Below are positions 1-64,000 of a DNA stretch of 64,000 nucleotides, in pieces; the stretch's first letter is position 1, and each line of letters begins with the position of its first letter. The position numbers were made by a program, and so were the translations under genes. The notes beneath the pieces were generated by a model. That model saw nothing but the letters and a program-made list of their open reading frames with translations, ran no database searches and was not told where the DNA came from. The stretch lies in assembly GCF_013344475.1 (NCBI RefSeq), contig NZ_JABUOU010000004.1, forward strand, positions 147,286-211,285, written 5' to 3'. This stretch comes from Martelella limonii. GTDB lineage: Bacteria > Pseudomonadota > Alphaproteobacteria > Rhizobiales > Rhizobiaceae.

Positions 1-708
1 CACGCGCACGGCGGTGCAGGTGACCCGGATCTTGGGGTCGAGCATCTTCTTGGTTTCGGCCAGAACCTTCCACTCTTCCTTGGTGTAGCCATCTTCCATG
101 AAGCTGTCGATGTGCGGAATGACATTGAAGGCGATGCGCTTGGTGAACTTCCGGTTCTCGATCGGATCGGCAACGAACACGGCGCGGGTCTGGTTGAACA
201 GCTCGTCCATGCCATCCTTGCCGGCGCCGGAGACCGACTGATAGGTCGAGACCACGAGACGCTTGATGGTGGCGCGGTCATGCAGCGGCTTCAGCGCGAC
301 GACGAGTTGGGCGGTCGAGCAGTTCGGATTGGCGATGATGTTGCGCTTGGTAAAGCCCACGATCGCGTCCGGGTTCACTTCCGGCACGATCAGCGGAACG
401 TCCGCGTCGTAGCGCCAGGCCGACGAATTGTCGATGACGACGCAGCCCTGCGCGCCGATCTTCGGCGACCACTTCTGCGAGATGGTGCCGCCGGCCGACA
501 TCAGGCAGATATCGGTGTCGGAGAAGTCATAGGTCTCGAGGTTCTTGACCTTCAGCGTCTTGTCGCCGAACGACACTTCCCGGCCCACGGACCGGCTGGA
601 GGCCAGCGCCACAACCTCATCGGCGGGGAAACCGCGCTCCTCGAGGATGGACAGCATTTCGCGCCCGACATTGCCGGTGGCGCCCACGACTGCAATCTTG
701 AAACCCAT
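1..708 (-). CDS. asd: Aspartate-semialdehyde dehydrogenase, 3' end cut by window
   Basis: Catalyses NADPH-dependent reduction of aspartyl-4-phosphate to aspartate semialdehyde, the branch point to lysine/diaminopimelate, threonine and methionine, in the cytosol. The N-terminus MGFKIAVVGATGNVG is the Rossmann dinucleotide-binding loop. The catalytic cysteine lies in NPNCSTAQ, followed by the LVVSTYQSVSGAG stretch typical of the family. The ATG at 706-708 opens the reading frame. Only 236 codons are present; family members have about 340 residues, so roughly the last 100 lie beyond base 1. The frame has no internal stop. leuB lies 2 kb upstream on the same strand, so two amino-acid genes are close together here. 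Confidence 0.95.
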   Translation of the reverse strand, partial: MGFKIAVVGATGNVGREMLSILEERGFPADEVVALASSRSVGREVSFGDKTLKVKNLETYDFSDTDICLMSAGGTISQKWSPKIGAQGCVVIDNSSAWRYDADVPLIVPEVNPDAIVGFTKRNIIANPNCSTAQLVVALKPLHDRATIKRLVVSTYQSVSGAGKDGMDELFNQTRAVFVADPIENRKFTKRIAFNVIPHIDSFMEDGYTKEEWKVLAETKKMLDPKIRVTCTAVRV

Positions 709-822
709 GATGATAAGCTCTCTTTCGTTTCTCTCCTCGAAAATCGCGGGAGTGGAAGAGCGGCCTAAACGGCATCTTCCCGTCCCCGGCGTCACCGGGG
801 AGAGAGCGGTAGGCCAGGAACG

Positions 823-945
823 TCAGACGGTTTTCGTCGTCGTTTTCTTGGCTGTTTTCATGAAACTGCGGGAAGGCGAAATCCGGCCGCCGGCGCTGGG
901 CGCCAGGGTGACATCAGCAGCGATGTGACGCACGTCGAGCGGCAT
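823..945 (-). CDS. Possible 40-residue small protein between PAP2 and asd
   Basis: A short open frame starts at ATG 943-945 with an AAGGA about ten bases upstream and ends at 823-825. It would give a basic peptide starting MPLDVRHIAADV and ending in a Lys/Thr-rich tail (KTAKKTTTKTV). It lies in the 264-base gap between asd and the PAP2 gene, on the same strand as both. I recognise no family. It may be chance, since the spacing of the ribosome-binding site is loose. Confidence 0.2.
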   Translation of the reverse strand: MPLDVRHIAADVTLAPSAGGRISPSRSFMKTAKKTTTKTV

Positions 946-972
946 ATTCGGCTTTTCCTTCTACCGCGAAGG

Positions 973-1803
973 CTAATGGCCCTTTTGCGTGGTGAAGTCA
1001 AGGTCTGTTTGCGGGGCGGGGCTGTGGCGAGGCGTGCGCATGAATTCCGGTCGCAGCGCCGAAAACCCGTTGCGCGGCACCGGCCAGCCATGGGCATCGA
1101 TACGGAACACCATGCGGTAGCGCGAGAACACGATCGCCGTCAGATAGGTGAACCAGCTTCCGAAGGCGAGACCGGCAATCACATCGCTTGGATAATGCGC
1201 GCCGACGATGATCCGGCTCATGCCGATACAGACGGCGAGGCTGAAGAACAGGATGCGGTGACGCGGCAGGAAGAACGCGGCGGCCGTAAAGATTGCCGCG
1301 ACGGTGGTGGCGTGGCCGGAAGGAAGGCTTGAATAGCTGCCGGCAAAACTGAAGGGATCGAAGGCGAACGGGCTCAGGTCGTGATAGACTAGCATGTTCG
1401 GCCTTGGTCTGCCGATAATGCCTTTCAGAAGGTTGGTGGCAAGCCCCGAAAGCGCGACCGCGGCAAACACGAAGCTTGCCGCCTGCGCCAGAAACACGCC
1501 CTTCGCGCGGGTTCGCCGGTCGGCCGGATCAGCCGAGCCCGCAGCCGTCATGCCGAGGGCGAACACCAGAAACGATGTAATCAGGATCCATTCCGACTGA
1601 CCGAAATGGGTAACGAATTCGCCATAATGTTTTACCGGTCCAGTGAGATCGCGGACCATCAGACCGACCGGATAATCGAGTACCGCAAACGCGACGAACA
1701 GCAGGCTGGAGGCCGCAAGCGCAAAGCCGCGCCAATGCGTCGATGGCCATGCCCGGTCCTTCAACTTCCTGCGCTGACTGAACCAGCGATACCTGACCGG
1801 CAT
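973..1803 (-). CDS. PAP2-family membrane phosphatase (first of two)
   Basis: Type-2 phosphatidic acid phosphatase family integral membrane protein of about 276 residues. The three signature motifs are visible: KGIIGRPRP, SLPSGHATT and RIIVGAHYPSD, carrying the Lys/Arg, Ser-Gly-His and Arg/His-Asp active-site residues. Hydrophobic segments between them fit a six-helix PAP2 fold with a periplasmic active site. The start is placed at ATG 1801-1803, because AGGGAGG lies seven bases upstream; a 13-codon extension to 1842 has no such site. Known family substrates include phosphatidate, undecaprenyl pyrophosphate and lipid A phosphate; the sequence does not say which applies. A paralogue lies directly upstream. 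Confidence 0.88.
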   Translation of the reverse strand: MPVRYRWFSQRRKLKDRAWPSTHWRGFALAASSLLFVAFAVLDYPVGLMVRDLTGPVKHYGEFVTHFGQSEWILITSFLVFALGMTAAGSADPADRRTRAKGVFLAQAASFVFAAVALSGLATNLLKGIIGRPRPNMLVYHDLSPFAFDPFSFAGSYSSLPSGHATTVAAIFTAAAFFLPRHRILFFSLAVCIGMSRIIVGAHYPSDVIAGLAFGSWFTYLTAIVFSRYRMVFRIDAHGWPVPRNGFSALRPEFMRTPRHSPAPQTDLDFTTQKGH

Positions 1804-1964
1804 TCGACCTCCCTGCAATCCGGCGCGCCGAAGCGCGCCCATCAGAATTCGTGGCGATCCTAACCGAGCCTAGCGGCGGCATCAACGCCCACGCTTCGCG
1901 TCGATCCGCAAAACGGGTTAATCCACCAAGATCACAGAGAGATTACAGGCAAACACGTGGGAGG

Positions 1965-2756
1965 TTAGCGCAACAGCCGGTCGCGCAGGCGCGGTCTCGG
2001 ACGGCGCATTGGAAGGCCGTGGTCTGGTACGTAAAACAACAGCCGGTAGCGCGCAAACACGCAGGCAACCAGCACCGAGATCCATGCGCCGTAGAACAGG
2101 CCTGCGGAAACATCGCTGGGGTAATGCGCGCCGACTGCGACGCGGGCAAAGCCGAAAAACACCGCGAATGCGGCGAAGAACGGGCCCAGACGCGGATAAA
2201 GCAGCGCAAGCCCCGCAAAGATCGCACCCGAGGTCGTCGAGTGGCCCGAGGGAAAGCTCGCATAGTCATAGGCCCAGACGCCGAAGTTGAAATGAAGGTC
2301 GCCGACCTGGTCGAACAGGGTCGGCCTTGCCCGTCCAATCAGCCGTTTGACCACATTGACGGTGGCACTGGCGAGCGCGACAGAACAGAAAAGATAAAAG
2401 GCCTGATGCAATACGAGCGCGGCGCGGAACTTGGCGCGCGAAGTGGCAAGACAGGTGACCGCGACGAAGGCCAGCACCGTGACCGTTCCGCTTGCCGCCA
2501 GTATCCACGGCGCCGTCGTGACATCGGTCAGCCGTGCAGCAAAATCCTGAAACCGCGACGACATTGCATCGCGCGCTGACGCCACCGGCCCGTCAAGAAC
2601 CGCCATGCACAAAAGCGCAAGCGTGGTCGCCGGCAGCAGGAACCACGGCCAGCGCGTAGAGGAAAGGCGGAACACCTCGTGCGCCACGCGTCGCTTCCAG
2701 AAGAGCGGCGGCAGGCGGATACCGGTTTGCGGGAGTTTCTGTCGGGTTTCATCCAT
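1965..2756 (-). CDS. PAP2-family membrane phosphatase (second of two)
   Basis: A 263-residue paralogue of the neighbouring phosphatase. It has motifs KRLIGRARP, SFPSGHSTT and RVAVGAHYPSD in the same order and spacing. The hydrophobic segments again predict a polytopic inner-membrane protein with a soluble N-terminal region of about 35 residues. It reads in the same direction as leuB upstream and the first PAP2 gene downstream, with about 160 bases to the latter. The two copies differ clearly outside the motifs, so this is an old duplication rather than a recent one. The substrate is not predictable; a lipid or isoprenoid phosphate is likely. Confidence 0.87.
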   Translation of the reverse strand: MDETRQKLPQTGIRLPPLFWKRRVAHEVFRLSSTRWPWFLLPATTLALLCMAVLDGPVASARDAMSSRFQDFAARLTDVTTAPWILAASGTVTVLAFVAVTCLATSRAKFRAALVLHQAFYLFCSVALASATVNVVKRLIGRARPTLFDQVGDLHFNFGVWAYDYASFPSGHSTTSGAIFAGLALLYPRLGPFFAAFAVFFGFARVAVGAHYPSDVSAGLFYGAWISVLVACVFARYRLLFYVPDHGLPMRRPRPRLRDRLLR

Positions 2757-2772
2757 TCCGACAAGATAGCGC

Positions 2773-2803
2773 GCCGGCGGCGGTAATAAACCCCGCCGCC
2801 GGC
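2773..2803 (-). terminator. GC-rich hairpin after leuB
   Basis: Perfect 11-bp inverted repeat GCCGGCGGCGG / CCGCCGCCGGC with a nine-base loop, seven bases past the leuB stop codon. No T-run follows, so it may be a weak or Rho-assisted terminator, or an mRNA-stabilising hairpin between leuB and the PAP2 gene. Confidence 0.5.
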
Positions 2804-2810
2804 TTCAATT

Positions 2811-3926
2811 TCAAACGCCGAGCTTGGCTGCGAATGCGGCCGTGACCGCATCGCCCATTTCGCTGGTGCCGACCTTGCGGCAACCATCTGCCATGATGTC
2901 GCCGGTGCGCAGGCCATCATCCAGCACCTTGGCAATGGCGCCATCGAGCGCTTCGGCCTCGGTGATCATGTTGAAGGAGTAGCGCAGGCACATCGCGAAC
3001 GAAGCGAGCATGGCGAGCGGATTGGCAACGCCCTTTCCGGCGATGTCAGGCGCCGAACCGTGCACCGGCTCATACATCGCCTTCCGCTTGCCGGTGACGG
3101 CATCTTCCGCGCCGAGCGACGCCGACGGCAGCATGCCGAGCGAACCGGTCAGCATGGCGGCAACGTCGGAAAGCATATCGCCGAACAGGTTGTCGGTGAC
3201 GATCACGTCGAACTGCTTCGGAGCACGGACAAGCTGCATGCCGCCGGCATCCGCCAGCATGTGCGACAGCTCGACATCGGAGAATTTCTCCTTGTGCACC
3301 TTGGTGACGACCTGGTTCCAGAACAGGCCGGACTTCATGACGTTGCGCTTTTCCATCGAGCAGACGCGGTTGCCGCGCGTGCGGGCGAGTTCGAAGGCAA
3401 CGGCGGCGATGCGCTCGATTTCGTAGGTGTCATAGACCTGGGTATCGATGGCGCGCTGCTGGCCGTTCTCGAGATCGATGATCTCCTTCGGCTCGCCGAA
3501 ATAGACGCCGCCGGTCAACTCGCGAACGATCAGGATGTCGAGGCCTTCGACCAGTTCCGGCTTCAGCGAAGACGAGGCGGCAAGTGCTGCGTAGCAGATC
3601 GCAGGACGCAGATTGGCGAAGAGTTCCAGATCCTTGCGCAGGCGCAGGAGGCCGGCTTCGGGACGCACATCATAGGCGACATTGTCCCATTTGGGGCCGC
3701 CGACGGCTGCAAACATCACCGCATCGGCGGCCATGGCAAGCGCCATGTCGTCTTCGGAGATTGCCTTGCCGTGGGCATCATAGGCTGCGCCGCCGACGAG
3801 ACCCTTCTCGATTTCGAAACCCGCACCGGCCTTTTCGTTCAGAAGGTTGATGACCTTGACGAATTCCTCGGTGATTTCCGGGCCGATGCCGTCGCCGGGC
3901 AGAAGAAAGAGTTTACGATGGCTCAA
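2811..3926 (-). CDS. leuB: 3-isopropylmalate dehydrogenase
   Basis: Oxidatively decarboxylates (2R,3S)-3-isopropylmalate with NAD+, the third committed step of leucine synthesis. The protein has 371 residues, the usual length. It starts [18 protein letters not shown]. The substrate-binding region includes [12 protein letters not shown]. The metal-binding part is [15 protein letters not shown], and the NAD-binding part is [23 protein letters not shown]-rich hairpin follows the stop codon. No other leu genes are in the window, as in rhizobia where leuA, leuB and leuCD are dispersed. Start and frame are clear. Confidence 0.97.
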
Positions 3927-4096
3927 TGATGCCTCCCTGAGTTATGGGCCAATTGCGCTGGTCCATGCGTGCTTGTTCATGAATGCTGGGCCGCGCGCCA
4001 TCCATCATGACAGCGCCTCTGGCTGGCCGAGGCGGTTCTAGACCGGCATCGGCTGCATTTCAAGGCAGATCGCCCGTGTTGCGGTACGCGCCGGGC

Positions 4097-5071
4097 CTAT
4101 CGCGGAAATCGGGGAGACAAACGCGCCACCAGCGTGTCGTCCATGGCGGGCGGCTTGCCATGCTTGATCTGCACCACCTTGAAGCCGCCTTCCTGCAGCC
4201 GCTCCAGAAGCGGCACGATGGCGCGCGCCGTGCGGCCCTGCAGGTCATGCATCAGCACGATCCCGCCGCCGCGGTCCTCGAGCCCGCGGATCACCCGGTC
4301 GACCAGCTCGGAGGTGGAGGCCTCCTGATAGTCGCGGGAATCGACATCGGCACCGACCGGGATCAGACCGCGCTCGAAAAGGGCGCGATCCAGCCGCTCG
4401 TTTTCGGCAAGATAGGGGAAGCGGAAGAAGTGCGGCGTCTCTCCCGTGGCCTCGGTTACGATCGCCGCGCCCTTGTCGATATTGGCGAGCGCTGCGTCGT
4501 GACCCAGCGCCGGGAGATAGGGGTGGGACCAGGTATGGGTGGCAATCGTCTGCCCGCTTTCGGCCACCAGCCGCGCCGTTTCCGGATAGTAATGCGCCAT
4601 CTGGCCGACCATGAAGAACAGGCCCTTGACCCCATAGGCATCGAGCGCATCGAGCACCACATTCGTGCGTCCCGGCACAGGGCCATCATCGAAGGTCAGC
4701 ACCACTTCAAGAGGTGCGAGCGTGATGTCGCGCGTCTCGTCCAGATAGATCGTGCGCCCGGCAAGCGGATGCGCTTCCGGCCGGCCATCCGCATCAAGGC
4801 TGACGGTCATCACCTGCGGGCCGCGGTCAGCGCCTGCAACGATGCGCGAATGGATCGAGCCGAGCTGCACCGGCGGCAATTCGATCTCCGCCGGTTCGCC
4901 GATCGAGCCGGTGACGATCACCTCGATGGCATCCGGCCCTTCGGCCACGATCCGGGTGGGCTCGGGAAACAATGCTGTCTTGAGAGATGTCATGTCCCGC
5001 TCTCCGGTGGAGGCGCAGGAGGCGAGCGTGAGCGCGCAAAGACCTGCCATGCAGGTTACGAGAGAACGCAT
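4097..5071 (-). CDS. Lipoprotein polysaccharide deacetylase (CE4, NodB homology)
   Basis: A 324-residue secreted protein with a lipobox (L-A-S-C, Cys19), so probably anchored in a membrane facing the periplasm. Residues about 120-320 form a NodB-type carbohydrate esterase family 4 domain. Motif 1 is LTFDDGP (Asp128/Asp129). Motif 2 is THTWSHP (His179 and His183, metal ligands). Motif 3 is RFPY, and the last motif is IVLMHD. The expected activity is metal-dependent N-deacetylation of a GlcNAc-containing polymer such as peptidoglycan or an exopolysaccharide. Residues 20-120 match no domain I recognise. The gene stands alone, with hairpins on its upstream side. Confidence 0.88.
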   Translation of the reverse strand: MRSLVTCMAGLCALTLASCASTGERDMTSLKTALFPEPTRIVAEGPDAIEVIVTGSIGEPAEIELPPVQLGSIHSRIVAGADRGPQVMTVSLDADGRPEAHPLAGRTIYLDETRDITLAPLEVVLTFDDGPVPGRTNVVLDALDAYGVKGLFFMVGQMAHYYPETARLVAESGQTIATHTWSHPYLPALGHDAALANIDKGAAIVTEATGETPHFFRFPYLAENERLDRALFERGLIPVGADVDSRDYQEASTSELVDRVIRGLEDRGGGIVLMHDLQGRTARAIVPLLERLQEGGFKVVQIKHGKPPAMDDTLVARLSPRFPR

Positions 5072-5167
5072 TGATAATCCACCATTCCGATGCAGGACGC
5101 AGGCGGCAAATCGCGCCGTGCGGGCTGCACCAAAAATGTGCGAATATGGTTACCAAAGCGTAAAATG

Positions 5168-5189
5168 GACGGCCGTTTCGGCGGCCGTC
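5168..5189 (-). terminator. Hairpin after glycerate kinase
   Basis: Inverted repeat GACGGCCG / CGGCCGTC with a six-base loop, followed on the minus strand by CATTTTA. It lies 60 bases past the glycerate kinase stop codon and about 100 bases before the deacetylase start, as expected for a terminator separating the two. Confidence 0.5.
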
Positions 5190-5248
5190 TGAAGTCGTCT
5201 CTCCCGCAGCGAGCAGCGGGCGCCACCTCGCCTTGAGAACCGCAGCGA

Positions 5249-6517
5249 TCAGAGGATCAGGATCGCGCGGAAATCGTTGACATTGGTCAGCGTCGGGCCG
5301 GTAATCACCTGATCGCCCAGCGCCTCGAAGAAGCCGTGACCGTCATTGTCGGCAAGCGCCGCGCGGGCATCGATGCCGAGCGTGCGGGCGCGTTTCAGCG
5401 TATCGGGGCCGATCACCGCGCCTGCCACCTCCTCGCGCCCGTCAACGCCATCGGTGTCGCCGGCGAGCGCATGGACGCCCTCAAGGCCGTTGAGATCGAT
5501 CGCGAGCGACAGCAGGAACTCGACATTGCGCCCGCCCCTGCCCTCTCCCTTGACGGTTACGCTGGTCTCGCCGCCCGAGAGGATGATGGCAGGGCGCTTT
5601 ACCGGAACGCCGTGATGCACGATCGAATGCGCAATGCCGGAATGGACGATCCCGACATCCTTCGCCTCACCCTCGATCGTATCGCCGAGCACCAGCACGT
5701 CGAGGCCGGCGTCTCGCGCCTTCTGCGCGGCGGCCGCAAGCGACATGAAAGGCGTCGCGATGATGTGATTTTCGGCGTGTTGAAGCCGCGTGTCTTCGGG
5801 GGAAATGCAGCGGGCGTCTTCCGTCTCAAGATGACGGGCGACATGGTCCGGCACGTCGATCGCATAGCGCTTCAGGATCGCGCGGGCATCCTCTGCGGTC
5901 GTCGCCTCGCCGACCGTCGGGCCGGAGGCGATGATGGCCGGATCATCACCGGGCACGTCGGAAATCAGCAGCGTATGGCAGCGCGCCGGATGGATGGCTG
6001 CCGCGAGCCGCCCGCCCTTGATGGCGGAGAGATGCTTGCGCACGCAATTCATCTCGTCGATCGCCGCGCCGGATCTGAGCAGCGCCTTGTTCAGCGCGAT
6101 CTTGTCCGCAAGCGTGATCCCCTCCGGCGGGAGCGACAGAAGCGCCGAACCGCCGCCCGAAATCAGCACGATCACCAGATCATCTTCGGTGAGCCCCGAA
6201 ACCGTTTCCAGAATGCGCTTGGCTGCCCGTTCGCCTGCCGCATCCGGCACCGGGTGCGAGGCAGAGAGAATCTCGATCTTCCGGCACGGCGCCTCATGGC
6301 CATAGCGGGTGACGACCACGCCTTCCAGCGGCCCTTCCCAGCACGCTTCCAGCGCTTCAGCCATGCGCGCCGAGCCCTTGCCGGCGCCGACGACGACCGT
6401 GCGTCCCTTTGGCGGTTCCGGCAGGTATTTCGCAACCTGCTCCATCGGGTCTGCAGCAGCAACGGCAATCTCGAAAAGCGAGCGCAGGAAAGCGTCAGGG
6501 TCTTGTCTGAAGGTCAT
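5249..6517 (-). CDS. Glycerate 2-kinase (DUF4147/MOFRL family)
   Basis: A 422-residue cytosolic enzyme. The N-terminal domain carries VVVGAGKGSARMAEALE and the glycine-rich LVIVLISGGGSALL, and the C-terminal MOFRL domain carries SGGETSVTVKGEGRGGRNVEF. This family phosphorylates D-glycerate to 2-phosphoglycerate, feeding glyoxylate/tartrate catabolism or the serine cycle into glycolysis. Older annotations call it hydroxypyruvate reductase TtuD. It is transcribed divergently from the mannosylfructose genes. Length and motifs are complete. No glyoxylate genes lie next to it, so the physiological source of glycerate is not shown here. Confidence 0.9.
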   Translation of the reverse strand: MTFRQDPDAFLRSLFEIAVAAADPMEQVAKYLPEPPKGRTVVVGAGKGSARMAEALEACWEGPLEGVVVTRYGHEAPCRKIEILSASHPVPDAAGERAAKRILETVSGLTEDDLVIVLISGGGSALLSLPPEGITLADKIALNKALLRSGAAIDEMNCVRKHLSAIKGGRLAAAIHPARCHTLLISDVPGDDPAIIASGPTVGEATTAEDARAILKRYAIDVPDHVARHLETEDARCISPEDTRLQHAENHIIATPFMSLAAAAQKARDAGLDVLVLGDTIEGEAKDVGIVHSGIAHSIVHHGVPVKRPAIILSGGETSVTVKGEGRGGRNVEFLLSLAIDLNGLEGVHALAGDTDGVDGREEVAGAVIGPDTLKRARTLGIDARAALADNDGHGFFEALGDQVITGPTLTNVNDFRAILIL

Positions 6518-6579
6518 CGATTTTCCTCATCCGGCAGTTTCCCTATCTTTCACATTAGGCGGGACGGCTCAAGTTTATT

Positions 6580-6605
6580 GGAACTTTGTGGGCGGACGTT
6601 GCGTT
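6580..6605 (+). promoter_or_regulatory. Candidate EcfG (general stress response) promoter for mfpsA
   Basis: GGAAC at 6580-6584 and CGTT at 6602-6605 are separated by 17 bases. This matches the GGAAC-N16/17-CGTT promoter of the alphaproteobacterial stress sigma factor EcfG. It lies about 125 bases upstream of the mfpsA start. A perfect 10-bp palindrome, TTGTGCACAA, overlaps its 3' end at 6604-6613 and could bind a further regulator. This is inferred from motif and context only. Confidence 0.6.
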
Positions 6606-6729
6606 GTGCACAAGCGAGACGTGTGTCCTGCCGTTTCTTTTCGTCTTCATTTCACCGCCACCGAAGCATGACAGGATCGAATACGCGCAGCCACGCCACG
6701 CATGATTTCAGCAAGGAAGGATTTTCAGA

Positions 6730-8067
6730 ATGGCAGATCAAAACGGGTCCGATAAGTATCCCAATATCGCACTTGTTTCCACCCACGGCTATGTGGCCGC
6801 AGACCCGCCGCTCGGTGCCGCAGACACCGGCGGACAGGTCGTCTACATTCTGGAACTTTCCAAGAAACTCGCCCAGCTCGGCTTTTCGGTCGACATCTAC
6901 ACCCGCCGCTTCGAAGACCAGCCGGAAATCGATGAGGTCGACGAGCGGGTCCGGGTCGTGCGCATTCCCTGCGGCGGCAAGGAGTTCATTCCGAAGGAAT
7001 ATCTCTACAAGCACCTTCTGGAATGGAGCGAGAATGCGCTGCGCTACATGCGCGACAACAATCTCTCCTATACCTTCATCAATTCTCATTACTGGGATGC
7101 CGGCTATGCAGCCCTGAGGCTTGCGGAGGCCCTTCACATTCCGCATCTCCACACACCCCACTCGATCGGCCTCTGGAAAAAGCGGACGATGGAAACCGAC
7201 TATCCGGACCAGAAGGAACAGTTCGAAAAGGACTTCAACTTCTCGGAGCGGATCAAGCACGAAAACAAGATCTACCGCGCCTGCGACAGCGTGATCGCGA
7301 CGACGCCGATCCAGGTGGACATGCTGGTCGAGGACTACGGTATCCGCGAGGATCGGGTCTACATGATCCCGCCGGGTTATGACGACAACCGGTTCTATCC
7401 GGTATCGGGCGCCACCCGCGACATGCTGCGCGAACATTTTGGCTTCAAGGGCAAGACCGTGCTGGCGCTCGGACGGCTTGCGACCAACAAGGGCTACGAT
7501 CTGCTGATCCAGGCGTTTTCGGTGATGGCAGAGCGCGTGCCAGATGCCGAGCTGCAGCTTGCCGTCGGCGGCACCGACATGGACCCGCTTGAGACCAAGA
7601 TCCTCAACGAGTTGAAGGCGCTGGTCAAGGAACTCGGCATCGAGGACAAGGTGCATTTTTCCGGCTATGTTTCTGACGACGACCTGCCCGACATCTACCG
7701 CGCCGCAGACATGTTCGTGCTTTCAAGCCGGTACGAGCCTTTCGGCATGACCGCGATCGAGGCGATGGCATCGGGAACGCCGACGGTGGTGACCACCAAT
7801 GGCGGGCTTTACCGCGCCATCTCGTTTGGCCGCCATGCGCTGTTTGCCGACAGCTTCGACAAATATGACCTCGGCATCAACATGATGAAGCCATTCAAGC
7901 ATCAGCGGCTCTACAACCGCCTGGCCCGCATGGGCGCGCACAAGGCCCGGAGCCTGTTCACCTGGACCGGCATCGCCCAGCAGCTGATCTCGCTCGTCGA
8001 GGGCCGGCCGATGCGACAGTCGCTGCAGGACAGCGACTGGGCAGAACCCTGGCATGACGGCGACTGA
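6730..8067 (+). CDS. mfpsA: Mannosylfructose-phosphate synthase (GT-B glycosyltransferase)
   Basis: A 445-residue GT4 glycosyltransferase related to sucrose-phosphate synthase. As recalled, it follows the Agrobacterium tumefaciens MfpsA sequence closely over its whole length, for example STHGYVAADPPLGAADTGGQ, GRLATNKGYDLL, SSRYEPFGMTAIEAMASGTP and the end DWAEPWHDGD. The characterised enzyme joins GDP-mannose and fructose 6-phosphate to make mannosylfructose 6-phosphate, the precursor of a compatible solute. The phosphatase gene begins three bases after its stop, so the two form an operon. A stress-type promoter lies upstream. Automatic annotation may call it sucrose-phosphate synthase; the next-door partner and overall likeness favour mannosylfructose. 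Confidence 0.9.
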   Translation: MADQNGSDKYPNIALVSTHGYVAADPPLGAADTGGQVVYILELSKKLAQLGFSVDIYTRRFEDQPEIDEVDERVRVVRIPCGGKEFIPKEYLYKHLLEWSENALRYMRDNNLSYTFINSHYWDAGYAALRLAEALHIPHLHTPHSIGLWKKRTMETDYPDQKEQFEKDFNFSERIKHENKIYRACDSVIATTPIQVDMLVEDYGIREDRVYMIPPGYDDNRFYPVSGATRDMLREHFGFKGKTVLALGRLATNKGYDLLIQAFSVMAERVPDAELQLAVGGTDMDPLETKILNELKALVKELGIEDKVHFSGYVSDDDLPDIYRAADMFVLSSRYEPFGMTAIEAMASGTPTVVTTNGGLYRAISFGRHALFADSFDKYDLGINMMKPFKHQRLYNRLARMGAHKARSLFTWTGIAQQLISLVEGRPMRQSLQDSDWAEPWHDGD

Positions 8068-8070
8068 TCG

Positions 8071-8811
8071 ATGGCTGTCAGACTTTTTTCATCCGACCTC
8101 GACGGCACGCTTGTCGGCGACAACGGCTCGACGGAGCGTTTCCGCCGGGCCTTCGAAGCCATCCCGGAAAGCGAACGGCCGCTGCTCGTCTATAACAGCG
8201 GCCGGCTTGTCGACGATATCGCGGAGTTGATCGGGATCGCCGGTCTGCCGGAACCCGATTTTCTGATCGGCGGCGTCGGCACCATGGCGCGCGACCACAG
8301 AGCAGGAGCGACGATTGCCGGGTTCGAGGACTTTATCGGCACCGGTTTCGATGCAGCAAAGGTCGAGCGGATCATGCACGGCATCGCCGATGTCACCCGC
8401 CAGCCGGACCGATACCAGCACGGCTACAAATCGAGCTGGTATCTTCACGACGCCCGACAAAGCCAGCTGGAGGCGATCGAAGAGGCGCTGAACGGCGAAG
8501 GTCTCGAGGTCAAGCTCGTCTATTCGTCGGCCCGAGATCTCGACATATTGCCCAGCAATGCCGACAAGGGGCTCTGCCTGACCTGGCTCTGCGGCACGCT
8601 TGGCATCGACCATGACGACGTGGTGGTGGCAGGCGATACCGGCAATGACAGCGCGATGTTCGAGGTGCCGGGCGTTTCCGGCATCATTCCGGCGAACGGC
8701 CATGAAGACCTGCGTTCACGCGCCAGAGGCAATGACCGGATCTACCAGGCGCGCGGAGAGATCGCCGACGGCGTCATCGAGGGCTTGCGTCATTTCGGCG
8801 TGGCGCTCTGA
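8071..8811 (+). CDS. mfppB: Mannosylfructose-phosphate phosphatase (HAD superfamily)
   Basis: A 246-residue HAD-family phosphatase of the sucrose-phosphatase type. Motif I is SSDLDGTLVG (nucleophile and acid Asp), motif II is VYNSGRL, and the DxxND motif is AGDTGNDSAMF. The expected reaction is removal of phosphate from mannosylfructose 6-phosphate to release mannosylfructose. It follows mfpsA with a three-base gap, consistent with coupled translation and a two-step pathway. The fructokinase-like gene reported near the Agrobacterium pair is not present here. A bidirectional-looking hairpin follows. Confidence 0.88.
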   Translation: MAVRLFSSDLDGTLVGDNGSTERFRRAFEAIPESERPLLVYNSGRLVDDIAELIGIAGLPEPDFLIGGVGTMARDHRAGATIAGFEDFIGTGFDAAKVERIMHGIADVTRQPDRYQHGYKSSWYLHDARQSQLEAIEEALNGEGLEVKLVYSSARDLDILPSNADKGLCLTWLCGTLGIDHDDVVVAGDTGNDSAMFEVPGVSGIIPANGHEDLRSRARGNDRIYQARGEIADGVIEGLRHFGVAL

Positions 8812-8829
8812 TTTTTCCCGAAAGAAAAC

Positions 8830-8852
8830 GTGATGGCCCGCGCGGCCATCAC
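8830..8852. terminator. Hairpin between mfppB and the bolA-like gene
   Basis: GTGATGGCC / GGCCATCAC forms a perfect 9-bp stem with a five-base loop. On the minus strand it is followed by GTTTTCTTTC. It overlaps the last codon of the convergent bolA-like gene and could end transcription from both sides. Confidence 0.6.
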
Positions 8853-9130
8853 CACCGCGTCGGCTCTCCCGGGGCCGCCGCCTCGATGGCTAGTGCATGA
8901 AGGCCACCGGCAAATTCGGGACCCAATGCCTCATTGACGGCACGATGGCGTGCAATGCGGGACATGCCTTCGAACTTGTCGGATACGATCCGAATCCTTA
9001 AATGGGTGATCTCGGGAGCGTCAGGATCATCGTAATGACCCGCATGTTGCGCGCTTTCGTCCTTCAGAATCAGCCGTTCGGGATTGAAGAGGGTGTTGAG
9101 CCGTTGTTCGATTACGGCGGCCATAGTCAT
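8849..9130 (-). CDS. BolA-family protein
   Basis: A 93-residue BolA-like protein. It has HYDDP in the variable loop, ITHLRIRIVSDKFEGMSRIARHRAVNEAL as the core helix-strand region, and a GGLHALAIEA C-terminus. BolA proteins pair with monothiol glutaredoxins to handle [2Fe-2S] clusters and affect iron signalling and cell shape. The ATG at 9128-9130 is chosen because AAGGAG lies nine bases upstream; the frame extends 24 codons further but without a site or homology. It is divergent from the J-domain gene, an arrangement I associate with rhizobial genomes near cobST. Confidence 0.9.
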   Translation of the reverse strand: MTMAAVIEQRLNTLFNPERLILKDESAQHAGHYDDPDAPEITHLRIRIVSDKFEGMSRIARHRAVNEALGPEFAGGLHALAIEAAAPGEPTRW

Positions 9131-9292
9131 CGTTATGCTCCTTTTTCGCATGGCTTGCGTCGTGCGGGAGGGTGAAATCCGGTTTTCGCCGAGCCGACGC
9201 ATTGGTCGATGCGTTAACAGGTCAGAAAGCCAGTAAGAAATCCCGTTGTCAATTCTTGTGATGACGGGCTCGTAAGGTCATAATCACGCGCC

Positions 9293-9931
9293 ATGAATCT
9301 AGACTCCAAATATTTCGACCGTCTGCGCACCAAGCGCAAGGGACCCGCCTCCGCCAAACCGGAGCAGGAAACCACTGTGCCCGAATGCCAGTGGGACGGC
9401 TGCCACAAGCCCGGAAAGCACAAGGCCCCTGTCGGCCGCAATGCCGAAGGGCAGTTTTTCCTGTTCTGCTTCGAGCATGTGAAGACCTACAACAAGGGCT
9501 ATAATTATTTCGAGGGCCTCTCCGACAGCGACATTGCGCGCTACCAGAAGGAGGCGCTCACCGGCCACCGCCCGACCTGGACGGTCGGCGTCAACGGCGA
9601 CACCCGCAAAACCCCCATCAACGGCTCGAAAAAGGCCGGAAACGCCGCATCGGCAGCGCGCATGCGCGATCCGTTCGGCTTCGTCAATGACGGCAAGGAT
9701 GGCCGGCCGCAGCGCCCGAAGCGCGAGCGCAAGCTGAAGACGCTGGAAGCGAAAGCCTTCGACACGCTGGGACTGACCGCCTCGGCCACATCCGACGACA
9801 TCAAGAAACAGTACAAGGCCATGGTCAAGAAGCATCACCCCGATGCCAATGGCGGCGATCGCGGCTCGGAGGAAACTTTTCGCGCCGTGGTGCAGGCATA
9901 CCAATTGTTAAAGCAGTCCGGCTTCTGCTAG
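9293..9931 (+). CDS. J-domain (DnaJ-like) protein
   Basis: A 212-residue cytosolic protein with a C-terminal J domain (about residues 155-212), including the diagnostic HPD tripeptide at 182-184 in KKHHPDANGGD. The N-terminal 150 residues have no zinc-finger or G/F region. They do contain two Cys/His-rich patches (CQWDGCHKPGKHKAP and FCFEHVKTY) that could bind a metal. J proteins stimulate Hsp70 (DnaK); the client is unknown. The gene sits 65 bases before cobS, reads the same way, and may be co-transcribed with it. Confidence 0.88.
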   Translation: MNLDSKYFDRLRTKRKGPASAKPEQETTVPECQWDGCHKPGKHKAPVGRNAEGQFFLFCFEHVKTYNKGYNYFEGLSDSDIARYQKEALTGHRPTWTVGVNGDTRKTPINGSKKAGNAASAARMRDPFGFVNDGKDGRPQRPKRERKLKTLEAKAFDTLGLTASATSDDIKKQYKAMVKKHHPDANGGDRGSEETFRAVVQAYQLLKQSGFC

Positions 9932-9996
9932 GACGCTATTACCAAAAGCAAATATGAGAGCGTAGAGCGGTTTTTCGCAGGGGCCGCGCTGGAGAA

Positions 9997-10992
9997 ATGA
10001 TGAGCAAGATCGATCTGGACTACTCGAACCGGCCGGACACCACCGTCGACGTTCGTGAAACTTTCGGCCTCGATGTCGACCTGAAGGTGCCGGCCTTTTC
10101 GGCGGACGACCCTTACGTTCCCGATCTCGACCCCGATTACCTGTTCGATCACGACACCACGCTCGCTATCCTCGCAGGCTTCGCCCATAACCGCCGCGTG
10201 ATGGTCTCCGGCTATCACGGCACCGGCAAGTCCACCCATATCGAACAGGTTGCCGCCCGGCTGAAATGGCCGTGCGTGCGCGTCAACCTCGACAGCCATG
10301 TCAGCCGTATCGATCTCGTCGGCAAGGACGCGATCGTGGTCAAGGACGGGCTGCAGGTCACCGAGTTCAAGGACGGCATCCTGCCCTGGGCCTACCAGAA
10401 CAATGTTGCGCTGGTTTTCGACGAATACGACGCCGGCCGGCCGGACGTGATGTTCGTGATCCAGCGCGTGCTGGAAAGCTCGGGCCGCCTGACTCTGCTC
10501 GACCAGAGCCGCGTGATCAGCCCCCACCCGGCCTTCCGCCTGTTTGCGACCGCCAACACCGTTGGCCTCGGCGATACCACCGGCCTCTATCACGGCACGC
10601 AGCAGATCAACCAGGCGCAGATGGACCGCTGGTCGCTGGTGACCACGCTCAACTACCTGCCGCATGAGCAGGAAGTGAACATCATCCTCGCCAAGGTGAA
10701 GAGCTTTGCCGCCACCGAAAAGGGACGCGAGACGATCTCCAACATGGTGCGCGTTGCAGACCTTACCCGCTCGGCTTTCGTCAACGGCGACCTGTCGACC
10801 GTGATGAGCCCGCGCACGGTGATCAACTGGGCCGAAAATGCCGAGATCTTCGGCGATGTCGGCTTTGCCTTCCGTGTGACCTTCCTCAACAAGTGCGATG
10901 AGCTCGAGCGCACGCTGGTGGCCGAACAGTATCAGCGCGCCTTTGGCGACGAACTCAAGGAAAGCGCTGCAAACGTCGTGATCAGCGCCTGA
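9997..10992 (+). CDS. cobS: Aerobic cobaltochelatase subunit CobS
   Basis: AAA+ ATPase subunit of the CobNST cobaltochelatase, which inserts Co2+ into hydrogenobyrinate a,c-diamide in aerobic cobalamin synthesis. The 331-residue protein has Walker [12 protein letters not shown], Walker [12 protein letters not shown] and a sensor region [12 protein letters not shown], in the order seen in well-studied CobS. Two tandem ATG codons occur at 9997 and 10000; the second has better spacing to GGAG. cobT follows after ten bases. CobN is not in the window. Near-identity to rhizobial CobS over long stretches leaves little doubt. Confidence 0.97.
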
Positions 10993-11002
10993 GGAATGTT
11001 TC

Positions 11003-12901
11003 ATGGCCGGTCCCGGCGACAATCGAAAATCGAACCCTTATGCGCCCGTAGATCTTGAACCGCTGCACCGGGCCGTGTCAGGCACCGTGCGTGCTGTCTC
11101 GGGCGAGCGGGAGGCGGAGGTCGTGTTTTCGCGCGACCGGCCGGGCATGAGCGGCAACCAGATCCGGCTGCCGGAATTCTCCAAGCGCCCGACGCCGGAA
11201 GAGCTTGCGGTGGTGCGGGGGCTCGGGGATTCGATGGCGCTGCGCATGGCCTGCCACAACCCCGTGACGCATGCCCAGATGTCGCCCGGCGGCACGGATG
11301 CCCAGGCGATCTTTGATGCCGTCGAACAGGCCCGGATCGATTCGATCGGCGCACGGCGCATGCCCGGCATGGCGAAGAACCTTGCCGCCATGCATGCCGA
11401 AAAATACGAAAAGGCCAATTTCGCCGCCATCGACCGCAAGGAAGACGCACCGGTTTCCGAAGCGGTTGCCATGCTGGTGCGCGAGAAGCTGACCGGTCAA
11501 AAGCCGCCGGCCTCGGCAGGCCGCGTCCTCGATTACTGGCGCGACTTCATCGAGCAGAAGGCCGCCGTCGATCTGGATCGCCTCGGCAGCTCGATCGACG
11601 ATCAGGATGCCTTTGCCCGCGTCATTCGCTCGATGCTGTCCTCGATGGAGATGGCCGACGATTATGCCGGCGACGACCTCGACAATGACGAGGAGGATGA
11701 AAACCTCTCCGACGAGGACCAGCCCCGCTCCGAACGCGAGAACGACGAAGAGGTCCAGGAAGAGGCGGGCGAGGATTCGGCCTCCGCCGAAAACAGCGAC
11801 AGCGCCGACGAGGAAATGGATCAGGGCGAGATGGACGGCGCGGAAGTGGCCGACACCGATCTCGACGACGAGGCCGACCCGGATTCCGAAGTGGCCGGCG
11901 AGACCAAGCGCCCTAACACCGCCTTCGACGATTTCAACGACAAGGTCGACTACCGCGTATTCTCGACCGAGTTCGACGAGGAAATCACCGCCGACGAGCT
12001 TTGCGATCAGGAAGAGCTGAACCGGCTGCGCGCCCATCTCGACAAGCAGCTTGCCCATCTGCAGGGCGCGGTCGGCAGGCTTGCCAACCGCATGCAGCGC
12101 CGGCTGATGGCGAAACAGAATCGCTCCTGGGATTTCGATCTCGAGGAAGGCTATCTCGACACCGCGCGGCTGGTGCGCATGGTCATCGACCCGATGCAGC
12201 CGCTCTCCTTCAAGATGGAGCGCGACACTCAGTTCCGCGATACCGTCGTGTCGCTGCTGATCGACAATTCCGGATCCATGCGCGGCAGGCCAATCACCGT
12301 TGCCGCCACCTGCGGCGACATTCTTGCCCGCACGCTGGAACGCTGCGGCGTGAAGGTCGAGATCCTCGGCTTTACCACCAAGGCCTGGAAGGGCGGACAG
12401 TCGCGCGAAAAATGGCTGGAAGCCGGTAAACCATCAACGCCTGGCCGCCTCAACGATCTGCGCCACATCGTCTACAAGTCCGCGGACACGCCCTGGCGGC
12501 GCTCGCGCGCTAATCTGGGCCTGATGATGCGCGAAGGGCTGCTCAAGGAAAACATCGATGGCGAGGCGCTGATCTGGGCCCATGACCGGCTGATGGCCCG
12601 GCCCGAGCAGCGCCGGATCCTGATGATGATTTCCGATGGCGCGCCGGTGGATGATTCCACGCTCTCCGTCAATCCGGGCAATTTCCTCGAAAAGCATCTG
12701 CGCGCCGTGATCGAGCATATCGAAACCCGCTCGCCGGTGGAATTGCTCGCGATCGGCATCGGCCATGACGTGACGCGCTACTATCGCCGCGCGGTCACGA
12801 TCGTCGATGCCGATGAACTGGCTGGCGCCATGACCGACCAGTTGGCGGCATTGTTCGAAGACCAGGCAGGCACAAGCGCAAAAGGCCGCCGCCGCAAATG
12901 A
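11003..12901 (+). CDS. cobT: Aerobic cobaltochelatase subunit CobT
   Basis: A 632-residue partner of CobS. Residues 1-210 form the conserved N-terminal region. Residues about 220-310 are an extremely Asp/Glu-rich linker. The C-terminal part is a von Willebrand A domain with the MIDAS motif [11 protein letters not shown] (Asp421). CobT and CobS form the ATP-driven chaperone ring that acts on CobN, much like BchD/BchI in magnesium chelatase. The start ATG at 11003 has GAGGA upstream. The stop overlaps the start of the next gene (ATGA), so the downstream esterase-like gene is probably translated from the same message. Confidence 0.96.
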
Positions 12902-13842
12902 TCCGCGCGCTCACCCTCGCGGTTCTCCTGCTGGCGTCATCGGCTCTGGCGAGGGATGCAGAGACCAGCCGGATCACCGAGTTCAGTTCCGAACCCGGCC
13001 AGGCGCTGGGCGACGTCACCTTTGTCGGCGGGCTGAAGATTTCCGGGCTGCATTCGCTGTCATCCATCCGGTTTCTTCCGGACGGCCGCCGCTTCGTTGC
13101 GGTCGCCGACGACGGCCAATGGGTCGACGGGGAAATCACGCGCGACGACAGGGGACGGCTTTCCGGCATCATCAACGTCACCGTGACCCCGATGAAGAAC
13201 GCAGCCGGCGTCCATGCCCAGAAATCGCTGATGGATGCGGAAAGCATGGCGATTGTCGGAGACCGGATCTTCGTCGGTTTCGAAGGCAAGCACAGGATTG
13301 ATGACTATCCGCTCAAGGGCCACGCCACGACCGATGCCCGCCCCGGCCCGGACTTCCTGATCCCCGCCTCCGAATTGCGCGCCAATGGCGGGCTCGAGGC
13401 ACTTGCCGACAATGGCAAGGGCCGCTTGGTGGCGGTTGCGGAAAAGAGCGTCGACAAGAACGGAAACCTGTTTGCGGCGATCATTTCAGGGCCCGGCAAG
13501 GGCGTCTTCAAGGTTCGCAAGAGCGATGAGTTCGACGTCACCGATGCCGCATTCCTGCCAGATGGCGACCTGCTCCTGCTGGAGCGCCGGTTCTCCCTCA
13601 TGACCGGCATCGGCATGCGTATCCGCCGCATCGAGGCGGACGCAATCCGCGCTGGCGCCGTGGTCGACGGCCCCGTGATCATGCAGGCGCGCGGCAGCGT
13701 CAACCGCATCGACAACATGGAAGGCCTCGACATCATCACCATGCCGGACGGCAGCCTGCACCTGATCATCGTGTCCGATGACAACGACAACACGCTCCTG
13801 CAGGAAACGCTGATGCTGGAATTTGCGCTGCACGGGACGTGA
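12898..13842 (+). CDS. Secreted esterase-like/phytase-like protein
   Basis: A 314-residue protein with an N-terminal signal peptide ([18 protein letters not shown]), hence periplasmic. The mature part resembles the 'esterase-like activity of phytase' beta-propeller family, with repeats such as [42 protein letters not shown] and [11 protein letters not shown]. The substrate is unknown. Its ATG overlaps the cobT stop codon, so it is translationally coupled to cobalt chelatase genes. That pairing may be conserved in rhizobia, but its meaning is not clear. The next gene converges on it with only three bases between. Confidence 0.75.
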
Positions 13843-13845
13843 GCG

Positions 13846-14751
13846 TCACTCCACCGCATAAATCCTTGCAATGTCATCCAGCATCAGATCGGCGGCGAGA
13901 ACTCCGCCGGCCGTGTTCCAGATGGCATCGGAGACGCCATGGACCTTGCCGGCCTTGACCGCTGAGAGCGACTGCCACAGCGGATCGGAGAGTACATCTT
14001 GCTCCAGCGCCTCGCCCTCGCCATTGCCTTCATCCCAGGTGAAATAGAAAATCCGGTCGCCATCCATATCCGGAATGCTCTCCTTTCCTGTGCGGATCGC
14101 GAAGTCCTCGACATTCTGGTTAGCCGGACGGTTGAAGCCGACGTCCTTCAGCAGCACGCCCGAGAAGCTGTCGAGCTGATAGATGCGGATCTGCCCCGGG
14201 ACGAAACGGACGACGGAAACCGCCTCATCGGTCGCATTGCCGAGTTTCTCACGAAGCCCGGCGACCTTCGCATCATAGTCCGCTATCACGGCATCGCCCT
14301 TTTCCGAAAGGCCGAGCGCTTCGGCATAAAGGGCAAGATTCACCTTCCAGTCGCCCCTCAACTCTCCTGACATCACCGTCGGCGCGATCGCGGAAAGTTG
14401 GGGGTAAAGATCCTCCTGACGCTGGCGGTTGCCGATGATGAGATCCGGTTCCAGGGCTGCCACAAGCTCCAGATTGACCGCGCTTTCAACCCCGACCGGC
14501 TCCGCATCGCCCATCTGGCTTTCGATGTGGTCCCACCATGGATCCCCCTGCCAGGAATTGACCGCACCCACAGGCGTGACGCCGAGCGCAAGCAGCGCCT
14601 CCGTACCCTCATTGGTGAGAACGACAACGCGCTGGGGTTCATCCGGCACTTCCACCGTGCCCATGGCATCTGTGATCTCCCGTGCGAAACCAGGAGCGGC
14701 CATCGTGATTGAAAGGGCAGCAGCGGCAGCCAGGCGAAGGAAGGAATGCAT
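13846..14751 (-). CDS. Iron-siderophore-type ABC binding protein (copy 1)
   Basis: A 301-residue periplasmic binding protein of the FecB/FhuD/BtuF (helical backbone) type. It has a signal peptide MHSFLRLAAAAALSITMA and the typical opening VPDEPQRVVVLTNEGTEALLALGVTPVG, with EPDLIIGNRQR in the first lobe. The ATG at 14749-14751 with GGAG five bases upstream is preferred to a start ten codons earlier, which would lie inside the iron box. It is divergent from the permease operon. A related binding protein lies beyond the operon's far end. Its ligand is probably a ferric siderophore or haem-type compound. Confidence 0.88.
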   Translation of the reverse strand: MHSFLRLAAAAALSITMAAPGFAREITDAMGTVEVPDEPQRVVVLTNEGTEALLALGVTPVGAVNSWQGDPWWDHIESQMGDAEPVGVESAVNLELVAALEPDLIIGNRQRQEDLYPQLSAIAPTVMSGELRGDWKVNLALYAEALGLSEKGDAVIADYDAKVAGLREKLGNATDEAVSVVRFVPGQIRIYQLDSFSGVLLKDVGFNRPANQNVEDFAIRTGKESIPDMDGDRIFYFTWDEGNGEGEALEQDVLSDPLWQSLSAVKAGKVHGVSDAIWNTAGGVLAADLMLDDIARIYAVE

Positions 14752-14765
14752 CGGAGCTCCAAAGC

Positions 14766-14780
14766 TGATTATCATACTCA
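14766..14780. promoter_or_regulatory. RirA-type iron-responsive box (IRO)
   Basis: TGATTATCATACTCA fits TGA-N9-TCA, the iron-responsive operator recognised by RirA in rhizobia. It lies in the divergent gap between binding protein copy 1 and the permease operon, so it could control both. It shares the tighter form TGATTA-N3-TACTCA with the boxes at 18615-18629 and 22604-22618. Confidence 0.7.
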
Positions 14781-14845
14781 TCTTTTCGATTTAAAGTTGA
14801 CCATTTCAATCAGCAATGTCAATCGTCGCGCAGAAAGGAAATGCC

Positions 14846-15850
14846 GTGCGCAAAACCCTGCTGCTTCCGCTGACGCTGCTCGCACTGACATTGCTGATGG
14901 CCGTGATCGCAAGCCTGCATCTGGGCGTGCGCATCTATGGCCCCATGACGGTATGGTCCGCGTTGTCGGGCGGCGATGAAACCGCAGACATCATTGTCCG
15001 CACGCTGCGGCTCCCGCGCACGCTGATTGCCGTGGCAACGGGCGCGGCGCTTGCCATTTCCGGCCTGCTGATGCAGGCGACGACCCGCAATCCGCTGGCC
15101 GAACCCGGCCTGCTCGGGGTCAATGCGGGGGCGGCTTTTGCGGTGGCCTTCGGCCTGGTGCTTTTCGGCGTGGTCTCCACGGCCGCAATCGGCCTCCTTG
15201 CGGTCTCGGGCGCGCTTGCGGCAACGGCGCTGGTGTTCGGCCTTTCCGCAGCGCTCGGCCCGCAGGCAGGACCGACCGGCATCCTGCTGATCGGCGTCAC
15301 GGTCGCCGCCATGCTCGCCTCCCTGACCCAGCTTGCCCTCCTTCTTGATGAAACAGCGCTCGAGACCCTGCTGTTCTGGCTTTCCGGCGGTTTTGCCGAC
15401 CGGCCGCTTTCGCTGCTTGCGATCGGCGGCACAGCGCTCGTTCTCTCGCTTGCCGGTGTGGCGCTGATCGGACCGTCGCTCGATGCCCTGCGTCTTGATG
15501 ATCAAAGTGCCGCCGGCATCGGCGTCCATGTTGCCCGCACCCGGATTGCGGGCCTGTCGCTGGCAGCGCTGCTTTCCGCCGGCGCTGTCGCCATGTCCGG
15601 CCCGGTCGCCTTTCTCGGCCTGATCGCGCCGCATATCGCGCGTCGCCTCTCGCCGGACCGGCCCGGTTTTTTCGCCATGGCCGTGCTTGCCATGCTGACC
15701 GGCGCAATCATCGCGGTGCTGGCCGATATTCTGGCGCGCCTGATCGTCGCCCCCGGCGAAGCGCCGATCGGGGCCGTGCTTGCCTTTGTCGGCGTGCCGT
15801 TCCTGGTAATGCTGCTGCGCGCCGGCCGGTTGCGGGAGGCAAGCCTGTGA
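14846..15850 (+). CDS. FecCD-family siderophore ABC permease (first)
   Basis: A membrane permease of about 334 residues in the FecCD/BtuC family, with nine to ten hydrophobic segments. Family hallmarks are TLRLPRTLIAVATGAALAISGLLMQ, NPLAEPGLLGVNAGAA and, near the end, GPVAFLGLIAPHIAR. The start is taken as GTG 14846-14848, which has AAGGA six bases upstream; an ATG ten codons earlier (14816) has no visible site. It overlaps the second permease by four bases. The heterodimer would form the inner-membrane channel for the binding proteins on either side. Confidence 0.9.
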   Translation: MRKTLLLPLTLLALTLLMAVIASLHLGVRIYGPMTVWSALSGGDETADIIVRTLRLPRTLIAVATGAALAISGLLMQATTRNPLAEPGLLGVNAGAAFAVAFGLVLFGVVSTAAIGLLAVSGALAATALVFGLSAALGPQAGPTGILLIGVTVAAMLASLTQLALLLDETALETLLFWLSGGFADRPLSLLAIGGTALVLSLAGVALIGPSLDALRLDDQSAAGIGVHVARTRIAGLSLAALLSAGAVAMSGPVAFLGLIAPHIARRLSPDRPGFFAMAVLAMLTGAIIAVLADILARLIVAPGEAPIGAVLAFVGVPFLVMLLRAGRLREASL

Positions 15851-16860
15851 CAGCCCCCCTCCTTCGCCTGAGCCTGATTGCAGCCCTTGCCGCCCTCTGC
15901 CTCGTCATCGCGACCGGGCTGGGCTCCAGCTTCATCGGGCCGGAACGGGTGGTCGCGGCCTTCCTCGGCCATGGCAGCCGGATGGACGGCGTCATCGTCT
16001 GGACGCTGAGACTGCCGCGGGTGGCCCTGGCGATGACCGCCGGCATGGCGCTCGGCCTTGGCGGCGCCATCCTGCAGCGGGCGCTCAGAAACCCGATGGC
16101 AGCGCCCTCCATCCTCGGCATCACCGATGGCGCGGCCTTTGGCGTCGTCACCTTTCTGTGGCTGTTCTCGGACGAGGCCAATGTGCTGACGGTCTCGATC
16201 CGCTGGCAACCGCTCGCGGCCGTCATCGGCGCACTGGTCTTTGCGAGCCTTGTCGGGCTGCTGACGCTCTCCGACCCGCGCCGCCGCGATCCCGTCCGCG
16301 TGATCCTCTATGGCATCGCGCTCTCGGCGCTTGCCAAGGCCTCGGTCACGCTGATGATGATCATTGGCCCGGTCTACCGCGCGAGCCAGGCGCTGCAGTG
16401 GATCACGGGCTCGGTCAACGCCGCGCACTGGATGGATGTGGCGATCGTGACCGCAGGCCTTGTTGCCGCCATCCCAGCGCTCGTCATCATGCGCCTGCCG
16501 ATGCGCCAGATCGTGCTCGATGCCGATACCGCCGCGACAACCGGTTTTCAGGTCGACCGGAACCGGGTCGCTCTGATGATCCTGTCATTGCTGCTGACGG
16601 CGCTCGCGATCTCGCAGGTCGGGGCCATCGGCTTTGTCGGGCTGATCGCGCCCCATGCCGCACGGCTGTTTCACGGACAGTTCACTGCCGGCTATCTGGT
16701 GGCGACCGCCATGATCGGCGGCATTCTCGTGCTTGCCGCCGACACGCTGGCGCGCACCCTAGCAAGCCCGCTTGAACTTCCGGCAGGCGCGGTGACCGCG
16801 CTCATCGGCGCACCGCTTTTCCTCATCCTCATCCTCAGGAGCCAGCGCACCCATGTCTAG
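15847..16860 (+). CDS. FecCD-family siderophore ABC permease (second)
   Basis: A 337-residue partner permease with the same hallmarks: TLRLPRVALAMTAGMALGLGGAILQ, NPMAAPSILGITDGAAF and QVGAIGFVGLIAPHAARL. Its start overlaps the stop of the first permease and its end overlaps the ATPase gene by eight bases, so the three genes form one tightly coupled operon. It is predicted in the inner membrane. The encoded importer is complete with the ATPase and the two flanking binding proteins. Confidence 0.92.
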   Translation: MTAPLLRLSLIAALAALCLVIATGLGSSFIGPERVVAAFLGHGSRMDGVIVWTLRLPRVALAMTAGMALGLGGAILQRALRNPMAAPSILGITDGAAFGVVTFLWLFSDEANVLTVSIRWQPLAAVIGALVFASLVGLLTLSDPRRRDPVRVILYGIALSALAKASVTLMMIIGPVYRASQALQWITGSVNAAHWMDVAIVTAGLVAAIPALVIMRLPMRQIVLDADTAATTGFQVDRNRVALMILSLLLTALAISQVGAIGFVGLIAPHAARLFHGQFTAGYLVATAMIGGILVLAADTLARTLASPLELPAGAVTALIGAPLFLILILRSQRTHV

Positions 16861-17647
16861 ACCGCTCGCCACCATGGCCGCGCTTTCGGCCGATTACGAA
16901 GGTTACAAGGCACTCGATGCCATCGACCTCACCCTGCCGGAAGAAAAGATCATCGCATTCTGCGGCCCAAACGGCAGCGGCAAGTCGACGGCCCTGAAAG
17001 TGCTGCGTGCGCTGCATGCGGCAACGAGCGGAGAAGCCGAAATTGCCGGCAAGGCGGTCTCGGACTGGACGCCCCGCGCGCTTGCCCGCGAGATCGCGAT
17101 GCTCAGCCAGTCACCCGATGCACCAGCGGATATGAGCGTGTTCGACCTTGCCATGCTCGGCCGCTATGCGCGCCGCAGCCGGTTCTCGGCGCCCTCGACT
17201 GAAGACAGGCGCGCCGTTGAAAGCGCGCTCCGGACAACCGGCATGACCGGCTTCTCGGAGCGCAGCCTCGGAAAGCTTTCAGGCGGTCAGTTGCAGCGCG
17301 CCTGGATCGCGATGACGCTTGCCCAGGATGCGCCGCGCATTTTTCTGGACGAGCCCACCAACCATCTCGATATCGCCCATGCGCTTGAAATTCTCGACCT
17401 TCTGGTGACGCTCAACCGCCGCGAAAAGCGCAGCTTCGTGGTCGTGCTGCACGATCTCAACCATGCGCTGCGCTATGCCGATCATGTCGTGCTGTTTCAC
17501 GCCGGCAAGATAGCGGCGGAAGGGCCAACGCGCGACGTGCTGACCGAGGAGCGGATCAGCACGGTTTTCGATATCGACTGCCGGATCGTGCCGCTGCCGG
17601 ACACCAGCCTGCCGGTGATCGTGCCGCTGTCGCGCAGCGCCGCCTGA
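16853..17647 (+). CDS. Siderophore ABC transporter ATPase (FecE/FhuC type)
   Basis: A 264-residue ABC ATPase. Walker A is CGPNGSGKST, the signature is LGKLSGGQLQRAW, Walker B is RIFLDEPTNHLD and the switch histidine is in VVLHDLNHA. It powers import through the two FecCD-type permeases encoded just upstream. The gene overlaps the preceding one by eight bases. Its stop is followed after one base by the convergent second binding-protein gene, so no room remains for a separate terminator. Confidence 0.93.
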   Translation: MSRPLATMAALSADYEGYKALDAIDLTLPEEKIIAFCGPNGSGKSTALKVLRALHAATSGEAEIAGKAVSDWTPRALAREIAMLSQSPDAPADMSVFDLAMLGRYARRSRFSAPSTEDRRAVESALRTTGMTGFSERSLGKLSGGQLQRAWIAMTLAQDAPRIFLDEPTNHLDIAHALEILDLLVTLNRREKRSFVVVLHDLNHALRYADHVVLFHAGKIAAEGPTRDVLTEERISTVFDIDCRIVPLPDTSLPVIVPLSRSAA

Positions 17648-17648
17648 C

Positions 17649-18581
17649 CTAGTCGGACGCCGTTTCGAGCGCCGGAAGTTCCACGCCGTAAACCTCTGCA
17701 AGATCGCCGAGCATTTCCTGGGCGGCAAAATAGCCGCCGGCCGTTGCCCAGACGCCGTCATCGACTTCGTAGACCCTGCCATCCTGAACCGCTTTCAACC
17801 GGGACCAGAGCGGATCATGGATGAACTCCTCCGCCATGGCGTCGCCCTTGCCATCACCACTGTCATAGGTAAGCCAGAAGATACGGTCGCCCTCCATCTC
17901 CGGGATGCTTTCACGCCCGACGGCAAGCGAAAGGCCTTCTCCATCCTGCCCTGGCGGACGGGTGAAGCCCGCATCCGAGAGCACATGACCGAGAAAGCTG
18001 CCATTGAGATAGAGATAGGTCTGGCCCGGCACGAACCGCACCACTGACAGGCTCTCGCCTGCATTGTCGCCAAGACCGGCCTTCAGCGCATCGAGCCTCA
18101 TCTCGTAATTTTGAAGCGCCGCCTCGCCTTCCGTCTCGCGGTTCAGGACATCGGCGACAAAGGCGAAATTGTCCTTCCAGGCGCCAAGTCCCTCGATGAA
18201 GACGGTGGGAGCGATTGCAGACAACTGTCCGTAGATCGCCTCGTCCCGCTTGCGGCTGCCGATGATCAGGTCGGGCTCAAGCGCTGCCACCAGTTCGACA
18301 TTGACCGCAAGCTCGGTTCCGAGCACCTCCGTACCGTCCAGCTGCTCTCCCAGATGCGGATACCAGGGTTCGCCATACCAGGATTGCGGAGCGCCAACCG
18401 GCGTCACGCCAAGCGCAAGCGCCGCCTCGGTGGTCTCGTTGGTCAACGTGATGACCCGGAGCGGATGGTCCGGCACCTCGGTCGTGCCCATGGCATGATC
18501 GATGGTCTGGCCTGCAAAAGCTGCGGCTGGCGAGAGAAGCGCTATGGAAAGTGCTGCGGCGTTGAAGATGCGCGAAAACAT
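17649..18581 (-). CDS. Iron-siderophore-type ABC binding protein (copy 2)
   Basis: A 310-residue helical-backbone binding protein, clearly paralogous to copy 1 (shared VPD-P-RV--LTNE-TEA-LALGVTPVGA, EPDLIIG and SVVRFVPGQ stretches). The signal peptide begins MFSRIFNAAALSIALL. The ATG at 18579-18581 is preferred to one ten codons upstream, which sits four bases from the iron box. It converges on the ATPase gene. Two binding proteins for one permease pair suggests two ligands or affinities. It has its own RirA-type box upstream and therefore its own iron control. Confidence 0.87.
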   Translation of the reverse strand: MFSRIFNAAALSIALLSPAAAFAGQTIDHAMGTTEVPDHPLRVITLTNETTEAALALGVTPVGAPQSWYGEPWYPHLGEQLDGTEVLGTELAVNVELVAALEPDLIIGSRKRDEAIYGQLSAIAPTVFIEGLGAWKDNFAFVADVLNRETEGEAALQNYEMRLDALKAGLGDNAGESLSVVRFVPGQTYLYLNGSFLGHVLSDAGFTRPPGQDGEGLSLAVGRESIPEMEGDRIFWLTYDSGDGKGDAMAEEFIHDPLWSRLKAVQDGRVYEVDDGVWATAGGYFAAQEMLGDLAEVYGVELPALETASD

Positions 18582-18614
18582 GAATGGCCCCGATTGTCTG
18601 ATCGAGGCCATACT

Positions 18615-18629
18615 TGAGTAAAATAATCA
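18615..18629. promoter_or_regulatory. RirA-type iron-responsive box (IRO)
   Basis: TGAGTAAAATAATCA on the plus strand reads TGATTATTTTACTCA on the minus strand. It fits TGA-N9-TCA and the local form TGATTA-N3-TACTCA. It lies 34 bases upstream of binding protein copy 2 and just past the end of the xylosidase gene, so its target should be copy 2. Confidence 0.7.
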
Positions 18630-18639
18630 GCTTTGTCAA

Positions 18640-20307
18640 TCAGTCGCGGACATCGTACTCGAACCACGCGAAATCCGCATGGTGGCCGCGTCCGCCGGTA
18701 TCATAGGCCGCCATGCCGACGAAAGCGCCGGTAAAATTGTTGCCCTCGCCCACACCTGCCTCATCGGACAGGATCGTGGCGTCGAGCACCGGCCCGATAT
18801 CGCTCCAGTCGCCGCCGGTCGTGCGCCAGGAGAACTGCAGCGCAGACTTGTCGACGGTGACGCGAAGCTCCAGCAACCCATCGGGAACGGTCACGGGATC
18901 GCAGCCGAACACGGTCTTGCCGAACGGAAAATCGCCGAGTGCCGACATGATCCTGAGCGCCCGGGAGCCATCATCTTCCCCGCAAATCGCAAGGAAATGG
19001 TGCTGCGCCATGTTGTACCAGCACATCAGCCCGGCGAAGGTCTGGAAGTCGATCGGGTCGAAATCGATTTCCGTCGTCGCCGTATAGTGATGGCTGGTCT
19101 GGCGGCGGGCGAGCATCGCGTTTTCAAAGACATTGCCAGGCGACATCCGGCCGAAGATCCGAAGATAGCCGGGATGGTCGTCGAGCGAGAACAGGCGCTC
19201 GGGTGCGGGGCTCCTGAGCCACTGGAAGTCGAAGGGCAGCGGGCCGGGGTTGAAGAGCGTGCGCGCGGGCGGCTGATCGAAAGGGTGAGGTTCAAGCCCT
19301 TCCGGTGCAGGCGTGATCAGGCTTGTCGGTGCATGCCCGCCTTCGGCGAGATAGAGCCAGCCATCGTCACGCCATTCCATCTTCTGGATGCCGGTTTCGC
19401 GGCCCATCTGCGATCGGCGGCGCTCATTTTCCTCGCCTGGCAGGCCGCGGCGGAATGCGGCCTTGCCCTCGTCCCAGTCCACCGCGATGGGCCGCGTGCA
19501 GAGATGGACCATATAGGTCTCGCCCGCCTCGGTCTCGACGATATCGGCGTGACCGCAGCGCTGCAGCGGCGCGTCGGGTGCATCGAAAGTGGTCAGCACA
19601 TGGGTTTCGGGGTGCATCTCGTAGGGACCGAGAAGATCGCGCGAACGGGCAAGCGTGACAGCGTGCTCATAACCCGTGCCGCCCTCGGCCGTCATCAGAT
19701 AGTACCAGCCATTGCGGTAGTAGAGATGCGGCGCCTCGGTGAGCTTGCGCTCCGATCCGCGGAAGATGTTATGGATCGGGCCGACGAGCTTTTCGGCCTC
19801 GACATCATATTCCTGCAGCACGATCCCGGAGAACTGGTCTCCATGGCCCTGCTGGCGGTGATCCCAGAGCATGTTCAAAAGATATTTGCGGCCGTCGGGT
19901 GCGTGAAACAGCGAGGCGTCGAAGCCGCTGGCATTGAGATAGATGCGGTCAGACCAGGGACCTTCGACCGACGAGGCCGTGGTGAGATAGTTCGGCGCAT
20001 CCTTGAAGCTGCCCGAAATCCGCTTCACGTCGGTATAGATCAGCCAGAACAGGCCGTCGGCATGGGTCAGGCACGGCGCCCAGATGCCGCCGCTGTCGCA
20101 ATTACCGCGCATGTCGAGAAGGTCTGCGCGGTCGAGCGGGCGGGCGGCAAGGCGCCAGTTGGCAAGATCGCGGGAGTGGTGGATCTGCACGCCCGGATAC
20201 CACTCGAAAGTGGACGTCGCGATATAATAGTCGCCGCCGACGCGGCAGATCGAAGGATCGGGATTGAAACCCGGCAAGATGGGGTTCCTGATACCGTTGT
20301 CCGTCAT
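18640..20307 (-). CDS. Glycoside hydrolase family 43 beta-xylosidase
   Basis: A 555-residue cytosolic enzyme with no signal peptide. The N-terminal five-bladed propeller begins NPILPGFNPDPSICRVGGDYY with the general-base Asp17. NASGFDASLF carries the second Asp, and LTEAPHLY carries the general acid Glu. The C-terminal 200 residues form the lectin-like sandwich found in GH43 xylosidases (GH43_11 type). It would release xylose from short xylo-oligosaccharides, possibly also arabinose. No xylose transporter or isomerase lies beside it. It is divergent from the aminotransferase gene. Confidence 0.9.
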   Translation of the reverse strand: MTDNGIRNPILPGFNPDPSICRVGGDYYIATSTFEWYPGVQIHHSRDLANWRLAARPLDRADLLDMRGNCDSGGIWAPCLTHADGLFWLIYTDVKRISGSFKDAPNYLTTASSVEGPWSDRIYLNASGFDASLFHAPDGRKYLLNMLWDHRQQGHGDQFSGIVLQEYDVEAEKLVGPIHNIFRGSERKLTEAPHLYYRNGWYYLMTAEGGTGYEHAVTLARSRDLLGPYEMHPETHVLTTFDAPDAPLQRCGHADIVETEAGETYMVHLCTRPIAVDWDEGKAAFRRGLPGEENERRRSQMGRETGIQKMEWRDDGWLYLAEGGHAPTSLITPAPEGLEPHPFDQPPARTLFNPGPLPFDFQWLRSPAPERLFSLDDHPGYLRIFGRMSPGNVFENAMLARRQTSHHYTATTEIDFDPIDFQTFAGLMCWYNMAQHHFLAICGEDDGSRALRIMSALGDFPFGKTVFGCDPVTVPDGLLELRVTVDKSALQFSWRTTGGDWSDIGPVLDATILSDEAGVGEGNNFTGAFVGMAAYDTGGRGHHADFAWFEYDVRD

Positions 20308-20509
20308 GTATTCCTCCCGAAATGAACGCCACCGATGCGCGGAAAAGCTGCGTAATGGTTCTGCTACAGCCTGCTTAAATCGTTTCGCGAAGAATTGGAA
20401 TCGCGCTTTGCCGAAAGAAAGGCCCCTCAGGCGCTGCAGCGATCACGGGTTGACGGCAGGGCCGGTTCGCGACAAACCTCGCAGCCTGAAATGCAAGATG
20501 GAGACGATG

Positions 20510-21865
20510 ATGCACGCATGGGAAAAACAGGGCATGGAAAATGTCTTTCCAGGCTTTTCCGATTTCGCGTCACTGGATGAGATCGGCCCGATCGTGCTGT
20601 CCCATGGCGAGGGCATTTACGTCGTCGACGTCGATGGCAAACGCTATCTCGACGCCAATTCAGGCCTCTGGAACAATGTCGCGGGCTTCAATCATCAGGG
20701 CATCATCGACGCCCTCTGCGCCCAGGCGCAGCGTTTTCCGGGCTACCATTCCTTCTTCGGGCGGGTGGCCGATGTCACCGTCGAGCTGTCGCAGCGGCTG
20801 ATCGCCCTCTCCCCTTTTGAAGACGGCAAGGTCTATTACACGAATTCCGGTTCCGAAGCGAACGACACCATGGTGAAGATGCTGTGGATGATCAACCGCG
20901 CCAAGGGCGAACCCGGCCGCCGCAAGATCATCACCCGGCAGAACGCCTATCACGGGGTCACGGTCGCAACATCCTCGATGACGGCAAAACCCTATAATGC
21001 CGAATTCGGGCTGCCGCTGCCGGGCTTTCTTCATGCCGACTGCCCGCATTTCTGGCGCAACGGTCTTCCGGGCGAGAGTGAGGACGCGTTCACGGCACGG
21101 ATGGCGCGCAATCTCGAAGACCTGATCGAACGCGAAGGTCCGGAGACGATTGCCGGCATGTTTGCAGAACCGGTGCAGGGTGCCGGTGGCGTGATACCGC
21201 CCTCGAAGGGCTATTTCCAGGCGATCAGGCCGATCCTCAGAAAATACGGCATTCCGCTGATCGCCGACGAAGTGATCTGCGGCTTCGGCCGGCTTGGCGC
21301 CATGTGGGGCAGCGACGTCTACGGCATCGAGCCGGATGCGATCATCGCCTCGAAATGCATCACCGCCGGCTATTATCCGATGGGGGCAGTCATTCTCGGC
21401 AAGGGGCTTTCGGATGCGCTGATGGAAGCCTCCGACCGTTTTGGAGAGTTCCCTCACGGATTTACCGCATCCGGCAGCCCGCTGGGCAGCGCCGTTGCCC
21501 TGAAAGCGCTCGATGTCATCGAGAACGAGGGGTTGATCGACAACGTGCGCGCGCTGACGCCGCATTTTCAGGAGCGGCTGCAGCGCTTCAACGATCGCCC
21601 GCACGCTGGCGAGACACGGGGCATCGGCTTCATGGGCGCCATCGAAATCGTCGCCGACAAGGTCACCAAGACCCCGTTCGACAGCAAGATCGGCATATCG
21701 GAGCGGATCGCCAACAAGGCGATTCAAAACGGCCTGATCTGCCGACCGCTCGGCGCATCCGTGGTGCTGGCGCCGCCCTTCATCATGACAAGGGCAGAGA
21801 TGGACGAGATGTTCGACCTGCTGGAAAAGACCTTTGACGCGGTTTTTGCAGAAATCCGGGCTTGA
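20510..21865 (+). CDS. Class III (omega) aminotransferase
   Basis: A 451-residue PLP-dependent fold-I aminotransferase. Conserved parts are YYTNSGSEANDTMVK (phosphate cup), NAYHGVT, IADEVICGFGRLG (Asp to the pyridine nitrogen) and ASKCITAGYYPMGAV with the Schiff-base lysine at about 282. It most likely moves an amino group from an omega-amino acid, polyamine or amine to pyruvate or a similar acceptor. Among three close ATGs (20498, 20507, 20510), the last has the best spacing from GGAG. A longer frame reaches back to 20264 but has no homology. It is a single-gene unit; the substrate is unknown. Confidence 0.88.
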   Translation: MHAWEKQGMENVFPGFSDFASLDEIGPIVLSHGEGIYVVDVDGKRYLDANSGLWNNVAGFNHQGIIDALCAQAQRFPGYHSFFGRVADVTVELSQRLIALSPFEDGKVYYTNSGSEANDTMVKMLWMINRAKGEPGRRKIITRQNAYHGVTVATSSMTAKPYNAEFGLPLPGFLHADCPHFWRNGLPGESEDAFTARMARNLEDLIEREGPETIAGMFAEPVQGAGGVIPPSKGYFQAIRPILRKYGIPLIADEVICGFGRLGAMWGSDVYGIEPDAIIASKCITAGYYPMGAVILGKGLSDALMEASDRFGEFPHGFTASGSPLGSAVALKALDVIENEGLIDNVRALTPHFQERLQRFNDRPHAGETRGIGFMGAIEIVADKVTKTPFDSKIGISERIANKAIQNGLICRPLGASVVLAPPFIMTRAEMDEMFDLLEKTFDAVFAEIRA

Positions 21866-22014
21866 GGGCCCCGTCATCCCCGCACCCCGTGAGGTCATGC
21901 AAGGATCAAGCCCAATGAATGAGGAACTTGGAAGAGGATAGCTGTCCTCATGCTCCGGCGGTCCGTCAGAGACCGCCGCCCATCATCGCGGAACCTTTGT
22001 TTCGCAGCCTTCAG

Positions 22015-22482
22015 TCAGGCAGCAGTCTGTTCGGTCTTGGGATTTTCTTCGATGCTGAGAAGCTTGAAGATATCGGTGCGGCGGCGCACGAGATCGGCAA
22101 TCGTATATTTGGAGAGTACGGCGAAGAACGCGTTGAGCGCTTCCCGCAGCGCCGCATTGAAGCCGCAGCTGTCAACGAGCGGGCAATCGGTTTCCGAATC
22201 GATATCGAAGCATTCCGCCATGGCGAAGTTTTCTTCGGTGACCCTGACGACGTCGAACAGCGTGATTTCCGCAGCCGGGCGGCCGAGGCGGACCCCGCCA
22301 TTGCGCCCACGCACCGTATCCATGATGCCGGCCTTGTGGAGCGGCTGGATGATCTTGAACAGAAACAGTTCGGAGACGCCGTAAGCCTTGGCAATTTCGG
22401 GTACACGGCTGAGGCGCCCGTCATTGGCGGCGCAATACATCAGCATCCGAACCGCGTAATTTGTCTGCTTTGTCAGGCGCAT
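22015..22482 (-). CDS. rirA: Rhizobial iron regulator RirA (Rrf2 family)
   Basis: A 155-residue winged-helix regulator whose sequence closely follows known RirA: MRLTKQTNYAVRMLMYCAAN at the start, VSELFLFKIIQPL in the helix-turn-helix, and TVRGRNGGVRL in the wing. Cys91, Cys100 and Cys106 (AECFDIDSETDCPLVDSC) are the three cysteines that hold its iron-sulfur cluster. With iron, RirA represses uptake genes through TGA-N9-TCA boxes. The start at 22482 has GAGGAG upstream; the frame extends 21 codons further without support. It is divergent from a ferric binding protein with such a box, and two more box-bearing loci are within 8 kb. Confidence 0.96.
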   Translation of the reverse strand: MRLTKQTNYAVRMLMYCAANDGRLSRVPEIAKAYGVSELFLFKIIQPLHKAGIMDTVRGRNGGVRLGRPAAEITLFDVVRVTEENFAMAECFDIDSETDCPLVDSCGFNAALREALNAFFAVLSKYTIADLVRRRTDIFKLLSIEENPKTEQTAA

Positions 22483-22581
22483 GCCGTGCTCCTCTTTAGA
22501 ATGTTTCCACGTTATAGCGCCTTTGTCTCTTTTGAACAATTCCAAAAGAAGAAATTTTCACTCAAGTCTTGGAGCACGTGG

Positions 22582-22618
22582 TTGACAGGCGGACACCATT
22601 ACCTGATTACAATACTCA
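22582..22618 (+). promoter_or_regulatory. Promoter with RirA-type box for ferric binding protein
   Basis: A TTGACA hexamer lies at 22582-22587. At 22604-22618 lies TGATTACAATACTCA, a TGA-N9-TCA iron box of the local form TGATTA-N3-TACTCA. The box covers the expected -10 position (TACAAT at 22608-22613). RirA binding there would block RNA polymerase. It sits 27 bases before the binding-protein start and in the gap shared with rirA. Confidence 0.7.
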
Positions 22619-22644
22619 AGATAAAAAACCACAGGAGCAAGGAA

Positions 22645-23691
22645 ATGACAAGGCTTTCCATCCTCACCCGTATCGTGGCGCTTTCCGGCGCACTTGCCGG
22701 CTCGGTGGCATTTTCCGCTGCTGCACAGGCGGCCGAGGAGGTCAACATCTACTCCTACCGCCAGCCCGAGCTGATCGCACCGCTTCTGGAGCGCTTCGAG
22801 GAAGAGACTGGCATCGAGACCAATGTGCTCTTCCTGGATAAGGGACTTGTCGAGAGAATCCAGGCCGAGGGCGTCAACAGCCCGGCCGACGTGATCCTGA
22901 CGGTCGATATCGGTCGCCTGATGGAAGCCAAGGAAGGCGGCGTCACGCAGCCGGTCGAAAGCGACGTCATTTCTGCCGACATCCCGGCCCAGTTCCGCGA
23001 TGGCGAGGGCGAATGGTTTGCGCTTACCAAGCGCGGCCGCGTTGTCTACGCCTCCAAGGACAGGGTCGGCGTCGTTCCGATCACCTATGAAGAACTGGCC
23101 GATCCGAAATGGAAGGGCGCGATCTGCGTGCGCGACGGCCAGCACCCCTATAACATCGCCCTGATCGCCTCGATGATCGCCCATCATGGCGCGGAATACA
23201 CCGAGGAATGGCTGAAAGGCGTGAAGGCCAATCTCGCCCGCAAGCCGAACGGCAACGATCGCAGCCAGGCCAAGGCAATCATGTCTGGTGAATGCGACAT
23301 TGCGCTTGGCAATACCTATTATGTCGGCCTGATGATGACCAACGACAAGGAGCCCGAACAGAAGGAATGGGCGGCCTCCATGAACGTGCTGTTTCCCAAT
23401 GCCGACGACCGTGGCACCCACGTCAACATTTCCGGCATGGCGATGGCAAAGAACGCGCCCCATTCCGAGAATGCGCTGAAGCTGATGGAATTCCTCGCCT
23501 CGCCCGAAGCCCAGGAAATCTATGCCGAGCAGGTGTTCGAATATCCGGTGATGCCGGGTGCAAAGGCTTCGGAAATCGTGCAATCCTTCGGCGAGATCCA
23601 CCCCGATGAACTGCCGCTTTCCGAGGTTGCAGCGCATCGCAAGGAAGCTTCGGAACTGGTCGACAAGGTCGGCTTCAACGACGGCCCCTGA
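22645..23691 (+). CDS. Ferric iron ABC binding protein (FutA/FbpA type)
   Basis: A 348-residue periplasmic protein with a signal peptide ending near AAAQAAEE. The mature part starts VNIYSYRQPELIAPLLERFEEETG. It keeps the features of FutA/FbpA ferric binding proteins, including NTYYVG (the two-tyrosine iron site) and VNISGMAMAKNAPH. It would deliver Fe3+ to an FbpB-type permease. The ATG at 22645 follows AGGAGCAAGGAA. It is followed by a strong terminator, so permease and ATPase are not co-transcribed. A matching permease occurs at 30569-32218; no ATPase for it is in the window. Confidence 0.92.
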   Translation: MTRLSILTRIVALSGALAGSVAFSAAAQAAEEVNIYSYRQPELIAPLLERFEEETGIETNVLFLDKGLVERIQAEGVNSPADVILTVDIGRLMEAKEGGVTQPVESDVISADIPAQFRDGEGEWFALTKRGRVVYASKDRVGVVPITYEELADPKWKGAICVRDGQHPYNIALIASMIAHHGAEYTEEWLKGVKANLARKPNGNDRSQAKAIMSGECDIALGNTYYVGLMMTNDKEPEQKEWAASMNVLFPNADDRGTHVNISGMAMAKNAPHSENALKLMEFLASPEAQEIYAEQVFEYPVMPGAKASEIVQSFGEIHPDELPLSEVAAHRKEASELVDKVGFNDGP

Positions 23692-23717
23692 TCGCTCTTT
23701 GGGCAGCCATCAAACGG

Positions 23718-23745
23718 AAAAAGGCGGCATCTGTGCCGCCTTTTT
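23718..23745. terminator. Bidirectional Rho-independent terminator
   Basis: AAAAAGGCGGCA and TGCCGCCTTTTT form a stem (GC core 7 bp, four-base loop) flanked by five A and five T. It can stop both the ferric binding protein message and the convergent exporter gene. Confidence 0.85.
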
Positions 23746-23823
23746 CATGCCATCAAGGTGCATTGCCAAATCATCCTGAAGACGCCGCGCGCCGATCTCC
23801 GGCATCAAACGCTGGGCTGTCGA

Positions 23824-25125
23824 TCAGTCGAGAATACCGTTGGCGGTTCCCAGAATCGAGATCGACGGCGTCAGCTGCGAAATCAGACGGTTCCAGTTGG
23901 TGACCGGCTGAGAGGCGACGAAGACGATATCATCGGGACGCAATTGCAGTTCGGTTGCCAGAAGCAGGTTGGCGGTGTTCTGCGCATCAAGCGACCACGC
24001 CGTAATCTCCAGCGGCGCGCCCGGCTGCAGGCGGCTCTTGCGCAGCAGGTAAATACGGCGCGGATTTCCGGTAACGGGCGAAATGCCCCCCTGCTCGAAC
24101 ATCGCATCGGCAAGCGATGCATAGCGATCGAACGGCAGCGGCCAGCGGCCCTGATTTTTCACTTCGCCGAAGACATAGACATAGTCGCGCTCGACCGCGT
24201 CCATGCTCAGACGGGTCTGGAAAATGTCACGCTGTTCATCGAGAACGTCGCGCTGGAACTTGGCCAGATCGAGTTCCTGGCGCAAATAGTTTTCGGCACG
24301 CGCCTCGGAGTACTCGCTCTCCACGAAAACCCGGTCGCCGTTCTGCAGCAATACCCGCGGAATATCGTTCTTGGCAAACAGCTTGTTCGCGCTGATCTGA
24401 TAGACTTGGCCGTCGCGATAGAGACGGACGGTCGCATAAGACGGATCTTCAACAGCAATGCCGCCTGCGACCGTGATCGCTTCGTCAAGATAGAGCGGCG
24501 TCAGCGTGATCGGCTCGAGCTGCGGGGTGCCGACGGCACCACCGACGGCAACGCGCTGCGAGTTGAAATCCGTGATTTCGAGATTGAAGGTCGGATCGAT
24601 CTGGCTCGTCACCAGCCGCTGGAACAGCGCCGACTGCGCCTCCTGCAGCGTCATGCCCGCAATCATCACGCGCCCGACGGTCGGGATGGCAACGGCGCCA
24701 TCATCCTGCACCGTATAGCCCTGCCTGGAATTCTGGGCCGCAAGCAGGCCGTTGATCTCGTTCAGGGAAGAATCGGCATTGGGCGTTGCCAGCAGAACGA
24801 CATCCCCGACACCGATCCGATAGGGCTTCGGCGTCTGAAGCGGCGGCAGGCGTGTCGCGACGGGACCCGGGCGCGTCTGCGGCTTGTAGGCTGCGATGCG
24901 CGGCACCGCGGAATTCTGCAATGTGGCGGTCTGATCGAAAACGGGCGGCAGGCTCAACGGCTGGTAAGGCGTCATCGCGTTGGCCAGCAGCACATTGTCG
25001 GCGGTGACCGGCACCACCTTGACGGCCGAAGTCGTGCCCACAACCGGACGCACGTCCGAAACATTGTAGATGGCGCTGCACCCAGACAGCAGCACGGTCA
25101 GGCAGATGGTTGATAAGGCACGCAC
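23824..25125 (-). CDS. Outer-membrane polysaccharide export lipoprotein (Wza-like)
   Basis: A 433-residue protein with lipobox LLSGC (Cys16), so an outer-membrane lipoprotein. Residues about 100-200 form the polysaccharide export domain (PYRIGVGDVVLLATPN... then VQDDGAVAIPTVGRVMIAGMTLQEAQ). One or two SLBB-type regions follow (VAVGGAVGTPQLEPI and YVFGEVKNQGRWPLP). It would form the channel through which exopolysaccharide or capsule leaves the cell. No chain-length kinase or glycosyltransferase lies next to it. A barrel protein gene lies upstream on the same strand, separated by a terminator. Confidence 0.88.
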   Translation of the reverse strand: MRALSTICLTVLLSGCSAIYNVSDVRPVVGTTSAVKVVPVTADNVLLANAMTPYQPLSLPPVFDQTATLQNSAVPRIAAYKPQTRPGPVATRLPPLQTPKPYRIGVGDVVLLATPNADSSLNEINGLLAAQNSRQGYTVQDDGAVAIPTVGRVMIAGMTLQEAQSALFQRLVTSQIDPTFNLEITDFNSQRVAVGGAVGTPQLEPITLTPLYLDEAITVAGGIAVEDPSYATVRLYRDGQVYQISANKLFAKNDIPRVLLQNGDRVFVESEYSEARAENYLRQELDLAKFQRDVLDEQRDIFQTRLSMDAVERDYVYVFGEVKNQGRWPLPFDRYASLADAMFEQGGISPVTGNPRRIYLLRKSRLQPGAPLEITAWSLDAQNTANLLLATELQLRPDDIVFVASQPVTNWNRLISQLTPSISILGTANGILD

Positions 25126-25267
25126 TTAGAAATTCTCCGAATTGCCCTTATTGCTCCGGCATTCGAGCCTTCTGAACACATGCACCAGGAAACGCAAAAC
25201 TATGCTTTCGAGATACCCGCGAACTGTTGAAAATGGATTAAAAACAAACCCATCTCAATAATCATGT

Positions 25268-25317
25268 AAAAAATTGCCAGGCCTCGACATTTCCAGAAAG
25301 ACGATGCCGGCAATTTC
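25268..25317 (-). terminator. Terminator after the outer-membrane barrel gene
   Basis: Read on the minus strand, GAAATTGCCGGC pairs with GCCTGGCAATTTTTT (one bulged base) across a loop of about 20 bases, ending in a T-run. It begins about 20 bases past the barrel gene stop and separates it from the export lipoprotein gene. Confidence 0.6.
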
Positions 25318-25338
25318 AAACTTTTCTCAGAGGCCCTT

Positions 25339-26991
25339 TTAATACGCAAATCTCAAGGTGAGTCCATAGCGCGCCTCGTCTTGCGCCAGCATCGTGCCGA
25401 CTCCATGAAGACCTGTTGCATTTGTAACATAGGCATCGGCGCTGAACGCCGTATTGTGAAGCTGGTAGCGCGCGCCGGCCGCCCAGACCGGGTCGCCGTC
25501 ATCGAGCAGAGCCGTGACCTCGCCAATGAGCGCGAAATCGGCGGTCGGGCGCACGGTGATACCGCCGCCGATCGCCTTCAGGCGTTCGCTTCCAAATGCC
25601 GCGACCTTTGGCTCGAAGGCAAATGACAGGCTGTCAGAGACTGCAAGGCTTGCCGGCAGCGATGCATAGAGCACGCCTTCCGTCGGTTTCTTGAAATCCC
25701 GGCCCGCCAGAACCTGGCCGGAGAGCGAGAACAGGTCGCCATATTTCTGATCCATCAGCCGCAGCTTGCCACCCACCATGTAGGACCACTCGTCCCCCCA
25801 GGGGCTGACCGCATCGCCCGCCGTCCCGCCACCCGGATATTCCGAGAAGATCACGTCGAGCTGGAGATCCTGATCGAGGCCATAGCCGAAATGGACATCG
25901 CTGAAATTGCGATTGCCGATGCCGGCCTCCGCAAGAATCCGACGGGGCGTCAGCGTGCTGGCGCTTGTGAGCGTCACGCCGTCGAATTCGCGGGCGAGCT
26001 CCAGCGCCGTCACCGGGCTCAGCATGTCGACGCGATAGCTGTCGAAATAGACATCACGGGTGGCAACGCCAACGGTCGGCGTGTAGCTCAAACGAATTCC
26101 ATAGGCGATGTCATCATCGCCGGGAAAGGCGAGAATGCTGGTCGCAGGGGTCTGACCCAGGCCATTTGTCGCGAACAGATCGATCGCCGCCTTGGGCGTT
26201 ACGGCAAGCTTCACGCCCGCCATCCAGACCGGCGTCACTTCGAAGGCGCCGGTGCTGGAAATATTGTTGCCATCGGTTCCGAAGGGCAGCATGACGGTCG
26301 CATAGGATTGCAGCCCGGTAATCGGCTGCCAGGTGAGGCCCGCGCCGACATAGGGAATATTGCCGTAATAGGGAACGCCATTGATCGCATCGGGCAGGAA
26401 CGAAATGCCGGGCGTGACATGAAGACGCAGGCTATCCGTCACCGTGAGGCTCATCGGCAATTGCAGGCTTCCGGTCATCGCCCAGTCGCCGTCGCCTTCA
26501 TTGCCGTAAATATTGCCGGACAGAAAGACGGATTCCAGTGAGCCGAAAGCTGCGATCGAAAGTCCCTCGCTGGAGAGCAGACCGACCTTCGCGCCGCCGC
26601 CCATGCCGAGAAAGGTAAGATTGTCTCTACACAACGCCGTGCCGCACAGCAGCGGATCGTCGAACACGAAACCGTAGCCCGAAACCTGGAGCCAGTCGGT
26701 CATGGCCCAGTCGCCGCGCAATGTGTAAACCTGCGTACCCGTTCCGCTGCCGGCGGTAGTCTGGTCGTATCCGGTCTGAAGATCGATGGCGCCGCGCGGC
26801 AGGAGATAGCCGGTTTCAAAGCTCGAATAGTTGGACGCCATCATCTCGATCGGCGTCTGATCGAGGAACAGGGCACCGGGGCCTTCCAGAAGCTGGGCGT
26901 TTGAAGAGCGGACTCCGCCTGACAGGATCGCCGCCGCCAAAAGGCCGGCTCCTGCTATACGAACGGTCAGGCTGGTCTTACTATGTGTCAA
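25339..26991 (-). CDS. Predicted outer-membrane beta-barrel protein
   Basis: A 550-residue protein with a signal peptide (MTHSKTSLTVRIAGAGLLAAAIL...SNAQ). Many alternating aromatic/polar strands follow, often starting with Gly-rich turns such as YVGAGLTWQPI and MVGGKLRLM. It ends in LTLRFAY; a C-terminal aromatic residue is the usual outer-membrane insertion signal. I recognise no named family. It could be a porin-like or exopolysaccharide-associated barrel, as it precedes a Wza-like lipoprotein gene. Two cysteines sit close together in DPLLCGTALCRDN and may form a disulfide. Function unknown. Confidence 0.65.
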   Translation of the reverse strand: MTHSKTSLTVRIAGAGLLAAAILSGGVRSSNAQLLEGPGALFLDQTPIEMMASNYSSFETGYLLPRGAIDLQTGYDQTTAGSGTGTQVYTLRGDWAMTDWLQVSGYGFVFDDPLLCGTALCRDNLTFLGMGGGAKVGLLSSEGLSIAAFGSLESVFLSGNIYGNEGDGDWAMTGSLQLPMSLTVTDSLRLHVTPGISFLPDAINGVPYYGNIPYVGAGLTWQPITGLQSYATVMLPFGTDGNNISSTGAFEVTPVWMAGVKLAVTPKAAIDLFATNGLGQTPATSILAFPGDDDIAYGIRLSYTPTVGVATRDVYFDSYRVDMLSPVTALELAREFDGVTLTSASTLTPRRILAEAGIGNRNFSDVHFGYGLDQDLQLDVIFSEYPGGGTAGDAVSPWGDEWSYMVGGKLRLMDQKYGDLFSLSGQVLAGRDFKKPTEGVLYASLPASLAVSDSLSFAFEPKVAAFGSERLKAIGGGITVRPTADFALIGEVTALLDDGDPVWAAGARYQLHNTAFSADAYVTNATGLHGVGTMLAQDEARYGLTLRFAY

Positions 26992-27232
26992 CCGCTACAT
27001 CCCGGCCGAAAAGTCTCTTTGAAATCGCCGCGACCTTAGAGCATGGCCATTATATGTACAAGTGCCGCACGTGCTTATCCAAGACGGCAAAGTACAGGCT
27101 TGCCCTGTCACCAGAATGACAAAGTGAACTTCACGATTATCAAGTTGTTCGAAAGTAAATGATTAAGGTTAATTTTGGATTTAAGCGCATGACAGCACGC
27201 CTTGACGACACTGACATGAATGAAGGGGAAAA

Positions 27233-27309
27233 TGGTACGGTTGGTGGGAATCGAACCTACGACCTCAGGTGCCACAAACCTGCGCTCTAACCAACTGAGC
27301 TACAACCGC
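27233..27309 (-). tRNA. tRNA-His (anticodon GTG), CCA encoded
   Basis: The minus strand folds into a cloverleaf. The acceptor stem pairs GCGGTTG with CAACCGT, the D arm is GCTC-GAGC, the anticodon stem is CAGGT/ACCTG with loop TTGTGGC (anticodon GTG), and the T arm is GTAGG TTCGATT CCCAC (outer pair G·C weak). A73 and CCA at 27233-27235 follow. The base before G1 is T, so the G-1 that is universal in most tRNA-His is absent. The first pair is G1-U72. That is the known alphaproteobacterial exception. Confidence 0.97.
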
Positions 27310-27429
27310 ACAAAGGCGATGCGCTATGCATCGCGGCCCGTTTAAAATGCCTGCTCTCAATTTGCAAGCCCCAACATGACATCACGCTCAGATTTAAGGA
27401 GGTGACCGGGCTGGAATTAACCGTGCGGC

Positions 27430-30363
27430 ATGAAAACAACGCCCCGATGCTGGACCGGATCGCGAATTATTATTAAAAAAGGATTAAGGGCCCCGCTTCA
27501 GTCGCGCATGCCGAAACAGCCAACCGGACAGCAGTTCATGACCACCCCGTCCTTCATTGCCTTTGCATCGCACCCGGCCCTGCGCCAGCGCTATGTCGAA
27601 GCGCGTGCCATGCTCGTCGCAGATGCGGATGATGGCCGGATCGTCTGGGCAAATGCTGCGGGCGCAAGCGGCTTCGGCTACACCGCCATCGGCGATGCCA
27701 TCGGCAACGAACTTGCAGATCCCATCATTCGCCGCCAGTTCCAGGCCGCCGCCGGCAGGCTTAAAGCGCCGGGCGACAGCGAGCGGTTCACCATCCATGT
27801 CACCAGAGGTTTCCGGCGCGCCGCCGTGGCGGCAACCGTCACCCTGTTCGTCCTGTCCCAGAAGCGCTACGTTCTGATCGAATGCGAAGCGGATCAGCGC
27901 GCCCCGAAAAATCTTGTGGAAGGACCCGGTGACCTGCATCTGGCGCTGATCGATGGCGAGGGCCGGGTGCTTGAGCATTCGGCGGGTTTCACGGATGCAG
28001 AGCTTGACGAAGACGAGATCGACGGCGTGATCGAAAGCCTGCGCCGCCGGCCTGAAAGCTATGTCGAACGGCTAATCACCAGCGAGAGCGGCATCTGGCC
28101 GGTGGCTCTTGGCAGGCTTTCAAGCGATCCCGAGCGTTACCTGCTCGCCGTATCACCCGATCTTTCGGCAGACGTCAGACCAGAGCCGCAGCCTCCGGCC
28201 CGCTCCCCCCTCGACGTGATCGCCGCGATTGACGATAGCCTAGGCGCGCTGATTGAAGACATCGATGAGACGCCGCAGCCGGTGATCCGCAGGGCACCCG
28301 CTCCGGCCAAGGCCGCGCCCGAGCCGTCCCCGGAACTTGCCGCACAGCGCGCGCTGCCGCTTCGATTCGTCTGGCGCAGCGACATTGACGGCCGGATCGT
28401 CGAGACATCGGGAGAGCTCGTCGAGGCCGTCGGCGACGAAACCGGAACGATCACCGGCCTTTCCTTTTCCGAGATCGAAGCCCAGCTGGGCGTAACCGGC
28501 GCCGGCGCGATCGGTGATCTGGTGCAATCGACGGAGACCTGGTCGGGCCGCACCGTGGAATGGCCGATTTCAGGTACCGACATGGTGGTCCCTGTCGATC
28601 TTGCCGCGTTGCCGACCTTCACCCGCGAACGCCGGTTCGATGGCTTCCGCGGCTTCGGCCTCGTGCGCAGGGGCGAGGAGAAGACGAGCCCGAAGCCTCA
28701 GCCGGCTGCGCCGAAGCGCCCTGCCGAAACGGCCAAGACGCTCACCGCCGACGAGCGCAACGCGCTTGACGAGATCGCGCTTCAGCTGCGCGCCGCAGCG
28801 CCCGCCGAAGAGACACCGGCGGAGACGGAAGACACGCCGCGCCCGCTCATCCGCCGCAAGACTGCCGCGCCCTCGGAGAATGAGGCGTTGCCCGACACCA
28901 GCGACTTCGACGGCCGCGAAGATCCGATCGTGATCCAGTCCGGCGATCGCGTGCTTTATGCAAACCACGCCTTTCTGACGATTTCGGGTTACGGCTCTCT
29001 TGAGGCCGTCATTGCCGCAGGCGGAACGGATGCCTTCGTCGAGCGCGGCAGCGATGACCGGCTGTTTCTGCGCACCGCAGACGGCACCAAGCTCCCCGTA
29101 TCCTTTCACATGCAGGCCATCACCTGGCAGGGCGGACGGGCGCTTGCCCTGACCCTGCGGCCTGAAAGCGAACACGGCGCTTCCGCAAACCCGGTGATCC
29201 GCCGCGTGCCGCAGGCGGAGCCCGCAGATGAAAGTGCCGCAGAGGTTACGGAACTCTCCTCGATCCTCGACACCGCCACGGACGGTATTCTGATTCTCGA
29301 TGGCGACCAGCGCATCCGCTCGCTGTCGGCATCGGCCTCGGCGCTGTTTGCGACCGATACGACCGATGTGGCCGGCGAGCCGGTGGATGTTCTTTTCGCC
29401 GAGGAAAGCCACAGCGATCTCTCCATTCATCTCAAACGCATGCAAAGGGCTGGAGACGTCAATTCCGAAGGGCTGGAGGTGATCGGTCGCGAAGCGGGCG
29501 GCGGGCTCATTCCGCTTTACGTCACGCTCGGCCGCCTGCCGCAATCGGACGGCATCTGCGTGGTGCTGCGCGATATCACCGCGCTGAAGCGGCGCGAGGA
29601 CGATCTACGCTCGGCCCGGCGCGAGGCGCGCGAGGCGCAGGATGAGCGCGAGGACTTCCTCTCCGCCCTGCGCTACGAGCTGCGCCAGCCGATCGATGCG
29701 ATCGTCTCGCTGTCGGAAACCATGGATCATCAGGCGTTCGGTCCGATGGGCGACGGGCGCTACCACGCCATAGCCCGCGAGATCGCGCTGAAGGGCCGGC
29801 ATGCGCGCGGCGTGATCGGCAGGCTTCTGGGCGAAGCCGTGCCGGAGCCCGAGGTGGAACCGGCACCGCTTCCCAAACAGCCAGAGGCCCAGGCCGTCAA
29901 TACCGAGGCTGCCGCCCCGGTCAATGATGCGATCGCGGAAGCCGTCAGCATGGTCCAGCCGCGCGCCAACAGCCGACGGATCATCATCCGCGCCGCCCTG
30001 TCGCCGGGCATCGGCTCTGCGGGCGGCTCGTCCGAGACGCTGCGCGATATTGCCCATGAGCTTCTTCTGGGCGCCGTTCAGTTCACGCCTGCCGGCGGGC
30101 AGGTCGTGGTCTCTTCGGCGCTTACCCCTGAAGGCGGCATTGTTCTCAGATTTCGCGACAATGGCATTGCACCGTCCCGGCGGCGCATCGGCAATGGCGG
30201 CGCGCGCATCGAACAGGGCGAGCCGGACAATTCCCATCTCGCCAAAGCGCGGGCACTGGCAGACAGTCTTGGCGCACGCCTCGTCGTGAACGCCGTGCCG
30301 AACGAAGGCATGCTGGTGGAAGTGTTCCTGTCCGAAACGCAGACGCGGCCGCTGCATTATTGA
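27430..30363 (+). CDS. PdhS-like PAS sensor protein with degenerate kinase core
   Basis: Up to 977 residues; ATGs at 27508 and 27538 are also possible starts, and none has a clear ribosome-binding site. PAS-like regions lie at the N-terminus (about 40-120), at about 490-590 and at about 610-720. The C-terminal 230 residues resemble PdhS/DivJ/PleC-type kinases (AIVSLSETM...AFGPMGDGRYHAIARE; VQPRANSRRIIIRAALSPGI). The phospho-acceptor histidine of HELR is replaced: FLSALRYELRQPIDAI, Tyr749. Both N-box asparagines are lost (HELLLGAVQFT), and no clear G2 box follows DNGIAP. It is probably a pseudokinase in cell-cycle signalling, as in Caulobacter DivL, which also has a tyrosine there. Confidence 0.75.
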   Translation: MKTTPRCWTGSRIIIKKGLRAPLQSRMPKQPTGQQFMTTPSFIAFASHPALRQRYVEARAMLVADADDGRIVWANAAGASGFGYTAIGDAIGNELADPIIRRQFQAAAGRLKAPGDSERFTIHVTRGFRRAAVAATVTLFVLSQKRYVLIECEADQRAPKNLVEGPGDLHLALIDGEGRVLEHSAGFTDAELDEDEIDGVIESLRRRPESYVERLITSESGIWPVALGRLSSDPERYLLAVSPDLSADVRPEPQPPARSPLDVIAAIDDSLGALIEDIDETPQPVIRRAPAPAKAAPEPSPELAAQRALPLRFVWRSDIDGRIVETSGELVEAVGDETGTITGLSFSEIEAQLGVTGAGAIGDLVQSTETWSGRTVEWPISGTDMVVPVDLAALPTFTRERRFDGFRGFGLVRRGEEKTSPKPQPAAPKRPAETAKTLTADERNALDEIALQLRAAAPAEETPAETEDTPRPLIRRKTAAPSENEALPDTSDFDGREDPIVIQSGDRVLYANHAFLTISGYGSLEAVIAAGGTDAFVERGSDDRLFLRTADGTKLPVSFHMQAITWQGGRALALTLRPESEHGASANPVIRRVPQAEPADESAAEVTELSSILDTATDGILILDGDQRIRSLSASASALFATDTTDVAGEPVDVLFAEESHSDLSIHLKRMQRAGDVNSEGLEVIGREAGGGLIPLYVTLGRLPQSDGICVVLRDITALKRREDDLRSARREAREAQDEREDFLSALRYELRQPIDAIVSLSETMDHQAFGPMGDGRYHAIAREIALKGRHARGVIGRLLGEAVPEPEVEPAPLPKQPEAQAVNTEAAAPVNDAIAEAVSMVQPRANSRRIIIRAALSPGIGSAGGSSETLRDIAHELLLGAVQFTPAGGQVVVSSALTPEGGIVLRFRDNGIAPSRRRIGNGGARIEQGEPDNSHLAKARALADSLGARLVVNAVPNEGMLVEVFLSETQTRPLHY

Positions 30364-30470
30364 TCGGGCACCGTCCTGTCCGGTTCTTTCGCGCTCACCC
30401 GGTGATGCTTGCGCGGCGTTTTGAGCCCTGGCGGGAGATTCCACCTTGCCGCAAAATGCTCTAAAGCATC

Positions 30471-30501
30471 ACCCAGCGTGCGGAATCACCGCGCGCTGGG
30501 T
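30471..30501. terminator. Strong hairpin between the PdhS-like and iron permease genes
   Basis: ACCCAGCGTGCGG and CCGCGCGCTGGGT pair over 13 positions (one G·U type mismatch) with an AATCA loop. No T-run follows. It lies 108 bases past the sensor gene and 68 before the permease start. It may be a Rho-aided terminator or a leader element. Confidence 0.45.
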
Positions 30502-30568
30502 TCCTCAAGGGGCGCGCATAACACAAAGGTCCGGGCTGAAATGACCGGCTGCCGAAAGGCGAGAAGAG

Positions 30569-32218
30569 ATGTCCGTATCCGAAACCTCCGGCCGCCCGGC
30601 CTTCAGGTTTTCCTCGCTGGCGCTGGCCGCCTCGGCGATCAGCGCGCTGATGCTGCTTCCGCTTGCAGCCATCGTCTGGCTCGCTTTCACCTCGGATCTG
30701 TCGGCGATCTCCCATCTGGCGACCACCGTGCTTCCGGCAGCGGCGCGGCGGACATTCTGGCTGCTATTGTTGAACGGCGTGATCACCGGCCTTGTCGGGG
30801 TGGTGACGGCCTGGCTGGTCGTTTCCTTCGATTTTCCGTTCCGCCGCCTGCTTTCGGTGCTTCTGGTTCTGCCGCTTGCCATGCCGATCTATCTCGCGGC
30901 CTATGCCTTCGGCGAATTTCTCGATTTTACCGGTCCGGTGCAGACGTTTTACCGCGCGATCTTCGGCTTCAAGAGCGCACGCGACTACGGCTTCCCCGAT
31001 GTCCGCTCCCTCGGCGGCGCCGTGCTGGTGATGACGGCGGTGCTCTACCCTTACGTCTATCTGACCGCCCGCGCCGTTTTCGCGATGCAGGGCCGCAATG
31101 CCGCGGATGTGGCGCGCACGCTTGGCGCCGGGCGCTGGCGGGTGCTGTTGCGGGTCCAGCTCCCGATGGCGCGGCCGGCCATCATCGTCGGCCTCACGCT
31201 GGTGATGATGGAAAGCCTCAACGATATCGGCGCCGTGCAATATCTCGGCGTCAACACGCTGACCTTCTCGATCTATGAGACCTGGCTCAACCGGGGCGAT
31301 CTTGGCGGCGCCGCCCAGCTTTCGGTCATCCTGCTTTTGATCGTGCTTGCGCTGATCATGATGGAACGGCTGGCGCGCCGCAATCAGCGTTATGCCGCCT
31401 CACGCGCAAACGGCGAAGCTTCGCGCCAGAGATTGAGCGGCCCGAAGGCCGCTCTCGCGACGCTTTGCTGCGCCCTGCCCGTCATCATCGGCTTCTTCGT
31501 GCCGACCCTGGTTCTGGCGGGCTTTGCGCTGAAGCGTCTTGATGCTTTCGCCTCCCCCCGCCTCCTCGAGGCGCTGACCACCAGCATTGCGGTTGCCGGG
31601 CTTGCTGCGCTGTTTGCGGTGTTCTTCGGGCTCACGCTTTCCTATGCGGTGCGCAACGATCCATCGCGCAAGGCAAAAAGCTTCGCACGCCTTGCCTCGC
31701 TCGGCTACGCCATTCCCGGAACGGTGCTCGCGATCGGCGTGCTCATCCCGCTTGCAGGCTTCGACAACGCCGTCGATGGGGTGATGCGCGCAGGCTTCGG
31801 CGTCTCCACCGGCCTCATCCTGTCCGGCAGCGGCTTTGCCATCGTCTATGCCTGCACCGTGCGGTTTCTGGCCATGGCGGAGGGCAGCGTCGATTCAGGC
31901 TTCCAGAAGCTGTCGCCCAATCTCGACATGGCGGCCCGCACGCTCGGCCGTTCGCCCGTGAAGGCGCTGTTTTCCGTGCTGTTGCCGAACATGCGCCCGG
32001 CGCTCTGGACGGCAGCACTTCTGGTCTTCATCGAAACGCTGAAGGAACTTTCGGCCACCATCCTGCTGCGCCCCTTCAATTTCAACACGCTCGCGACACT
32101 GGTCTACGAGGATGCCTCGCGGGCGGAGGTGGAAAGCGCGTCAGTGCCTGCGATGATCATCATCCTCGCAGGCCTTATCCCGGTGCTCATGGTGTCGCGT
32201 TCGATGGATCGTCGCTGA
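30569..32218 (+). CDS. Ferric iron ABC transporter permease (FbpB/SfuB type)
   Basis: A 549-residue fused inner-membrane permease made of two homologous halves of about six helices each. Each half carries an EAA-type loop for the ATPase (DVARTLGAGRWRVLLRVQLPMARPA and MAARTLGRSPVKALFSVLLPNMRPA). This is the architecture of FbpB/SfuB iron permeases. Its natural partner in the window is the ferric binding protein at 22645-23691, 7 kb away. No ATPase gene follows. No TGA-N9-TCA box was found in its leader, unlike the other iron genes here. The start has a weak GAGAAGAG site. Confidence 0.88.
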   Translation: MSVSETSGRPAFRFSSLALAASAISALMLLPLAAIVWLAFTSDLSAISHLATTVLPAAARRTFWLLLLNGVITGLVGVVTAWLVVSFDFPFRRLLSVLLVLPLAMPIYLAAYAFGEFLDFTGPVQTFYRAIFGFKSARDYGFPDVRSLGGAVLVMTAVLYPYVYLTARAVFAMQGRNAADVARTLGAGRWRVLLRVQLPMARPAIIVGLTLVMMESLNDIGAVQYLGVNTLTFSIYETWLNRGDLGGAAQLSVILLLIVLALIMMERLARRNQRYAASRANGEASRQRLSGPKAALATLCCALPVIIGFFVPTLVLAGFALKRLDAFASPRLLEALTTSIAVAGLAALFAVFFGLTLSYAVRNDPSRKAKSFARLASLGYAIPGTVLAIGVLIPLAGFDNAVDGVMRAGFGVSTGLILSGSGFAIVYACTVRFLAMAEGSVDSGFQKLSPNLDMAARTLGRSPVKALFSVLLPNMRPALWTAALLVFIETLKELSATILLRPFNFNTLATLVYEDASRAEVESASVPAMIIILAGLIPVLMVSRSMDRR

Positions 32219-32282
32219 CCATGGCGCGTTTGCCGCACTGAAAGCCACGCTCCGACGCGCAAGCATGACCTGTCGGAGGCAT

Positions 32283-32306
32283 GCGGCGACCTCATGCGGT
32301 CGCCGC
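32283..32306. terminator. Hairpin between converging iron permease and aldolase genes
   Basis: GCGGCGACC / GGTCGCCGC is a perfect 9-bp stem with a six-base loop, followed by CTTGTCCTT. It lies nine bases from the aldolase stop codon and can act on either message. Confidence 0.5.
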
Positions 32307-32314
32307 CTTGTCCT

Positions 32315-33379
32315 TCAGCCGAGCTTCGGCGCGAGCGAGCCGTCCGCATAGCGCTTTGCCATGTCGGCCATGGAGATCGGCTTGATCTTGTCGGCGTGAC
32401 CGGCGGTTCCGAAGGCCTCGAAACGCTCGACGCAGAGCTTGGTCATCGCTTCCATCGCAGGCTTCAGATATTTGCGCGGGTCGAACTCGGAGGGGTTTTC
32501 GGCAAACACCTTCCGGATCGCGCCGGTCATCGCCATGCGGTTGTCGGTATCGATGTTGATCTTGCGCACGCCATGCTTGATGCCGCGCTGGATCTCCTCC
32601 ACCGGGACGCCCCAGGTCGGCTTCATCTCGCCGCCATACCGGTTGATGATCTCCTGGAGATCCTCCGGCACGGAGGAGGAGCCATGCATGACGAGGTGCG
32701 TATCCGGCAGCCGCCGGTGAATTTCCTCGATCACGTTCATCGCCAGCACTTCGCCATCGGGCTTGCGGGTAAACTTGTAGGCGCCGTGGCTGGTGCCCAT
32801 GGCAACGGCCAGCGCATCGACATTGGTGTCCCTGACGAACTGGACGGCCTGATCCGGATCGGTCAGCAGCTGGTCGTGATCGAGCTTGCCCTCGAAGCCA
32901 TGTCCATCTTCCTTCTCGCCCTCGCCGGTTTCCAGCGAGCCGAGAATGCCGATCTCACCCTCGACGGACGCACCGGCCCAGTGGGCGAAGTCCGAGACGC
33001 GGCGGGTGATGCCGGCATTGTACTCATAGTCGGCCGGCGTCTTGCCATCGCCCTTCAGCGAGCCGTCCATCATCACCGAGGTGAAGCCGTATTTGATCGC
33101 GGTCATGCAGGTGGCTTCATTGTTGCCGTGGTCCTGATGCATCACCAGCGGGATTTCGGGATGAAGCGCTGCCAGCCCCTCGATCAGCTTGGCGAGCACC
33201 AGATCGTTGGCATAGGAGCGCGCGCCGCGGCTTGCCTGGATGATCAGCGGCGACGACGTCTTCTTCGCCGCCTCCATGATCGCGAGGCCCTGTTCCATAT
33301 TGTTGATGTTGAAGGCCGGCACGCCGTAGCCGTATTCGGCCGCGTGGTCGAGCAGTTGCCGCAAGGTAATCATGGGCAT
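32315..33379 (-). CDS. fba: Class II fructose-bisphosphate aldolase (Calvin-cycle type)
   Basis: Zinc-dependent aldolase of 354 residues, interconverting fructose 1,6-bisphosphate with glyceraldehyde 3-phosphate and dihydroxyacetone phosphate. Zinc and active-site parts are [39 protein letters not shown] and [11 protein letters not shown]. The insert [28 protein letters not shown] matches the Calvin-type subclass. The ATG at 33377-33379 is chosen because AGGAG lies eight bases upstream; a TTG two codons earlier is too close to it. It is divergent from a DeoR-type regulator that probably controls it. Confidence 0.95.
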
Positions 33380-33486
33380 GGCCAAGTCTCCTGTGATCTA
33401 GCGCCGCCCTGCCGACGGCTCATCAAAATGTTCCTCAGCCGCCCGAGTATGGCAGCTTTGTATGATGATGATAGGGAGACCCCGGA

Positions 33487-33577
33487 AAATAACAACATGA
33501 TTTTACAAACAACATATTGATTGTTATTTTAATCGTTATAAAATGTGATATGTATCATTGACGAACCTGTGATATCA
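33487..33577. promoter_or_regulatory. Operator-like palindromes between fba and the DeoR gene
   Basis: An AT-rich divergent promoter region. ATAACAA near 33489 and TTGTTAT near 33530 form a spaced inverted repeat. Two tighter palindromes follow: TGATATGTATCA at 33546-33557 and TGATATCA at 33570-33577, each preceded by TG. These are good candidates for DeoR-regulator sites controlling both genes. Predicted from symmetry and position only. Confidence 0.45.
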
Positions 33578-33609
33578 AAAATGCGCCAACATTCGACAAG
33601 GAGAGCCTG

Positions 33610-34374
33610 TTGAAAGCGGATGAAAGACGAGCGGCGATGATGGCGCTTCTGATGGAAAAGGGTACGGCGAGCGTCGATGAACTGAGCCTCAGATTCCATG
33701 TTTCGAAGATGACGGTGCATCGCGATCTCGACGAACTGGAAGCCTCGGGCCAGTTGCGCAAGGTGCGCGGCGGGGCGTCCGTGCAATCGTCGGCAATGTT
33801 TCAGGCGGATTTCCGCTATCGCCAGAAGATGGCGGCGAATGAGAAGGCGCGGATCGCCGCGCGCGCTGCCACATTGGTCGAGCCCGGCATGACGCTGATG
33901 ATCGACGATTCCTCGACCGCCGCCAATCTCACCGAACATCTCGTCCACCGGCTGCCGCTGACGGTGATATCGAACAATCTGAGTGTGATATCACAGCTTG
34001 CCGGGATCGCCGGGATTGAACTGATGGCGCTTGGCGGCCAGTACAGCCGCAAGTTCAACGGCTTTTTCGGCCTTCTGACGGAGGACGCGTTGCGCGGTCT
34101 GCGCGCCGATATGGGGTTCATCTCGGCCTCGGCGATCTATGACGGCGCGGCCTTTCACCAGGACCCGGAAGTGGTGCAGACCAAGCGGCTGATCGTCAAG
34201 GGCGCCGAGCGGCGGGTTCTGCTCGCAGACCACACCAAGTTCGGACGCCCCGGCCTGCACTTCCTGACCGGGCTTGAAACCTTCAATGCCGTCTTCACCG
34301 GCGCGGAACTGGCAGAAGAGCAGCGCCATGTCCTGCAGGAAAAGGGCGTGGCACTGGAGTGCGTCGCGCCCTGA
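33610..34374 (+). CDS. DeoR/GlpR-family sugar-phosphate-responsive repressor
   Basis: A 254-residue repressor. The N-terminal helix-turn-helix is ERRAAMMALLMEKGTASVDELSLRFHVSKMTVHRDLDELEASGQL followed by VRGGA. The C-terminal sensor domain of the sugar-isomerase fold includes MLMIDDSSTAANL, ISNNLSV and LALGGQYSRKFNGFFG. The start is a TTG at 33610-33612 with AAGGAG six bases upstream and the expected family N-terminus right after it. Divergence from the aldolase gene suggests it senses a glycolytic phosphorylated sugar. It could also act on its own gene through the palindromes between them. Confidence 0.88.
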   Translation: MKADERRAAMMALLMEKGTASVDELSLRFHVSKMTVHRDLDELEASGQLRKVRGGASVQSSAMFQADFRYRQKMAANEKARIAARAATLVEPGMTLMIDDSSTAANLTEHLVHRLPLTVISNNLSVISQLAGIAGIELMALGGQYSRKFNGFFGLLTEDALRGLRADMGFISASAIYDGAAFHQDPEVVQTKRLIVKGAERRVLLADHTKFGRPGLHFLTGLETFNAVFTGAELAEEQRHVLQEKGVALECVAP

Positions 34375-34494
34375 AGCGTTGATGCGGCCTGCCGGCTGAA
34401 CACCGTTCGGGCCAGTCGGCCGCATCGCCCTCCCGGCGGTTGCAGCGACGCAACGGCCCTTGCAAAGATCGAACCCGATTTTCAGCCCGATGGC

Positions 34495-35409
34495 CTAGCC
34501 GGCGCCGAATATCAGCGACCGGTGGCCGCTTGCTCCGGCGAGATTGCCATCGCCCACCGCAAGCGCGACGGATGCCATCGGACGGGCCGCATCGCCGCAG
34601 GCAAAAACGCCCGGCATGCTGGTCTCCTTCATCGCCCCTGTGCGAATGACGGCGCCGAGCGGCCCCTCCTCCAGAGCCAGGCCAAGGCCGACAGCAATCG
34701 GGCTTGCAAGCTCGAACCGAGCGAGCGCGAACAACCCGGCAAACGGCAACACCCGGCCGTCCTCAAGCCGGATATCGGCGTGACCGGTAATCGCCGCGAT
34801 TGAGCCGCGTTCGATCGTCACGCCGCGCGCAGAAAGGCTCTCAAGCTGGCCGCGGTCGGGCTCGAAGGCATCATTGATGAAGAATGTCGTCGGCCCCCAG
34901 TCCGGCAGCATCAGCGCGTGATGCATGGACAGCGCCGAGCCTGCAATCACGCCGATCATACCCTGATCGAGTTCATAGCCATGGCAGTAGGGGCAATGAA
35001 ACACGGCCTTGCCCCACCGCTCGGAAAGGCCGCTGATTTCCGGCATGATATCGCGCAGGCCGGTTGCAAGGATCAGGCGACGCGCCAGATGGCGCTCTTC
35101 TTTAACGGTCACCGCAAACAGCAGCTCCCCTGCTTCCACCGGCGTCACGCGCTCGGCGCTTTCGGCTCGGGCGGAAAGCCACCCTACCGTCTTGTATTTC
35201 AGCACCTCCGCGCGCGCCCTTGCGGCGATTTCGGCGGGCTCCGCCCCATCATTCGTCAAGAAGCCGTGCGAGTGGCTGGCAAACCGGTTCCGGCGCTTTC
35301 CCTCGTCAATGATCAGCACCCGCTGCCGGGCACGGCCAAGCTGCAGGGCAGCGGAAAGTCCGGCATAGCTGCCGCCGATGATGATGACGTCGTATACGAG
35401 AGCATTCAT
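34495..35409 (-). CDS. Thioredoxin-reductase-like FAD/NAD(P) oxidoreductase
   Basis: A 304-residue flavoprotein. The N-terminal FAD motif is DVIIIGGSYAGLSAALQLGRA, the redox-active pair is CPYCHGYE, and the C-terminal FAD part is GVFACGDAARPMASVALAVGDGNLAG. Its size and single CxxC resemble thioredoxin reductase-like enzymes, but the second Rossmann domain lacks a clear GxGxxA/G NADPH loop (it reads IGVIAGSALSMHHA). The electron donor and partner are therefore uncertain. The ATG at 35407-35409 has AAGGTG upstream. It is divergent from an Rrf2 regulator with a perfect palindrome between, suggesting redox- or nitrosative-stress control. Confidence 0.85.
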   Translation of the reverse strand: MNALVYDVIIIGGSYAGLSAALQLGRARQRVLIIDEGKRRNRFASHSHGFLTNDGAEPAEIAARARAEVLKYKTVGWLSARAESAERVTPVEAGELLFAVTVKEERHLARRLILATGLRDIMPEISGLSERWGKAVFHCPYCHGYELDQGMIGVIAGSALSMHHALMLPDWGPTTFFINDAFEPDRGQLESLSARGVTIERGSIAAITGHADIRLEDGRVLPFAGLFALARFELASPIAVGLGLALEEGPLGAVIRTGAMKETSMPGVFACGDAARPMASVALAVGDGNLAGASGHRSLIFGAG

Positions 35410-35467
35410 GGTTTCACCTTTCATTTCTCGACACAACATAAGTTACATAACATGACGCCGTCAACAC

Positions 35468-35492
35468 TCACGAAACTTTTGTTGTTTCGTGA
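35468..35492. promoter_or_regulatory. Perfect 9-bp inverted repeat, likely Rrf2 operator
   Basis: TCACGAAAC-N7-GTTTCGTGA lies between the flavoprotein and Rrf2 genes, 59 and 56 bases from their starts. Its symmetry and place in the divergent gap make it the prime candidate site for the adjacent Rrf2 regulator. Confidence 0.6.
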
Positions 35493-35547
35493 CCTTGAAG
35501 CTGTGCTAGAGCAAAAAGAGCAGGAGCCGAGGCAAAGGAGCGACATC

Positions 35548-36003
35548 ATGCGGCAGGACAGCCGGCTTTCACGCATGCTTCATGTACTGATCCATATGGG
35601 GAGGCATGACGGCGCGATGACCTCCGATATGATTGCCGCCATGCTCGACGCCAATCCCGTCGTGATCCGCCGCACGATGGCGGGACTTCGCGATGAGGGT
35701 TACGTGCGCTCGGAAAAGGGGCATCGCGGCGGTTGGACGCTGACGCGCCGGCTTGACCAGCTCTCCCTGCTCGATATCTACCGCGCCGTGGGCGAGCCCT
35801 CCGTTTTCGCCGTCGGCCCTGCCTATGACATGCCCGGCTGCCCCATCGAACAGGCGGTGAACGCAACCCTGATCGATGTCTTCGACGAGGCCGAACAATT
35901 GCTGCTCAAACGTTTCGCCGGCGTGACGCTTGCCGACATCGCCGACCGGTTCGGCAATGGTCCGCTTAACGACGACGCGGTTGCGGCATCGCGCTGCGAA
36001 TAG
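35548..36003 (+). CDS. Rrf2-family transcriptional regulator
   Basis: A 151-residue winged-helix protein: RLSRMLHVLIHMGRHDGAMTSDMIAAMLDANPVVIRRTMAGLRDEGYVRSEKGHRGGWTL. The C-terminal half has a single cysteine in this region (MPGCPIEQAVN) plus one at the C-terminus. It therefore lacks the three-cysteine cluster of RirA/IscR/NsrR and may sense thiol oxidation instead. The start ATG at 35548 has AAAGGAG upstream; the frame runs further back but through the operator. It likely represses the divergent thioredoxin-reductase-like gene. Confidence 0.85.
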   Translation: MRQDSRLSRMLHVLIHMGRHDGAMTSDMIAAMLDANPVVIRRTMAGLRDEGYVRSEKGHRGGWTLTRRLDQLSLLDIYRAVGEPSVFAVGPAYDMPGCPIEQAVNATLIDVFDEAEQLLLKRFAGVTLADIADRFGNGPLNDDAVAASRCE

Positions 36004-36137
36004 GTAAATTCATGGCGGTTGACGGCGGATCACCGCTCCATTACGCCTGCCCACATGCCAGCTGCGGCTGCGCAGAACCTCGCGCGGGCCCACGGCTTCG
36101 CAAATGATTCCATACGCAGAAGACTTGGGACGAGCCG

Positions 36138-36530
36138 ATGAGCGCGCCGGAAGCGATCACACTTTACGAAGCGATTGGCGGTGCGGCGACGGTCGAACGG
36201 CTGACAGGCCGCTTCTACGCGCTGATGGATACGCTTCCCGAAGCGGCAAGGTGCCGCGCCATCCACCCGAAAGACCTTTCGGGCTCCGAGGAAAAATTCC
36301 GGGACTATCTGACCGGCTATCTCGGCGGCCCGCCGGTCTATGTGGAAAAGCACGGACATCCGCGCCTCAGGATGCGGCACATGCCGGCGCCCATCGGCGC
36401 CGATGAGCGCGACGAGTGGCTGCTCTGCTTCCGTCGCGCGCTGGAAGAGACCGTGCCCGACATCCGTCTGAGGGCCGTGATCATGCCGCCGATCGAGAAA
36501 CTTGCCTATCACATGCAAAACCGGAGCTGA
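36138..36530 (+). CDS. Group II truncated haemoglobin
   Basis: A 130-residue haem protein of the trHbO class. It has LYEAIGGAATVERLTGRFYALMD at the start. The expected proximal histidine lies in LRMRHMPAPIG, and group-II tryptophan in DEWLLCFRRALEE. Such proteins bind O2 and detoxify NO or peroxide in bacteria. It stands downstream of the Rrf2 gene on the same strand with 134 bases between. DUF423 begins two bases after its stop. The neighbourhood of redox regulator, flavoprotein and globin suggests an oxidative or nitrosative defence set. Confidence 0.9.
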   Translation: MSAPEAITLYEAIGGAATVERLTGRFYALMDTLPEAARCRAIHPKDLSGSEEKFRDYLTGYLGGPPVYVEKHGHPRLRMRHMPAPIGADERDEWLLCFRRALEETVPDIRLRAVIMPPIEKLAYHMQNRS

Positions 36531-36532
36531 TC

Positions 36533-36901
36533 ATGGGAAGCCTTACGCGTTCATCCCGCCTCCTGATGTTCTTCGGCGGCATTTCAGGCGCCTCTGGCAT
36601 CATGCTGGCCGCTGCCGCCTATCACGGCAGCAGCGATATCCTGCAATCGGCCGCCCTGATCTGCCTTGCAAACGGCCCGGCACTGCTGGCCCTTTCGCTG
36701 ATCGCCGTGCGCACGTCCGTCGCTGCCGTTTCCGGCGTCCTGATTGCGGCAGGCACGCTGCTGTTTGCAGGCGATATCGCGGCACTCAATTATCTCGGAT
36801 CAGGCCTGTTCCGCATGGCGGCCCCTCTTGGCGGGACCGCCATCATCGCCGGTTGGCTGATCGCAGCCCTGGCGGCACTGCTGCCAGCCGGAAAGCGCTG
36901 A
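36533..36901 (+). CDS. DUF423 small membrane protein
   Basis: A 122-residue protein with four hydrophobic segments, matching the DUF423 pattern: GGISGASGIMLAAAAYHG, ALICLANGPALLALSL, AAGTLLFAGDIAALNYLG and APLGGTAIIAGWLIAAL. It is predicted in the inner membrane with no known function. The ATG at 36533 follows GGAG by seven bases and starts two bases past the truncated haemoglobin stop, so the two are probably co-transcribed. The VOC gene converges on it with no gap. Confidence 0.82.
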   Translation: MGSLTRSSRLLMFFGGISGASGIMLAAAAYHGSSDILQSAALICLANGPALLALSLIAVRTSVAAVSGVLIAAGTLLFAGDIAALNYLGSGLFRMAAPLGGTAIIAGWLIAALAALLPAGKR

Positions 36902-37267
36902 TCATTCGGCAGTGGGGATCCGTCCGAAGCGCAGCAGGTTGCCGTGCGGATCGGAGATGTAAAACTCTTTCATGCCCCAGGGCCGTTCGGTGAAGCCTTC
37001 GGGACGCAGCACGCCGCGCTTTTCGTATTCGGCATACAAGCCATCGATGCCGCCGCCACGGATATAGACGGAGCTGCGCTCGCAGAGCGAGCGATCATCC
37101 GTCAGCCAGAAGTGGAGCTCCAGGCCCGGGCGGCGCAGGATGAGATAGTCGTCAGCCTGATGGACAATTTCGGCAAGACCCAGCTTTTCGCCATAGAACG
37201 CTTTTGTCTCGGCAAGATCGAGCGATGGCAGCACGGGAAGGACCGTGATTTCAGAGGGATCGCTCAT
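36902..37267 (-). CDS. VOC-family protein (bleomycin-resistance-like)
   Basis: A 121-residue vicinal-oxygen-chelate protein. It has VLPVLPSLDLAETKAFYGEKLGL, LELHFWLTDD, SVYIRGGGIDGLY and the C-terminal PWGMKEFYISDPHGNLLRFGR, the pattern of small dimeric bleomycin-binding proteins. The actual ligand is unknown. Its ATG overlaps the stop of the HmuQ-type gene (ATGA), so it is the last gene of an operon with haem oxygenase, the small ORF and DUF2325. A role with haem breakdown products is possible but unproven. Confidence 0.82.
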   Translation of the reverse strand: MSDPSEITVLPVLPSLDLAETKAFYGEKLGLAEIVHQADDYLILRRPGLELHFWLTDDRSLCERSSVYIRGGGIDGLYAEYEKRGVLRPEGFTERPWGMKEFYISDPHGNLLRFGRIPTAE

Positions 37268-37581
37268 CAGGCACCAGCAACCGCGTTGAAACCCTCGAAC
37301 ACGGGCGGTCCGAGATAATCCGCCTTGCGCGCGCCGGCATTGCGGTGCGCATCGCGAAACTGCTCCGACTTCGTCCAGGCCAGAAACGCCTCCTCGCTCG
37401 CCCACATCGTGTGCGATGCATAAAGCGTGTAGCCTTCATCCGGGAATGTCTTGCCCCTGAGCAGATGGAAGGAGATGAAGCCTTCGAGCTCGGCGAGCCT
37501 GGAATCTCTGCCCTTCCAGATATCCTCGAAAATCTCTTCCGAGCCGATGGCAACCTTGAAGCGGTTCATTGCGATATACAC
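37267..37581 (-). CDS. hmuQ: HmuQ-type haem-degrading monooxygenase
   Basis: A 104-residue ABM/IsdG-fold protein that closely resembles bradyrhizobial HmuQ as recalled: IAMNRFKVAIGSEEIFEDIW, GFISFHLLRGK, YTLYASHTMWASEEAFLAWTKSEQF and LGPPVFEGF. HmuQ cleaves haem to release iron. The start is GTG at 37579-37581 with GGGAGG seven bases upstream; this gives the family N-terminus VYIAMNRF. An ATG seven codons earlier lies before the site. The gene overlaps both neighbours and sits in an operon led by DUF2325 with a RirA-type box. Confidence 0.82.
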   Translation of the reverse strand: MYIAMNRFKVAIGSEEIFEDIWKGRDSRLAELEGFISFHLLRGKTFPDEGYTLYASHTMWASEEAFLAWTKSEQFRDAHRNAGARKADYLGPPVFEGFNAVAGA

Positions 37582-37805
37582 TGGGGTACCTCCCTTTTGC
37601 ATTCTCCGACATGGCGATGCCGGCTCTGAAGGTCAATGACGTCGGCGCTCCTGGCGTTCTTCTGCGGGCGTTGCAGCCGCTTTCGCGCCGGAAAGACCAG
37701 AACCGTCGCCTGCGCGTGCATCGGCGCGTAGCGGGTGATGAGACGGCCGAAGCTGTCCGTCCGATGCAGGCCGATGAGACCGGCGTCACCAAGATCGCTC
37801 TTCAT
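37566..37805 (-). CDS. Possible 79-residue protein coupled to DUF2325 and hmuQ
   Basis: An open frame whose ATG (37803-37805) overlaps the DUF2325 stop codon as TGATG and whose end overlaps the hmuQ start by 16 bases. It would give a basic 79-residue protein starting MKSDLGDAGLIGLHRTDSFG with ATVLVFPARKR in the middle. No family is recognised. The exact fit between two genes argues for translational coupling. An untranslated spacer is also possible, since the frame has no hallmark of its own. Confidence 0.45.
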   Translation of the reverse strand: MKSDLGDAGLIGLHRTDSFGRLITRYAPMHAQATVLVFPARKRLQRPQKNARSADVIDLQSRHRHVGECKREVPQCISQ

Positions 37806-38200
37806 CAGTTGTTGCGCTCGTTCATGCTCTGGAGCGCGCGCTCGAGCGACGACTTCGAGCCGTTCCTGAGCGGAATGAACGCCTTGTTGAACTTCTTGCA
37901 GCCGGATTTGACGCGCACGCAGGCGTCGTGGCTGATGCAGTCGATCGGGCAGAACACGCAATCCACCGAAGGCAGAACCCGGTCGATCCGCGATACCGCC
38001 TCGCGCAGGCCGCCATCGTGGTGGATCAACTCCGCGCCATAGACATCGGCAACCGCACGCAGGTGCGCCACCTGACAGTCCCGACCACCGACATAGAGAA
38101 AGCTGCGGCCGGAAAGACTGTCGGGCGCCTGCGCCACCCGCGTGACGTCCTCCGAAGCCGAGACACCCTTTTCCGCCTTGCGCCTGTTCTTCTTCGCCAT
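37805..38200 (-). CDS. DUF2325 cysteine-rich protein
   Basis: A 131-residue cytosolic protein. After a basic N-terminus (MAKKNRRKAEKG) comes the DUF2325 domain: FLYVGGRDCQVAHLRAVADVYGAELIHHDGG, then VDCVFCPIDCISHDACVRVKSGCKKF. Seven cysteines in this domain suggest metal, Fe-S or haem binding. The function is unknown. The ATG at 38198-38200 has the very strong site GGAAGGAGG. It leads an operon that runs through the 79-residue ORF, hmuQ and the VOC gene. A RirA-type box lies 82 bases upstream, so it is probably expressed under iron limitation. Confidence 0.85.
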   Translation of the reverse strand: MAKKNRRKAEKGVSASEDVTRVAQAPDSLSGRSFLYVGGRDCQVAHLRAVADVYGAELIHHDGGLREAVSRIDRVLPSVDCVFCPIDCISHDACVRVKSGCKKFNKAFIPLRNGSKSSLERALQSMNERNN

Positions 38201-38281
38201 GAAAGACCTCCTTCCAACGAGGGTTTCGTGCATCATCATGGCGACCTTATAAAACATGATAAAAAAGGTAAAGTTTAAATA

Positions 38282-38296
38282 TGAGAATTATACTCA
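38282..38296. promoter_or_regulatory. RirA-type iron-responsive box (IRO)
   Basis: TGAGAATTATACTCA fits TGA-N9-TCA and shares the TACTCA half with the other three boxes; its left half is TGAGAA instead of TGATTA. It lies between the DUF2325 operon (minus) and the SpoIIAA-like gene (plus), in an AT-rich stretch with ATAAAA-type hexamers. DUF2325/hmuQ is the likelier target because of the haem link. Confidence 0.6.
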
Positions 38297-38443
38297 TGTT
38301 TATTCGGAATGCGCCTCACCCTCCTTTTCGATGCCGAGCGCGGCACTGCGCCTGGCCCCGCCCCAACAGGGTGCAAATCACCAATGGCGGCTTTTCACGG
38401 AAGACTGAGCGCGTTAAAACGCTTGCAAACCGGAGATAATTCC

Positions 38444-38806
38444 ATGCTTGAGAAAATCGACAACCTGCCCGACACCATGATCGGCTTCACCATCCACAGC
38501 GCGCTGAGTGCCAATGATTACCAGAACGTTCTTCTGCCCGCGCTCGAAACCCAGAGCACGCATGCCGGCGGGCTGCGGCTGCTCCTCGTGACCGGACCGG
38601 ATTTTGCGGGCGCGGATGTCGGCTCGGCGATGGGTGGCCAGGCGTTCCGCCGCTCCGAACCCCTGAACTTCAAGAGCATCGCGATCGTCAGCGCCAACCG
38701 GGGTTTCGCCCAGGCGGTCCAGATGTTCGGCATGCTGTTCCATGCCGAGGTCAGGGTCTTTGCCCCCGACCGCCAGGACGAGGCCGTGGCCTGGCTTTCC
38801 GCCTGA
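38444..38806 (+). CDS. SpoIIAA-like (STAS-related) small protein
   Basis: A 120-residue protein with the SpoIIAA-like pattern (MIGFTIHSALSANDYQNVLLPALE; LRLLLVTGPDFAGADVGSA; KSIAIVSANRGFAQAVQMFGMLFHAEVRVF). Members of this family are thought to be lipid- or partner-binding and are often induced by stress; no activity is firmly assigned. The ATG at 38444 follows GGAG by eight bases. It is divergent from DUF2325 across the iron box and converges on the extensin-like gene. Confidence 0.75.
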   Translation: MLEKIDNLPDTMIGFTIHSALSANDYQNVLLPALETQSTHAGGLRLLLVTGPDFAGADVGSAMGGQAFRRSEPLNFKSIAIVSANRGFAQAVQMFGMLFHAEVRVFAPDRQDEAVAWLSA

Positions 38807-38812
38807 CGCTCT

Positions 38813-39769
38813 CTAGCGGCAGTAGCGATAGCCACCCTTGCGGTCGATCACATCGAGATGCATGTGATCCTGATGGGTGGCATCGCTGCCCGGTGCAAGG
38901 ACTGTCTTGAAATAGAGGCAGGCCGCGGCGCTGACCGTGCGCTGGAATGCCCCGGTGGCCGTGCCGTCGGTCATGCGCGGTTCCATGTCGACGACGGTGC
39001 CATCCGAGAAGGTCAGGCTGGCAATGTCGATCGCATTGCCCTTGGCATGCTCGGATACCTTCGCGCCTTCGACATTGTTGCGGCTGCGGCAGATATAGGT
39101 CGAAGCCTGATTGATCCGCTTGAGCTCCGCGTCCTTCGAAAGCGCGACCTTTGCAGTCGGGTTCACATAGTCCTTTGCCCAGTTTGCAAGCGCCAGCGCC
39201 GTCTCGCAGCGCATTGTGCCAGCCGGGGAAAGCTCAACGCCCTTTATCACCATCGTGACTTCAAGCGGCCGGTCGATGCCGCAGATGCCTGGCCCGTCGA
39301 TCGTGTCGAGAACCTTGAATGCCGTTCCGAGCTTCATCAGCTCAGCCGTGCAGCGGTTGAAGGCTTCGGCATCTTCCTTCGCCGGCTTTGGGTCGGCAGG
39401 CGGCGGAGTCGGCGGATTGTCGGCACGCTCCTCCGGAACGGGCGGATCATCGGGCAGATCCTCCTCCACCTTCTCGATCGCCTCCTCATCCGCGCTGGAC
39501 TTGTCCGCGTCTTCCCCCTCTGCAGCGGCGTCGGGCTTGGGCGCCTCTTCGGCCGGTTTGCCTGCCTCGGCACCTTCCGCCTTTGCGGCGTCTTCCGTCT
39601 CCGTTGCGGCGTCAGCCTTTTCGGGTGCGGCTGCGGAACCCGGCTGAGCGGTGGAAGCTTCGGGACGCTGTTCGGGAACGGGCGGGTTTTCCGGCAGATC
39701 GAGCGCCATCAGGAAGAGCGCCGCTGCCGGCAGGGCGGCAAGGGCGATGGGCTTGCGGAGACTGACCAC
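38813..39769 (-). CDS. Extensin-like secreted protein with acidic Pro/Ala linker
   Basis: About 318 residues. A signal-like hydrophobic stretch (KPIALAALPAAALFLMAL) comes first. Residues about 25-130 are a low-complexity linker rich in Ala, Glu, Asp and Pro, bounded by two similar boxes (LPENPPVPEQRPE and LPDDPPVPEERAD). The C-terminal 180 residues form the extensin-like domain: C-AELMKLGTAF, GPGICGIDRPLEV, YICRSRNN, SEHAKGNAIDIASLTFSDG and HQDHMHLDV. The domain is predicted periplasmic and related to peptidoglycan-processing folds. The GTG at 39767-39769 with GAGG seven bases upstream is chosen over a TTG eleven codons earlier. Confidence 0.82.
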   Translation of the reverse strand: MVSLRKPIALAALPAAALFLMALDLPENPPVPEQRPEASTAQPGSAAAPEKADAATETEDAAKAEGAEAGKPAEEAPKPDAAAEGEDADKSSADEEAIEKVEEDLPDDPPVPEERADNPPTPPPADPKPAKEDAEAFNRCTAELMKLGTAFKVLDTIDGPGICGIDRPLEVTMVIKGVELSPAGTMRCETALALANWAKDYVNPTAKVALSKDAELKRINQASTYICRSRNNVEGAKVSEHAKGNAIDIASLTFSDGTVVDMEPRMTDGTATGAFQRTVSAAACLYFKTVLAPGSDATHQDHMHLDVIDRKGGYRYCR

Positions 39770-39900
39770 GTGAAATCCTCGGTTGATCGTACATCGAGAC
39801 AACGTGCGGTCGTGGCGCGGGGTTCCCGCAACACCAAATCACAAAAGATGAACCCGGCGAGACAGGCCGCCGGGTTCTCAATAAAATCAGAGAGATGAGA

Positions 39901-41301
39901 CTATTCGATCGCCTTGACGATATCTTCGGTCATCTTCTTGGCGTCGCCAAGCAGCATCATCGTGCCGTCCTTGTAGAACAGCTCATTGTCGATACCGGCA
40001 TAGCCGGAGCCGAGCGAGCGCTTTACGAACAGGCAGGTTTTGGCCTTGTCGACGTCGAGGATCGGCATGCCGTAAATCGGCGAGGCCTTGTCATCGCGCG
40101 CCGCCGGATTGGTGACGTCATTGGCCCCGATCACGTAAGCCACATCGGCCTGGGCGAATTCCGAGTTGATATCCTCGAGTTCGAAGACTTCATCGTAAGG
40201 CACATTGGCCTCGGCGAGCAGCACATTCATATGCCCCGGCATGCGGCCGGCGACCGGATGAATGGCGTATTTCACCTCGACGCCCTTTTCCTTCAGCTTG
40301 TCGGCAAGCTCGCGCAGGGCATGCTGTGCCTGAGCAACCGCCATGCCGTAACCCGGCACGATGATCACCTTGGAGGCATTCTCCATCAGGAAGGCCGCAT
40401 CATCGGCCGAGCCGGTCTTGACGTTGCGATCGACCGCGCCGCCAGCGGCTGCGGCAGATCCGCTGTCACCGCCGAAGCCGCCAAGGATGACCGAGATGAA
40501 CGAGCGGTTCATGCCCTTGCACATGATGTAGGAGAGGATCGCACCCGAAGAGCCGACCAGCGCGCCGGTAACGATCAGCGCCATGTTGCCGAGCGTGAAG
40601 CCGATGCCGGCTGCCGCCCAGCCCGAATAGGAGTTCAGCATCGAGACCACGACCGGCATGTCGGCGCCGCCGATCGGCACGATCAGCAGCACGCCGAGCA
40701 CCAGCGCCAGAATGACGATCAGCCAGAAATGGACCGGATTAGCCGTTGCCGACAGCGACACGATGAACAGAACCAGGCCGGCAAGAAGCGCCAGATTGAT
40801 CACATGACGGCCCGGCAGCATGATCGGCTTGCCGGACATGCGCCCGTCGAGCTTCAGGAAAGCAATGATCGAGCCGGTGAAGGTGATCGCACCGATCGCC
40901 GCACCGATCGAAAGCTCGATCAGGGCTCTGAGATGGATGTCATCCGGCGTGCCGATTCCGAAGCTTTCCGGCGAGTAGAGCGCCGCGCCCGCCACCAGCA
41001 CGGCGGCAAGGCCGACCAGCGAGTGGAAGCCCGCCACAAGCTGCGGCATGGCGGTCATCGGGATGGTGCGGGCGATGTAAGCGCCGATACCGCCGCCGAT
41101 GGCAAGCGCCAGGATGATCAGGATCAGCGCCGGAAAATCCGGCTTGGCAAGCATCAGCGTGGTGAGGATTGCAATCCCCATGCCGATCATGCCGTAAAGA
41201 TTGCCCTTGCGACTGGTGGACGGGTGCGAAAGCCCCCTCAGCGCCAGAATGAACAGGACGGCGGAAACAAGAAACAGCAAGGCTGCAAAATTGACAGACA
41301 T
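39901..41301 (-). CDS. pntB: Proton-translocating NAD(P) transhydrogenase, beta subunit
   Basis: A 466-residue subunit. The first 280 residues hold about eight to nine membrane helices (domain II). The last 180 form the NADP(H)-binding domain III with VPGYGMAVAQAQHALREL and YVIGANDVTNPAARDD. The enzyme uses proton inflow to reduce NADP+ with NADH. It is last in the operon pntAA-pntAB-pntB, with a gap of 11 bases from pntAB. The Gly/Ala-rich insert DSGSAAAAGGAVDR is seen in many alphaproteobacterial versions. Confidence 0.96.
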   Translation of the reverse strand: MSVNFAALLFLVSAVLFILALRGLSHPSTSRKGNLYGMIGMGIAILTTLMLAKPDFPALILIILALAIGGGIGAYIARTIPMTAMPQLVAGFHSLVGLAAVLVAGAALYSPESFGIGTPDDIHLRALIELSIGAAIGAITFTGSIIAFLKLDGRMSGKPIMLPGRHVINLALLAGLVLFIVSLSATANPVHFWLIVILALVLGVLLIVPIGGADMPVVVSMLNSYSGWAAAGIGFTLGNMALIVTGALVGSSGAILSYIMCKGMNRSFISVILGGFGGDSGSAAAAGGAVDRNVKTGSADDAAFLMENASKVIIVPGYGMAVAQAQHALRELADKLKEKGVEVKYAIHPVAGRMPGHMNVLLAEANVPYDEVFELEDINSEFAQADVAYVIGANDVTNPAARDDKASPIYGMPILDVDKAKTCLFVKRSLGSGYAGIDNELFYKDGTMMLLGDAKKMTEDIVKAIE

Positions 41302-41312
41302 CGTCTACGGCC

Positions 41313-41726
41313 TCACTTCTCTTTTTTCTTGTACATGGCCAGCATCCGCTGGGTCACCAGAAAGCCGCCGAAAATATTGATCGCGACCAGAATCAGGGCA
41401 ACGAAGCCCATGCCGGTGGCGATGCCGCTTGCGGAGAGCGCGACCGCCAGAAGCGCACCGACCACGATCACCGAGGAGATCGCGTTGGTGACGGCCATCA
41501 GCGGCGTATGCAGCGCGGGCGTCACCGACCAGACGACGTAATAGCCGACGAACACGGCGAGCACGAAGATCGCCAGCTGAAACACGAAGGGATCGATCAC
41601 GCCGCCGGTCGCCGCATGGGCCAGCGAGGCAAGCGAACCGTCTTCCAGGTTGCCGATCGAGGTCTTGGCATGCTCAAGCGACAGCATCGCCTGATCGATC
41701 GAGGTTTTGACATCATCTAACGGCAT
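41313..41726 (-). CDS. pntAB: NAD(P) transhydrogenase alpha subunit, part 2
   Basis: A 137-residue membrane part of the alpha subunit, with helices FVFQLAIFVLAVFVGYYVVW, MAVTNAISSVIVVGALL and FVALILVAINIFGGFLVTQRMLAMYKKKE. In E. coli this is fused to part 1; here it is separate, as in Rhodospirillum rubrum. The N-terminal 45 residues form a soluble, helical extension. Its ATG overlaps the pntAA stop as TGATG, indicating coupled translation. Confidence 0.95.
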   Translation of the reverse strand: MPLDDVKTSIDQAMLSLEHAKTSIGNLEDGSLASLAHAATGGVIDPFVFQLAIFVLAVFVGYYVVWSVTPALHTPLMAVTNAISSVIVVGALLAVALSASGIATGMGFVALILVAINIFGGFLVTQRMLAMYKKKEK

Positions 41727-42880
41727 CAGGCCTCTCCTTGCGCGGTCTGGCCGCCGAATTTCGGATGAACCAGCGCGCCGCCATGGGTGAGAAGCGTGGC
41801 GGCGACGAGTTCGTCATCCCGGTTGATTTTCAGCTCGCCGCTTTCCTTGTCGACCAGCGTCTCGAAGAAGGTCAGGAGGTTCTTGGCGTAAAGCGCGGAG
41901 GCACTGGCCGCGATCCGGCCGGCCATGTTTTCGTGGCCGATGACGTTCACGCCCTCGACCTCGGCAACTTCGCCAGCAACCACGCCCTCGATATTGCCGC
42001 CTCGCTCGACCGCGAGGTCGACGGCGACGGAACCGAACTTCATCGCCGAAAGCATGGCGCGGCTCACAAGCCTTGGCGCGGGGCGGCCGGGGATCAGCGC
42101 GGTGGTGATCACGATATCCTGCTTGGCGATGTGGGCAGCGACCAGTTCGGCCTGCTTCGCCTGATATTCGGCCGACATTTCCTTGGCATAACCGCCGGCG
42201 GTTTCAGCCGCCTTGAACTCGTCATCCTCGACCGCGATGAACTTGGCGCCGAGCGAGGCGACCTGTTCCTTGGCGGCGGGACGCACATCGGTTGCCGAAA
42301 CCACGGCGCCGAGACGGCGTGCGGTCGCGATTGCCTGCAGCCCGGCAACGCCTGCGCCCATGACGAAGACGCGCGCTGCCGGCACGGTGCCTGCGGCCGT
42401 CATCATCATCGGCATGGCGCGGTCGAACACGGCTGCCGCCTCGATCACGGCCTGGTAGCCGGCAAGGTTTGCCTGCGAGGACAGGACATCCATCGACTGC
42501 GCGCGGGTGATGCGCGGCATCAATTCCATGGCGAAGGTCGAAATCCCCTTGCCGGCCATCGCCGACAGCACGTCCTCATGGCCGTATGGATCCATGATGG
42601 CGATGACCACCGCGCCGTTCTTGTAGCCGGAATAGGCGTCCTCGCCGGGCCTGCGCACGCAAAAGAGCACGTCTGCATTGGCAGCGGCCTCTGTTCCGGC
42701 GATCTCGGCGCCAGCGGCGCGATAGGCTTCGTCATCGATCCTTGAGGCAAGGCCCGCGCCGCTTTCCACCACGACATCGAAGCCCAGGGCTTTTAGTTTC
42801 TTGACCGTATCGGGCGAAGCGGCAACGCGGGTTTCCGCTTCCGCCGTCTCCTTCGGTACAAAGAGTGTCTTGCTCAACAC
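41726..42880 (-). CDS. pntAA: NAD(P) transhydrogenase alpha subunit, part 1
   Basis: A 384-residue soluble NAD(H)-binding domain I, related to alanine dehydrogenase. It begins FVPKETAEAETRVAASPDTVKKL. The dinucleotide loop is VFVMGAGVAGLQAIATARRLGAVVSATDVRP, and PGRPAPRLVSRAMLSAMKFGSVAVDLAVERGGNIEG follows. The start codon is non-ATG: GTG at 42880 or TTG at 42877, both just behind GGGAG. It is first in the three-gene transhydrogenase operon. A small cytochrome oxidase subunit gene precedes it by about 100 bases on the same strand. Confidence 0.95.
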   Translation of the reverse strand: MLSKTLFVPKETAEAETRVAASPDTVKKLKALGFDVVVESGAGLASRIDDEAYRAAGAEIAGTEAAANADVLFCVRRPGEDAYSGYKNGAVVIAIMDPYGHEDVLSAMAGKGISTFAMELMPRITRAQSMDVLSSQANLAGYQAVIEAAAVFDRAMPMMMTAAGTVPAARVFVMGAGVAGLQAIATARRLGAVVSATDVRPAAKEQVASLGAKFIAVEDDEFKAAETAGGYAKEMSAEYQAKQAELVAAHIAKQDIVITTALIPGRPAPRLVSRAMLSAMKFGSVAVDLAVERGGNIEGVVAGEVAEVEGVNVIGHENMAGRIAASASALYAKNLLTFFETLVDKESGELKINRDDELVAATLLTHGGALVHPKFGGQTAQGEA

Positions 42881-42978
42881 ATGCTCCCAGATTGAACGCG
42901 GAATCGACGACAGCCGTCAACGGCGCACCGGATCACCGGCACGCGCGATTCCGCAAGACTGCAAAAGTTCAAAAGCGT

Positions 42979-43197
42979 TCAGCGCAGGGCCAGATAGCCG
43001 ATGGCGCTGATAACGACGAAGATGATCAGACTGCCGAAAAATCCGAACGGACCAAGCAGACCGGCGGCCATGGCCACCATCAGGGCGATCAGATGCACAG
43101 TGCCGTATTTCGTGCCGTTGACGAACAGTTTGTATGTGTGGGCGTGTTCCGAAAAATCCGCCTCGTCGGCCGGCTGAGATACTTCGACATTCTGCAT
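42979..43197 (-). CDS. aa3-type cytochrome c oxidase subunit IV
   Basis: A 72-residue protein with a polar N-terminus (HAHTYKLFVNGTKYGTVHL) and one or two membrane helices at the C-terminus. It matches the short bacterial subunit IV (COX4_pro_2) that caps aa3-type oxidases in Paracoccus and Rhodobacter. Its role is structural and not essential. The ATG has GGAGGG six bases upstream. It lies just upstream of the transhydrogenase operon in the same direction, so both may share a transcript related to respiration and redox balance. Confidence 0.85.
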   Translation of the reverse strand: MQNVEVSQPADEADFSEHAHTYKLFVNGTKYGTVHLIALMVAMAAGLLGPFGFFGSLIIFVVISAIGYLALR

Positions 43198-43346
43198 AGA
43201 CTTCCCTCCTTTGCGGCCCCCGCCGCGCTCGCCGCACCTGGTGCGGCCTAAACCCCTAGGCGTTCTCGATTATCATACCTTGTTCGGCGCTTTCAACAAC
43301 GCCTGCAGGAAACCCAAGTCATTCAATCGATTATTGAAGAGCAGAA

Positions 43347-43382
43347 TTGACAGCATTTATATAGGTTGATATCAACTTATAT
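43347..43382 (+). promoter_or_regulatory. Promoter with large palindrome upstream of the MFS gene
   Basis: TTGACA at 43347-43352 and TATCAA at 43370-43375 are 17 bases apart. A 24-bp near-perfect palindrome centred on GTTGATATCAAC covers 43359-43382 (one mismatched pair), filling the spacer and -10. A second inverted repeat, TTCAAT-N5-ATTGAA, lies at 43322-43338. This layout suits a repressor that blocks RNA polymerase; no regulator gene is adjacent. Confidence 0.6.
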
Positions 43383-43427
43383 CGTTTTCAGCCCTTTGCT
43401 GGCGTCATGATTGTTGGGGGATGCATC

Positions 43428-44636
43428 ATGAAACATGTTCACTATCGCTGGATCATGGTCGGTGCCGGTGCCGTCATCGGCTGCCTTGCAATCGGCTCCG
43501 TATTCTCGCTTCCGGTCTTTCTGAGACCGATGGGAGAGGCGACGGGCTGGTCAAACACCGGCATTTCCTCCGCCATGACGATCGGCTTTGTGGTCTCGGC
43601 ACTCGCAAGCATGCTCACCGGCACACTCTCCGACCGGATCGGCCCGCGGCCCGTCGTCGTCGCAGGCAGCATCCTCATGGTCGCAGCCCTCCTCCTTGGC
43701 AGCAGAAGCGAGAGCCTTCTCACGTTCCAGCTCACCTTCGGCCTCCTCTCCGGCCTTGCGATCGCCGCGCTGATGGCGCCGATGATGTCCTCGATCGTCG
43801 GCTGGTTCGACACCCACCGATCGCTGGCGGTTTCGCTGGTCTCGGTCGGCTTCGGCGTCGCGCCGATGACGATGTCGCCTTTCGCGGCCTATCTCGTGGA
43901 AGGTCATGACTGGCGCACCGCAATGCAGATCATCGCGCTCGTGGTTGCCATCCTGATGCTGCCGGCAGCGATGCTGATGCGCCGGCCGCCGGCGGAAGAG
44001 GCCGCCATTGCCGACACGATTGCCGCCACGCCCGAAATCACCGTCAGCGAGGCGATCCGCTCGCCGCAATTCATCATCCTCTGCCTCACCAATTTCTTCT
44101 GCTGCGCCACCCATGCCGGTCCGATCTTCCATACCGTCAGCTATGCGGTGACGTGCGGCATACCGCTGATGGCGGCGGTTTCGATCTATTCGATCGAGGG
44201 CCTTGCGGGTCTTGGCGGACGCGTCGTCTTCGGCATTCTCGGCGACCGGCTCGGCGCCAAGCGCGTGCTGGTCGCGGGCCTCCTCGCCCAGGCCTTCGGC
44301 GCGCTCGCCTATGCCTTCGTGCGCGAGCTCGCAGGCTTTTACACCGTCGCGGCGATCTTCGGCTTCATCTATGCCGGGGTGATGCCGCTCTATGCGGTAC
44401 TGGCGCGGGAAAATTTCCCGCAGCGGATGATGGGAACCGTCATCGGCGGCACCGGGCTTGCGGGCGGCCTCGGCATGGCGCTCGGGCCGCTGGCCGGCGG
44501 ACTGATCTATGACAGCTTCGCGACCTATACATGGATGTATGTCGGCGCCTGGGGCATGGGGATCGGAGCAACGCTGATGGCGCTCACCTTCCGCCAGCGC
44601 AGAGCTCAGACGACCCCACTTCCGCAACCGGCATGA
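43428..44636 (+). CDS. MFS transporter (oxalate/formate or monocarboxylate type)
   Basis: A 402-residue carrier with twelve predicted helices. The loop between helices 2 and 3 has GTLSDRIGPRPVVVAGS and the second half has FGILGDRLGAKRVLVAG, the paired MFS motifs. The opening GSVFSLPVFLRPMGEATGWSNTGIS is typical of the oxalate-formate/monocarboxylate-like subfamily. The start at 43428 (MKHVHYRW) has GGGGGA upstream and fits better than an ATG seven codons earlier. The substrate is probably a small organic acid. It stands alone behind a palindromic promoter. Confidence 0.85.
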   Translation: MKHVHYRWIMVGAGAVIGCLAIGSVFSLPVFLRPMGEATGWSNTGISSAMTIGFVVSALASMLTGTLSDRIGPRPVVVAGSILMVAALLLGSRSESLLTFQLTFGLLSGLAIAALMAPMMSSIVGWFDTHRSLAVSLVSVGFGVAPMTMSPFAAYLVEGHDWRTAMQIIALVVAILMLPAAMLMRRPPAEEAAIADTIAATPEITVSEAIRSPQFIILCLTNFFCCATHAGPIFHTVSYAVTCGIPLMAAVSIYSIEGLAGLGGRVVFGILGDRLGAKRVLVAGLLAQAFGALAYAFVRELAGFYTVAAIFGFIYAGVMPLYAVLARENFPQRMMGTVIGGTGLAGGLGMALGPLAGGLIYDSFATYTWMYVGAWGMGIGATLMALTFRQRRAQTTPLPQPA

Positions 44637-44830
44637 CCCGACGCGGCGGCGCTGGGCATTGCCCATCAACCCAGGCGTTTTCCGGTACGCGGAAAGAATC
44701 TGGCTGGTCCGGAGCCGAAAACAGCCGGAAAGTTTCAATATGAGGTGATTTTGCGGTCGTATTGTACCAAAGGCATGTTGCGTGGCCTTGACAACTTCCA
44801 TTAAGGAAGTCGGACGGTTTGGAGGCACGC

Positions 44831-45409
44831 ATGCGACCACTGATAATAATAAGCCGAGCAATCGACAGGCTGAACGAATTCATCGGACACTCGGTGTCCT
44901 GGCTGCTCCTTGTGGCCGTTCTGGTCAGCGCCGGCAATGCGGTGAGCCGCAAGCTGTTTGCGCTCTCTTCGAACGCCATGCTCGAATTACAATGGTATCT
45001 TTACGGCGCGGTGTTCATGCTGGCAGCGGCATATGCGCTGTTGAAGAACGAGCACATCCGCATCGACATCCTGTCCTCGTCATGGTCGAAACGCACCCGT
45101 GACTGGATCGATCTGGTGCTGCACACCATCTTCCTCATCCCGTTTGCGGGCATGATGGTCTATCTGTGCTGGCCGTGGTTCTGGCGCTCCTTCATCACGG
45201 GCGAGCACTCTACCAATGCCGGCGGGCTGATCCTGTGGCCGGCAAAATCCTTCATCCTGATCGGCTTTGCGCTTCTGCTGCTGCAGGCGTTTTCGGAGAT
45301 CATCAAGCGCGCCGCCGTGCTGTCCGGCCATCTCAATGAAGACAAGACGCTTTACACCGAGGCTGGCAATGCCGCCCACATGATGACCGAGGACATGCCG
45401 CATGATTGA
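44831..45409 (+). CDS. TRAP transporter small permease (DctQ type)
   Basis: A 192-residue protein with four hydrophobic helices and the family feature ALLKNEHIRIDILSSSWSKRTRDWIDL, as in DctQ subunits. It pairs with the large permease that starts inside its last codons (eight-base overlap). The ATG at 44831 has GGAGG five bases upstream. A TTGACA at 44788 and the inverted repeat ACTTCC-N5-GGAAGT at 44794-44810 lie in the leader. No DctP binding protein gene is adjacent, so the substrate cannot be read from the context. Confidence 0.88.
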   Translation: MRPLIIISRAIDRLNEFIGHSVSWLLLVAVLVSAGNAVSRKLFALSSNAMLELQWYLYGAVFMLAAAYALLKNEHIRIDILSSSWSKRTRDWIDLVLHTIFLIPFAGMMVYLCWPWFWRSFITGEHSTNAGGLILWPAKSFILIGFALLLLQAFSEIIKRAAVLSGHLNEDKTLYTEAGNAAHMMTEDMPHD

Positions 45410-47177
45410 TCTGGTCGCGCACAACCTCGCCCCCATCATGTTCATTTCCGTGATGGCGATGCTGCTTCTCGGCTATCCGGTCGCCTTCACACTGGCAGCC
45501 GGAGGTCTGATCTTCTTCGTCCTCGGGGTCGAATTTTCAGCGATTTCTCCGGAAATCCACCTGTTCTGGCCGCTGCTGCAATCCCATCCCGACCGCTTCT
45601 TCGGCGGCATCATGTCGAACGAGACGCTGCTTGCGGTGCCATTCTTCACCTTTATGGGCATCATCCTCGAGCGCTCGCGGATGGCGGAAGACCTGCTCGA
45701 TACGATCGGCCAGCTTTTCGGTCCGATACGAGGGGGCGTCGCCTATGCGGTCGTGCTCGTGGGCGCGCTACTGGGGGCCACCACCGGCGTGGTCGCTGCC
45801 TCCGTCATGGCGATGGGCCTGATCTCGCTGCCGGTCATGCTGCGCTACAGCTATGACCGCTCCTTTGCCACCGGCACCATTGCGGCGTCCGGAACGCTTG
45901 CCCAGATCGTGCCGCCGTCGCTGGTGCTGATCGTGATGGCCGATCAGCTCGGCCGCTCCGTCGGCGACATGTATGTCGGCGCGCTCTACCCGTCGCTGCT
46001 GGTGATCGCGGCCTACTGCCTCTACGTGTTCGTGACCACGCTCATCCGGCCGAAGGCCGCACCTGCCATGCCTGTGGAAGCCCGCACGCTCGGCAATGGC
46101 GTCACCTCGCTTCTGGTGATGATCGCGGTCGCGGTCGCGCTTTACTATCTCGGCTACCACGTGCTGTTCACTGGCCTCGACGAGGCATGGCGGCTGGTGG
46201 CGGCTCTGTTCTTCGGCGTGATGGTGATCTATCTGGCGGCGATCGCCAATGACCGCTTCAACCTCAACATCCTGTCGCGGCTTTCCCAGCAGGTCATCAT
46301 CGTGCTGGTGCCGCCGCTGGCGCTGATCTTCCTGGTGCTCGGCACCATCTTCCTCGGCATTGCCACGCCGACGGAAGGCGGCGCCATGGGTGCGACCGGC
46401 GCGCTGGCGCTCGCGATCGCCAAGGGCAGGCTCGACTTTTCGGCCCTGAAGGCGGCGCTCGACAGCACCACCAAGCTTTCGGCCTTCGTGATGATGATCC
46501 TGATGGGCGCCCGCGTCTTCAGCCTGACTTTCTACGGCATCAACGGCAATGTCTGGATCGAGGAGCTGCTGACCGGCCTGCCGGGCGGCGAATACGGCTT
46601 CCTGATCGTGGTCACGATCATCGTCTTCATTCTTGGCTGCTTCCTCGATTTCTTCGAGATCGCCTTCATCATGGTGCCGCTCCTGGTGGCGCCGGCACAG
46701 GCGCTGGGCATCGACCTGATCTGGTTCGGCATCATCCTCGGCCTCAACCTGCAGACATCGTTCCTGACCCCGCCCTTCGGCTTCTCGCTGTTCTATCTGC
46801 GCTCGGTCACGCCGGCCGAGGAGTGGCGCGACAAGGTTACCGGCAAGATGATGCGCGGCGTCAGAACGCTCGATATCTACAAGGGTATCGTGCCCTTCAT
46901 CATCATCCAGTTGCTGGCGATCACCGCCGTCATCGCCTTCCCGAAGCTCGTCACCCACTACAAGGACGAGGTCGTGCGCGTGGATCCGAGCACGGTCACG
47001 ATCGACATGCCGTCCTTCGGCGGTGAAGACAGCGGGTTCGGCTTTGACAGCGGCTTCGGCGGCGAAGGCAATGATGCGTTCGGCCTGCCCGATTTCGGCA
47101 GCGGCGACCAGCCCGCAGAAGGCGGCTCGGACGATGGCTTCAACCTCGACAGCCCGCCGGATCTGAACTTCAACTGA
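45402..47177 (+). CDS. TRAP transporter large permease (DctM) with Gly/Asp/Phe-rich tail
   Basis: A 591-residue DctM-type permease with about twelve to thirteen helices. It includes LLAVPFFTFMGIILERSRMAEDLL, GATTGVVAASVMAMGLISLPVMLRYSYD, the conserved PTEGGAMGA loop and FLTPPFGFSLFYLR. It imports an organic acid or similar solute using a sodium or proton gradient. Residues about 535-591 form an unusual soluble tail rich in Gly, Asp, Phe and Ser (for example GFGFDSGFGGEGND) after the last helix. Usual DctM proteins end near residue 430, so both length and tail are notable. A strong terminator follows. Confidence 0.9.
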   Translation: MIDLVAHNLAPIMFISVMAMLLLGYPVAFTLAAGGLIFFVLGVEFSAISPEIHLFWPLLQSHPDRFFGGIMSNETLLAVPFFTFMGIILERSRMAEDLLDTIGQLFGPIRGGVAYAVVLVGALLGATTGVVAASVMAMGLISLPVMLRYSYDRSFATGTIAASGTLAQIVPPSLVLIVMADQLGRSVGDMYVGALYPSLLVIAAYCLYVFVTTLIRPKAAPAMPVEARTLGNGVTSLLVMIAVAVALYYLGYHVLFTGLDEAWRLVAALFFGVMVIYLAAIANDRFNLNILSRLSQQVIIVLVPPLALIFLVLGTIFLGIATPTEGGAMGATGALALAIAKGRLDFSALKAALDSTTKLSAFVMMILMGARVFSLTFYGINGNVWIEELLTGLPGGEYGFLIVVTIIVFILGCFLDFFEIAFIMVPLLVAPAQALGIDLIWFGIILGLNLQTSFLTPPFGFSLFYLRSVTPAEEWRDKVTGKMMRGVRTLDIYKGIVPFIIIQLLAITAVIAFPKLVTHYKDEVVRVDPSTVTIDMPSFGGEDSGFGFDSGFGGEGNDAFGLPDFGSGDQPAEGGSDDGFNLDSPPDLNFN

Positions 47178-47186
47178 CGAAAAACG

Positions 47187-47210
47187 GAAGCCCGGCCAAT
47201 GCCGGGCTTC
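47187..47210. terminator. Rho-independent terminator after the TRAP permeases
   Basis: GAAGCCCGGC / GCCGGGCTTC is a perfect 10-bp stem with loop CAAT, ten bases past the DctM stop codon. It is followed by TGCATTT. On the other strand, CGTTTTTCG follows, so it may also act on the convergent hydrolase operon. Confidence 0.75.
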
Positions 47211-47260
47211 TGCATTTCTGCTCCCTCGGAACGTGTTGCGCGCCGGAACAGCCGCGCCGT

Positions 47261-48073
47261 TCAGCTTTTCCGGATCAGGCGATCCAGGCTGCGCCCGGCA
47301 TCCGACGTCGCGATCCCGAGATCGCGCACGCTGTCCATGTGGTTGCGGCCCGTGACATTGGCGCGGGTCACGACAAGCCCCTGGCTTGCAAGGTGATCGC
47401 GAAACTGATCGGCCTGCGCATGAAACGGCGGGGTCTCTTCGCTGCCGACCAGAATATCGACCTGCGTCTGCGGATTATGGGGACGGGTCATCGGCGAAAA
47501 CTGCGCAACCTCCTCATCGGTAAAACCGATTTCGTCCATGAGGAACGATGTCTGCAGCGGCTTCAACGCATAAAGGCCGCCGAGAAGCAGCGCCGCCTTG
47601 ACGCCTGAGCCTTGCGTTTCGAACAGAAAGCTCGCGAGGTGCGCCCCGGCGGAGTGGCCGCTGACGGTCAGCCGGGCCGGATCTCCCCCGAAATGGCCGA
47701 TCCTTTCGCGCACCCAGGCTTTGGCGCGCTGCATCTGATCGACAATCGTCGCCATCCTGACGCCCGGCATCAGCGCATAATCGACGATCACGGCAATGGC
47801 ACCGGCCGAACAGATCGTATCGGCGACATAGGAATAGTCGTCCTTCGAAAACATCCGCCAGTAGCCGCCATGGATGAAGATATGCACCGGCGCGCCGGGC
47901 GCGGGATTGGCAGGCCAGAACAGATCGAGCGTTTCGCCCTGCCCCGTGCCATAGGCGACGCCACCGCTCATGCGCAGGCGCCGGCGCGTCTCGGCGCTGC
48001 GCTCGCGGATTTCGGCCACGATGTCATCAAATGCCGCGACGTGGTCGCGGATGCGGAACGGATCACTTGCCAA
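47261..48073 (-). CDS. Alpha/beta hydrolase (kynurenine-formamidase-like)
   Basis: A 270-residue cytosolic alpha/beta hydrolase. It has the oxyanion motif HGGYW (68-72), the nucleophile elbow GHSAG with Ser141 and a late histidine in GRNHMDS. The HGGYW form is typical of arylformamidase-like and HSL-type esterases. It is last in a minus-strand operon with a semialdehyde dehydrogenase (11-base gap) and an iron alcohol dehydrogenase. In that setting it may open a lactone or split an ester to give a hydroxy acid, rather than act on formylkynurenine. No other kynurenine genes are near. Confidence 0.78.
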   Translation of the reverse strand: MASDPFRIRDHVAAFDDIVAEIRERSAETRRRLRMSGGVAYGTGQGETLDLFWPANPAPGAPVHIFIHGGYWRMFSKDDYSYVADTICSAGAIAVIVDYALMPGVRMATIVDQMQRAKAWVRERIGHFGGDPARLTVSGHSAGAHLASFLFETQGSGVKAALLLGGLYALKPLQTSFLMDEIGFTDEEVAQFSPMTRPHNPQTQVDILVGSEETPPFHAQADQFRDHLASQGLVVTRANVTGRNHMDSVRDLGIATSDAGRSLDRLIRKS

Positions 48074-48084
48074 GACTGCCTCCC

Positions 48085-49557
48085 TCAGATCGAGGCGGCA
48101 ATGTATTTGGCTTCCATGTACTCGGCAATCCCGTGATGCTGTCCGCCTTCGCGTCCGAGCCCGCTCTGCTTGACGCCACCGAAGGGGGCGGCCGGATCGG
48201 AAACAAGTCCGCGATTGAGCGCGATCATGCCGGCCTCGATCCCGCCCGCGACCCGAAGGCCCCGACCGATATCCCGGGTGAAGACATAGGCCGCAAGCCC
48301 GTATTCGGTGTCATTTGCGCGCTCGATCGCCTCTTCTTCCGTCTCGAACCGGTAAAGCGGCGCGACGGGCCCGAAGATTTCCTCGCGCACCATTTCGCTG
48401 TCGTCCGGCACATCCGTGATGACGGTGGGCGGATAGAAGAAGCCGGTCCCCTCTCCCTTCTTGCCGCCACAGGTGATCTTCGCCCCGCGACCGACGGCGT
48501 CGGAAACCAGCCGGTCGATCTTCTCGACAGCCTTGCGGGTGATCATCGGCCCGCATTCGGTGGCCTCGTCCACGCCCTCGCCGACCTTCAGCGCCGCCAT
48601 CCGCTTTGCAAGCCCTTCGGCAAAGGCGTCATGAATGCCGGACTGGACATAGATGCGGTTTGCAGCCGTGCAGGCTTCGCCCGCATTGCGCATCTTCGCA
48701 ACCATCACGCCGTCGAGCGCCAACTCCAGATCGGCGTCGTCGAACACCACGAAGGGGGCGTTGCCGCCCAGTTCCATCGAACACGAGATCACATTCTTGC
48801 CGGCTTCCGACAGCAGCGCCCTGCCAACGCCGGTCGAGCCGGTGAAGGACAGCTTGCGCACCCTCGGATCGGCGAGCATGGCATTGGTGACCGGCCCGGG
48901 CGTCGATGTGGTCAGCACGTTGACGACGCCTGGCGGCACGCCCGCCTCCGCGAAGAGATCGGCAAGCGCATAGGCCGTGAGCGGGGTTTCCGTGGCGGGC
49001 TTCAGGATCACCGTGCAGCCGGCGGCCAGCGCCGGCGCGATCTTGCGCGTTGCCATGGCGGCGGGAAAGTTCCACGGCGTGATCAGCACCGCGATCCCCA
49101 TCGGCTGATAATCGACGATGATCCTGTTTGCGCCGGAAGGGGCAAGACCGTACTCGCCGGAAATGCGCACCGCCTCCTCGGCATTCCAGCGGAAGAATTC
49201 GGCGGCATAGGCAACCTCGCCGCGCGCATCGCGCAGCGCCTTGCCGTTTTCGTGGGAGATCAGCCGGGCCAGCATGTCGGCACGCGCGATCATCAACTCG
49301 AAGCAGCGGCGCAGGATTTCCGAGCGCTGGCGGGGCGGCGTCTGCCGCCAGCCCCGTGCTGCGGCGGCTGCGGCATCGACGGCCGCTGCAGCATCTTCAA
49401 GCCCGGCATCGGCGACGGCTGCAAGCACCGCCTCGCTCGAAGGATCGGTGACGTTGATGGTCTTTCCGCTCTTTGCGGCACGCCAATCGCCGCCAATATA
49501 AAGGCCCTTGGCAAAGGCCGGAAAATCGAGCGCCGGGGTTTTCTGCGGTGCGTTCAT
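48085..49557 (-). CDS. NAD(P)-dependent succinate-semialdehyde dehydrogenase-like
   Basis: A 490-residue aldehyde dehydrogenase. It has [27 protein letters not shown] (cofactor loop), [12 protein letters not shown], the catalytic Glu in [11 protein letters not shown] and the catalytic Cys in [11 protein letters not shown]. It ends [15 protein letters not shown]. It is close to GabD, which oxidises succinate semialdehyde to succinate. The ATG at 49555-49557 is chosen from its AGGA site and the family N-terminus. Placement between an iron alcohol dehydrogenase and a hydrolase suggests a three-step route from a hydroxy-acid precursor into the TCA cycle. Confidence 0.88.
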
Positions 49558-49609
49558 GAAAGATATCCTGCTTGTCTCAAACGAAATTCGAAGCCCGGTT
49601 AACACGCGT

Positions 49610-50836
49610 TCACTGGGCGGCTGCGGAAAGGTCGCCATCAAACGCCGCCCGGATCAGACGCTTCATCGCGGACAGATCGAACGGGCGGGGATTGTTCTTG
49701 ATCAGGCGGTCGATGCCGAGCGCCTGTTCGGCGGTCCAGTCGATACGCTCTTCGGGCAGGCCAAGCGCTGCGAGCGTTCTCGTGATGCCGATCGCGGCAA
49801 ACAGCCGTGCGACCTCCTCGATCGTCGCTTCCGCCAGGACTTCCTTGCTGCGCCCCGCGGGCACCAGACCCAACGCCTCGCCGACATCGGCGATCTCCGC
49901 GCTTGCTGCCTTGCGGTTATAGTTCAGGACATAGGGCAACATGGTCGCAACCCCGAGACCGTGGGCGGTATGGGTGAGCGCGCCTGCAGGATACTGGATC
50001 GCATGGGCCGCAGCCGTGCCGGCCGTGCCGAAGGCCGCGCCTGCGGCAAGCGCCCCCATCATCACATCGGCCCGCGCCGCCTCGTCGCTCCCATCCGCGC
50101 AGGCCCGCTCCAGGCTGCGGCCGATAAGGCGGATGGCGTAAAGCGCCAGTTGATCGCTGAGGTCGCTCTTGCCGATGAACACATGGTTCTGCGCAAGCTC
50201 TGCGCTGCCCTCGCGCCGGACGGCGGTATAAGCCTCGATCGCATGAGTCAGCGCATCCGCGCCGGCAATCGCCGTCAGGCCCGCCGGGCATGTGAGCGTC
50301 AGGTCGGGATCGCAGATCGCCGCCGCCGCAATCAGATGCGGGCTTGATATTCCCACCTTCAGCGTCCGGTCCGGATCGGAAATCACGGCGACAGGCGTCA
50401 CCTCGGAGCCCGTTCCCGCCGTGGTCGGAACGGCGATCACCGGCAGAACCGGCCCCGGCACCTTGAATTCTCCGTAGTAGTCAGAAAGCGCGCCGCCGTG
50501 GCTGATCAGAAGCGCCGCGCATTTTGCCATATCGAGACAGCTTCCGCCGCCGATGCCGATCACCATGTCTGGCGCGAAATCGCCGATCTCCGAAACGCAG
50601 GCGCCAACGCTGTCGCGCGGCACGTCCGGCGCCACGCGATCGTGAACGTGAAGCGCAATCCCGGCGGCCGCAAGCGATGACCGGATCTCGGCAAAGATCT
50701 CCGTGCCGGCAAATCGCTCGTCGGTGCAGATCAGGGCGCGCTTGCCGTGCTTTTGCGCAACCCTTGCCAGCGCATGGCGCTGGCCCTTGCCGAACAGGAT
50801 TTCGCCGGGAAGCCTCAGGGCGGCAAAGAGTGTCAT
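49610..50836 (-). CDS. Iron-containing (type III) alcohol dehydrogenase
   Basis: A 408-residue enzyme of the Fe-ADH family. The NAD-binding glycine motif is GIGGGSCLDMAKC, with PTTAGTGSEVTPVAV after it. The metal ligands lie in GADALTHAIEAY and LTHTAHGLGVATMLPYVL. Some relatives oxidise 4-hydroxybutyrate to succinate semialdehyde, which fits the dehydrogenase gene 52 bases downstream. It is first in the minus-strand operon, divergent from a GntR regulator. The substrate is not proven; other short hydroxy acids or alcohols are possible. Confidence 0.88.
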   Translation of the reverse strand: MTLFAALRLPGEILFGKGQRHALARVAQKHGKRALICTDERFAGTEIFAEIRSSLAAAGIALHVHDRVAPDVPRDSVGACVSEIGDFAPDMVIGIGGGSCLDMAKCAALLISHGGALSDYYGEFKVPGPVLPVIAVPTTAGTGSEVTPVAVISDPDRTLKVGISSPHLIAAAAICDPDLTLTCPAGLTAIAGADALTHAIEAYTAVRREGSAELAQNHVFIGKSDLSDQLALYAIRLIGRSLERACADGSDEAARADVMMGALAAGAAFGTAGTAAAHAIQYPAGALTHTAHGLGVATMLPYVLNYNRKAASAEIADVGEALGLVPAGRSKEVLAEATIEEVARLFAAIGITRTLAALGLPEERIDWTAEQALGIDRLIKNNPRPFDLSAMKRLIRAAFDGDLSAAAQ

Positions 50837-51219
50837 TGCGGTTGTCCTTGATCATCGGATGTTTGCGGAAGTCGGCCGGCTGGGGCCGCGCGTGCTGAAG
50901 CGACCGGGTGGCGGTGCGGTCCGGAAAGACGTGACCGGGCGACCCGGCGGCGGGCTCTCTTGAGGCAGGCAATCGAAGAGCGTGCGCCATCCGCACCGGC
51001 CTCCAAACCATGCGTTTCCGCCGCCGCTTTGGAAAACGCGCACCGTCTCCCGCCGGCAGGCCGACAGCGCCGTGCCGGACGGCGATCGAGCCCGCCCGCC
51101 TGTTTGTCAAAAACCCTCACGACCCCCCCCAGATAAAATCGTATAGGATATCGTATTGCATTTGCCAGAGCATCGTGCTAGCGGTGAAAACTGTCAAGAG
51201 GCAAAACAGCAGGCGAGAA
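50837..51219. promoter_or_regulatory. Divergent control region with ATCGTAT repeats
   Basis: A 383-base gap between the alcohol dehydrogenase and GntR genes. Near the GntR side it has a run of eight C (51123-51130), then ATCGTAT-N5-ATCGTAT at 51138-51156, two direct copies 12 bases apart, inside an AT-rich block that differs from the GC-rich rest. These repeats are the best candidate sites for the adjacent regulator. The short open frames in the gap have no visible homology or good start sites and are not called. Confidence 0.45.
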
Positions 51220-51909
51220 ATGATTTCGGGCAGAGCGACGGACAGCGGCGGCAGCACTCAGATCCAGCGGGCGAACAGCCTGGCGGAGGATGTGTATGAG
51301 GCGATCTTCAACCAGCTGATGGCCTTGAAGATCGCGCCGGATGCGCGGATCACGGTGGATACGCTGGTGAAGGAATTCAACGTGTCGCACACCCCGATCC
51401 GCGAGGCGCTGGGCCGGCTCGAGGGTGAAGGCCTGGTGGTCAAGCAGCACCTTGTCGGCTACCGCGCCGCGCCGCAGATCACCCGCCGCCGCTTCGACGA
51501 ACTCTACGAATTGCGCCTGCTTCTGGAGCCGCATGCGGCCGCGCGGGCAGCCATCAACATGGATGACGAGAAACTTTCGGTTCTGCACGAGGCCGCCGGC
51601 GTCATGGCCGCGAAGGACGGCCGCGACGAACGCCGCAACTACTCCGCCTTCGCCCGCCAGGACGCCGTCTTTCACGATTGCATCATCGCATTTTCCGGCA
51701 ATGAGCTGATCCGCGAGACGCTCGCCCACCAGCACACCCACTTCCATATCTTCCGTCTGATGTTCCATTGGCGCGTCACCGAGGAGGCTCTGGATGAACA
51801 CCAGGCCCTGCTCGACGCCTTCGCCGCCAGGGATGGAAACGCGGCGGAAGCTGCGATGCGCACGCATATAGAGCACTCACGCGACCGGCTGCTGCCGGCG
51901 TTCGAATAG
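51220..51909 (+). CDS. GntR-family regulator, FCD subfamily
   Basis: A 229-residue regulator. The winged helix is AEDVYEAIFNQLMALKIAPDARITVDTLVKEFNVSHTPIREALGRLEGEGLV. The all-helical FCD sensor domain includes FDELYELRLLLEPHAAARAA, DAVFHDCIIAFSGNELI and DEHQALLDAFAARDGNAAEAAMRTHIEHS; the His/Asp positions usually bind a metal and a carboxylate ligand. The start at 51220 gives the normal family length. It precedes the ABC transporter genes by 47 bases and is divergent from the dehydrogenase operon, so it probably controls both. Confidence 0.88.
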   Translation: MISGRATDSGGSTQIQRANSLAEDVYEAIFNQLMALKIAPDARITVDTLVKEFNVSHTPIREALGRLEGEGLVVKQHLVGYRAAPQITRRRFDELYELRLLLEPHAAARAAINMDDEKLSVLHEAAGVMAAKDGRDERRNYSAFARQDAVFHDCIIAFSGNELIRETLAHQHTHFHIFRLMFHWRVTEEALDEHQALLDAFAARDGNAAEAAMRTHIEHSRDRLLPAFE

Positions 51910-51956
51910 GCTCGCAGATGACCGCGCTCAGACCGGAAAGGTTTACGGGAGGACCG

Positions 51957-53495
51957 ATGCCTGAGCTTGAGGCCAAAGCGCCATTCTTCAGGGTCGAACA
52001 GCTCTGCAAGAGCTTCGGCCCGGTGACGGTGCTGACCGATATCGACCTCGATATCGCCGCCGGCGAAATCCACGCCATCATCGGCGAGAACGGCGCAGGC
52101 AAATCCACGCTGATGAAGGTCCTGTCCGGCTATGCCGCGCCGAGTGCGGGACGGCTGACGATTGATGGGGCGGATGTCCACTTCACCCACCCGCATCAGG
52201 CGCAGGATGCCGGCATTGTGCTGGTGCATCAGGAAATATTGCTCGCCGAGGCGCTGACCGTTGCCGAAAACCTCTATCTGGGGCGCGAACTGACGAAGAA
52301 CGGCCTCGTCGACGACCGCACCATGCGGCGCGTTGCCGAAGACAAGCTTGCCGAACTCGGCACCTCGATCTCGCCCAGGGCGCTGGTGCGCGACATATCC
52401 CTGGCCGACCGCCAACTGGTGCAGATCGCGCGCGCGCTTCTCGATGACCACCGGGTGGTGATCTTCGACGAACCGACGGCAGTACTGACCAATGAGGAAG
52501 TCGATCGCCTGTTCGACATCATCTTCGCGCTGAAGGCGCGCGGCGTTGCCGTTCTCTACATCTCCCATCGACTGGAGGAGGTACAGAAGCTTGCGGACAA
52601 GGTCACGGTGCTGCGTGACGGCCTCAAGGTCGGCACCTATCCCGGCCACACGCTGAGCCAGATGGACATGGCGCGGCTGATGGTGGGGCGCGAACTCTCG
52701 CAGCTCTACCCGGAAAAGAAGCCGGTCGGCAAATCCGACACGCCGCTGCTGTCTGTGAAGAACGCCAGGGTCCCGGGCTTCGTCAAGGATGTTTCCTTCA
52801 GTGTCAGGCGCGGTGAAATCCTCGGCTTTGCCGGTATGATCGGCGCCGGCCGAACGGAGCTGTTCGAGGGGCTGACGGGACTTCGAAACGGTTCGGGCAC
52901 AATCGAACTCGACGGCAAACCGCTTGAGATCGGCTCGCCGCGCGAGGCGATCGATGCAGGAATCGGCTATCTGACCGAAGACCGCAAGGGCAAGGGCCTG
53001 CTGCTGCAGGAACGGCTTGCGCCAAACCTGACGCTCTCCGCAATCGGGAAGTTCCATCCCGGCATGGTGATGAAAGGCCGTCGCGAAACCGAAGCCCTGG
53101 ATGAAGCCGTCGAGGAATACGACATCCGCCTCAAAAGCCTGCGCGCCAGGGCCGGACAGCTTTCCGGCGGCAATCAGCAGAAACTGCTTCTGGCGAAGGT
53201 GCTGCTGACGGAACCGTCCGTGGTGATCATCGACGAGCCGACGCGCGGCATCGACATCGCCAACAAGGCGCAGATCTACGCCTTCATTCAGGATCTGGTC
53301 CAGGCCGGCAAGGCCTGCATCGTCATCTCATCGGAAATGCAGGAGCTGATCGGCATCTGCGACCGCATTCTGGTCATGCGTGAGGGCCGTCTGAACGGCG
53401 AACTCACGGGCGAGGACATGACCGAGCACAATATCGCGCTTCTGGCGACCACGGATTCCGCCACCGAAGCCGCGCATCTGGGAGGAAAAAAATGA
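51957..53495 (+). CDS. Ribose-type sugar ABC transporter ATPase (RbsA-like)
   Basis: A 512-residue protein with two fused ABC domains. The first has Walker A GENGAGKST and Walker B VVIFDEPTAVL. The second has a degenerate Walker A region (GFAGMIGAGRTEL), a complete signature LSGGNQQK and VVIIDEPTRGID, which is normal for this class. It powers import with the permease and binding protein that follow. The ATG at 51957 (MPELEAK) has GGGAGG upstream; an ATG 13 codons earlier is less likely. It overlaps the permease gene by four bases. Confidence 0.92.
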   Translation: MPELEAKAPFFRVEQLCKSFGPVTVLTDIDLDIAAGEIHAIIGENGAGKSTLMKVLSGYAAPSAGRLTIDGADVHFTHPHQAQDAGIVLVHQEILLAEALTVAENLYLGRELTKNGLVDDRTMRRVAEDKLAELGTSISPRALVRDISLADRQLVQIARALLDDHRVVIFDEPTAVLTNEEVDRLFDIIFALKARGVAVLYISHRLEEVQKLADKVTVLRDGLKVGTYPGHTLSQMDMARLMVGRELSQLYPEKKPVGKSDTPLLSVKNARVPGFVKDVSFSVRRGEILGFAGMIGAGRTELFEGLTGLRNGSGTIELDGKPLEIGSPREAIDAGIGYLTEDRKGKGLLLQERLAPNLTLSAIGKFHPGMVMKGRRETEALDEAVEEYDIRLKSLRARAGQLSGGNQQKLLLAKVLLTEPSVVIIDEPTRGIDIANKAQIYAFIQDLVQAGKACIVISSEMQELIGICDRILVMREGRLNGELTGEDMTEHNIALLATTDSATEAAHLGGKK

Positions 53496-54484
53496 GCGCG
53501 ATAACAGAAACGACGCGGATCAGGCGGGAGCGGGAATTCCCGATAAGCTGGGGCGATGCCGGCCCGTATCTGGCGCTCCTGGCGCTTCTCGTCGTCGGCT
53601 ATCTGATCAATCCGGATTTTCTTTCGACCAACAATCTGAGCAACGTCATCACCCGCTCGGCCTTCGTGGCGATCATCGCGGTTGGCGCGACCTTCGTGAT
53701 CTCGTCCGGGGGACTTGACCTCTCGGTCGGCTCGATGATGGCCTTCGTCACCGGGCTGATGATCATGGTGATGAACGCGCTGGCGCCCACCTACGGCATC
53801 TGGGCGATCCCCGCCGGCATGGTGTTCGCGATCTTCGCGGGCCTTGCCTGCGGGTTGCTGAACGGCCTGATCGTGACCGTCGGCAAGATCGAACCGTTCA
53901 TCGCGACGCTCGGCACGATGGGAATTTTCCGCGCGCTGATCACCTACATGACCGATGGCGGAACGATCCCGATCGACCGCACGCTCAGGACCGACTACCG
54001 CCCGGTCTATTTCGGCTCGTTTCTGGGCGTGCCGATCCCGATCCTGATCTCGCTCGCCGTCGCCCTTCTCGGCGCCTTCATTCTCTACAAGACCAAATAC
54101 GGCCGCAAATGCGCAGCCACCGGTGCGAACGAGGAAGTGGCGCGCTATTCCGGCATCTCGATCGTCAAGACCCGCACGCTCGCCTACATGTTCCAGGGCG
54201 CCTGCGTGGCAATCGCAGCGATCTGCTACGTGCCGCGGCTTGGCGCTGCGACGCCCACCACCGGCCTGCTCTGGGAGCTGCAGGTCATCACGGCGGTCGT
54301 CATCGGCGGCACCGCGCTTCGCGGCGGCAAGGGCCGGGTCTGGGGCACGATCGCCGGCGCCGTGATCCTCGAGCTGATCGCCAATCTGATGGTGCTCTCC
54401 GACATGGTGTCGGAATATCTGGTCGCCGCCGTGCAGGGCTCGATCATCATCATCGCCATGCTCATTCAGAGGTTTTCGAAATAG
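53492..54484 (+). CDS. Ribose-type sugar ABC transporter permease (RbsC-like)
   Basis: A 330-residue inner-membrane permease with eight to ten helices. Features are FVISSGGLDLSVGSMMAFVTG, FIATLGTMGIFRALITYM, AATGANEEVARYSGISI (cytoplasmic loop for the ATPase) and VIGGTALRGGKGRVWGTIAGAVIL. These are typical of the BPD_transp_2 family for sugars and polyols. It forms a homodimer with the RbsA-like ATPase. Its start overlaps the ATPase stop. The binding protein gene follows after 69 bases. Confidence 0.92.
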   Translation: MSAITETTRIRREREFPISWGDAGPYLALLALLVVGYLINPDFLSTNNLSNVITRSAFVAIIAVGATFVISSGGLDLSVGSMMAFVTGLMIMVMNALAPTYGIWAIPAGMVFAIFAGLACGLLNGLIVTVGKIEPFIATLGTMGIFRALITYMTDGGTIPIDRTLRTDYRPVYFGSFLGVPIPILISLAVALLGAFILYKTKYGRKCAATGANEEVARYSGISIVKTRTLAYMFQGACVAIAAICYVPRLGAATPTTGLLWELQVITAVVIGGTALRGGKGRVWGTIAGAVILELIANLMVLSDMVSEYLVAAVQGSIIIIAMLIQRFSK

Positions 54485-54553
54485 CGTTCCGTGTCCGGAC
54501 CACACGGAGCCCGCTCGACTTTGGGTCCATATCTCTTTGGGAGGAGGAGTAAC

Positions 54554-55504
54554 ATGCAGAAATCGAAATGGATGACTGCCGCCGCAATCGGCGTGCTGAT
54601 CTTCGCGGGCAACGCATTTGCCCAGGAAAAGAAGGTCGTGGCGGTCTCGATCCCCGCCGCCGACCATGGCTGGACGGCAGGCGTCGTCTACCACGCCGAA
54701 CAGGCCGCAGCCGAAATCAACGAGGCCTTCGATGATGTCGAGGTCGTGGTCAAGACCTCGCCGTCGGCGACTGCCCAGGTCAGCGCGCTTGAAGACCTCG
54801 CGGCTACCCGTGATCTCGCGGCGCTCGTGATCCTGCCCTACACCTCGGAAGAGCTGACGCTGCCTGTGCAGGACGTCAAGGATGGCGGCACCTTCATCAC
54901 CGTCGTCGACCGCGGCCTCAACGATCCGTCGATCCAGGATCTTTACGTCGCCGGCGACAACATCGCCGTCGGCCGCAACACAGCGAAGTTCCTCGTCGAA
55001 CAGATGGACGGCAAGGGCGATGTCGTGGTGCTGCGCGGCATTCCGACGGTCATCGATGACGAGCGCATCGAGGGCTTCCAGCAGGGCCTCGAAGGCACCG
55101 ACATGAAGATCCTCGACATCCAGTATGCCAACTGGAATGCCGATGAAGCCTTCACGCTGATGCAGGATTATCTCGCCAAATATCCGCATATCGACGCGGT
55201 CTGGGCCAATGACGACGACATGCTGCTCGGTGTTCTGGAAGCCATCAAGGAATCTGGCCGCACCGAGATCCAGTATGCGCTCGGCGGCAACGGCATGAAG
55301 GAAATCATCGAGAAGGTGATGGCCGAAGACGCAATGACCCCGGTCGAAACCCCCTACCCGCCGTCCATGATCAAGACGGCAATCTACATGACGGTTGCGA
55401 ACCTCGTCGGCCAGGCGCCGGTGCGCGGCACCGTCAAGCTCGACGCGCCGCTGATCACCAAGGAAAACGCCGAGGAATTCTACTTCCCGGATTCACCCTT
55501 CTGA
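54554..55504 (+). CDS. Sugar-type ABC transporter periplasmic binding protein
   Basis: A 316-residue type-1 (RbsB-like) binding protein with signal peptide MQKSKWMTAAAIGVLIFAGNAFA. It has VVAVSIPAADHGWTAGVVYHAEQAA, EDLAATRDLAALVILPYTSEEL, FITVVDRG and WANDDDMLLGVLEAI. The ATG at 54554 has GGAGGAG just upstream. The ligand is likely a sugar, polyol or sugar acid. The neighbouring dehydrogenases handle short hydroxy acids or alcohols, so a C4-C5 compound is plausible. Hairpins follow before the DJ-1 gene. Confidence 0.9.
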   Translation: MQKSKWMTAAAIGVLIFAGNAFAQEKKVVAVSIPAADHGWTAGVVYHAEQAAAEINEAFDDVEVVVKTSPSATAQVSALEDLAATRDLAALVILPYTSEELTLPVQDVKDGGTFITVVDRGLNDPSIQDLYVAGDNIAVGRNTAKFLVEQMDGKGDVVVLRGIPTVIDDERIEGFQQGLEGTDMKILDIQYANWNADEAFTLMQDYLAKYPHIDAVWANDDDMLLGVLEAIKESGRTEIQYALGGNGMKEIIEKVMAEDAMTPVETPYPPSMIKTAIYMTVANLVGQAPVRGTVKLDAPLITKENAEEFYFPDSPF

Positions 55505-55512
55505 CAACCGGC

Positions 55513-55559
55513 ATGGCGGGCGTTCGCAACGTCCGCCATCCGCGCCTCCTTCGGGAGGC
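55513..55559 (+). terminator. Tandem hairpins between binding protein and DJ-1 genes
   Basis: First stem ATGGCGGGCGT / ACGTCCGCCAT (55513-55539, one G·U pair), then GCCTCC-TTCG-GGAGGC (55544-55559) with a stable UUCG-type loop. There is no T-run. They may protect the highly needed binding-protein message from 3' decay rather than end transcription. Confidence 0.5.
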
Positions 55560-55626
55560 ATTATCACGCATGCATCCTTGCGGGAATGCCCGGACGATGC
55601 GACGCTCTCACTGAGGAGGACACAAA

Positions 55627-56220
55627 ATGCCAGGCAAGAAAATACTGATGCTCACCGGTGAGTTCACCGAGGAATACGAAATCTTCGTCTATCAGCAGGC
55701 GATGGAGGCCGTCGGCCACACGGTCCATGTGGTCTGCCCGGACAAGAAGGCCGGAGACCTGATCAAGACCTCGCTTCACGATTTCGAGGGCGACCAGACC
55801 TATACCGAGAAACTTGGTCATTATGTCACCATCAACAAGACCTTCTCGGAGGCAGAGAAGGAGCTCGACAGCTACCACGCGGTCTATGCCGCCGGCGGGC
55901 GCGGGCCGGAATATATCCGCACCGACAAGCGCATCCAGGCCATGGTCCGTCATTTCCACGAGAAGGAAAAGCCGATCTTCACCATCTGCCACGGCGTACA
56001 GATCCTGATCGCGGTCGATGGCGTGGTGAAGGGGAAACGCGTCGGCGCGCTCGGCGCCTGCGAACCCGAAGTCATCCTCGCCGGCGGCACCTATGTGGAC
56101 CTGTCCCCGACCGAGGCGCTGGTCGATGGCACCATGGTGTCCGCCAAGGGCTGGACGGCGCTTGCCGCCTTCATCCGCGAATGCCTGAAGGTGCTCGGCA
56201 CCGAAATCCGCCACACGTGA
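55627..56220 (+). CDS. DJ-1/PfpI-family protein
   Basis: A 197-residue protein of the class I glutamine amidotransferase-like fold. It opens KKILMLTGEFTEEYEIFVYQQAMEAVGHTVHVV and has the nucleophile elbow FTICHGVQ with Cys121 followed by His122. Its length and DLIKTSLHDFEGDQTYTEKLGH insert match a subgroup often linked to sugar operons. Activities in the family include glyoxalase, deglycase, isonitrile hydratase and chaperone; none can be chosen here. It follows the ABC transporter genes in the same direction and probably belongs to their transcript. Confidence 0.85.
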   Translation: MPGKKILMLTGEFTEEYEIFVYQQAMEAVGHTVHVVCPDKKAGDLIKTSLHDFEGDQTYTEKLGHYVTINKTFSEAEKELDSYHAVYAAGGRGPEYIRTDKRIQAMVRHFHEKEKPIFTICHGVQILIAVDGVVKGKRVGALGACEPEVILAGGTYVDLSPTEALVDGTMVSAKGWTALAAFIRECLKVLGTEIRHT

Positions 56221-56227
56221 TCTTGGC

Positions 56228-56255
56228 AGCCGGCGCCGCGACAGGCGCCGGCTTT
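56228..56255 (+). terminator. GC-rich terminator hairpin after the DJ-1 gene
   Basis: AGCCGGCGCC / GGCGCCGGCT is a perfect 10-bp stem with loop GCGACA, eight bases past the stop codon, followed by TTCC. It likely ends the transporter operon. Confidence 0.65.
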
Positions 56256-56292
56256 CCGCCACCCGCGTCACCCGAATGATCGTTGCAACGGC

Positions 56293-56511
56293 TTAGAGCC
56301 CCGCCTGGAGCGTCTTTTTGACCTTTGCCGCTTTCTCGAAGTGATCAAACTTGTGAGTCATGATCCACCACTCGGCCGCTTCCATCAGCAGCTCTGGATG
56401 ATCATTCTTGTTGGCAAAAAAGGCGTAGAAGGACAGGCCGACCGCGTCACCTTTCCTGGCGATCTTGTCATCGCAAACCGCGATGGCTTTTTGTCTCAGT
56501 GAATGTCTCAT
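56293..56511 (-). CDS. Small conserved protein (DUF6500-like)
   Basis: A 72-residue soluble protein starting MRHSLRQKAIAVCDDKIARKG and containing GLSFYAFFANKNDHPELLMEAAEWWIMTH. As recalled, it resembles short alphaproteobacterial proteins now grouped as DUF6500; function unknown. The ATG at 56509-56511 has GGAG six bases upstream. The frame extends 34 codons further without a site. It sits between the DJ-1 gene and putR, reading with putR. Confidence 0.6.
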   Translation of the reverse strand: MRHSLRQKAIAVCDDKIARKGDAVGLSFYAFFANKNDHPELLMEAAEWWIMTHKFDHFEKAAKVKKTLQAGL

Positions 56512-56618
56512 CTCGCTCTCCGAATCTGCAATCCGGCATGCCACAAAACCGCCGATGACAATACCCATCAACCCGCCCGATGACGGCGCAGGGGAATGGC
56601 TATTGCGCCGCAAAACGA

Positions 56619-57095
56619 TCAGACGACGTCGGAAAGCCCGTTTTCCTTGACGGCTTGCATCGCAACATAGGTTGAGGTCGAGGAGACATGCGGCAAGGTC
56701 GACACCCGCTCGGCCAGCATGCGCCGGTAGGAGCGCATCGAGGCCGTGCGGATTTTCAACAGATAGTCGAACCGGCCCGCAATCATGTGCACCTGCTCGA
56801 CCTCCGCCAGCCCCACCACGGCCTTGTTGAATTCCGCAAGCGCCCTTTCGCGCGTATCCGACAGCTTCACCTCGACAAAGGCGACGTAATCGAGACCCAG
56901 TTGAATGGGATCGAGGATGGCGCGATAGCCCTTGATCACGCCCGCCTCTTCCAGCCTGCGCACCCGCGCCTGCGTCGGCGATTTCGAGAGCCCGATCTGC
57001 TTTGCAAGATCGGTGATTGCAATCCGGCCGTCGGCTGCAAGCGTGCTAATGATCGCCCGGTCGAACCGGTCGAGCTCTGCAACATCATCACTCAC
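56619..57095 (-). CDS. putR: Lrp/AsnC-family regulator of proline use
   Basis: A 158-residue Lrp/AsnC protein. The helix-turn-helix is DRFDRAIISTLAADGRIAITDLAKQIGLSKSPTQARVRRLEEAGVIKGYRAI, followed by the RAM ligand-binding domain (FVEVKLSDTRERALAEFNKAV; VHMIAGRFDYLLKI). PutR activates putA in response to proline in Agrobacterium and Rhodobacter, and the gene here is divergent from putA. The start is GTG at 57093-57095 with GGAG eight bases upstream; an ATG 12 codons earlier has a poor site. Confidence 0.9.
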   Translation of the reverse strand: MSDDVAELDRFDRAIISTLAADGRIAITDLAKQIGLSKSPTQARVRRLEEAGVIKGYRAILDPIQLGLDYVAFVEVKLSDTRERALAEFNKAVVGLAEVEQVHMIAGRFDYLLKIRTASMRSYRRMLAERVSTLPHVSSTSTYVAMQAVKENGLSDVV

Positions 57096-57131
57096 CAGAA
57101 AAACTCCAAAAATCAGGCAAAAAGCCTGCAA

Positions 57132-57177
57132 CTGGTAAAATAATCAGGCCGAATACCTTTCGAAACCGCCCTATAAT
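57132..57177 (+). promoter_or_regulatory. putA promoter and candidate PutR site
   Basis: A perfect TATAAT hexamer at 57172-57177 lies 24 bases before the putA start. At 57132-57147 is CTGGT-N6-ATCAG, an imperfect palindrome of the size bound by Lrp-type regulators, in the gap between putR and putA. Site assignment is by position and symmetry only. Confidence 0.45.
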
Positions 57178-57200
57178 ACGCCATCCCGGAGGGTCTTTCC

Positions 57201-60200
57201 ATGACAGAAATTTCTGAATCCAGCCTGCGCTCTGCAATCGACGCGGGTACTTATGTCGACGAAGCAGAACTGATCGAGGCACTGCGCGCGCAGGTGGACC
57301 TCAGCAATGACGTCCGCGCCCGTATTTCCGGGAATGCAGCAGATCTGGTGCGCGCAATCCGCAGCCACTCCAAGCCCGGCATGATGGAAGTGTTTCTGGC
57401 GGAATACGGCCTGTCCACCGATGAGGGCATTGCGCTGATGTGCCTGGCCGAAGCCCTGCTCCGGGTGCCGGATGCCGAAACCATCGACGCGCTGATCGAG
57501 GACAAGATCGCGCCGTCAGACTGGGGCCGCCACATGGGCCAGTCGACCTCGCCGCTGGTCAATGCTTCCACATGGGCGCTGATGCTGACCGGCCGGGTGC
57601 TGAAGGATGAGAACAAGGGCCTCGTCAACACGCTGCGCGGCGCGGTGCGCCGTCTCGGCGAGCCCGTGATCCGCACCGCCGTCGGCCGCGCGATGAAGGA
57701 AATGGGCTCGCAATTCGTTCTCGGCGAGACGATCCAGGCGGCCCTGAAGCGTGCCGCGACCATGGAAGCCAAGGGCTACACCTACAGCTACGACATGCTG
57801 GGTGAAGCCGCCCGCACGGAAAGCGATGCCAAGCGCTACCACCTTGCCTATTCGCGTGCGATCGGCGCGATTTCGGAGGCGGCGACCGCAGACGACATCC
57901 GCAACAATCCCGGCATTTCCGTCAAGCTTTCAGCGCTCCACCCGCGCTATGAGGAAGCCCAGCACGCAACGGTGATGGACCATGTCGTGCCGCGCCTGCG
58001 CACGCTTGCCCAGCTCGCCCGTTCCGCCGGCATCGGCCTCAATATCGACGCCGAGGAAGCCAACCGCCTGAGCCTGTCGCTGGACGTGATCGAAGCCGTG
58101 CTGTCGGAACCCTCGCTTGCCGGCTGGGATGGGTTCGGCGTTGTGGTGCAGGCCTATGGCAAGCGCGCCGGCAAGGTGATCGACTGGCTTTATGCGCTCG
58201 CCGACCGCCTCGACCGCAAGATCATGGTCCGCCTCGTCAAGGGCGCCTACTGGGATACCGAGGTCAAGCTTGCGCAGGTCGAAGGCATCGACAGTTTCCC
58301 GGTGTTCACCGCCAAGTCCGCGACCGATATTTCCTACATCGCCAATGCCCGCAAGCTGCTCGGCATGACCGACCGCATCTATCCGCAGTTTGCAACCCAT
58401 AATGCCCATAGCTGCGCCGCGATCCTGGAGATGGCAGGCGACAACCAGGCGTGGGAGTTCCAGCGCCTTCACGGCATGGGCGAGGCGCTGCATGCGATCC
58501 TGAAGGAACGCCACAATACCCATTGCCGTATCTATGCGCCCGTCGGTGCGCACCGCGACCTTCTGGCCTATCTGGTCCGCCGCCTGCTGGAAAACGGCGC
58601 CAATTCTTCCTTCGTCAACCAGATCGTCGACGAGGATGTGGCGCCTGAAACGGTGGCTGCGGATCCATTCGACCATCACAAGCCGACGGAACTGCGCACC
58701 GGAACGCGCCTGTTCTCCCCGGAACGCCGCAATTCGACCGGCTTCGATCTCGCCCACCGTCCGACCCTCGACATGATCGAGGCGGCGCGCGGCGCGTTCG
58801 AAAACCATCAATGGCAGGCTGAACCGCTGGTCGCGGGCATGACTGCCGATGGCGGCGAAAAGGCCGAGATGAGCAACCCCGCCCGCCAGCACGACATTGT
58901 CGGCACCGTGACATGGGCATCGGAAGCAGCAGTCGCCACTGCCTGTGCGGCCGCTCGGCCATGGGCGGCTGAGGCCGTCGAGCGCCAGCGCGTTCTCGAA
59001 AAGGCGGCCGATCTCTACGAGGAAAATTTCGGCGAGATCTTTGCGCTTCTGGCCCGCGAGGCCGGCAAGACCCTTCCGGACGCCGTTGCCGAACTGCGCG
59101 AGGCGGTCGACTTCCTGCGCTATTATGCAAAGCAGACCGAGGGCGCCCCGCCCGTCGGCGTGTTCGCCTGCATCAGCCCGTGGAACTTTCCGCTGGCGAT
59201 CTTCACCGGCCAGATCGCTGCAGCCCTTGCCGCCGGCAATGCCGTGCTTGCCAAGCCTGCCGAACAGACGCCGCTGATCGCCTACCGCGCCTGCCAGCTT
59301 CTTCATGAGGCAGGCGTGCCCGAAACCGCGCTTCAGCTTCTGCCCGGCGCCGGCGATGTCGGCAAGGCACTGACATCGAACCCCGCTGTCGGCGGCGTGG
59401 CCTTTACCGGTTCCACCGAAACGGCACAGCATATCCACCGCGCCATGGCCGAGAACCTGGCGCCCGGCGCGCCGTTCATCGCCGAAACCGGCGGCCTCAA
59501 CGCCATGATCGTGGACAGCACCGCGCTTCCCGAACAGGCGATCGCCGCCATCGTGCAGTCGGCCTTCCAGTCCGCCGGCCAGCGTTGCTCGGCGCTGAGG
59601 TGCCTCTATGTCCAGAAGGATATCGCCAACCACTTCCTGAAGATGCTGACGGGCGCGATGGATGTGCTTCAGATCGGCAGACCGTGGCACATCTCCACCG
59701 ATGTCGGTCCGGTGATCGACGCCGAAGCCAAGGCGGGCATAGCCGACTATATTGCGATCGCCGAGGACGAGGGTCGCGTGGTCCGAACCACAACCACACC
59801 CGACACCGGCCACTTCGTCGCACCGACACTGATCCGGGTCGGCGGCATAGAGGATATGGAGCGCGAGATCTTCGGCCCCGTTCTGCATGTCGCAACCTTC
59901 GAGGCAAACGACCTCGACAAGGTGATCGACGCGATCAACGCCTCCGGTTACGGACTGACCTTCGGGCTCCAGACCCGGATCGATGACCGTGTGCAGCATG
60001 TTTCTGACCGCATCAGCGCAGGCAATGTCTACATCAACCGCAACCAGATCGGCGCCATCGTCGGAAGCCAGCCTTTCGGGGGCGAAGGCCTGTCCGGCAC
60101 CGGTCCCAAGGCCGGCGGCCCGCGCTATCTCGATCGGTTCCGCAGGCATCCGGCAGAGACGGAGACAGCAGCATTCGACGGCGACATGTCGGCCGATGCG

Positions 60201-60632
60201 CTGAAGATCGAACTGTCACGGGCTGCAGGCGAAGCCGGCCGGACCGTTCGCGACACGCTGCCCGGTCCGACCGGCGAATCCAACGTGCTGACGGGGCTTC
60301 CCCGCGCGCCGGTGCTTTGCCTTGGCCCGGGCAAGGCCGCAGCCGAGCGGCAGGCCGACCTTGTCCGCGCGCTGGGCGGCCGTGCTGCCCTTGCCACCGG
60401 CAATGTCGCCAGCGAAGACCTTGGCAAGCTGGACGGGTTTTCCGGTGTGATCTGGTGGGGCGATGCGGACACCGCACGTGCCATCCGCACGGCACTTTCC
60501 AGGCGCGACGGCCCGATCCTGCCACTCGTGACGGGTGCGCCCGATGCCGGCCATGCGCTGAAGGAACGCCATGTCTGCGTCGACACCACTGCAGCCGGCG
60601 GCAATGCCAAGCTTCTCGGCGGGGTCAGCTGA
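57201..60632 (+). CDS. putA: Bifunctional proline dehydrogenase / L-glutamate-gamma-semialdehyde dehydrogenase
   Basis: A 1143-residue enzyme that oxidises proline to glutamate in two steps. Residues about 1-500 form the FAD-dependent proline dehydrogenase barrel (MVRLVKGAYWDTEVKLAQ, RLHGMGEAL, LAYLVRRLLENGANSSFV). Residues about 540-1010 form the aldehyde dehydrogenase (SPWNFPLAIFTGQIAAALAAGNAVLAKPAEQTP, ETGGLNAMIVDS, catalytic Cys796 in GQRCSALR). The final 130 residues are a degenerate, Rossmann-like extra domain, as in long PutA. No N-terminal ribbon-helix-helix domain is present, so it cannot repress its own gene; the divergent putR does the control. Confidence 0.96.
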   Translation: MTEISESSLRSAIDAGTYVDEAELIEALRAQVDLSNDVRARISGNAADLVRAIRSHSKPGMMEVFLAEYGLSTDEGIALMCLAEALLRVPDAETIDALIEDKIAPSDWGRHMGQSTSPLVNASTWALMLTGRVLKDENKGLVNTLRGAVRRLGEPVIRTAVGRAMKEMGSQFVLGETIQAALKRAATMEAKGYTYSYDMLGEAARTESDAKRYHLAYSRAIGAISEAATADDIRNNPGISVKLSALHPRYEEAQHATVMDHVVPRLRTLAQLARSAGIGLNIDAEEANRLSLSLDVIEAVLSEPSLAGWDGFGVVVQAYGKRAGKVIDWLYALADRLDRKIMVRLVKGAYWDTEVKLAQVEGIDSFPVFTAKSATDISYIANARKLLGMTDRIYPQFATHNAHSCAAILEMAGDNQAWEFQRLHGMGEALHAILKERHNTHCRIYAPVGAHRDLLAYLVRRLLENGANSSFVNQIVDEDVAPETVAADPFDHHKPTELRTGTRLFSPERRNSTGFDLAHRPTLDMIEAARGAFENHQWQAEPLVAGMTADGGEKAEMSNPARQHDIVGTVTWASEAAVATACAAARPWAAEAVERQRVLEKAADLYEENFGEIFALLAREAGKTLPDAVAELREAVDFLRYYAKQTEGAPPVGVFACISPWNFPLAIFTGQIAAALAAGNAVLAKPAEQTPLIAYRACQLLHEAGVPETALQLLPGAGDVGKALTSNPAVGGVAFTGSTETAQHIHRAMAENLAPGAPFIAETGGLNAMIVDSTALPEQAIAAIVQSAFQSAGQRCSALRCLYVQKDIANHFLKMLTGAMDVLQIGRPWHISTDVGPVIDAEAKAGIADYIAIAEDEGRVVRTTTTPDTGHFVAPTLIRVGGIEDMEREIFGPVLHVATFEANDLDKVIDAINASGYGLTFGLQTRIDDRVQHVSDRISAGNVYINRNQIGAIVGSQPFGGEGLSGTGPKAGGPRYLDRFRRHPAETETAAFDGDMSADALKIELSRAAGEAGRTVRDTLPGPTGESNVLTGLPRAPVLCLGPGKAAAERQADLVRALGGRAALATGNVASEDLGKLDGFSGVIWWGDADTARAIRTALSRRDGPILPLVTGAPDAGHALKERHVCVDTTAAGGNAKLLGGVS

Positions 60633-60674
60633 CAGACCGCCGAGGCGGCAAGCCCTGACAGACAGACATTGAGG

Positions 60675-60709
60675 GAGCGGTTTCGCACAGGCGGAACCGC
60701 TCTTTTTTT
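60675..60709 (+). terminator. Rho-independent terminator after putA
   Basis: GAGCGGTT / AACCGCTC is an 8-bp stem (longer with G·U pairs) with a loop of about 12 bases and a seven-T run at 60703-60709. It lies 43 bases past the putA stop. Confidence 0.9.
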
Positions 60710-61358
60710 CTGTAGATGACTCACGGCAAAACCCTTCAGCCTCCCATCGACGCGGCAAGCGGAGCGGTTTCGGCAAAAGTCAGTCAGGAACATCGGAGAT
60801 CTGGAAGGGAAAATCGGCGGGAGAAGGCCTGTTACCCTTTTTTACCGGGCATTCGGCCTTCTCCCTTTGAGTTTCAGTCAGCGCACCTTTCCTGAAACTC
60901 TTGTCCGTCGGAGGCATGGACGCTGCGCCGCCCGGCAGGGCCCGGGCTCGGCCGCAACATCGTCATGTAAATTAGCACAGCCGAATTCAATTTCGAATCA
61001 CTCGCCCCCGCAAATCCCGTTTTTGCGCCGGAATCACGGATATTTGACCGGGTCGCGCGCAGAACTGCGGTCAGGAAAGGCGGTCACTTTCTTGACCGGC
61101 GGAAAGAAACTCGAACGCTCAGACCTCCCGGGGAGAAGCGATTTCGGTCGAAACGGACCAGATTCATGGAGAGACAGCAGAACGCGCAGCGGCTGAAAGA
61201 GCAAATTTTAAGCACGGCCGCCGCGAAAACAGGCCAAAAGCACGAGCCCTGCATTTTTTGCATACGGGCAATGCTTCTACCCCCCTGCCTCCGTGCGATC
61301 GGGCTCGATATATATCCAATCAACAACAGCGCACCGAACACCAGAAAGGAGCCGCACC
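60710..61358. other. Non-coding stretch before DUF1127, with an 11-bp inverted repeat
   Basis: About 650 bases without a convincing gene. At 60819-60829 and 60855-60865 are GGGAGAAGGCC and GGCCTTCTCCC, a perfect inverted repeat with a 25-base spacer containing CCCTTTTTTACCGGG. A frame at 60867-61196 (plus) and one at 61084-61341 (minus) have unusual, Arg/Ser-rich composition and no good start sites, so they are not called. The 3' end (61300-61358) should hold the promoter of the DUF1127/small-RNA locus; GATATATAT at 61309-61317 is a possible -10 element. Confidence 0.5.
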
Positions 61359-61502
61359 ATGAACATCAGCCGTTCGTTCAACAACTGGCTCAAGTACCGC
61401 GAAACCGTCGCCGAACTTGGCCGCATGAGCAATCGCGAACTTTCCGACCTCGGTATCAGCCGTTCTGATATCCGTCGCGTCGCCCGCAAGGAAGCGATCT
61501 GA
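61359..61502 (+). CDS. DUF1127 small Arg-rich protein (CcaF1-like)
   Basis: A 47-residue protein (MNISRSFNNWLKYRETVAEL...RMSNRELSDLGISRSDIRRVA) with the full DUF1127 signature. Such small Arg-rich proteins occur widely in alphaproteobacteria. In Rhodobacter sphaeroides, CcaF1 of this family precedes the stress-induced CcsR small RNAs and is known to bind RNA. The ATG at 61359 has AAAGGAG seven bases upstream. Three hairpins with CCTCCTCCC loops start ten bases after its stop, the same arrangement as ccaF1-CcsR. Confidence 0.9.
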   Translation: MNISRSFNNWLKYRETVAELGRMSNRELSDLGISRSDIRRVARKEAI

Positions 61503-61512
61503 CAACAAGTTT

Positions 61513-61632
61513 TCGAAGCGCGCTATCCTCCTCCCGGCGCTCTTCGATTGGATCGGCGATCCTCCTCCTCCTCCCAAATCGCCGATCTCCACGATGACGC
61601 CCACCGGATCCTCCTCCCCCGGTGGGCGTTTT
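61513..61632 (+). ncRNA. Tandem CCUCCUCCC-loop small RNAs (cuckoo/CcsR family)
   Basis: Three successive hairpins show the anti-Shine-Dalgarno motif in their loops. Hairpin 1 (61513-61547) pairs TCGAAGCGCGC with GCGCTCTTCGA; CCTCCTCCC is at 61527-61535. Hairpin 2 (61551-61587) has a perfect 10-bp stem GATCGGCGAT/ATCGCCGATC; its loop has the motif extended to five CCT units (61561-61575). Hairpin 3 (61597-61629) has an 11-bp stem ACGCCCACCGG/CCGGTGGGCGT, motif at 61610-61618, and ends in TTTT, so it doubles as terminator. This is the 'cuckoo' RNA pattern known downstream of DUF1127 genes. Processing from the mRNA is likely. Confidence 0.85.
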
Positions 61633-61759
61633 CATGTGCGCATGTCACGCACCCGACGTTCGACCCCGCGCACCGCCTCTCACCATCATTGATGCAATGC
61701 CAAAAGACCGCACCTTCGAAAAAAGGTCGGTCGTCGCTGCCGTGCGCGCTGAAAAATCT

Positions 61760-62149
61760 TCAGGGGTAGAGGTAGAGCCGGTCCCACGAATCGCGCGGGA
61801 TCTCATCGCCGAGCTTGAAGCTGAAGGATTTGATCGCGATCTCATCCCTGGCGGCAACGCAGCGGTAGGACAGCTTGTACCAACGCCCGCCTGATCTCAC
61901 CGCCGCACCCGGCGCTTCCATCGTCGTGCCGGTGACAGTGGTCGGCGCAAATGTATAGGCAATCACCTTGTCCGGGCTCATATCCTTGCGCGCATCGTCG
62001 ATGCGGCCTAGCGCCTCGACATCGCAGCGCTGCTCGAGCTTTTCTTCCGGATCCAGCTGATCGAGTTCGTCTTCGATCCGCTGACTGATGGCGAGTGCGG
62101 GGGCAGCGGTCAGTGCCAGCGCGATGAGCGCCATGTAAGCCGTCTTCAA
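61760..62149 (-). CDS. DUF930 secreted protein
   Basis: A 129-residue protein with signal peptide MKTAYMALIALALTAAPALA and the DUF930 pattern: LDPEEKLEQRCDVEALGRIDDARKDMSPDKVIAYTF, GAAVRSGGRWYKLSYRCVA and FSFKLGDEIPRDSW. Two cysteines (QRC and YRC) could pair in the periplasm. Function unknown; the family is largely rhizobial. It is divergent from the oligopeptidase gene and converges on the small-RNA locus. Confidence 0.8.
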   Translation of the reverse strand: MKTAYMALIALALTAAPALAISQRIEDELDQLDPEEKLEQRCDVEALGRIDDARKDMSPDKVIAYTFAPTTVTGTTMEAPGAAVRSGGRWYKLSYRCVAARDEIAIKSFSFKLGDEIPRDSWDRLYLYP

Positions 62150-62283
62150 TATCTATACTCCACGCATGTAAGCCCAGACCGGATGTCTGATCAGACGAAT
62201 GCGGCAAGTCTGCGGCCACCGCTTGATGTCCTTCTTCCTCCCCCCTATCTTGCCGCAAAACGAATAACCGGAAAGGTCTTCCC

Positions 62284-64000
62284 ATGGCGCATTTCAAGCC
62301 CCTCCCCGACGCGCCGAAAGCGGCGAAGCAGCCCCTCGAAGATACCCGGCACGGCAAGACCCGCACCGATGACTATGCCTGGCTCCGGGCTGCCGACTGG
62401 CAGAAGATGTTCAAGGATCCCGCGATCCTCGAGAAGGGCATCCGCGATCATCTCGAGGCGGAAAATGCCTATATGAAGGCCGCCATGGCGGACACCGAGG
62501 CGTTTCAGAAGACGCTGTTTGCCGAAATGCGCGGCCGCATCAAGGAAGACGACAGCTCCGTGCCCGCCAAGGACGGCCCCTATGCCTATGGCTCTGCCTT
62601 CCGCACGGGCGGCGAGCAGCCCTATTTCTATCGCATTCCCCGCGACGGCGATCACAAAGATGTGTCGCTGAGGACGATCCTCCTCGATGGCGACCATGAG
62701 GGAGAAGGAAAGTCCTATTTCGACCTCGGCAGTTTCGATCACACCACCGACCACGGGCGCGCGCTGTGGAGCTATGACGACAAGGGTTCGGAATTCTACA
62801 CGCTGAAGGTCCGCGACCTTGAAAGCGGCAAGGACCTCGACGATGTTCTCGAAAACACAGGCGGCGACGGTGTCTGGGCGCCGGACGGCAACAGCTTCTT
62901 CTATACCGAGGTCGACGAAAACCACCGCCCCTCCAAGGTCTACCACCACATCATCGGCACCGGCCAGGACGAGGACCGGCTGGTCTACGAGGAAAAGGAT
63001 CCCGGCTTCTTCGTCGGGCTTGGCGGTTCGCTGCTCGATGATTTCATCTTCATCGAGATTCACGACCATCAGACATCGGAAGTGCGGATCATTGCCACGG
63101 CCGATCTCGACGCGACGCCGGAGCTGGTGGCCGAACGCGAGACTTCGGTCGAATACGACCTCTGCGAAGGCGGCGATGTGTTCTACATCCTGACGAATGA
63201 GGGCGGCGCCAAGGATTTCAAGATCATGGAAACACCCGTCACCGCGCCTCAAAAAGCGAACTGGCGGGAGGTTGTGCCGCACCAGGACGGACGCCTGATC
63301 CTCGCGCATATGGTATTTGCCCGCCATCTCGTATGGCTCGAACGCGCCGGCGGCCTTCCCCGGATCGTGGTCCGCGATCGCAACAGCGGCGAGGAACATG
63401 CGATCGCTTTCGATGAGGAGGCCTATGCGCTCGGCCTCCAGGGCGCATCGGAATACGACACGGATGTCATCCGCTTCTCCTATTCCTCGATGACGACGCC
63501 GAGCCAGCTCTTCGACTACGACATGGCCACGCGGGAAAGGACACTGCTGAAAACCCAGGAAGTGCCCTCAGGCCATGACCCGGAGGAGTATGTGACGCGC
63601 CGCATCCAGGCGCGGGCGGAAGATGGCGAACTGGTCCCGGTCAGCCTCGTCTACCGGAAAGATACCCCGCTCGACGGGACCGCGCCGGCCCTGCTTTACG
63701 GTTACGGCGCCTATGGCATCACCATACCCGCCTCGTTTTCCACCAATTGCCTGTCGCTGGTCGACCGCGGCTTCGTCTATGCCATCGCCCATATCCGCGG
63801 CGGCAAGGACAAGGGCTTTGCCTGGTATGAAAACGGCAAGATGGAAAACAAGAAGAACACGTTTTCCGATTTCATCGCCGCAGCCGACGCGCTTGTTGCG
63901 GAAGGCTATACCTCATACGGCAATATCGTTGCCCAGGGCGGGTCTGCGGGCGGCATGCTGATGGGCGCCATCGCCAACATGGCTCCGGAGAAATTCGCAG
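62284..64000 (+). CDS. ptrB: Oligopeptidase B (S9A prolyl oligopeptidase family), 3' end cut
   Basis: The first 572 codons of a serine peptidase. The N-terminal beta-propeller gate begins DTRHGKTRTDDYAWLRA. The catalytic domain follows from about residue 430, with LLYGYGAYGI, AIAHIRGGKDKGFAWYENGK and the nucleophile elbow GGSAGG near the window end. The Asp and His of the triad should lie beyond base 64000; members are about 690-700 residues. Oligopeptidase B cuts short peptides after Arg or Lys in the cytosol. The ATG at 62284 has GGAAAGG seven bases upstream. The frame is open to the last base. Confidence 0.92.
   Translation, partial: MAHFKPLPDAPKAAKQPLEDTRHGKTRTDDYAWLRAADWQKMFKDPAILEKGIRDHLEAENAYMKAAMADTEAFQKTLFAEMRGRIKEDDSSVPAKDGPYAYGSAFRTGGEQPYFYRIPRDGDHKDVSLRTILLDGDHEGEGKSYFDLGSFDHTTDHGRALWSYDDKGSEFYTLKVRDLESGKDLDDVLENTGGDGVWAPDGNSFFYTEVDENHRPSKVYHHIIGTGQDEDRLVYEEKDPGFFVGLGGSLLDDFIFIEIHDHQTSEVRIIATADLDATPELVAERETSVEYDLCEGGDVFYILTNEGGAKDFKIMETPVTAPQKANWREVVPHQDGRLILAHMVFARHLVWLERAGGLPRIVVRDRNSGEEHAIAFDEEAYALGLQGASEYDTDVIRFSYSSMTTPSQLFDYDMATRERTLLKTQEVPSGHDPEEYVTRRIQARAEDGELVPVSLVYRKDTPLDGTAPALLYGYGAYGITIPASFSTNCLSLVDRGFVYAIAHIRGGKDKGFAWYENGKMENKKNTFSDFIAAADALVAEGYTSYGNIVAQGGSAGGMLMGAIANMAPEKFA

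Follow-up and report, generated by a model that had tools for sequence, protein, structure and literature searches.

The window (the whole 64-kb stretch of Martelella limonii DNA that was analysed) contains a short gene for a DUF1127 protein of 47 aa, the stop codon of which is followed, after a gap of 5 nt, by an RNA of the αr14 family, to which NfeR1 of S. meliloti also belongs. The protein sequence, which was scanned with the first Met left out, passed the Pfam cut-off for PF06568. Reports on DUF1127 proteins describe both RNA binding (CcaF1) and a partnership with the sensor kinase PhoR (PMC12501420, in the part concerned with these proteins). The positions of these and the other features are listed in Table 1. 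The putA gene lies upstream of the locus and an S9 peptidase gene lies downstream. The latter shows 78-84% identity to genes of Martelella species, and the genome position of the cluster is not kept: in an exact-motif scan of 80 loci around the relatives of the peptidase gene, the cluster was found in one (M. mediterranea IOP_24), and an Rfam search of 12 of these loci detected αr14 in M. mediterranea IOP_24 only.

Table 1. Positions of the features in the window (position 1 is its first letter)
Feature	Position	Strand	Basis
LysR-type box TGCATTTTTTGCAT, predicted LsrB/VtlR site	61250-61263	+	form TGCA-N6-GCAT, as at S. meliloti nfeR1 (PMC10746234, nfeR1 promoter part)
Putative promoter core: CTGCCTC (61285-61291), 17 nt, TATAT (61309-61313)	61285-61313	+	aligned promoters
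DUF1127 small protein gene, 47 aa	61359-61502	+	PF06568, 58.4 bits (cut-off, 23.3)
αr14 RNA	61508-61634	+	Rfam RF02344, 95.7 bits (cut-off, 58.8), E = 2.8e-16
Hairpin 1, loop with CCTCCTCCC at 61527-61535	61513-61547	+	motif search, fold
Hairpin 2, loop with (CCT)4CCC at 61561-61575	61550-61588	+	fold, repeat count
Hairpin 3, CCTCCTCCC at 61610-61618, T run to 61632	61596-61630	+	terminator-like; predicted termination
DUF930 gene	61760-62149	-	PF06059; convergent with αr14 terminator
Periplasmic sugar-binding-protein gene (ATG, 54554), candidate target	54537-55504	+	Peripla_BP_4, 144.5 bits; Shine-Dalgarno TTTGGGAGGAGGAG at 54537-54556

The arrangement given in the original prediction, namely a DUF1127 gene and then three hairpins with CCTCCTCCC in the loops, was confirmed by the PF06568 match, the motif search, and the fold. 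On the + strand, CCTCCTCCC starts at 61527, 61567, and 61610; the window has four matches, three of which are at the αr14 locus (100 shuffles: mean, 0.51; largest, 3), and the fourth (- strand, 54539-54547) is the complement of the Shine-Dalgarno sequence of the sugar-binding-protein gene. The fold of the αr14 strand has three hairpins and no others, and in every loop the motif is left single-stranded (-58.0 kcal/mol, against -32.9 (sd 3.5) for shuffled sequences; z = -7.1, with 0 of 200 as low), and the three hairpins were unchanged in the fold of the predicted longer transcript (61320-61634). The third hairpin, which had been read as the terminator, leads into TTTT and resembles an intrinsic terminator, at which transcription would end. 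The middle loop is extended by a long CCT repeat as claimed, but the repeat is (CCT)4CCC and not (CCT)5, and it is uncommon rather than unique (7 of 66 αr14 copies, including the window copy).

These 66 copies, found above the cut-off in 25 genomes, were obtained from a survey of 41 genomes (the genome of the window and 40 relatives). Three hairpins with CCTCC in each loop were found in 65 of them (40/40 in the genus; the exception was the copy of G018), and the stems carry paired changes; the view that the stems differ while the loops are kept thus holds in related genomes as well. Covariation was counted with 24 of the 40 same-genus sequences, since hairpin 1 was displaced when all 40 were aligned; the 11 copies with DUF1127 genes on two sides and five copies of G004 and G007 were left out, and the structure was taken from the folds of single members. 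In this set, 12 of the 35 pairs showed changes on both sides and 97.9% of the cells were paired, against at most 49.1% in slid versions, while the number of further pair types (24) did not exceed that in shuffles (25.9). Helix 3 was nearly invariant and added little. The loop sequence is held by selection. Within the genus, loops 1 and 2 hold 2 to 4 CCT units, and the last loop holds two in 39/40 copies and one in 1/40.

A DUF1127 gene was present on the same strand near 55 of the 66 copies (40/40 copies in the 13 same-genus genomes and 15/26 in the other genomes, where a search of flanks of about 1 kb with four queries from the genome of the window may miss some). In the 40 same-genus layouts, the gene is directly before αr14 in 16 (as in the window), after it in 13 (one per genome), and on both sides in 11. 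In the genome of the window (4.54 Mb, 40 contigs), three αr14 matches exceed the cut-off, and there are five DUF1127 genes. Of these genes, four adjoin αr14, and the fifth (contig C40) was found without αr14 and without a match to the box pattern described below.

The box TGCATTTTTTGCAT is located 45 nt before TATAT, upstream of the DUF1127 gene and not directly of the RNA, and has the same form as the NfeR1-type LsrB site. It is the sole match of the box-N45-TATAT pattern in the window (0 in shuffles), and no box was found between the DUF1127 stop codon and αr14. In the genus, TGCR-N6-GCAT occurs exactly 45 nt before TAT upstream of 40/40 αr14 copies, and in these aligned promoters the CT of the CTGCCTC position and TAT are invariant (40/40); transcription would start near 61320. 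Outside the genus, the box with TAT at 45 nt was found in 5/26 αr14 copies. At the genome level, box-N45-TATAT has 5 sites in the genome of the window and 74 in the 13 same-genus genomes (0 for the reversed pattern in those 13), and there are 11 matches in the other 28 genomes (reversed control, 1). Among the 74 sites, 39 are before an αr14 match, 22 are just behind one, and 13 are elsewhere (one per genome); the 61 linked sites were those on the same strand within 1 kb, with αr14 matches below the cut-off counted. Three of the 13 outlying sites were inspected, and each is followed by the gene of a small protein (about 50 aa; 68-75% identity between genomes), which is weakly DUF1127-like (38%, E = 1.7e-4, against four subjects) and gave no Pfam or NCBIfam match. 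In the genome of the window, the outlying site is the fifth (C39, about 95.9 kb), and the small protein behind it (55 aa) has weak similarity to DUF1127 and no Pfam or NCBIfam match. With a looser spacing of 38-56 nt, eight matches were obtained in this genome (two being one site read twice; reversed control, 1), and no Rfam match was found around either of the two sites that were added to the five at 45 nt. The third αr14 copy (C39) has a DUF1127 gene on either side (1154-1297 and 1645-1785 of the excerpt), and each of the two genes is preceded by a separate box with the 45-nt spacing.

We take RS0680a, a Rhodobacter transcript, to be the later CcsR. RS0680a was described with two stem-loops (PMC3927594, which in 2011 described the family with these loops; the family was reviewed in PMC7143759), and in the account of CcsR in PMC10253847, four RNAs (CcsR1-4) follow ccaF1 of Rhodobacter sphaeroides on one transcript from an RpoHI/RpoHII promoter. 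The order of the parts, a DUF1127 gene and then anti-Shine-Dalgarno RNA, equals that of ccaF1-CcsR as given there and in the relevant part of PMC8625941, and on this ground our locus might be seen as a stress locus of the same type, driven by RpoH, with the RNA matured by RNase E together with the DUF1127 protein. We consider such a locus type quite improbable, although maturation of the RNA in that way may still apply. The window DUF1127 gene is followed by a single αr14 match, that is, one RNA with three hairpins instead of a cluster of four RNAs; the family matched is αr14; and the promoter is marked by the LysR-type box and CTGCCTC-N17-TATAT. CcsR was rejected as the family name on the same three points. 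Hence, from the cuckoo/CcsR-type assignment made earlier, the cuckoo part (an anti-Shine-Dalgarno RNA behind DUF1127) is retained, but the family is αr14/NfeR1 and not CcsR. Given the one three-hairpin RNA and the LysR-type box in 40/40 same-genus copies, heat-shock control of the window locus does not appear to be indicated. The layout, with a short DUF1127 gene, the 5-nt gap, and the RNA, is that of the CIN1 locus with its cuckoo RNAs as defined in PMC10253847, where the link of DUF1127 to cuckoo RNAs is stated with reference to Reinkensmeier and Giegerich 2015.

The closest known system is αr14/NfeR1 of S. meliloti (RF02344), with which the locus shares the three hairpins, CCUCCUCCC loops, variable stems, the terminator-like last hairpin, and the LsrB-type box upstream. 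At nfeR1, LsrB activates through TGCA-N6-GCAT at -72 to -57, upstream of a promoter of the sigma-70 type, and NtrC represses; the NtrC motif (TGC-N11-GCA) is upstream of the LsrB site and limited to plant symbionts (PMC10746234, part on this promoter). The window copy differs in its position, a DUF1127 gene standing between the box and the RNA, in the (CCT)4CCC of the middle loop, and in the NtrC-like TGC-N11-GCA, which was absent from the window promoter (61101-61330) and present in 10/40 same-genus promoters. By position, another αr14 copy of the same genome (L001) matches NfeR1 more closely, with the box directly before the RNA.

LsrB, or VtlR, is named as the probable regulator of the window promoter by gene order. 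In the genome of the window, a LysR-family gene is flanked on one side by an oxidoreductase gene, taken to be trxB, and on the other by two αr15 (AbcR) RNAs, and the same order (trxB and AbcR RNAs) is given for Agrobacterium lsrB/vtlR in the locus description of PMC7486931. For the LysR gene, no NCBIfam model reached the cut-off among the best 25 of 55 listed. DUF1127 small genes are targets in the published regulon too: VtlR activates three of them in Brucella (PMC12595884, section on VtlR targets). The regulon parts of these papers name AbcR RNAs, VrsA, and small proteins as targets and do not mention αr14 behind DUF1127. The conserved box could instead belong to another LysR-type or an unrelated regulator, considering that LsrB is deduced from the gene order and a short motif and that the VtlR motifs quoted in PMC12595884 look different (CAATGCAGCCATGCA). 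We regard this as unlikely, because the box matches the nfeR1 site in form and distance, DUF1127 genes are under VtlR control in Brucella, and the AbcR1 promoter of the genome of the window, which is without the exact box pattern, has CATGGCAGCCATGCA, matching 13 of the 15 letters of the quoted VtlR motif (by eye).

Since the box precedes the DUF1127 gene in the window, the protein and the αr14 RNA probably share one transcript driven by LsrB. We consider the following scheme likely as a whole. The LsrB/VtlR-type promoter (61250-61313) would give a single transcript of about 315 nt, the first part of which would be the mRNA for the DUF1127 protein and the 3' part the αr14 RNA, with the third hairpin of this RNA as the terminator. 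The RNA would probably be freed by cleavage near the DUF1127 stop codon, as the only upstream box found is before the DUF1127 gene. Through its C-rich loops, the RNA may then bind other mRNAs, mainly those of transport genes, at GGAGG-rich Shine-Dalgarno regions and block the entry of ribosomes, as shown for NfeR1 of S. meliloti, the loops of which bring about mRNA silencing (PMC10746234, target section).

The short distance between stop codon and RNA with no box in between, together with the terminator-like third hairpin, would also suit a role of the hairpins mainly in cis, in which they form the 3' end of the DUF1127 mRNA and stabilise it, with no separate trans-acting RNA from the window copy. 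Only one of the six αr14 copies of S. meliloti was detectably transcribed according to the αr14 part of PMC7143759, which agrees with such a role, and so the window copy might be silent. We doubt a mainly cis role, however: three hairpins sharing one unpaired motif are more than a plain terminator requires, the motif is kept in 65/66 copies while the stems change, and the pairing with the Shine-Dalgarno sequence of the DUF1127 gene itself is weak (-6.7 to -8.7 kcal/mol). Self-pairing of αr14 with the Shine-Dalgarno sequence of its own gene was rejected for the same weakness.

As for the trans-acting role in the scheme above, the candidate target in the window is the sugar-binding-protein gene (ATG at 54554). 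Loop 2 pairs over 13 nt with its Shine-Dalgarno sequence TTTGGGAGGAGGAG at -27.1 kcal/mol, and loops 1 and 3 pair at -23.0 and -21.6 kcal/mol, respectively (energies that ignore accessibility). In the background for loop 2 (5,116 stretches), the 1% point was -21.2 and the five best were below -28, some of which were presumably the complement of the loop itself. GGAGGAGGA is kept in four homologues of the gene with 66-71% identity (pairing, -25.0 to -25.8), and ten more distant homologues have GGGAGGA, a shorter match, some of their start codons being uncertain. Selection for a strong Shine-Dalgarno sequence alone could produce this conservation. The first two NfeR1 targets tested in S. meliloti encode periplasmic components of ABC transport (PMC10746234, target section). 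A scan of the genome with GGAGGAGG-N3-9-ATG gave 41 matches (reversed control, 3), two of which (C39) are the complement of αr14 loops. The first 30 of the 41 loci were taken, and nine reading frames were submitted to Pfam, seven of which had a family. Six of the seven are plausible gene starts (nitronate monooxygenase, amidohydrolase, ABC ATPase, PHB regulator, CutC, and sugar-binding protein); the glutamine synthetase match was rejected because the ATG is internal. The scan is to be taken as a lead and not as a test of targets. Conserved targeting of ntrB, with the start region of which NfeR1 pairs, was unsupported: the gene after dusB/nifR3, which was read as ntrB by its position, has only AAAGGAAAG before the ATG.

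DUF1127 genes beside such RNAs have already been described (the CIN1 locus and ccaF1-CcsR), and in kind the present finding is nothing unusual. Its contribution lies in the promoter rule seen across the genus, together with the shared transcript to which this rule would point. The rule joins three reported facts, namely that LsrB activates NfeR1, that VtlR activates DUF1127 genes, and that DUF1127 is found beside cuckoo RNAs, and the joined rule holds in 40/40 same-genus copies. No paper in our literature search mentions NfeR1 together with DUF1127; as this search did not cover the cuckoo paper of 2015, the link may be in print. The search on Martelella and small RNA gave nothing relevant among the matches listed. 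If the shared transcript is real, phenotypes assigned to the DUF1127 protein may partly belong to the RNA on the same transcript, and vice versa, and mutants would have to separate the effects of the protein from those of the RNA.

We tentatively extend the scheme to the genus, in a form that we hold to be possible but not yet probable. In Martelella, one LysR regulator of the LsrB/VtlR type might govern a closed regulon that consists of αr14 RNAs and short DUF1127 proteins, both often encoded by a single transcript with dual function (the DUF1127 frame and the αr14 3' part), and a lengthening of the CCT repeat that affects loops 1 and 2 but spares the terminator loop might tune the length of pairing with the long GGAGGAGGA Shine-Dalgarno sequences of sugar-transport genes.

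A tandem array was observed in one relative, G007 (contig C54, 1-1019; also at the start of C48), with units of 445 bp (2.3 copies, 98% matches), each unit consisting of a box, a DUF1127 gene, and a short C-rich RNA with two hairpins. The array is at the contig ends, and the true copy number may be higher.
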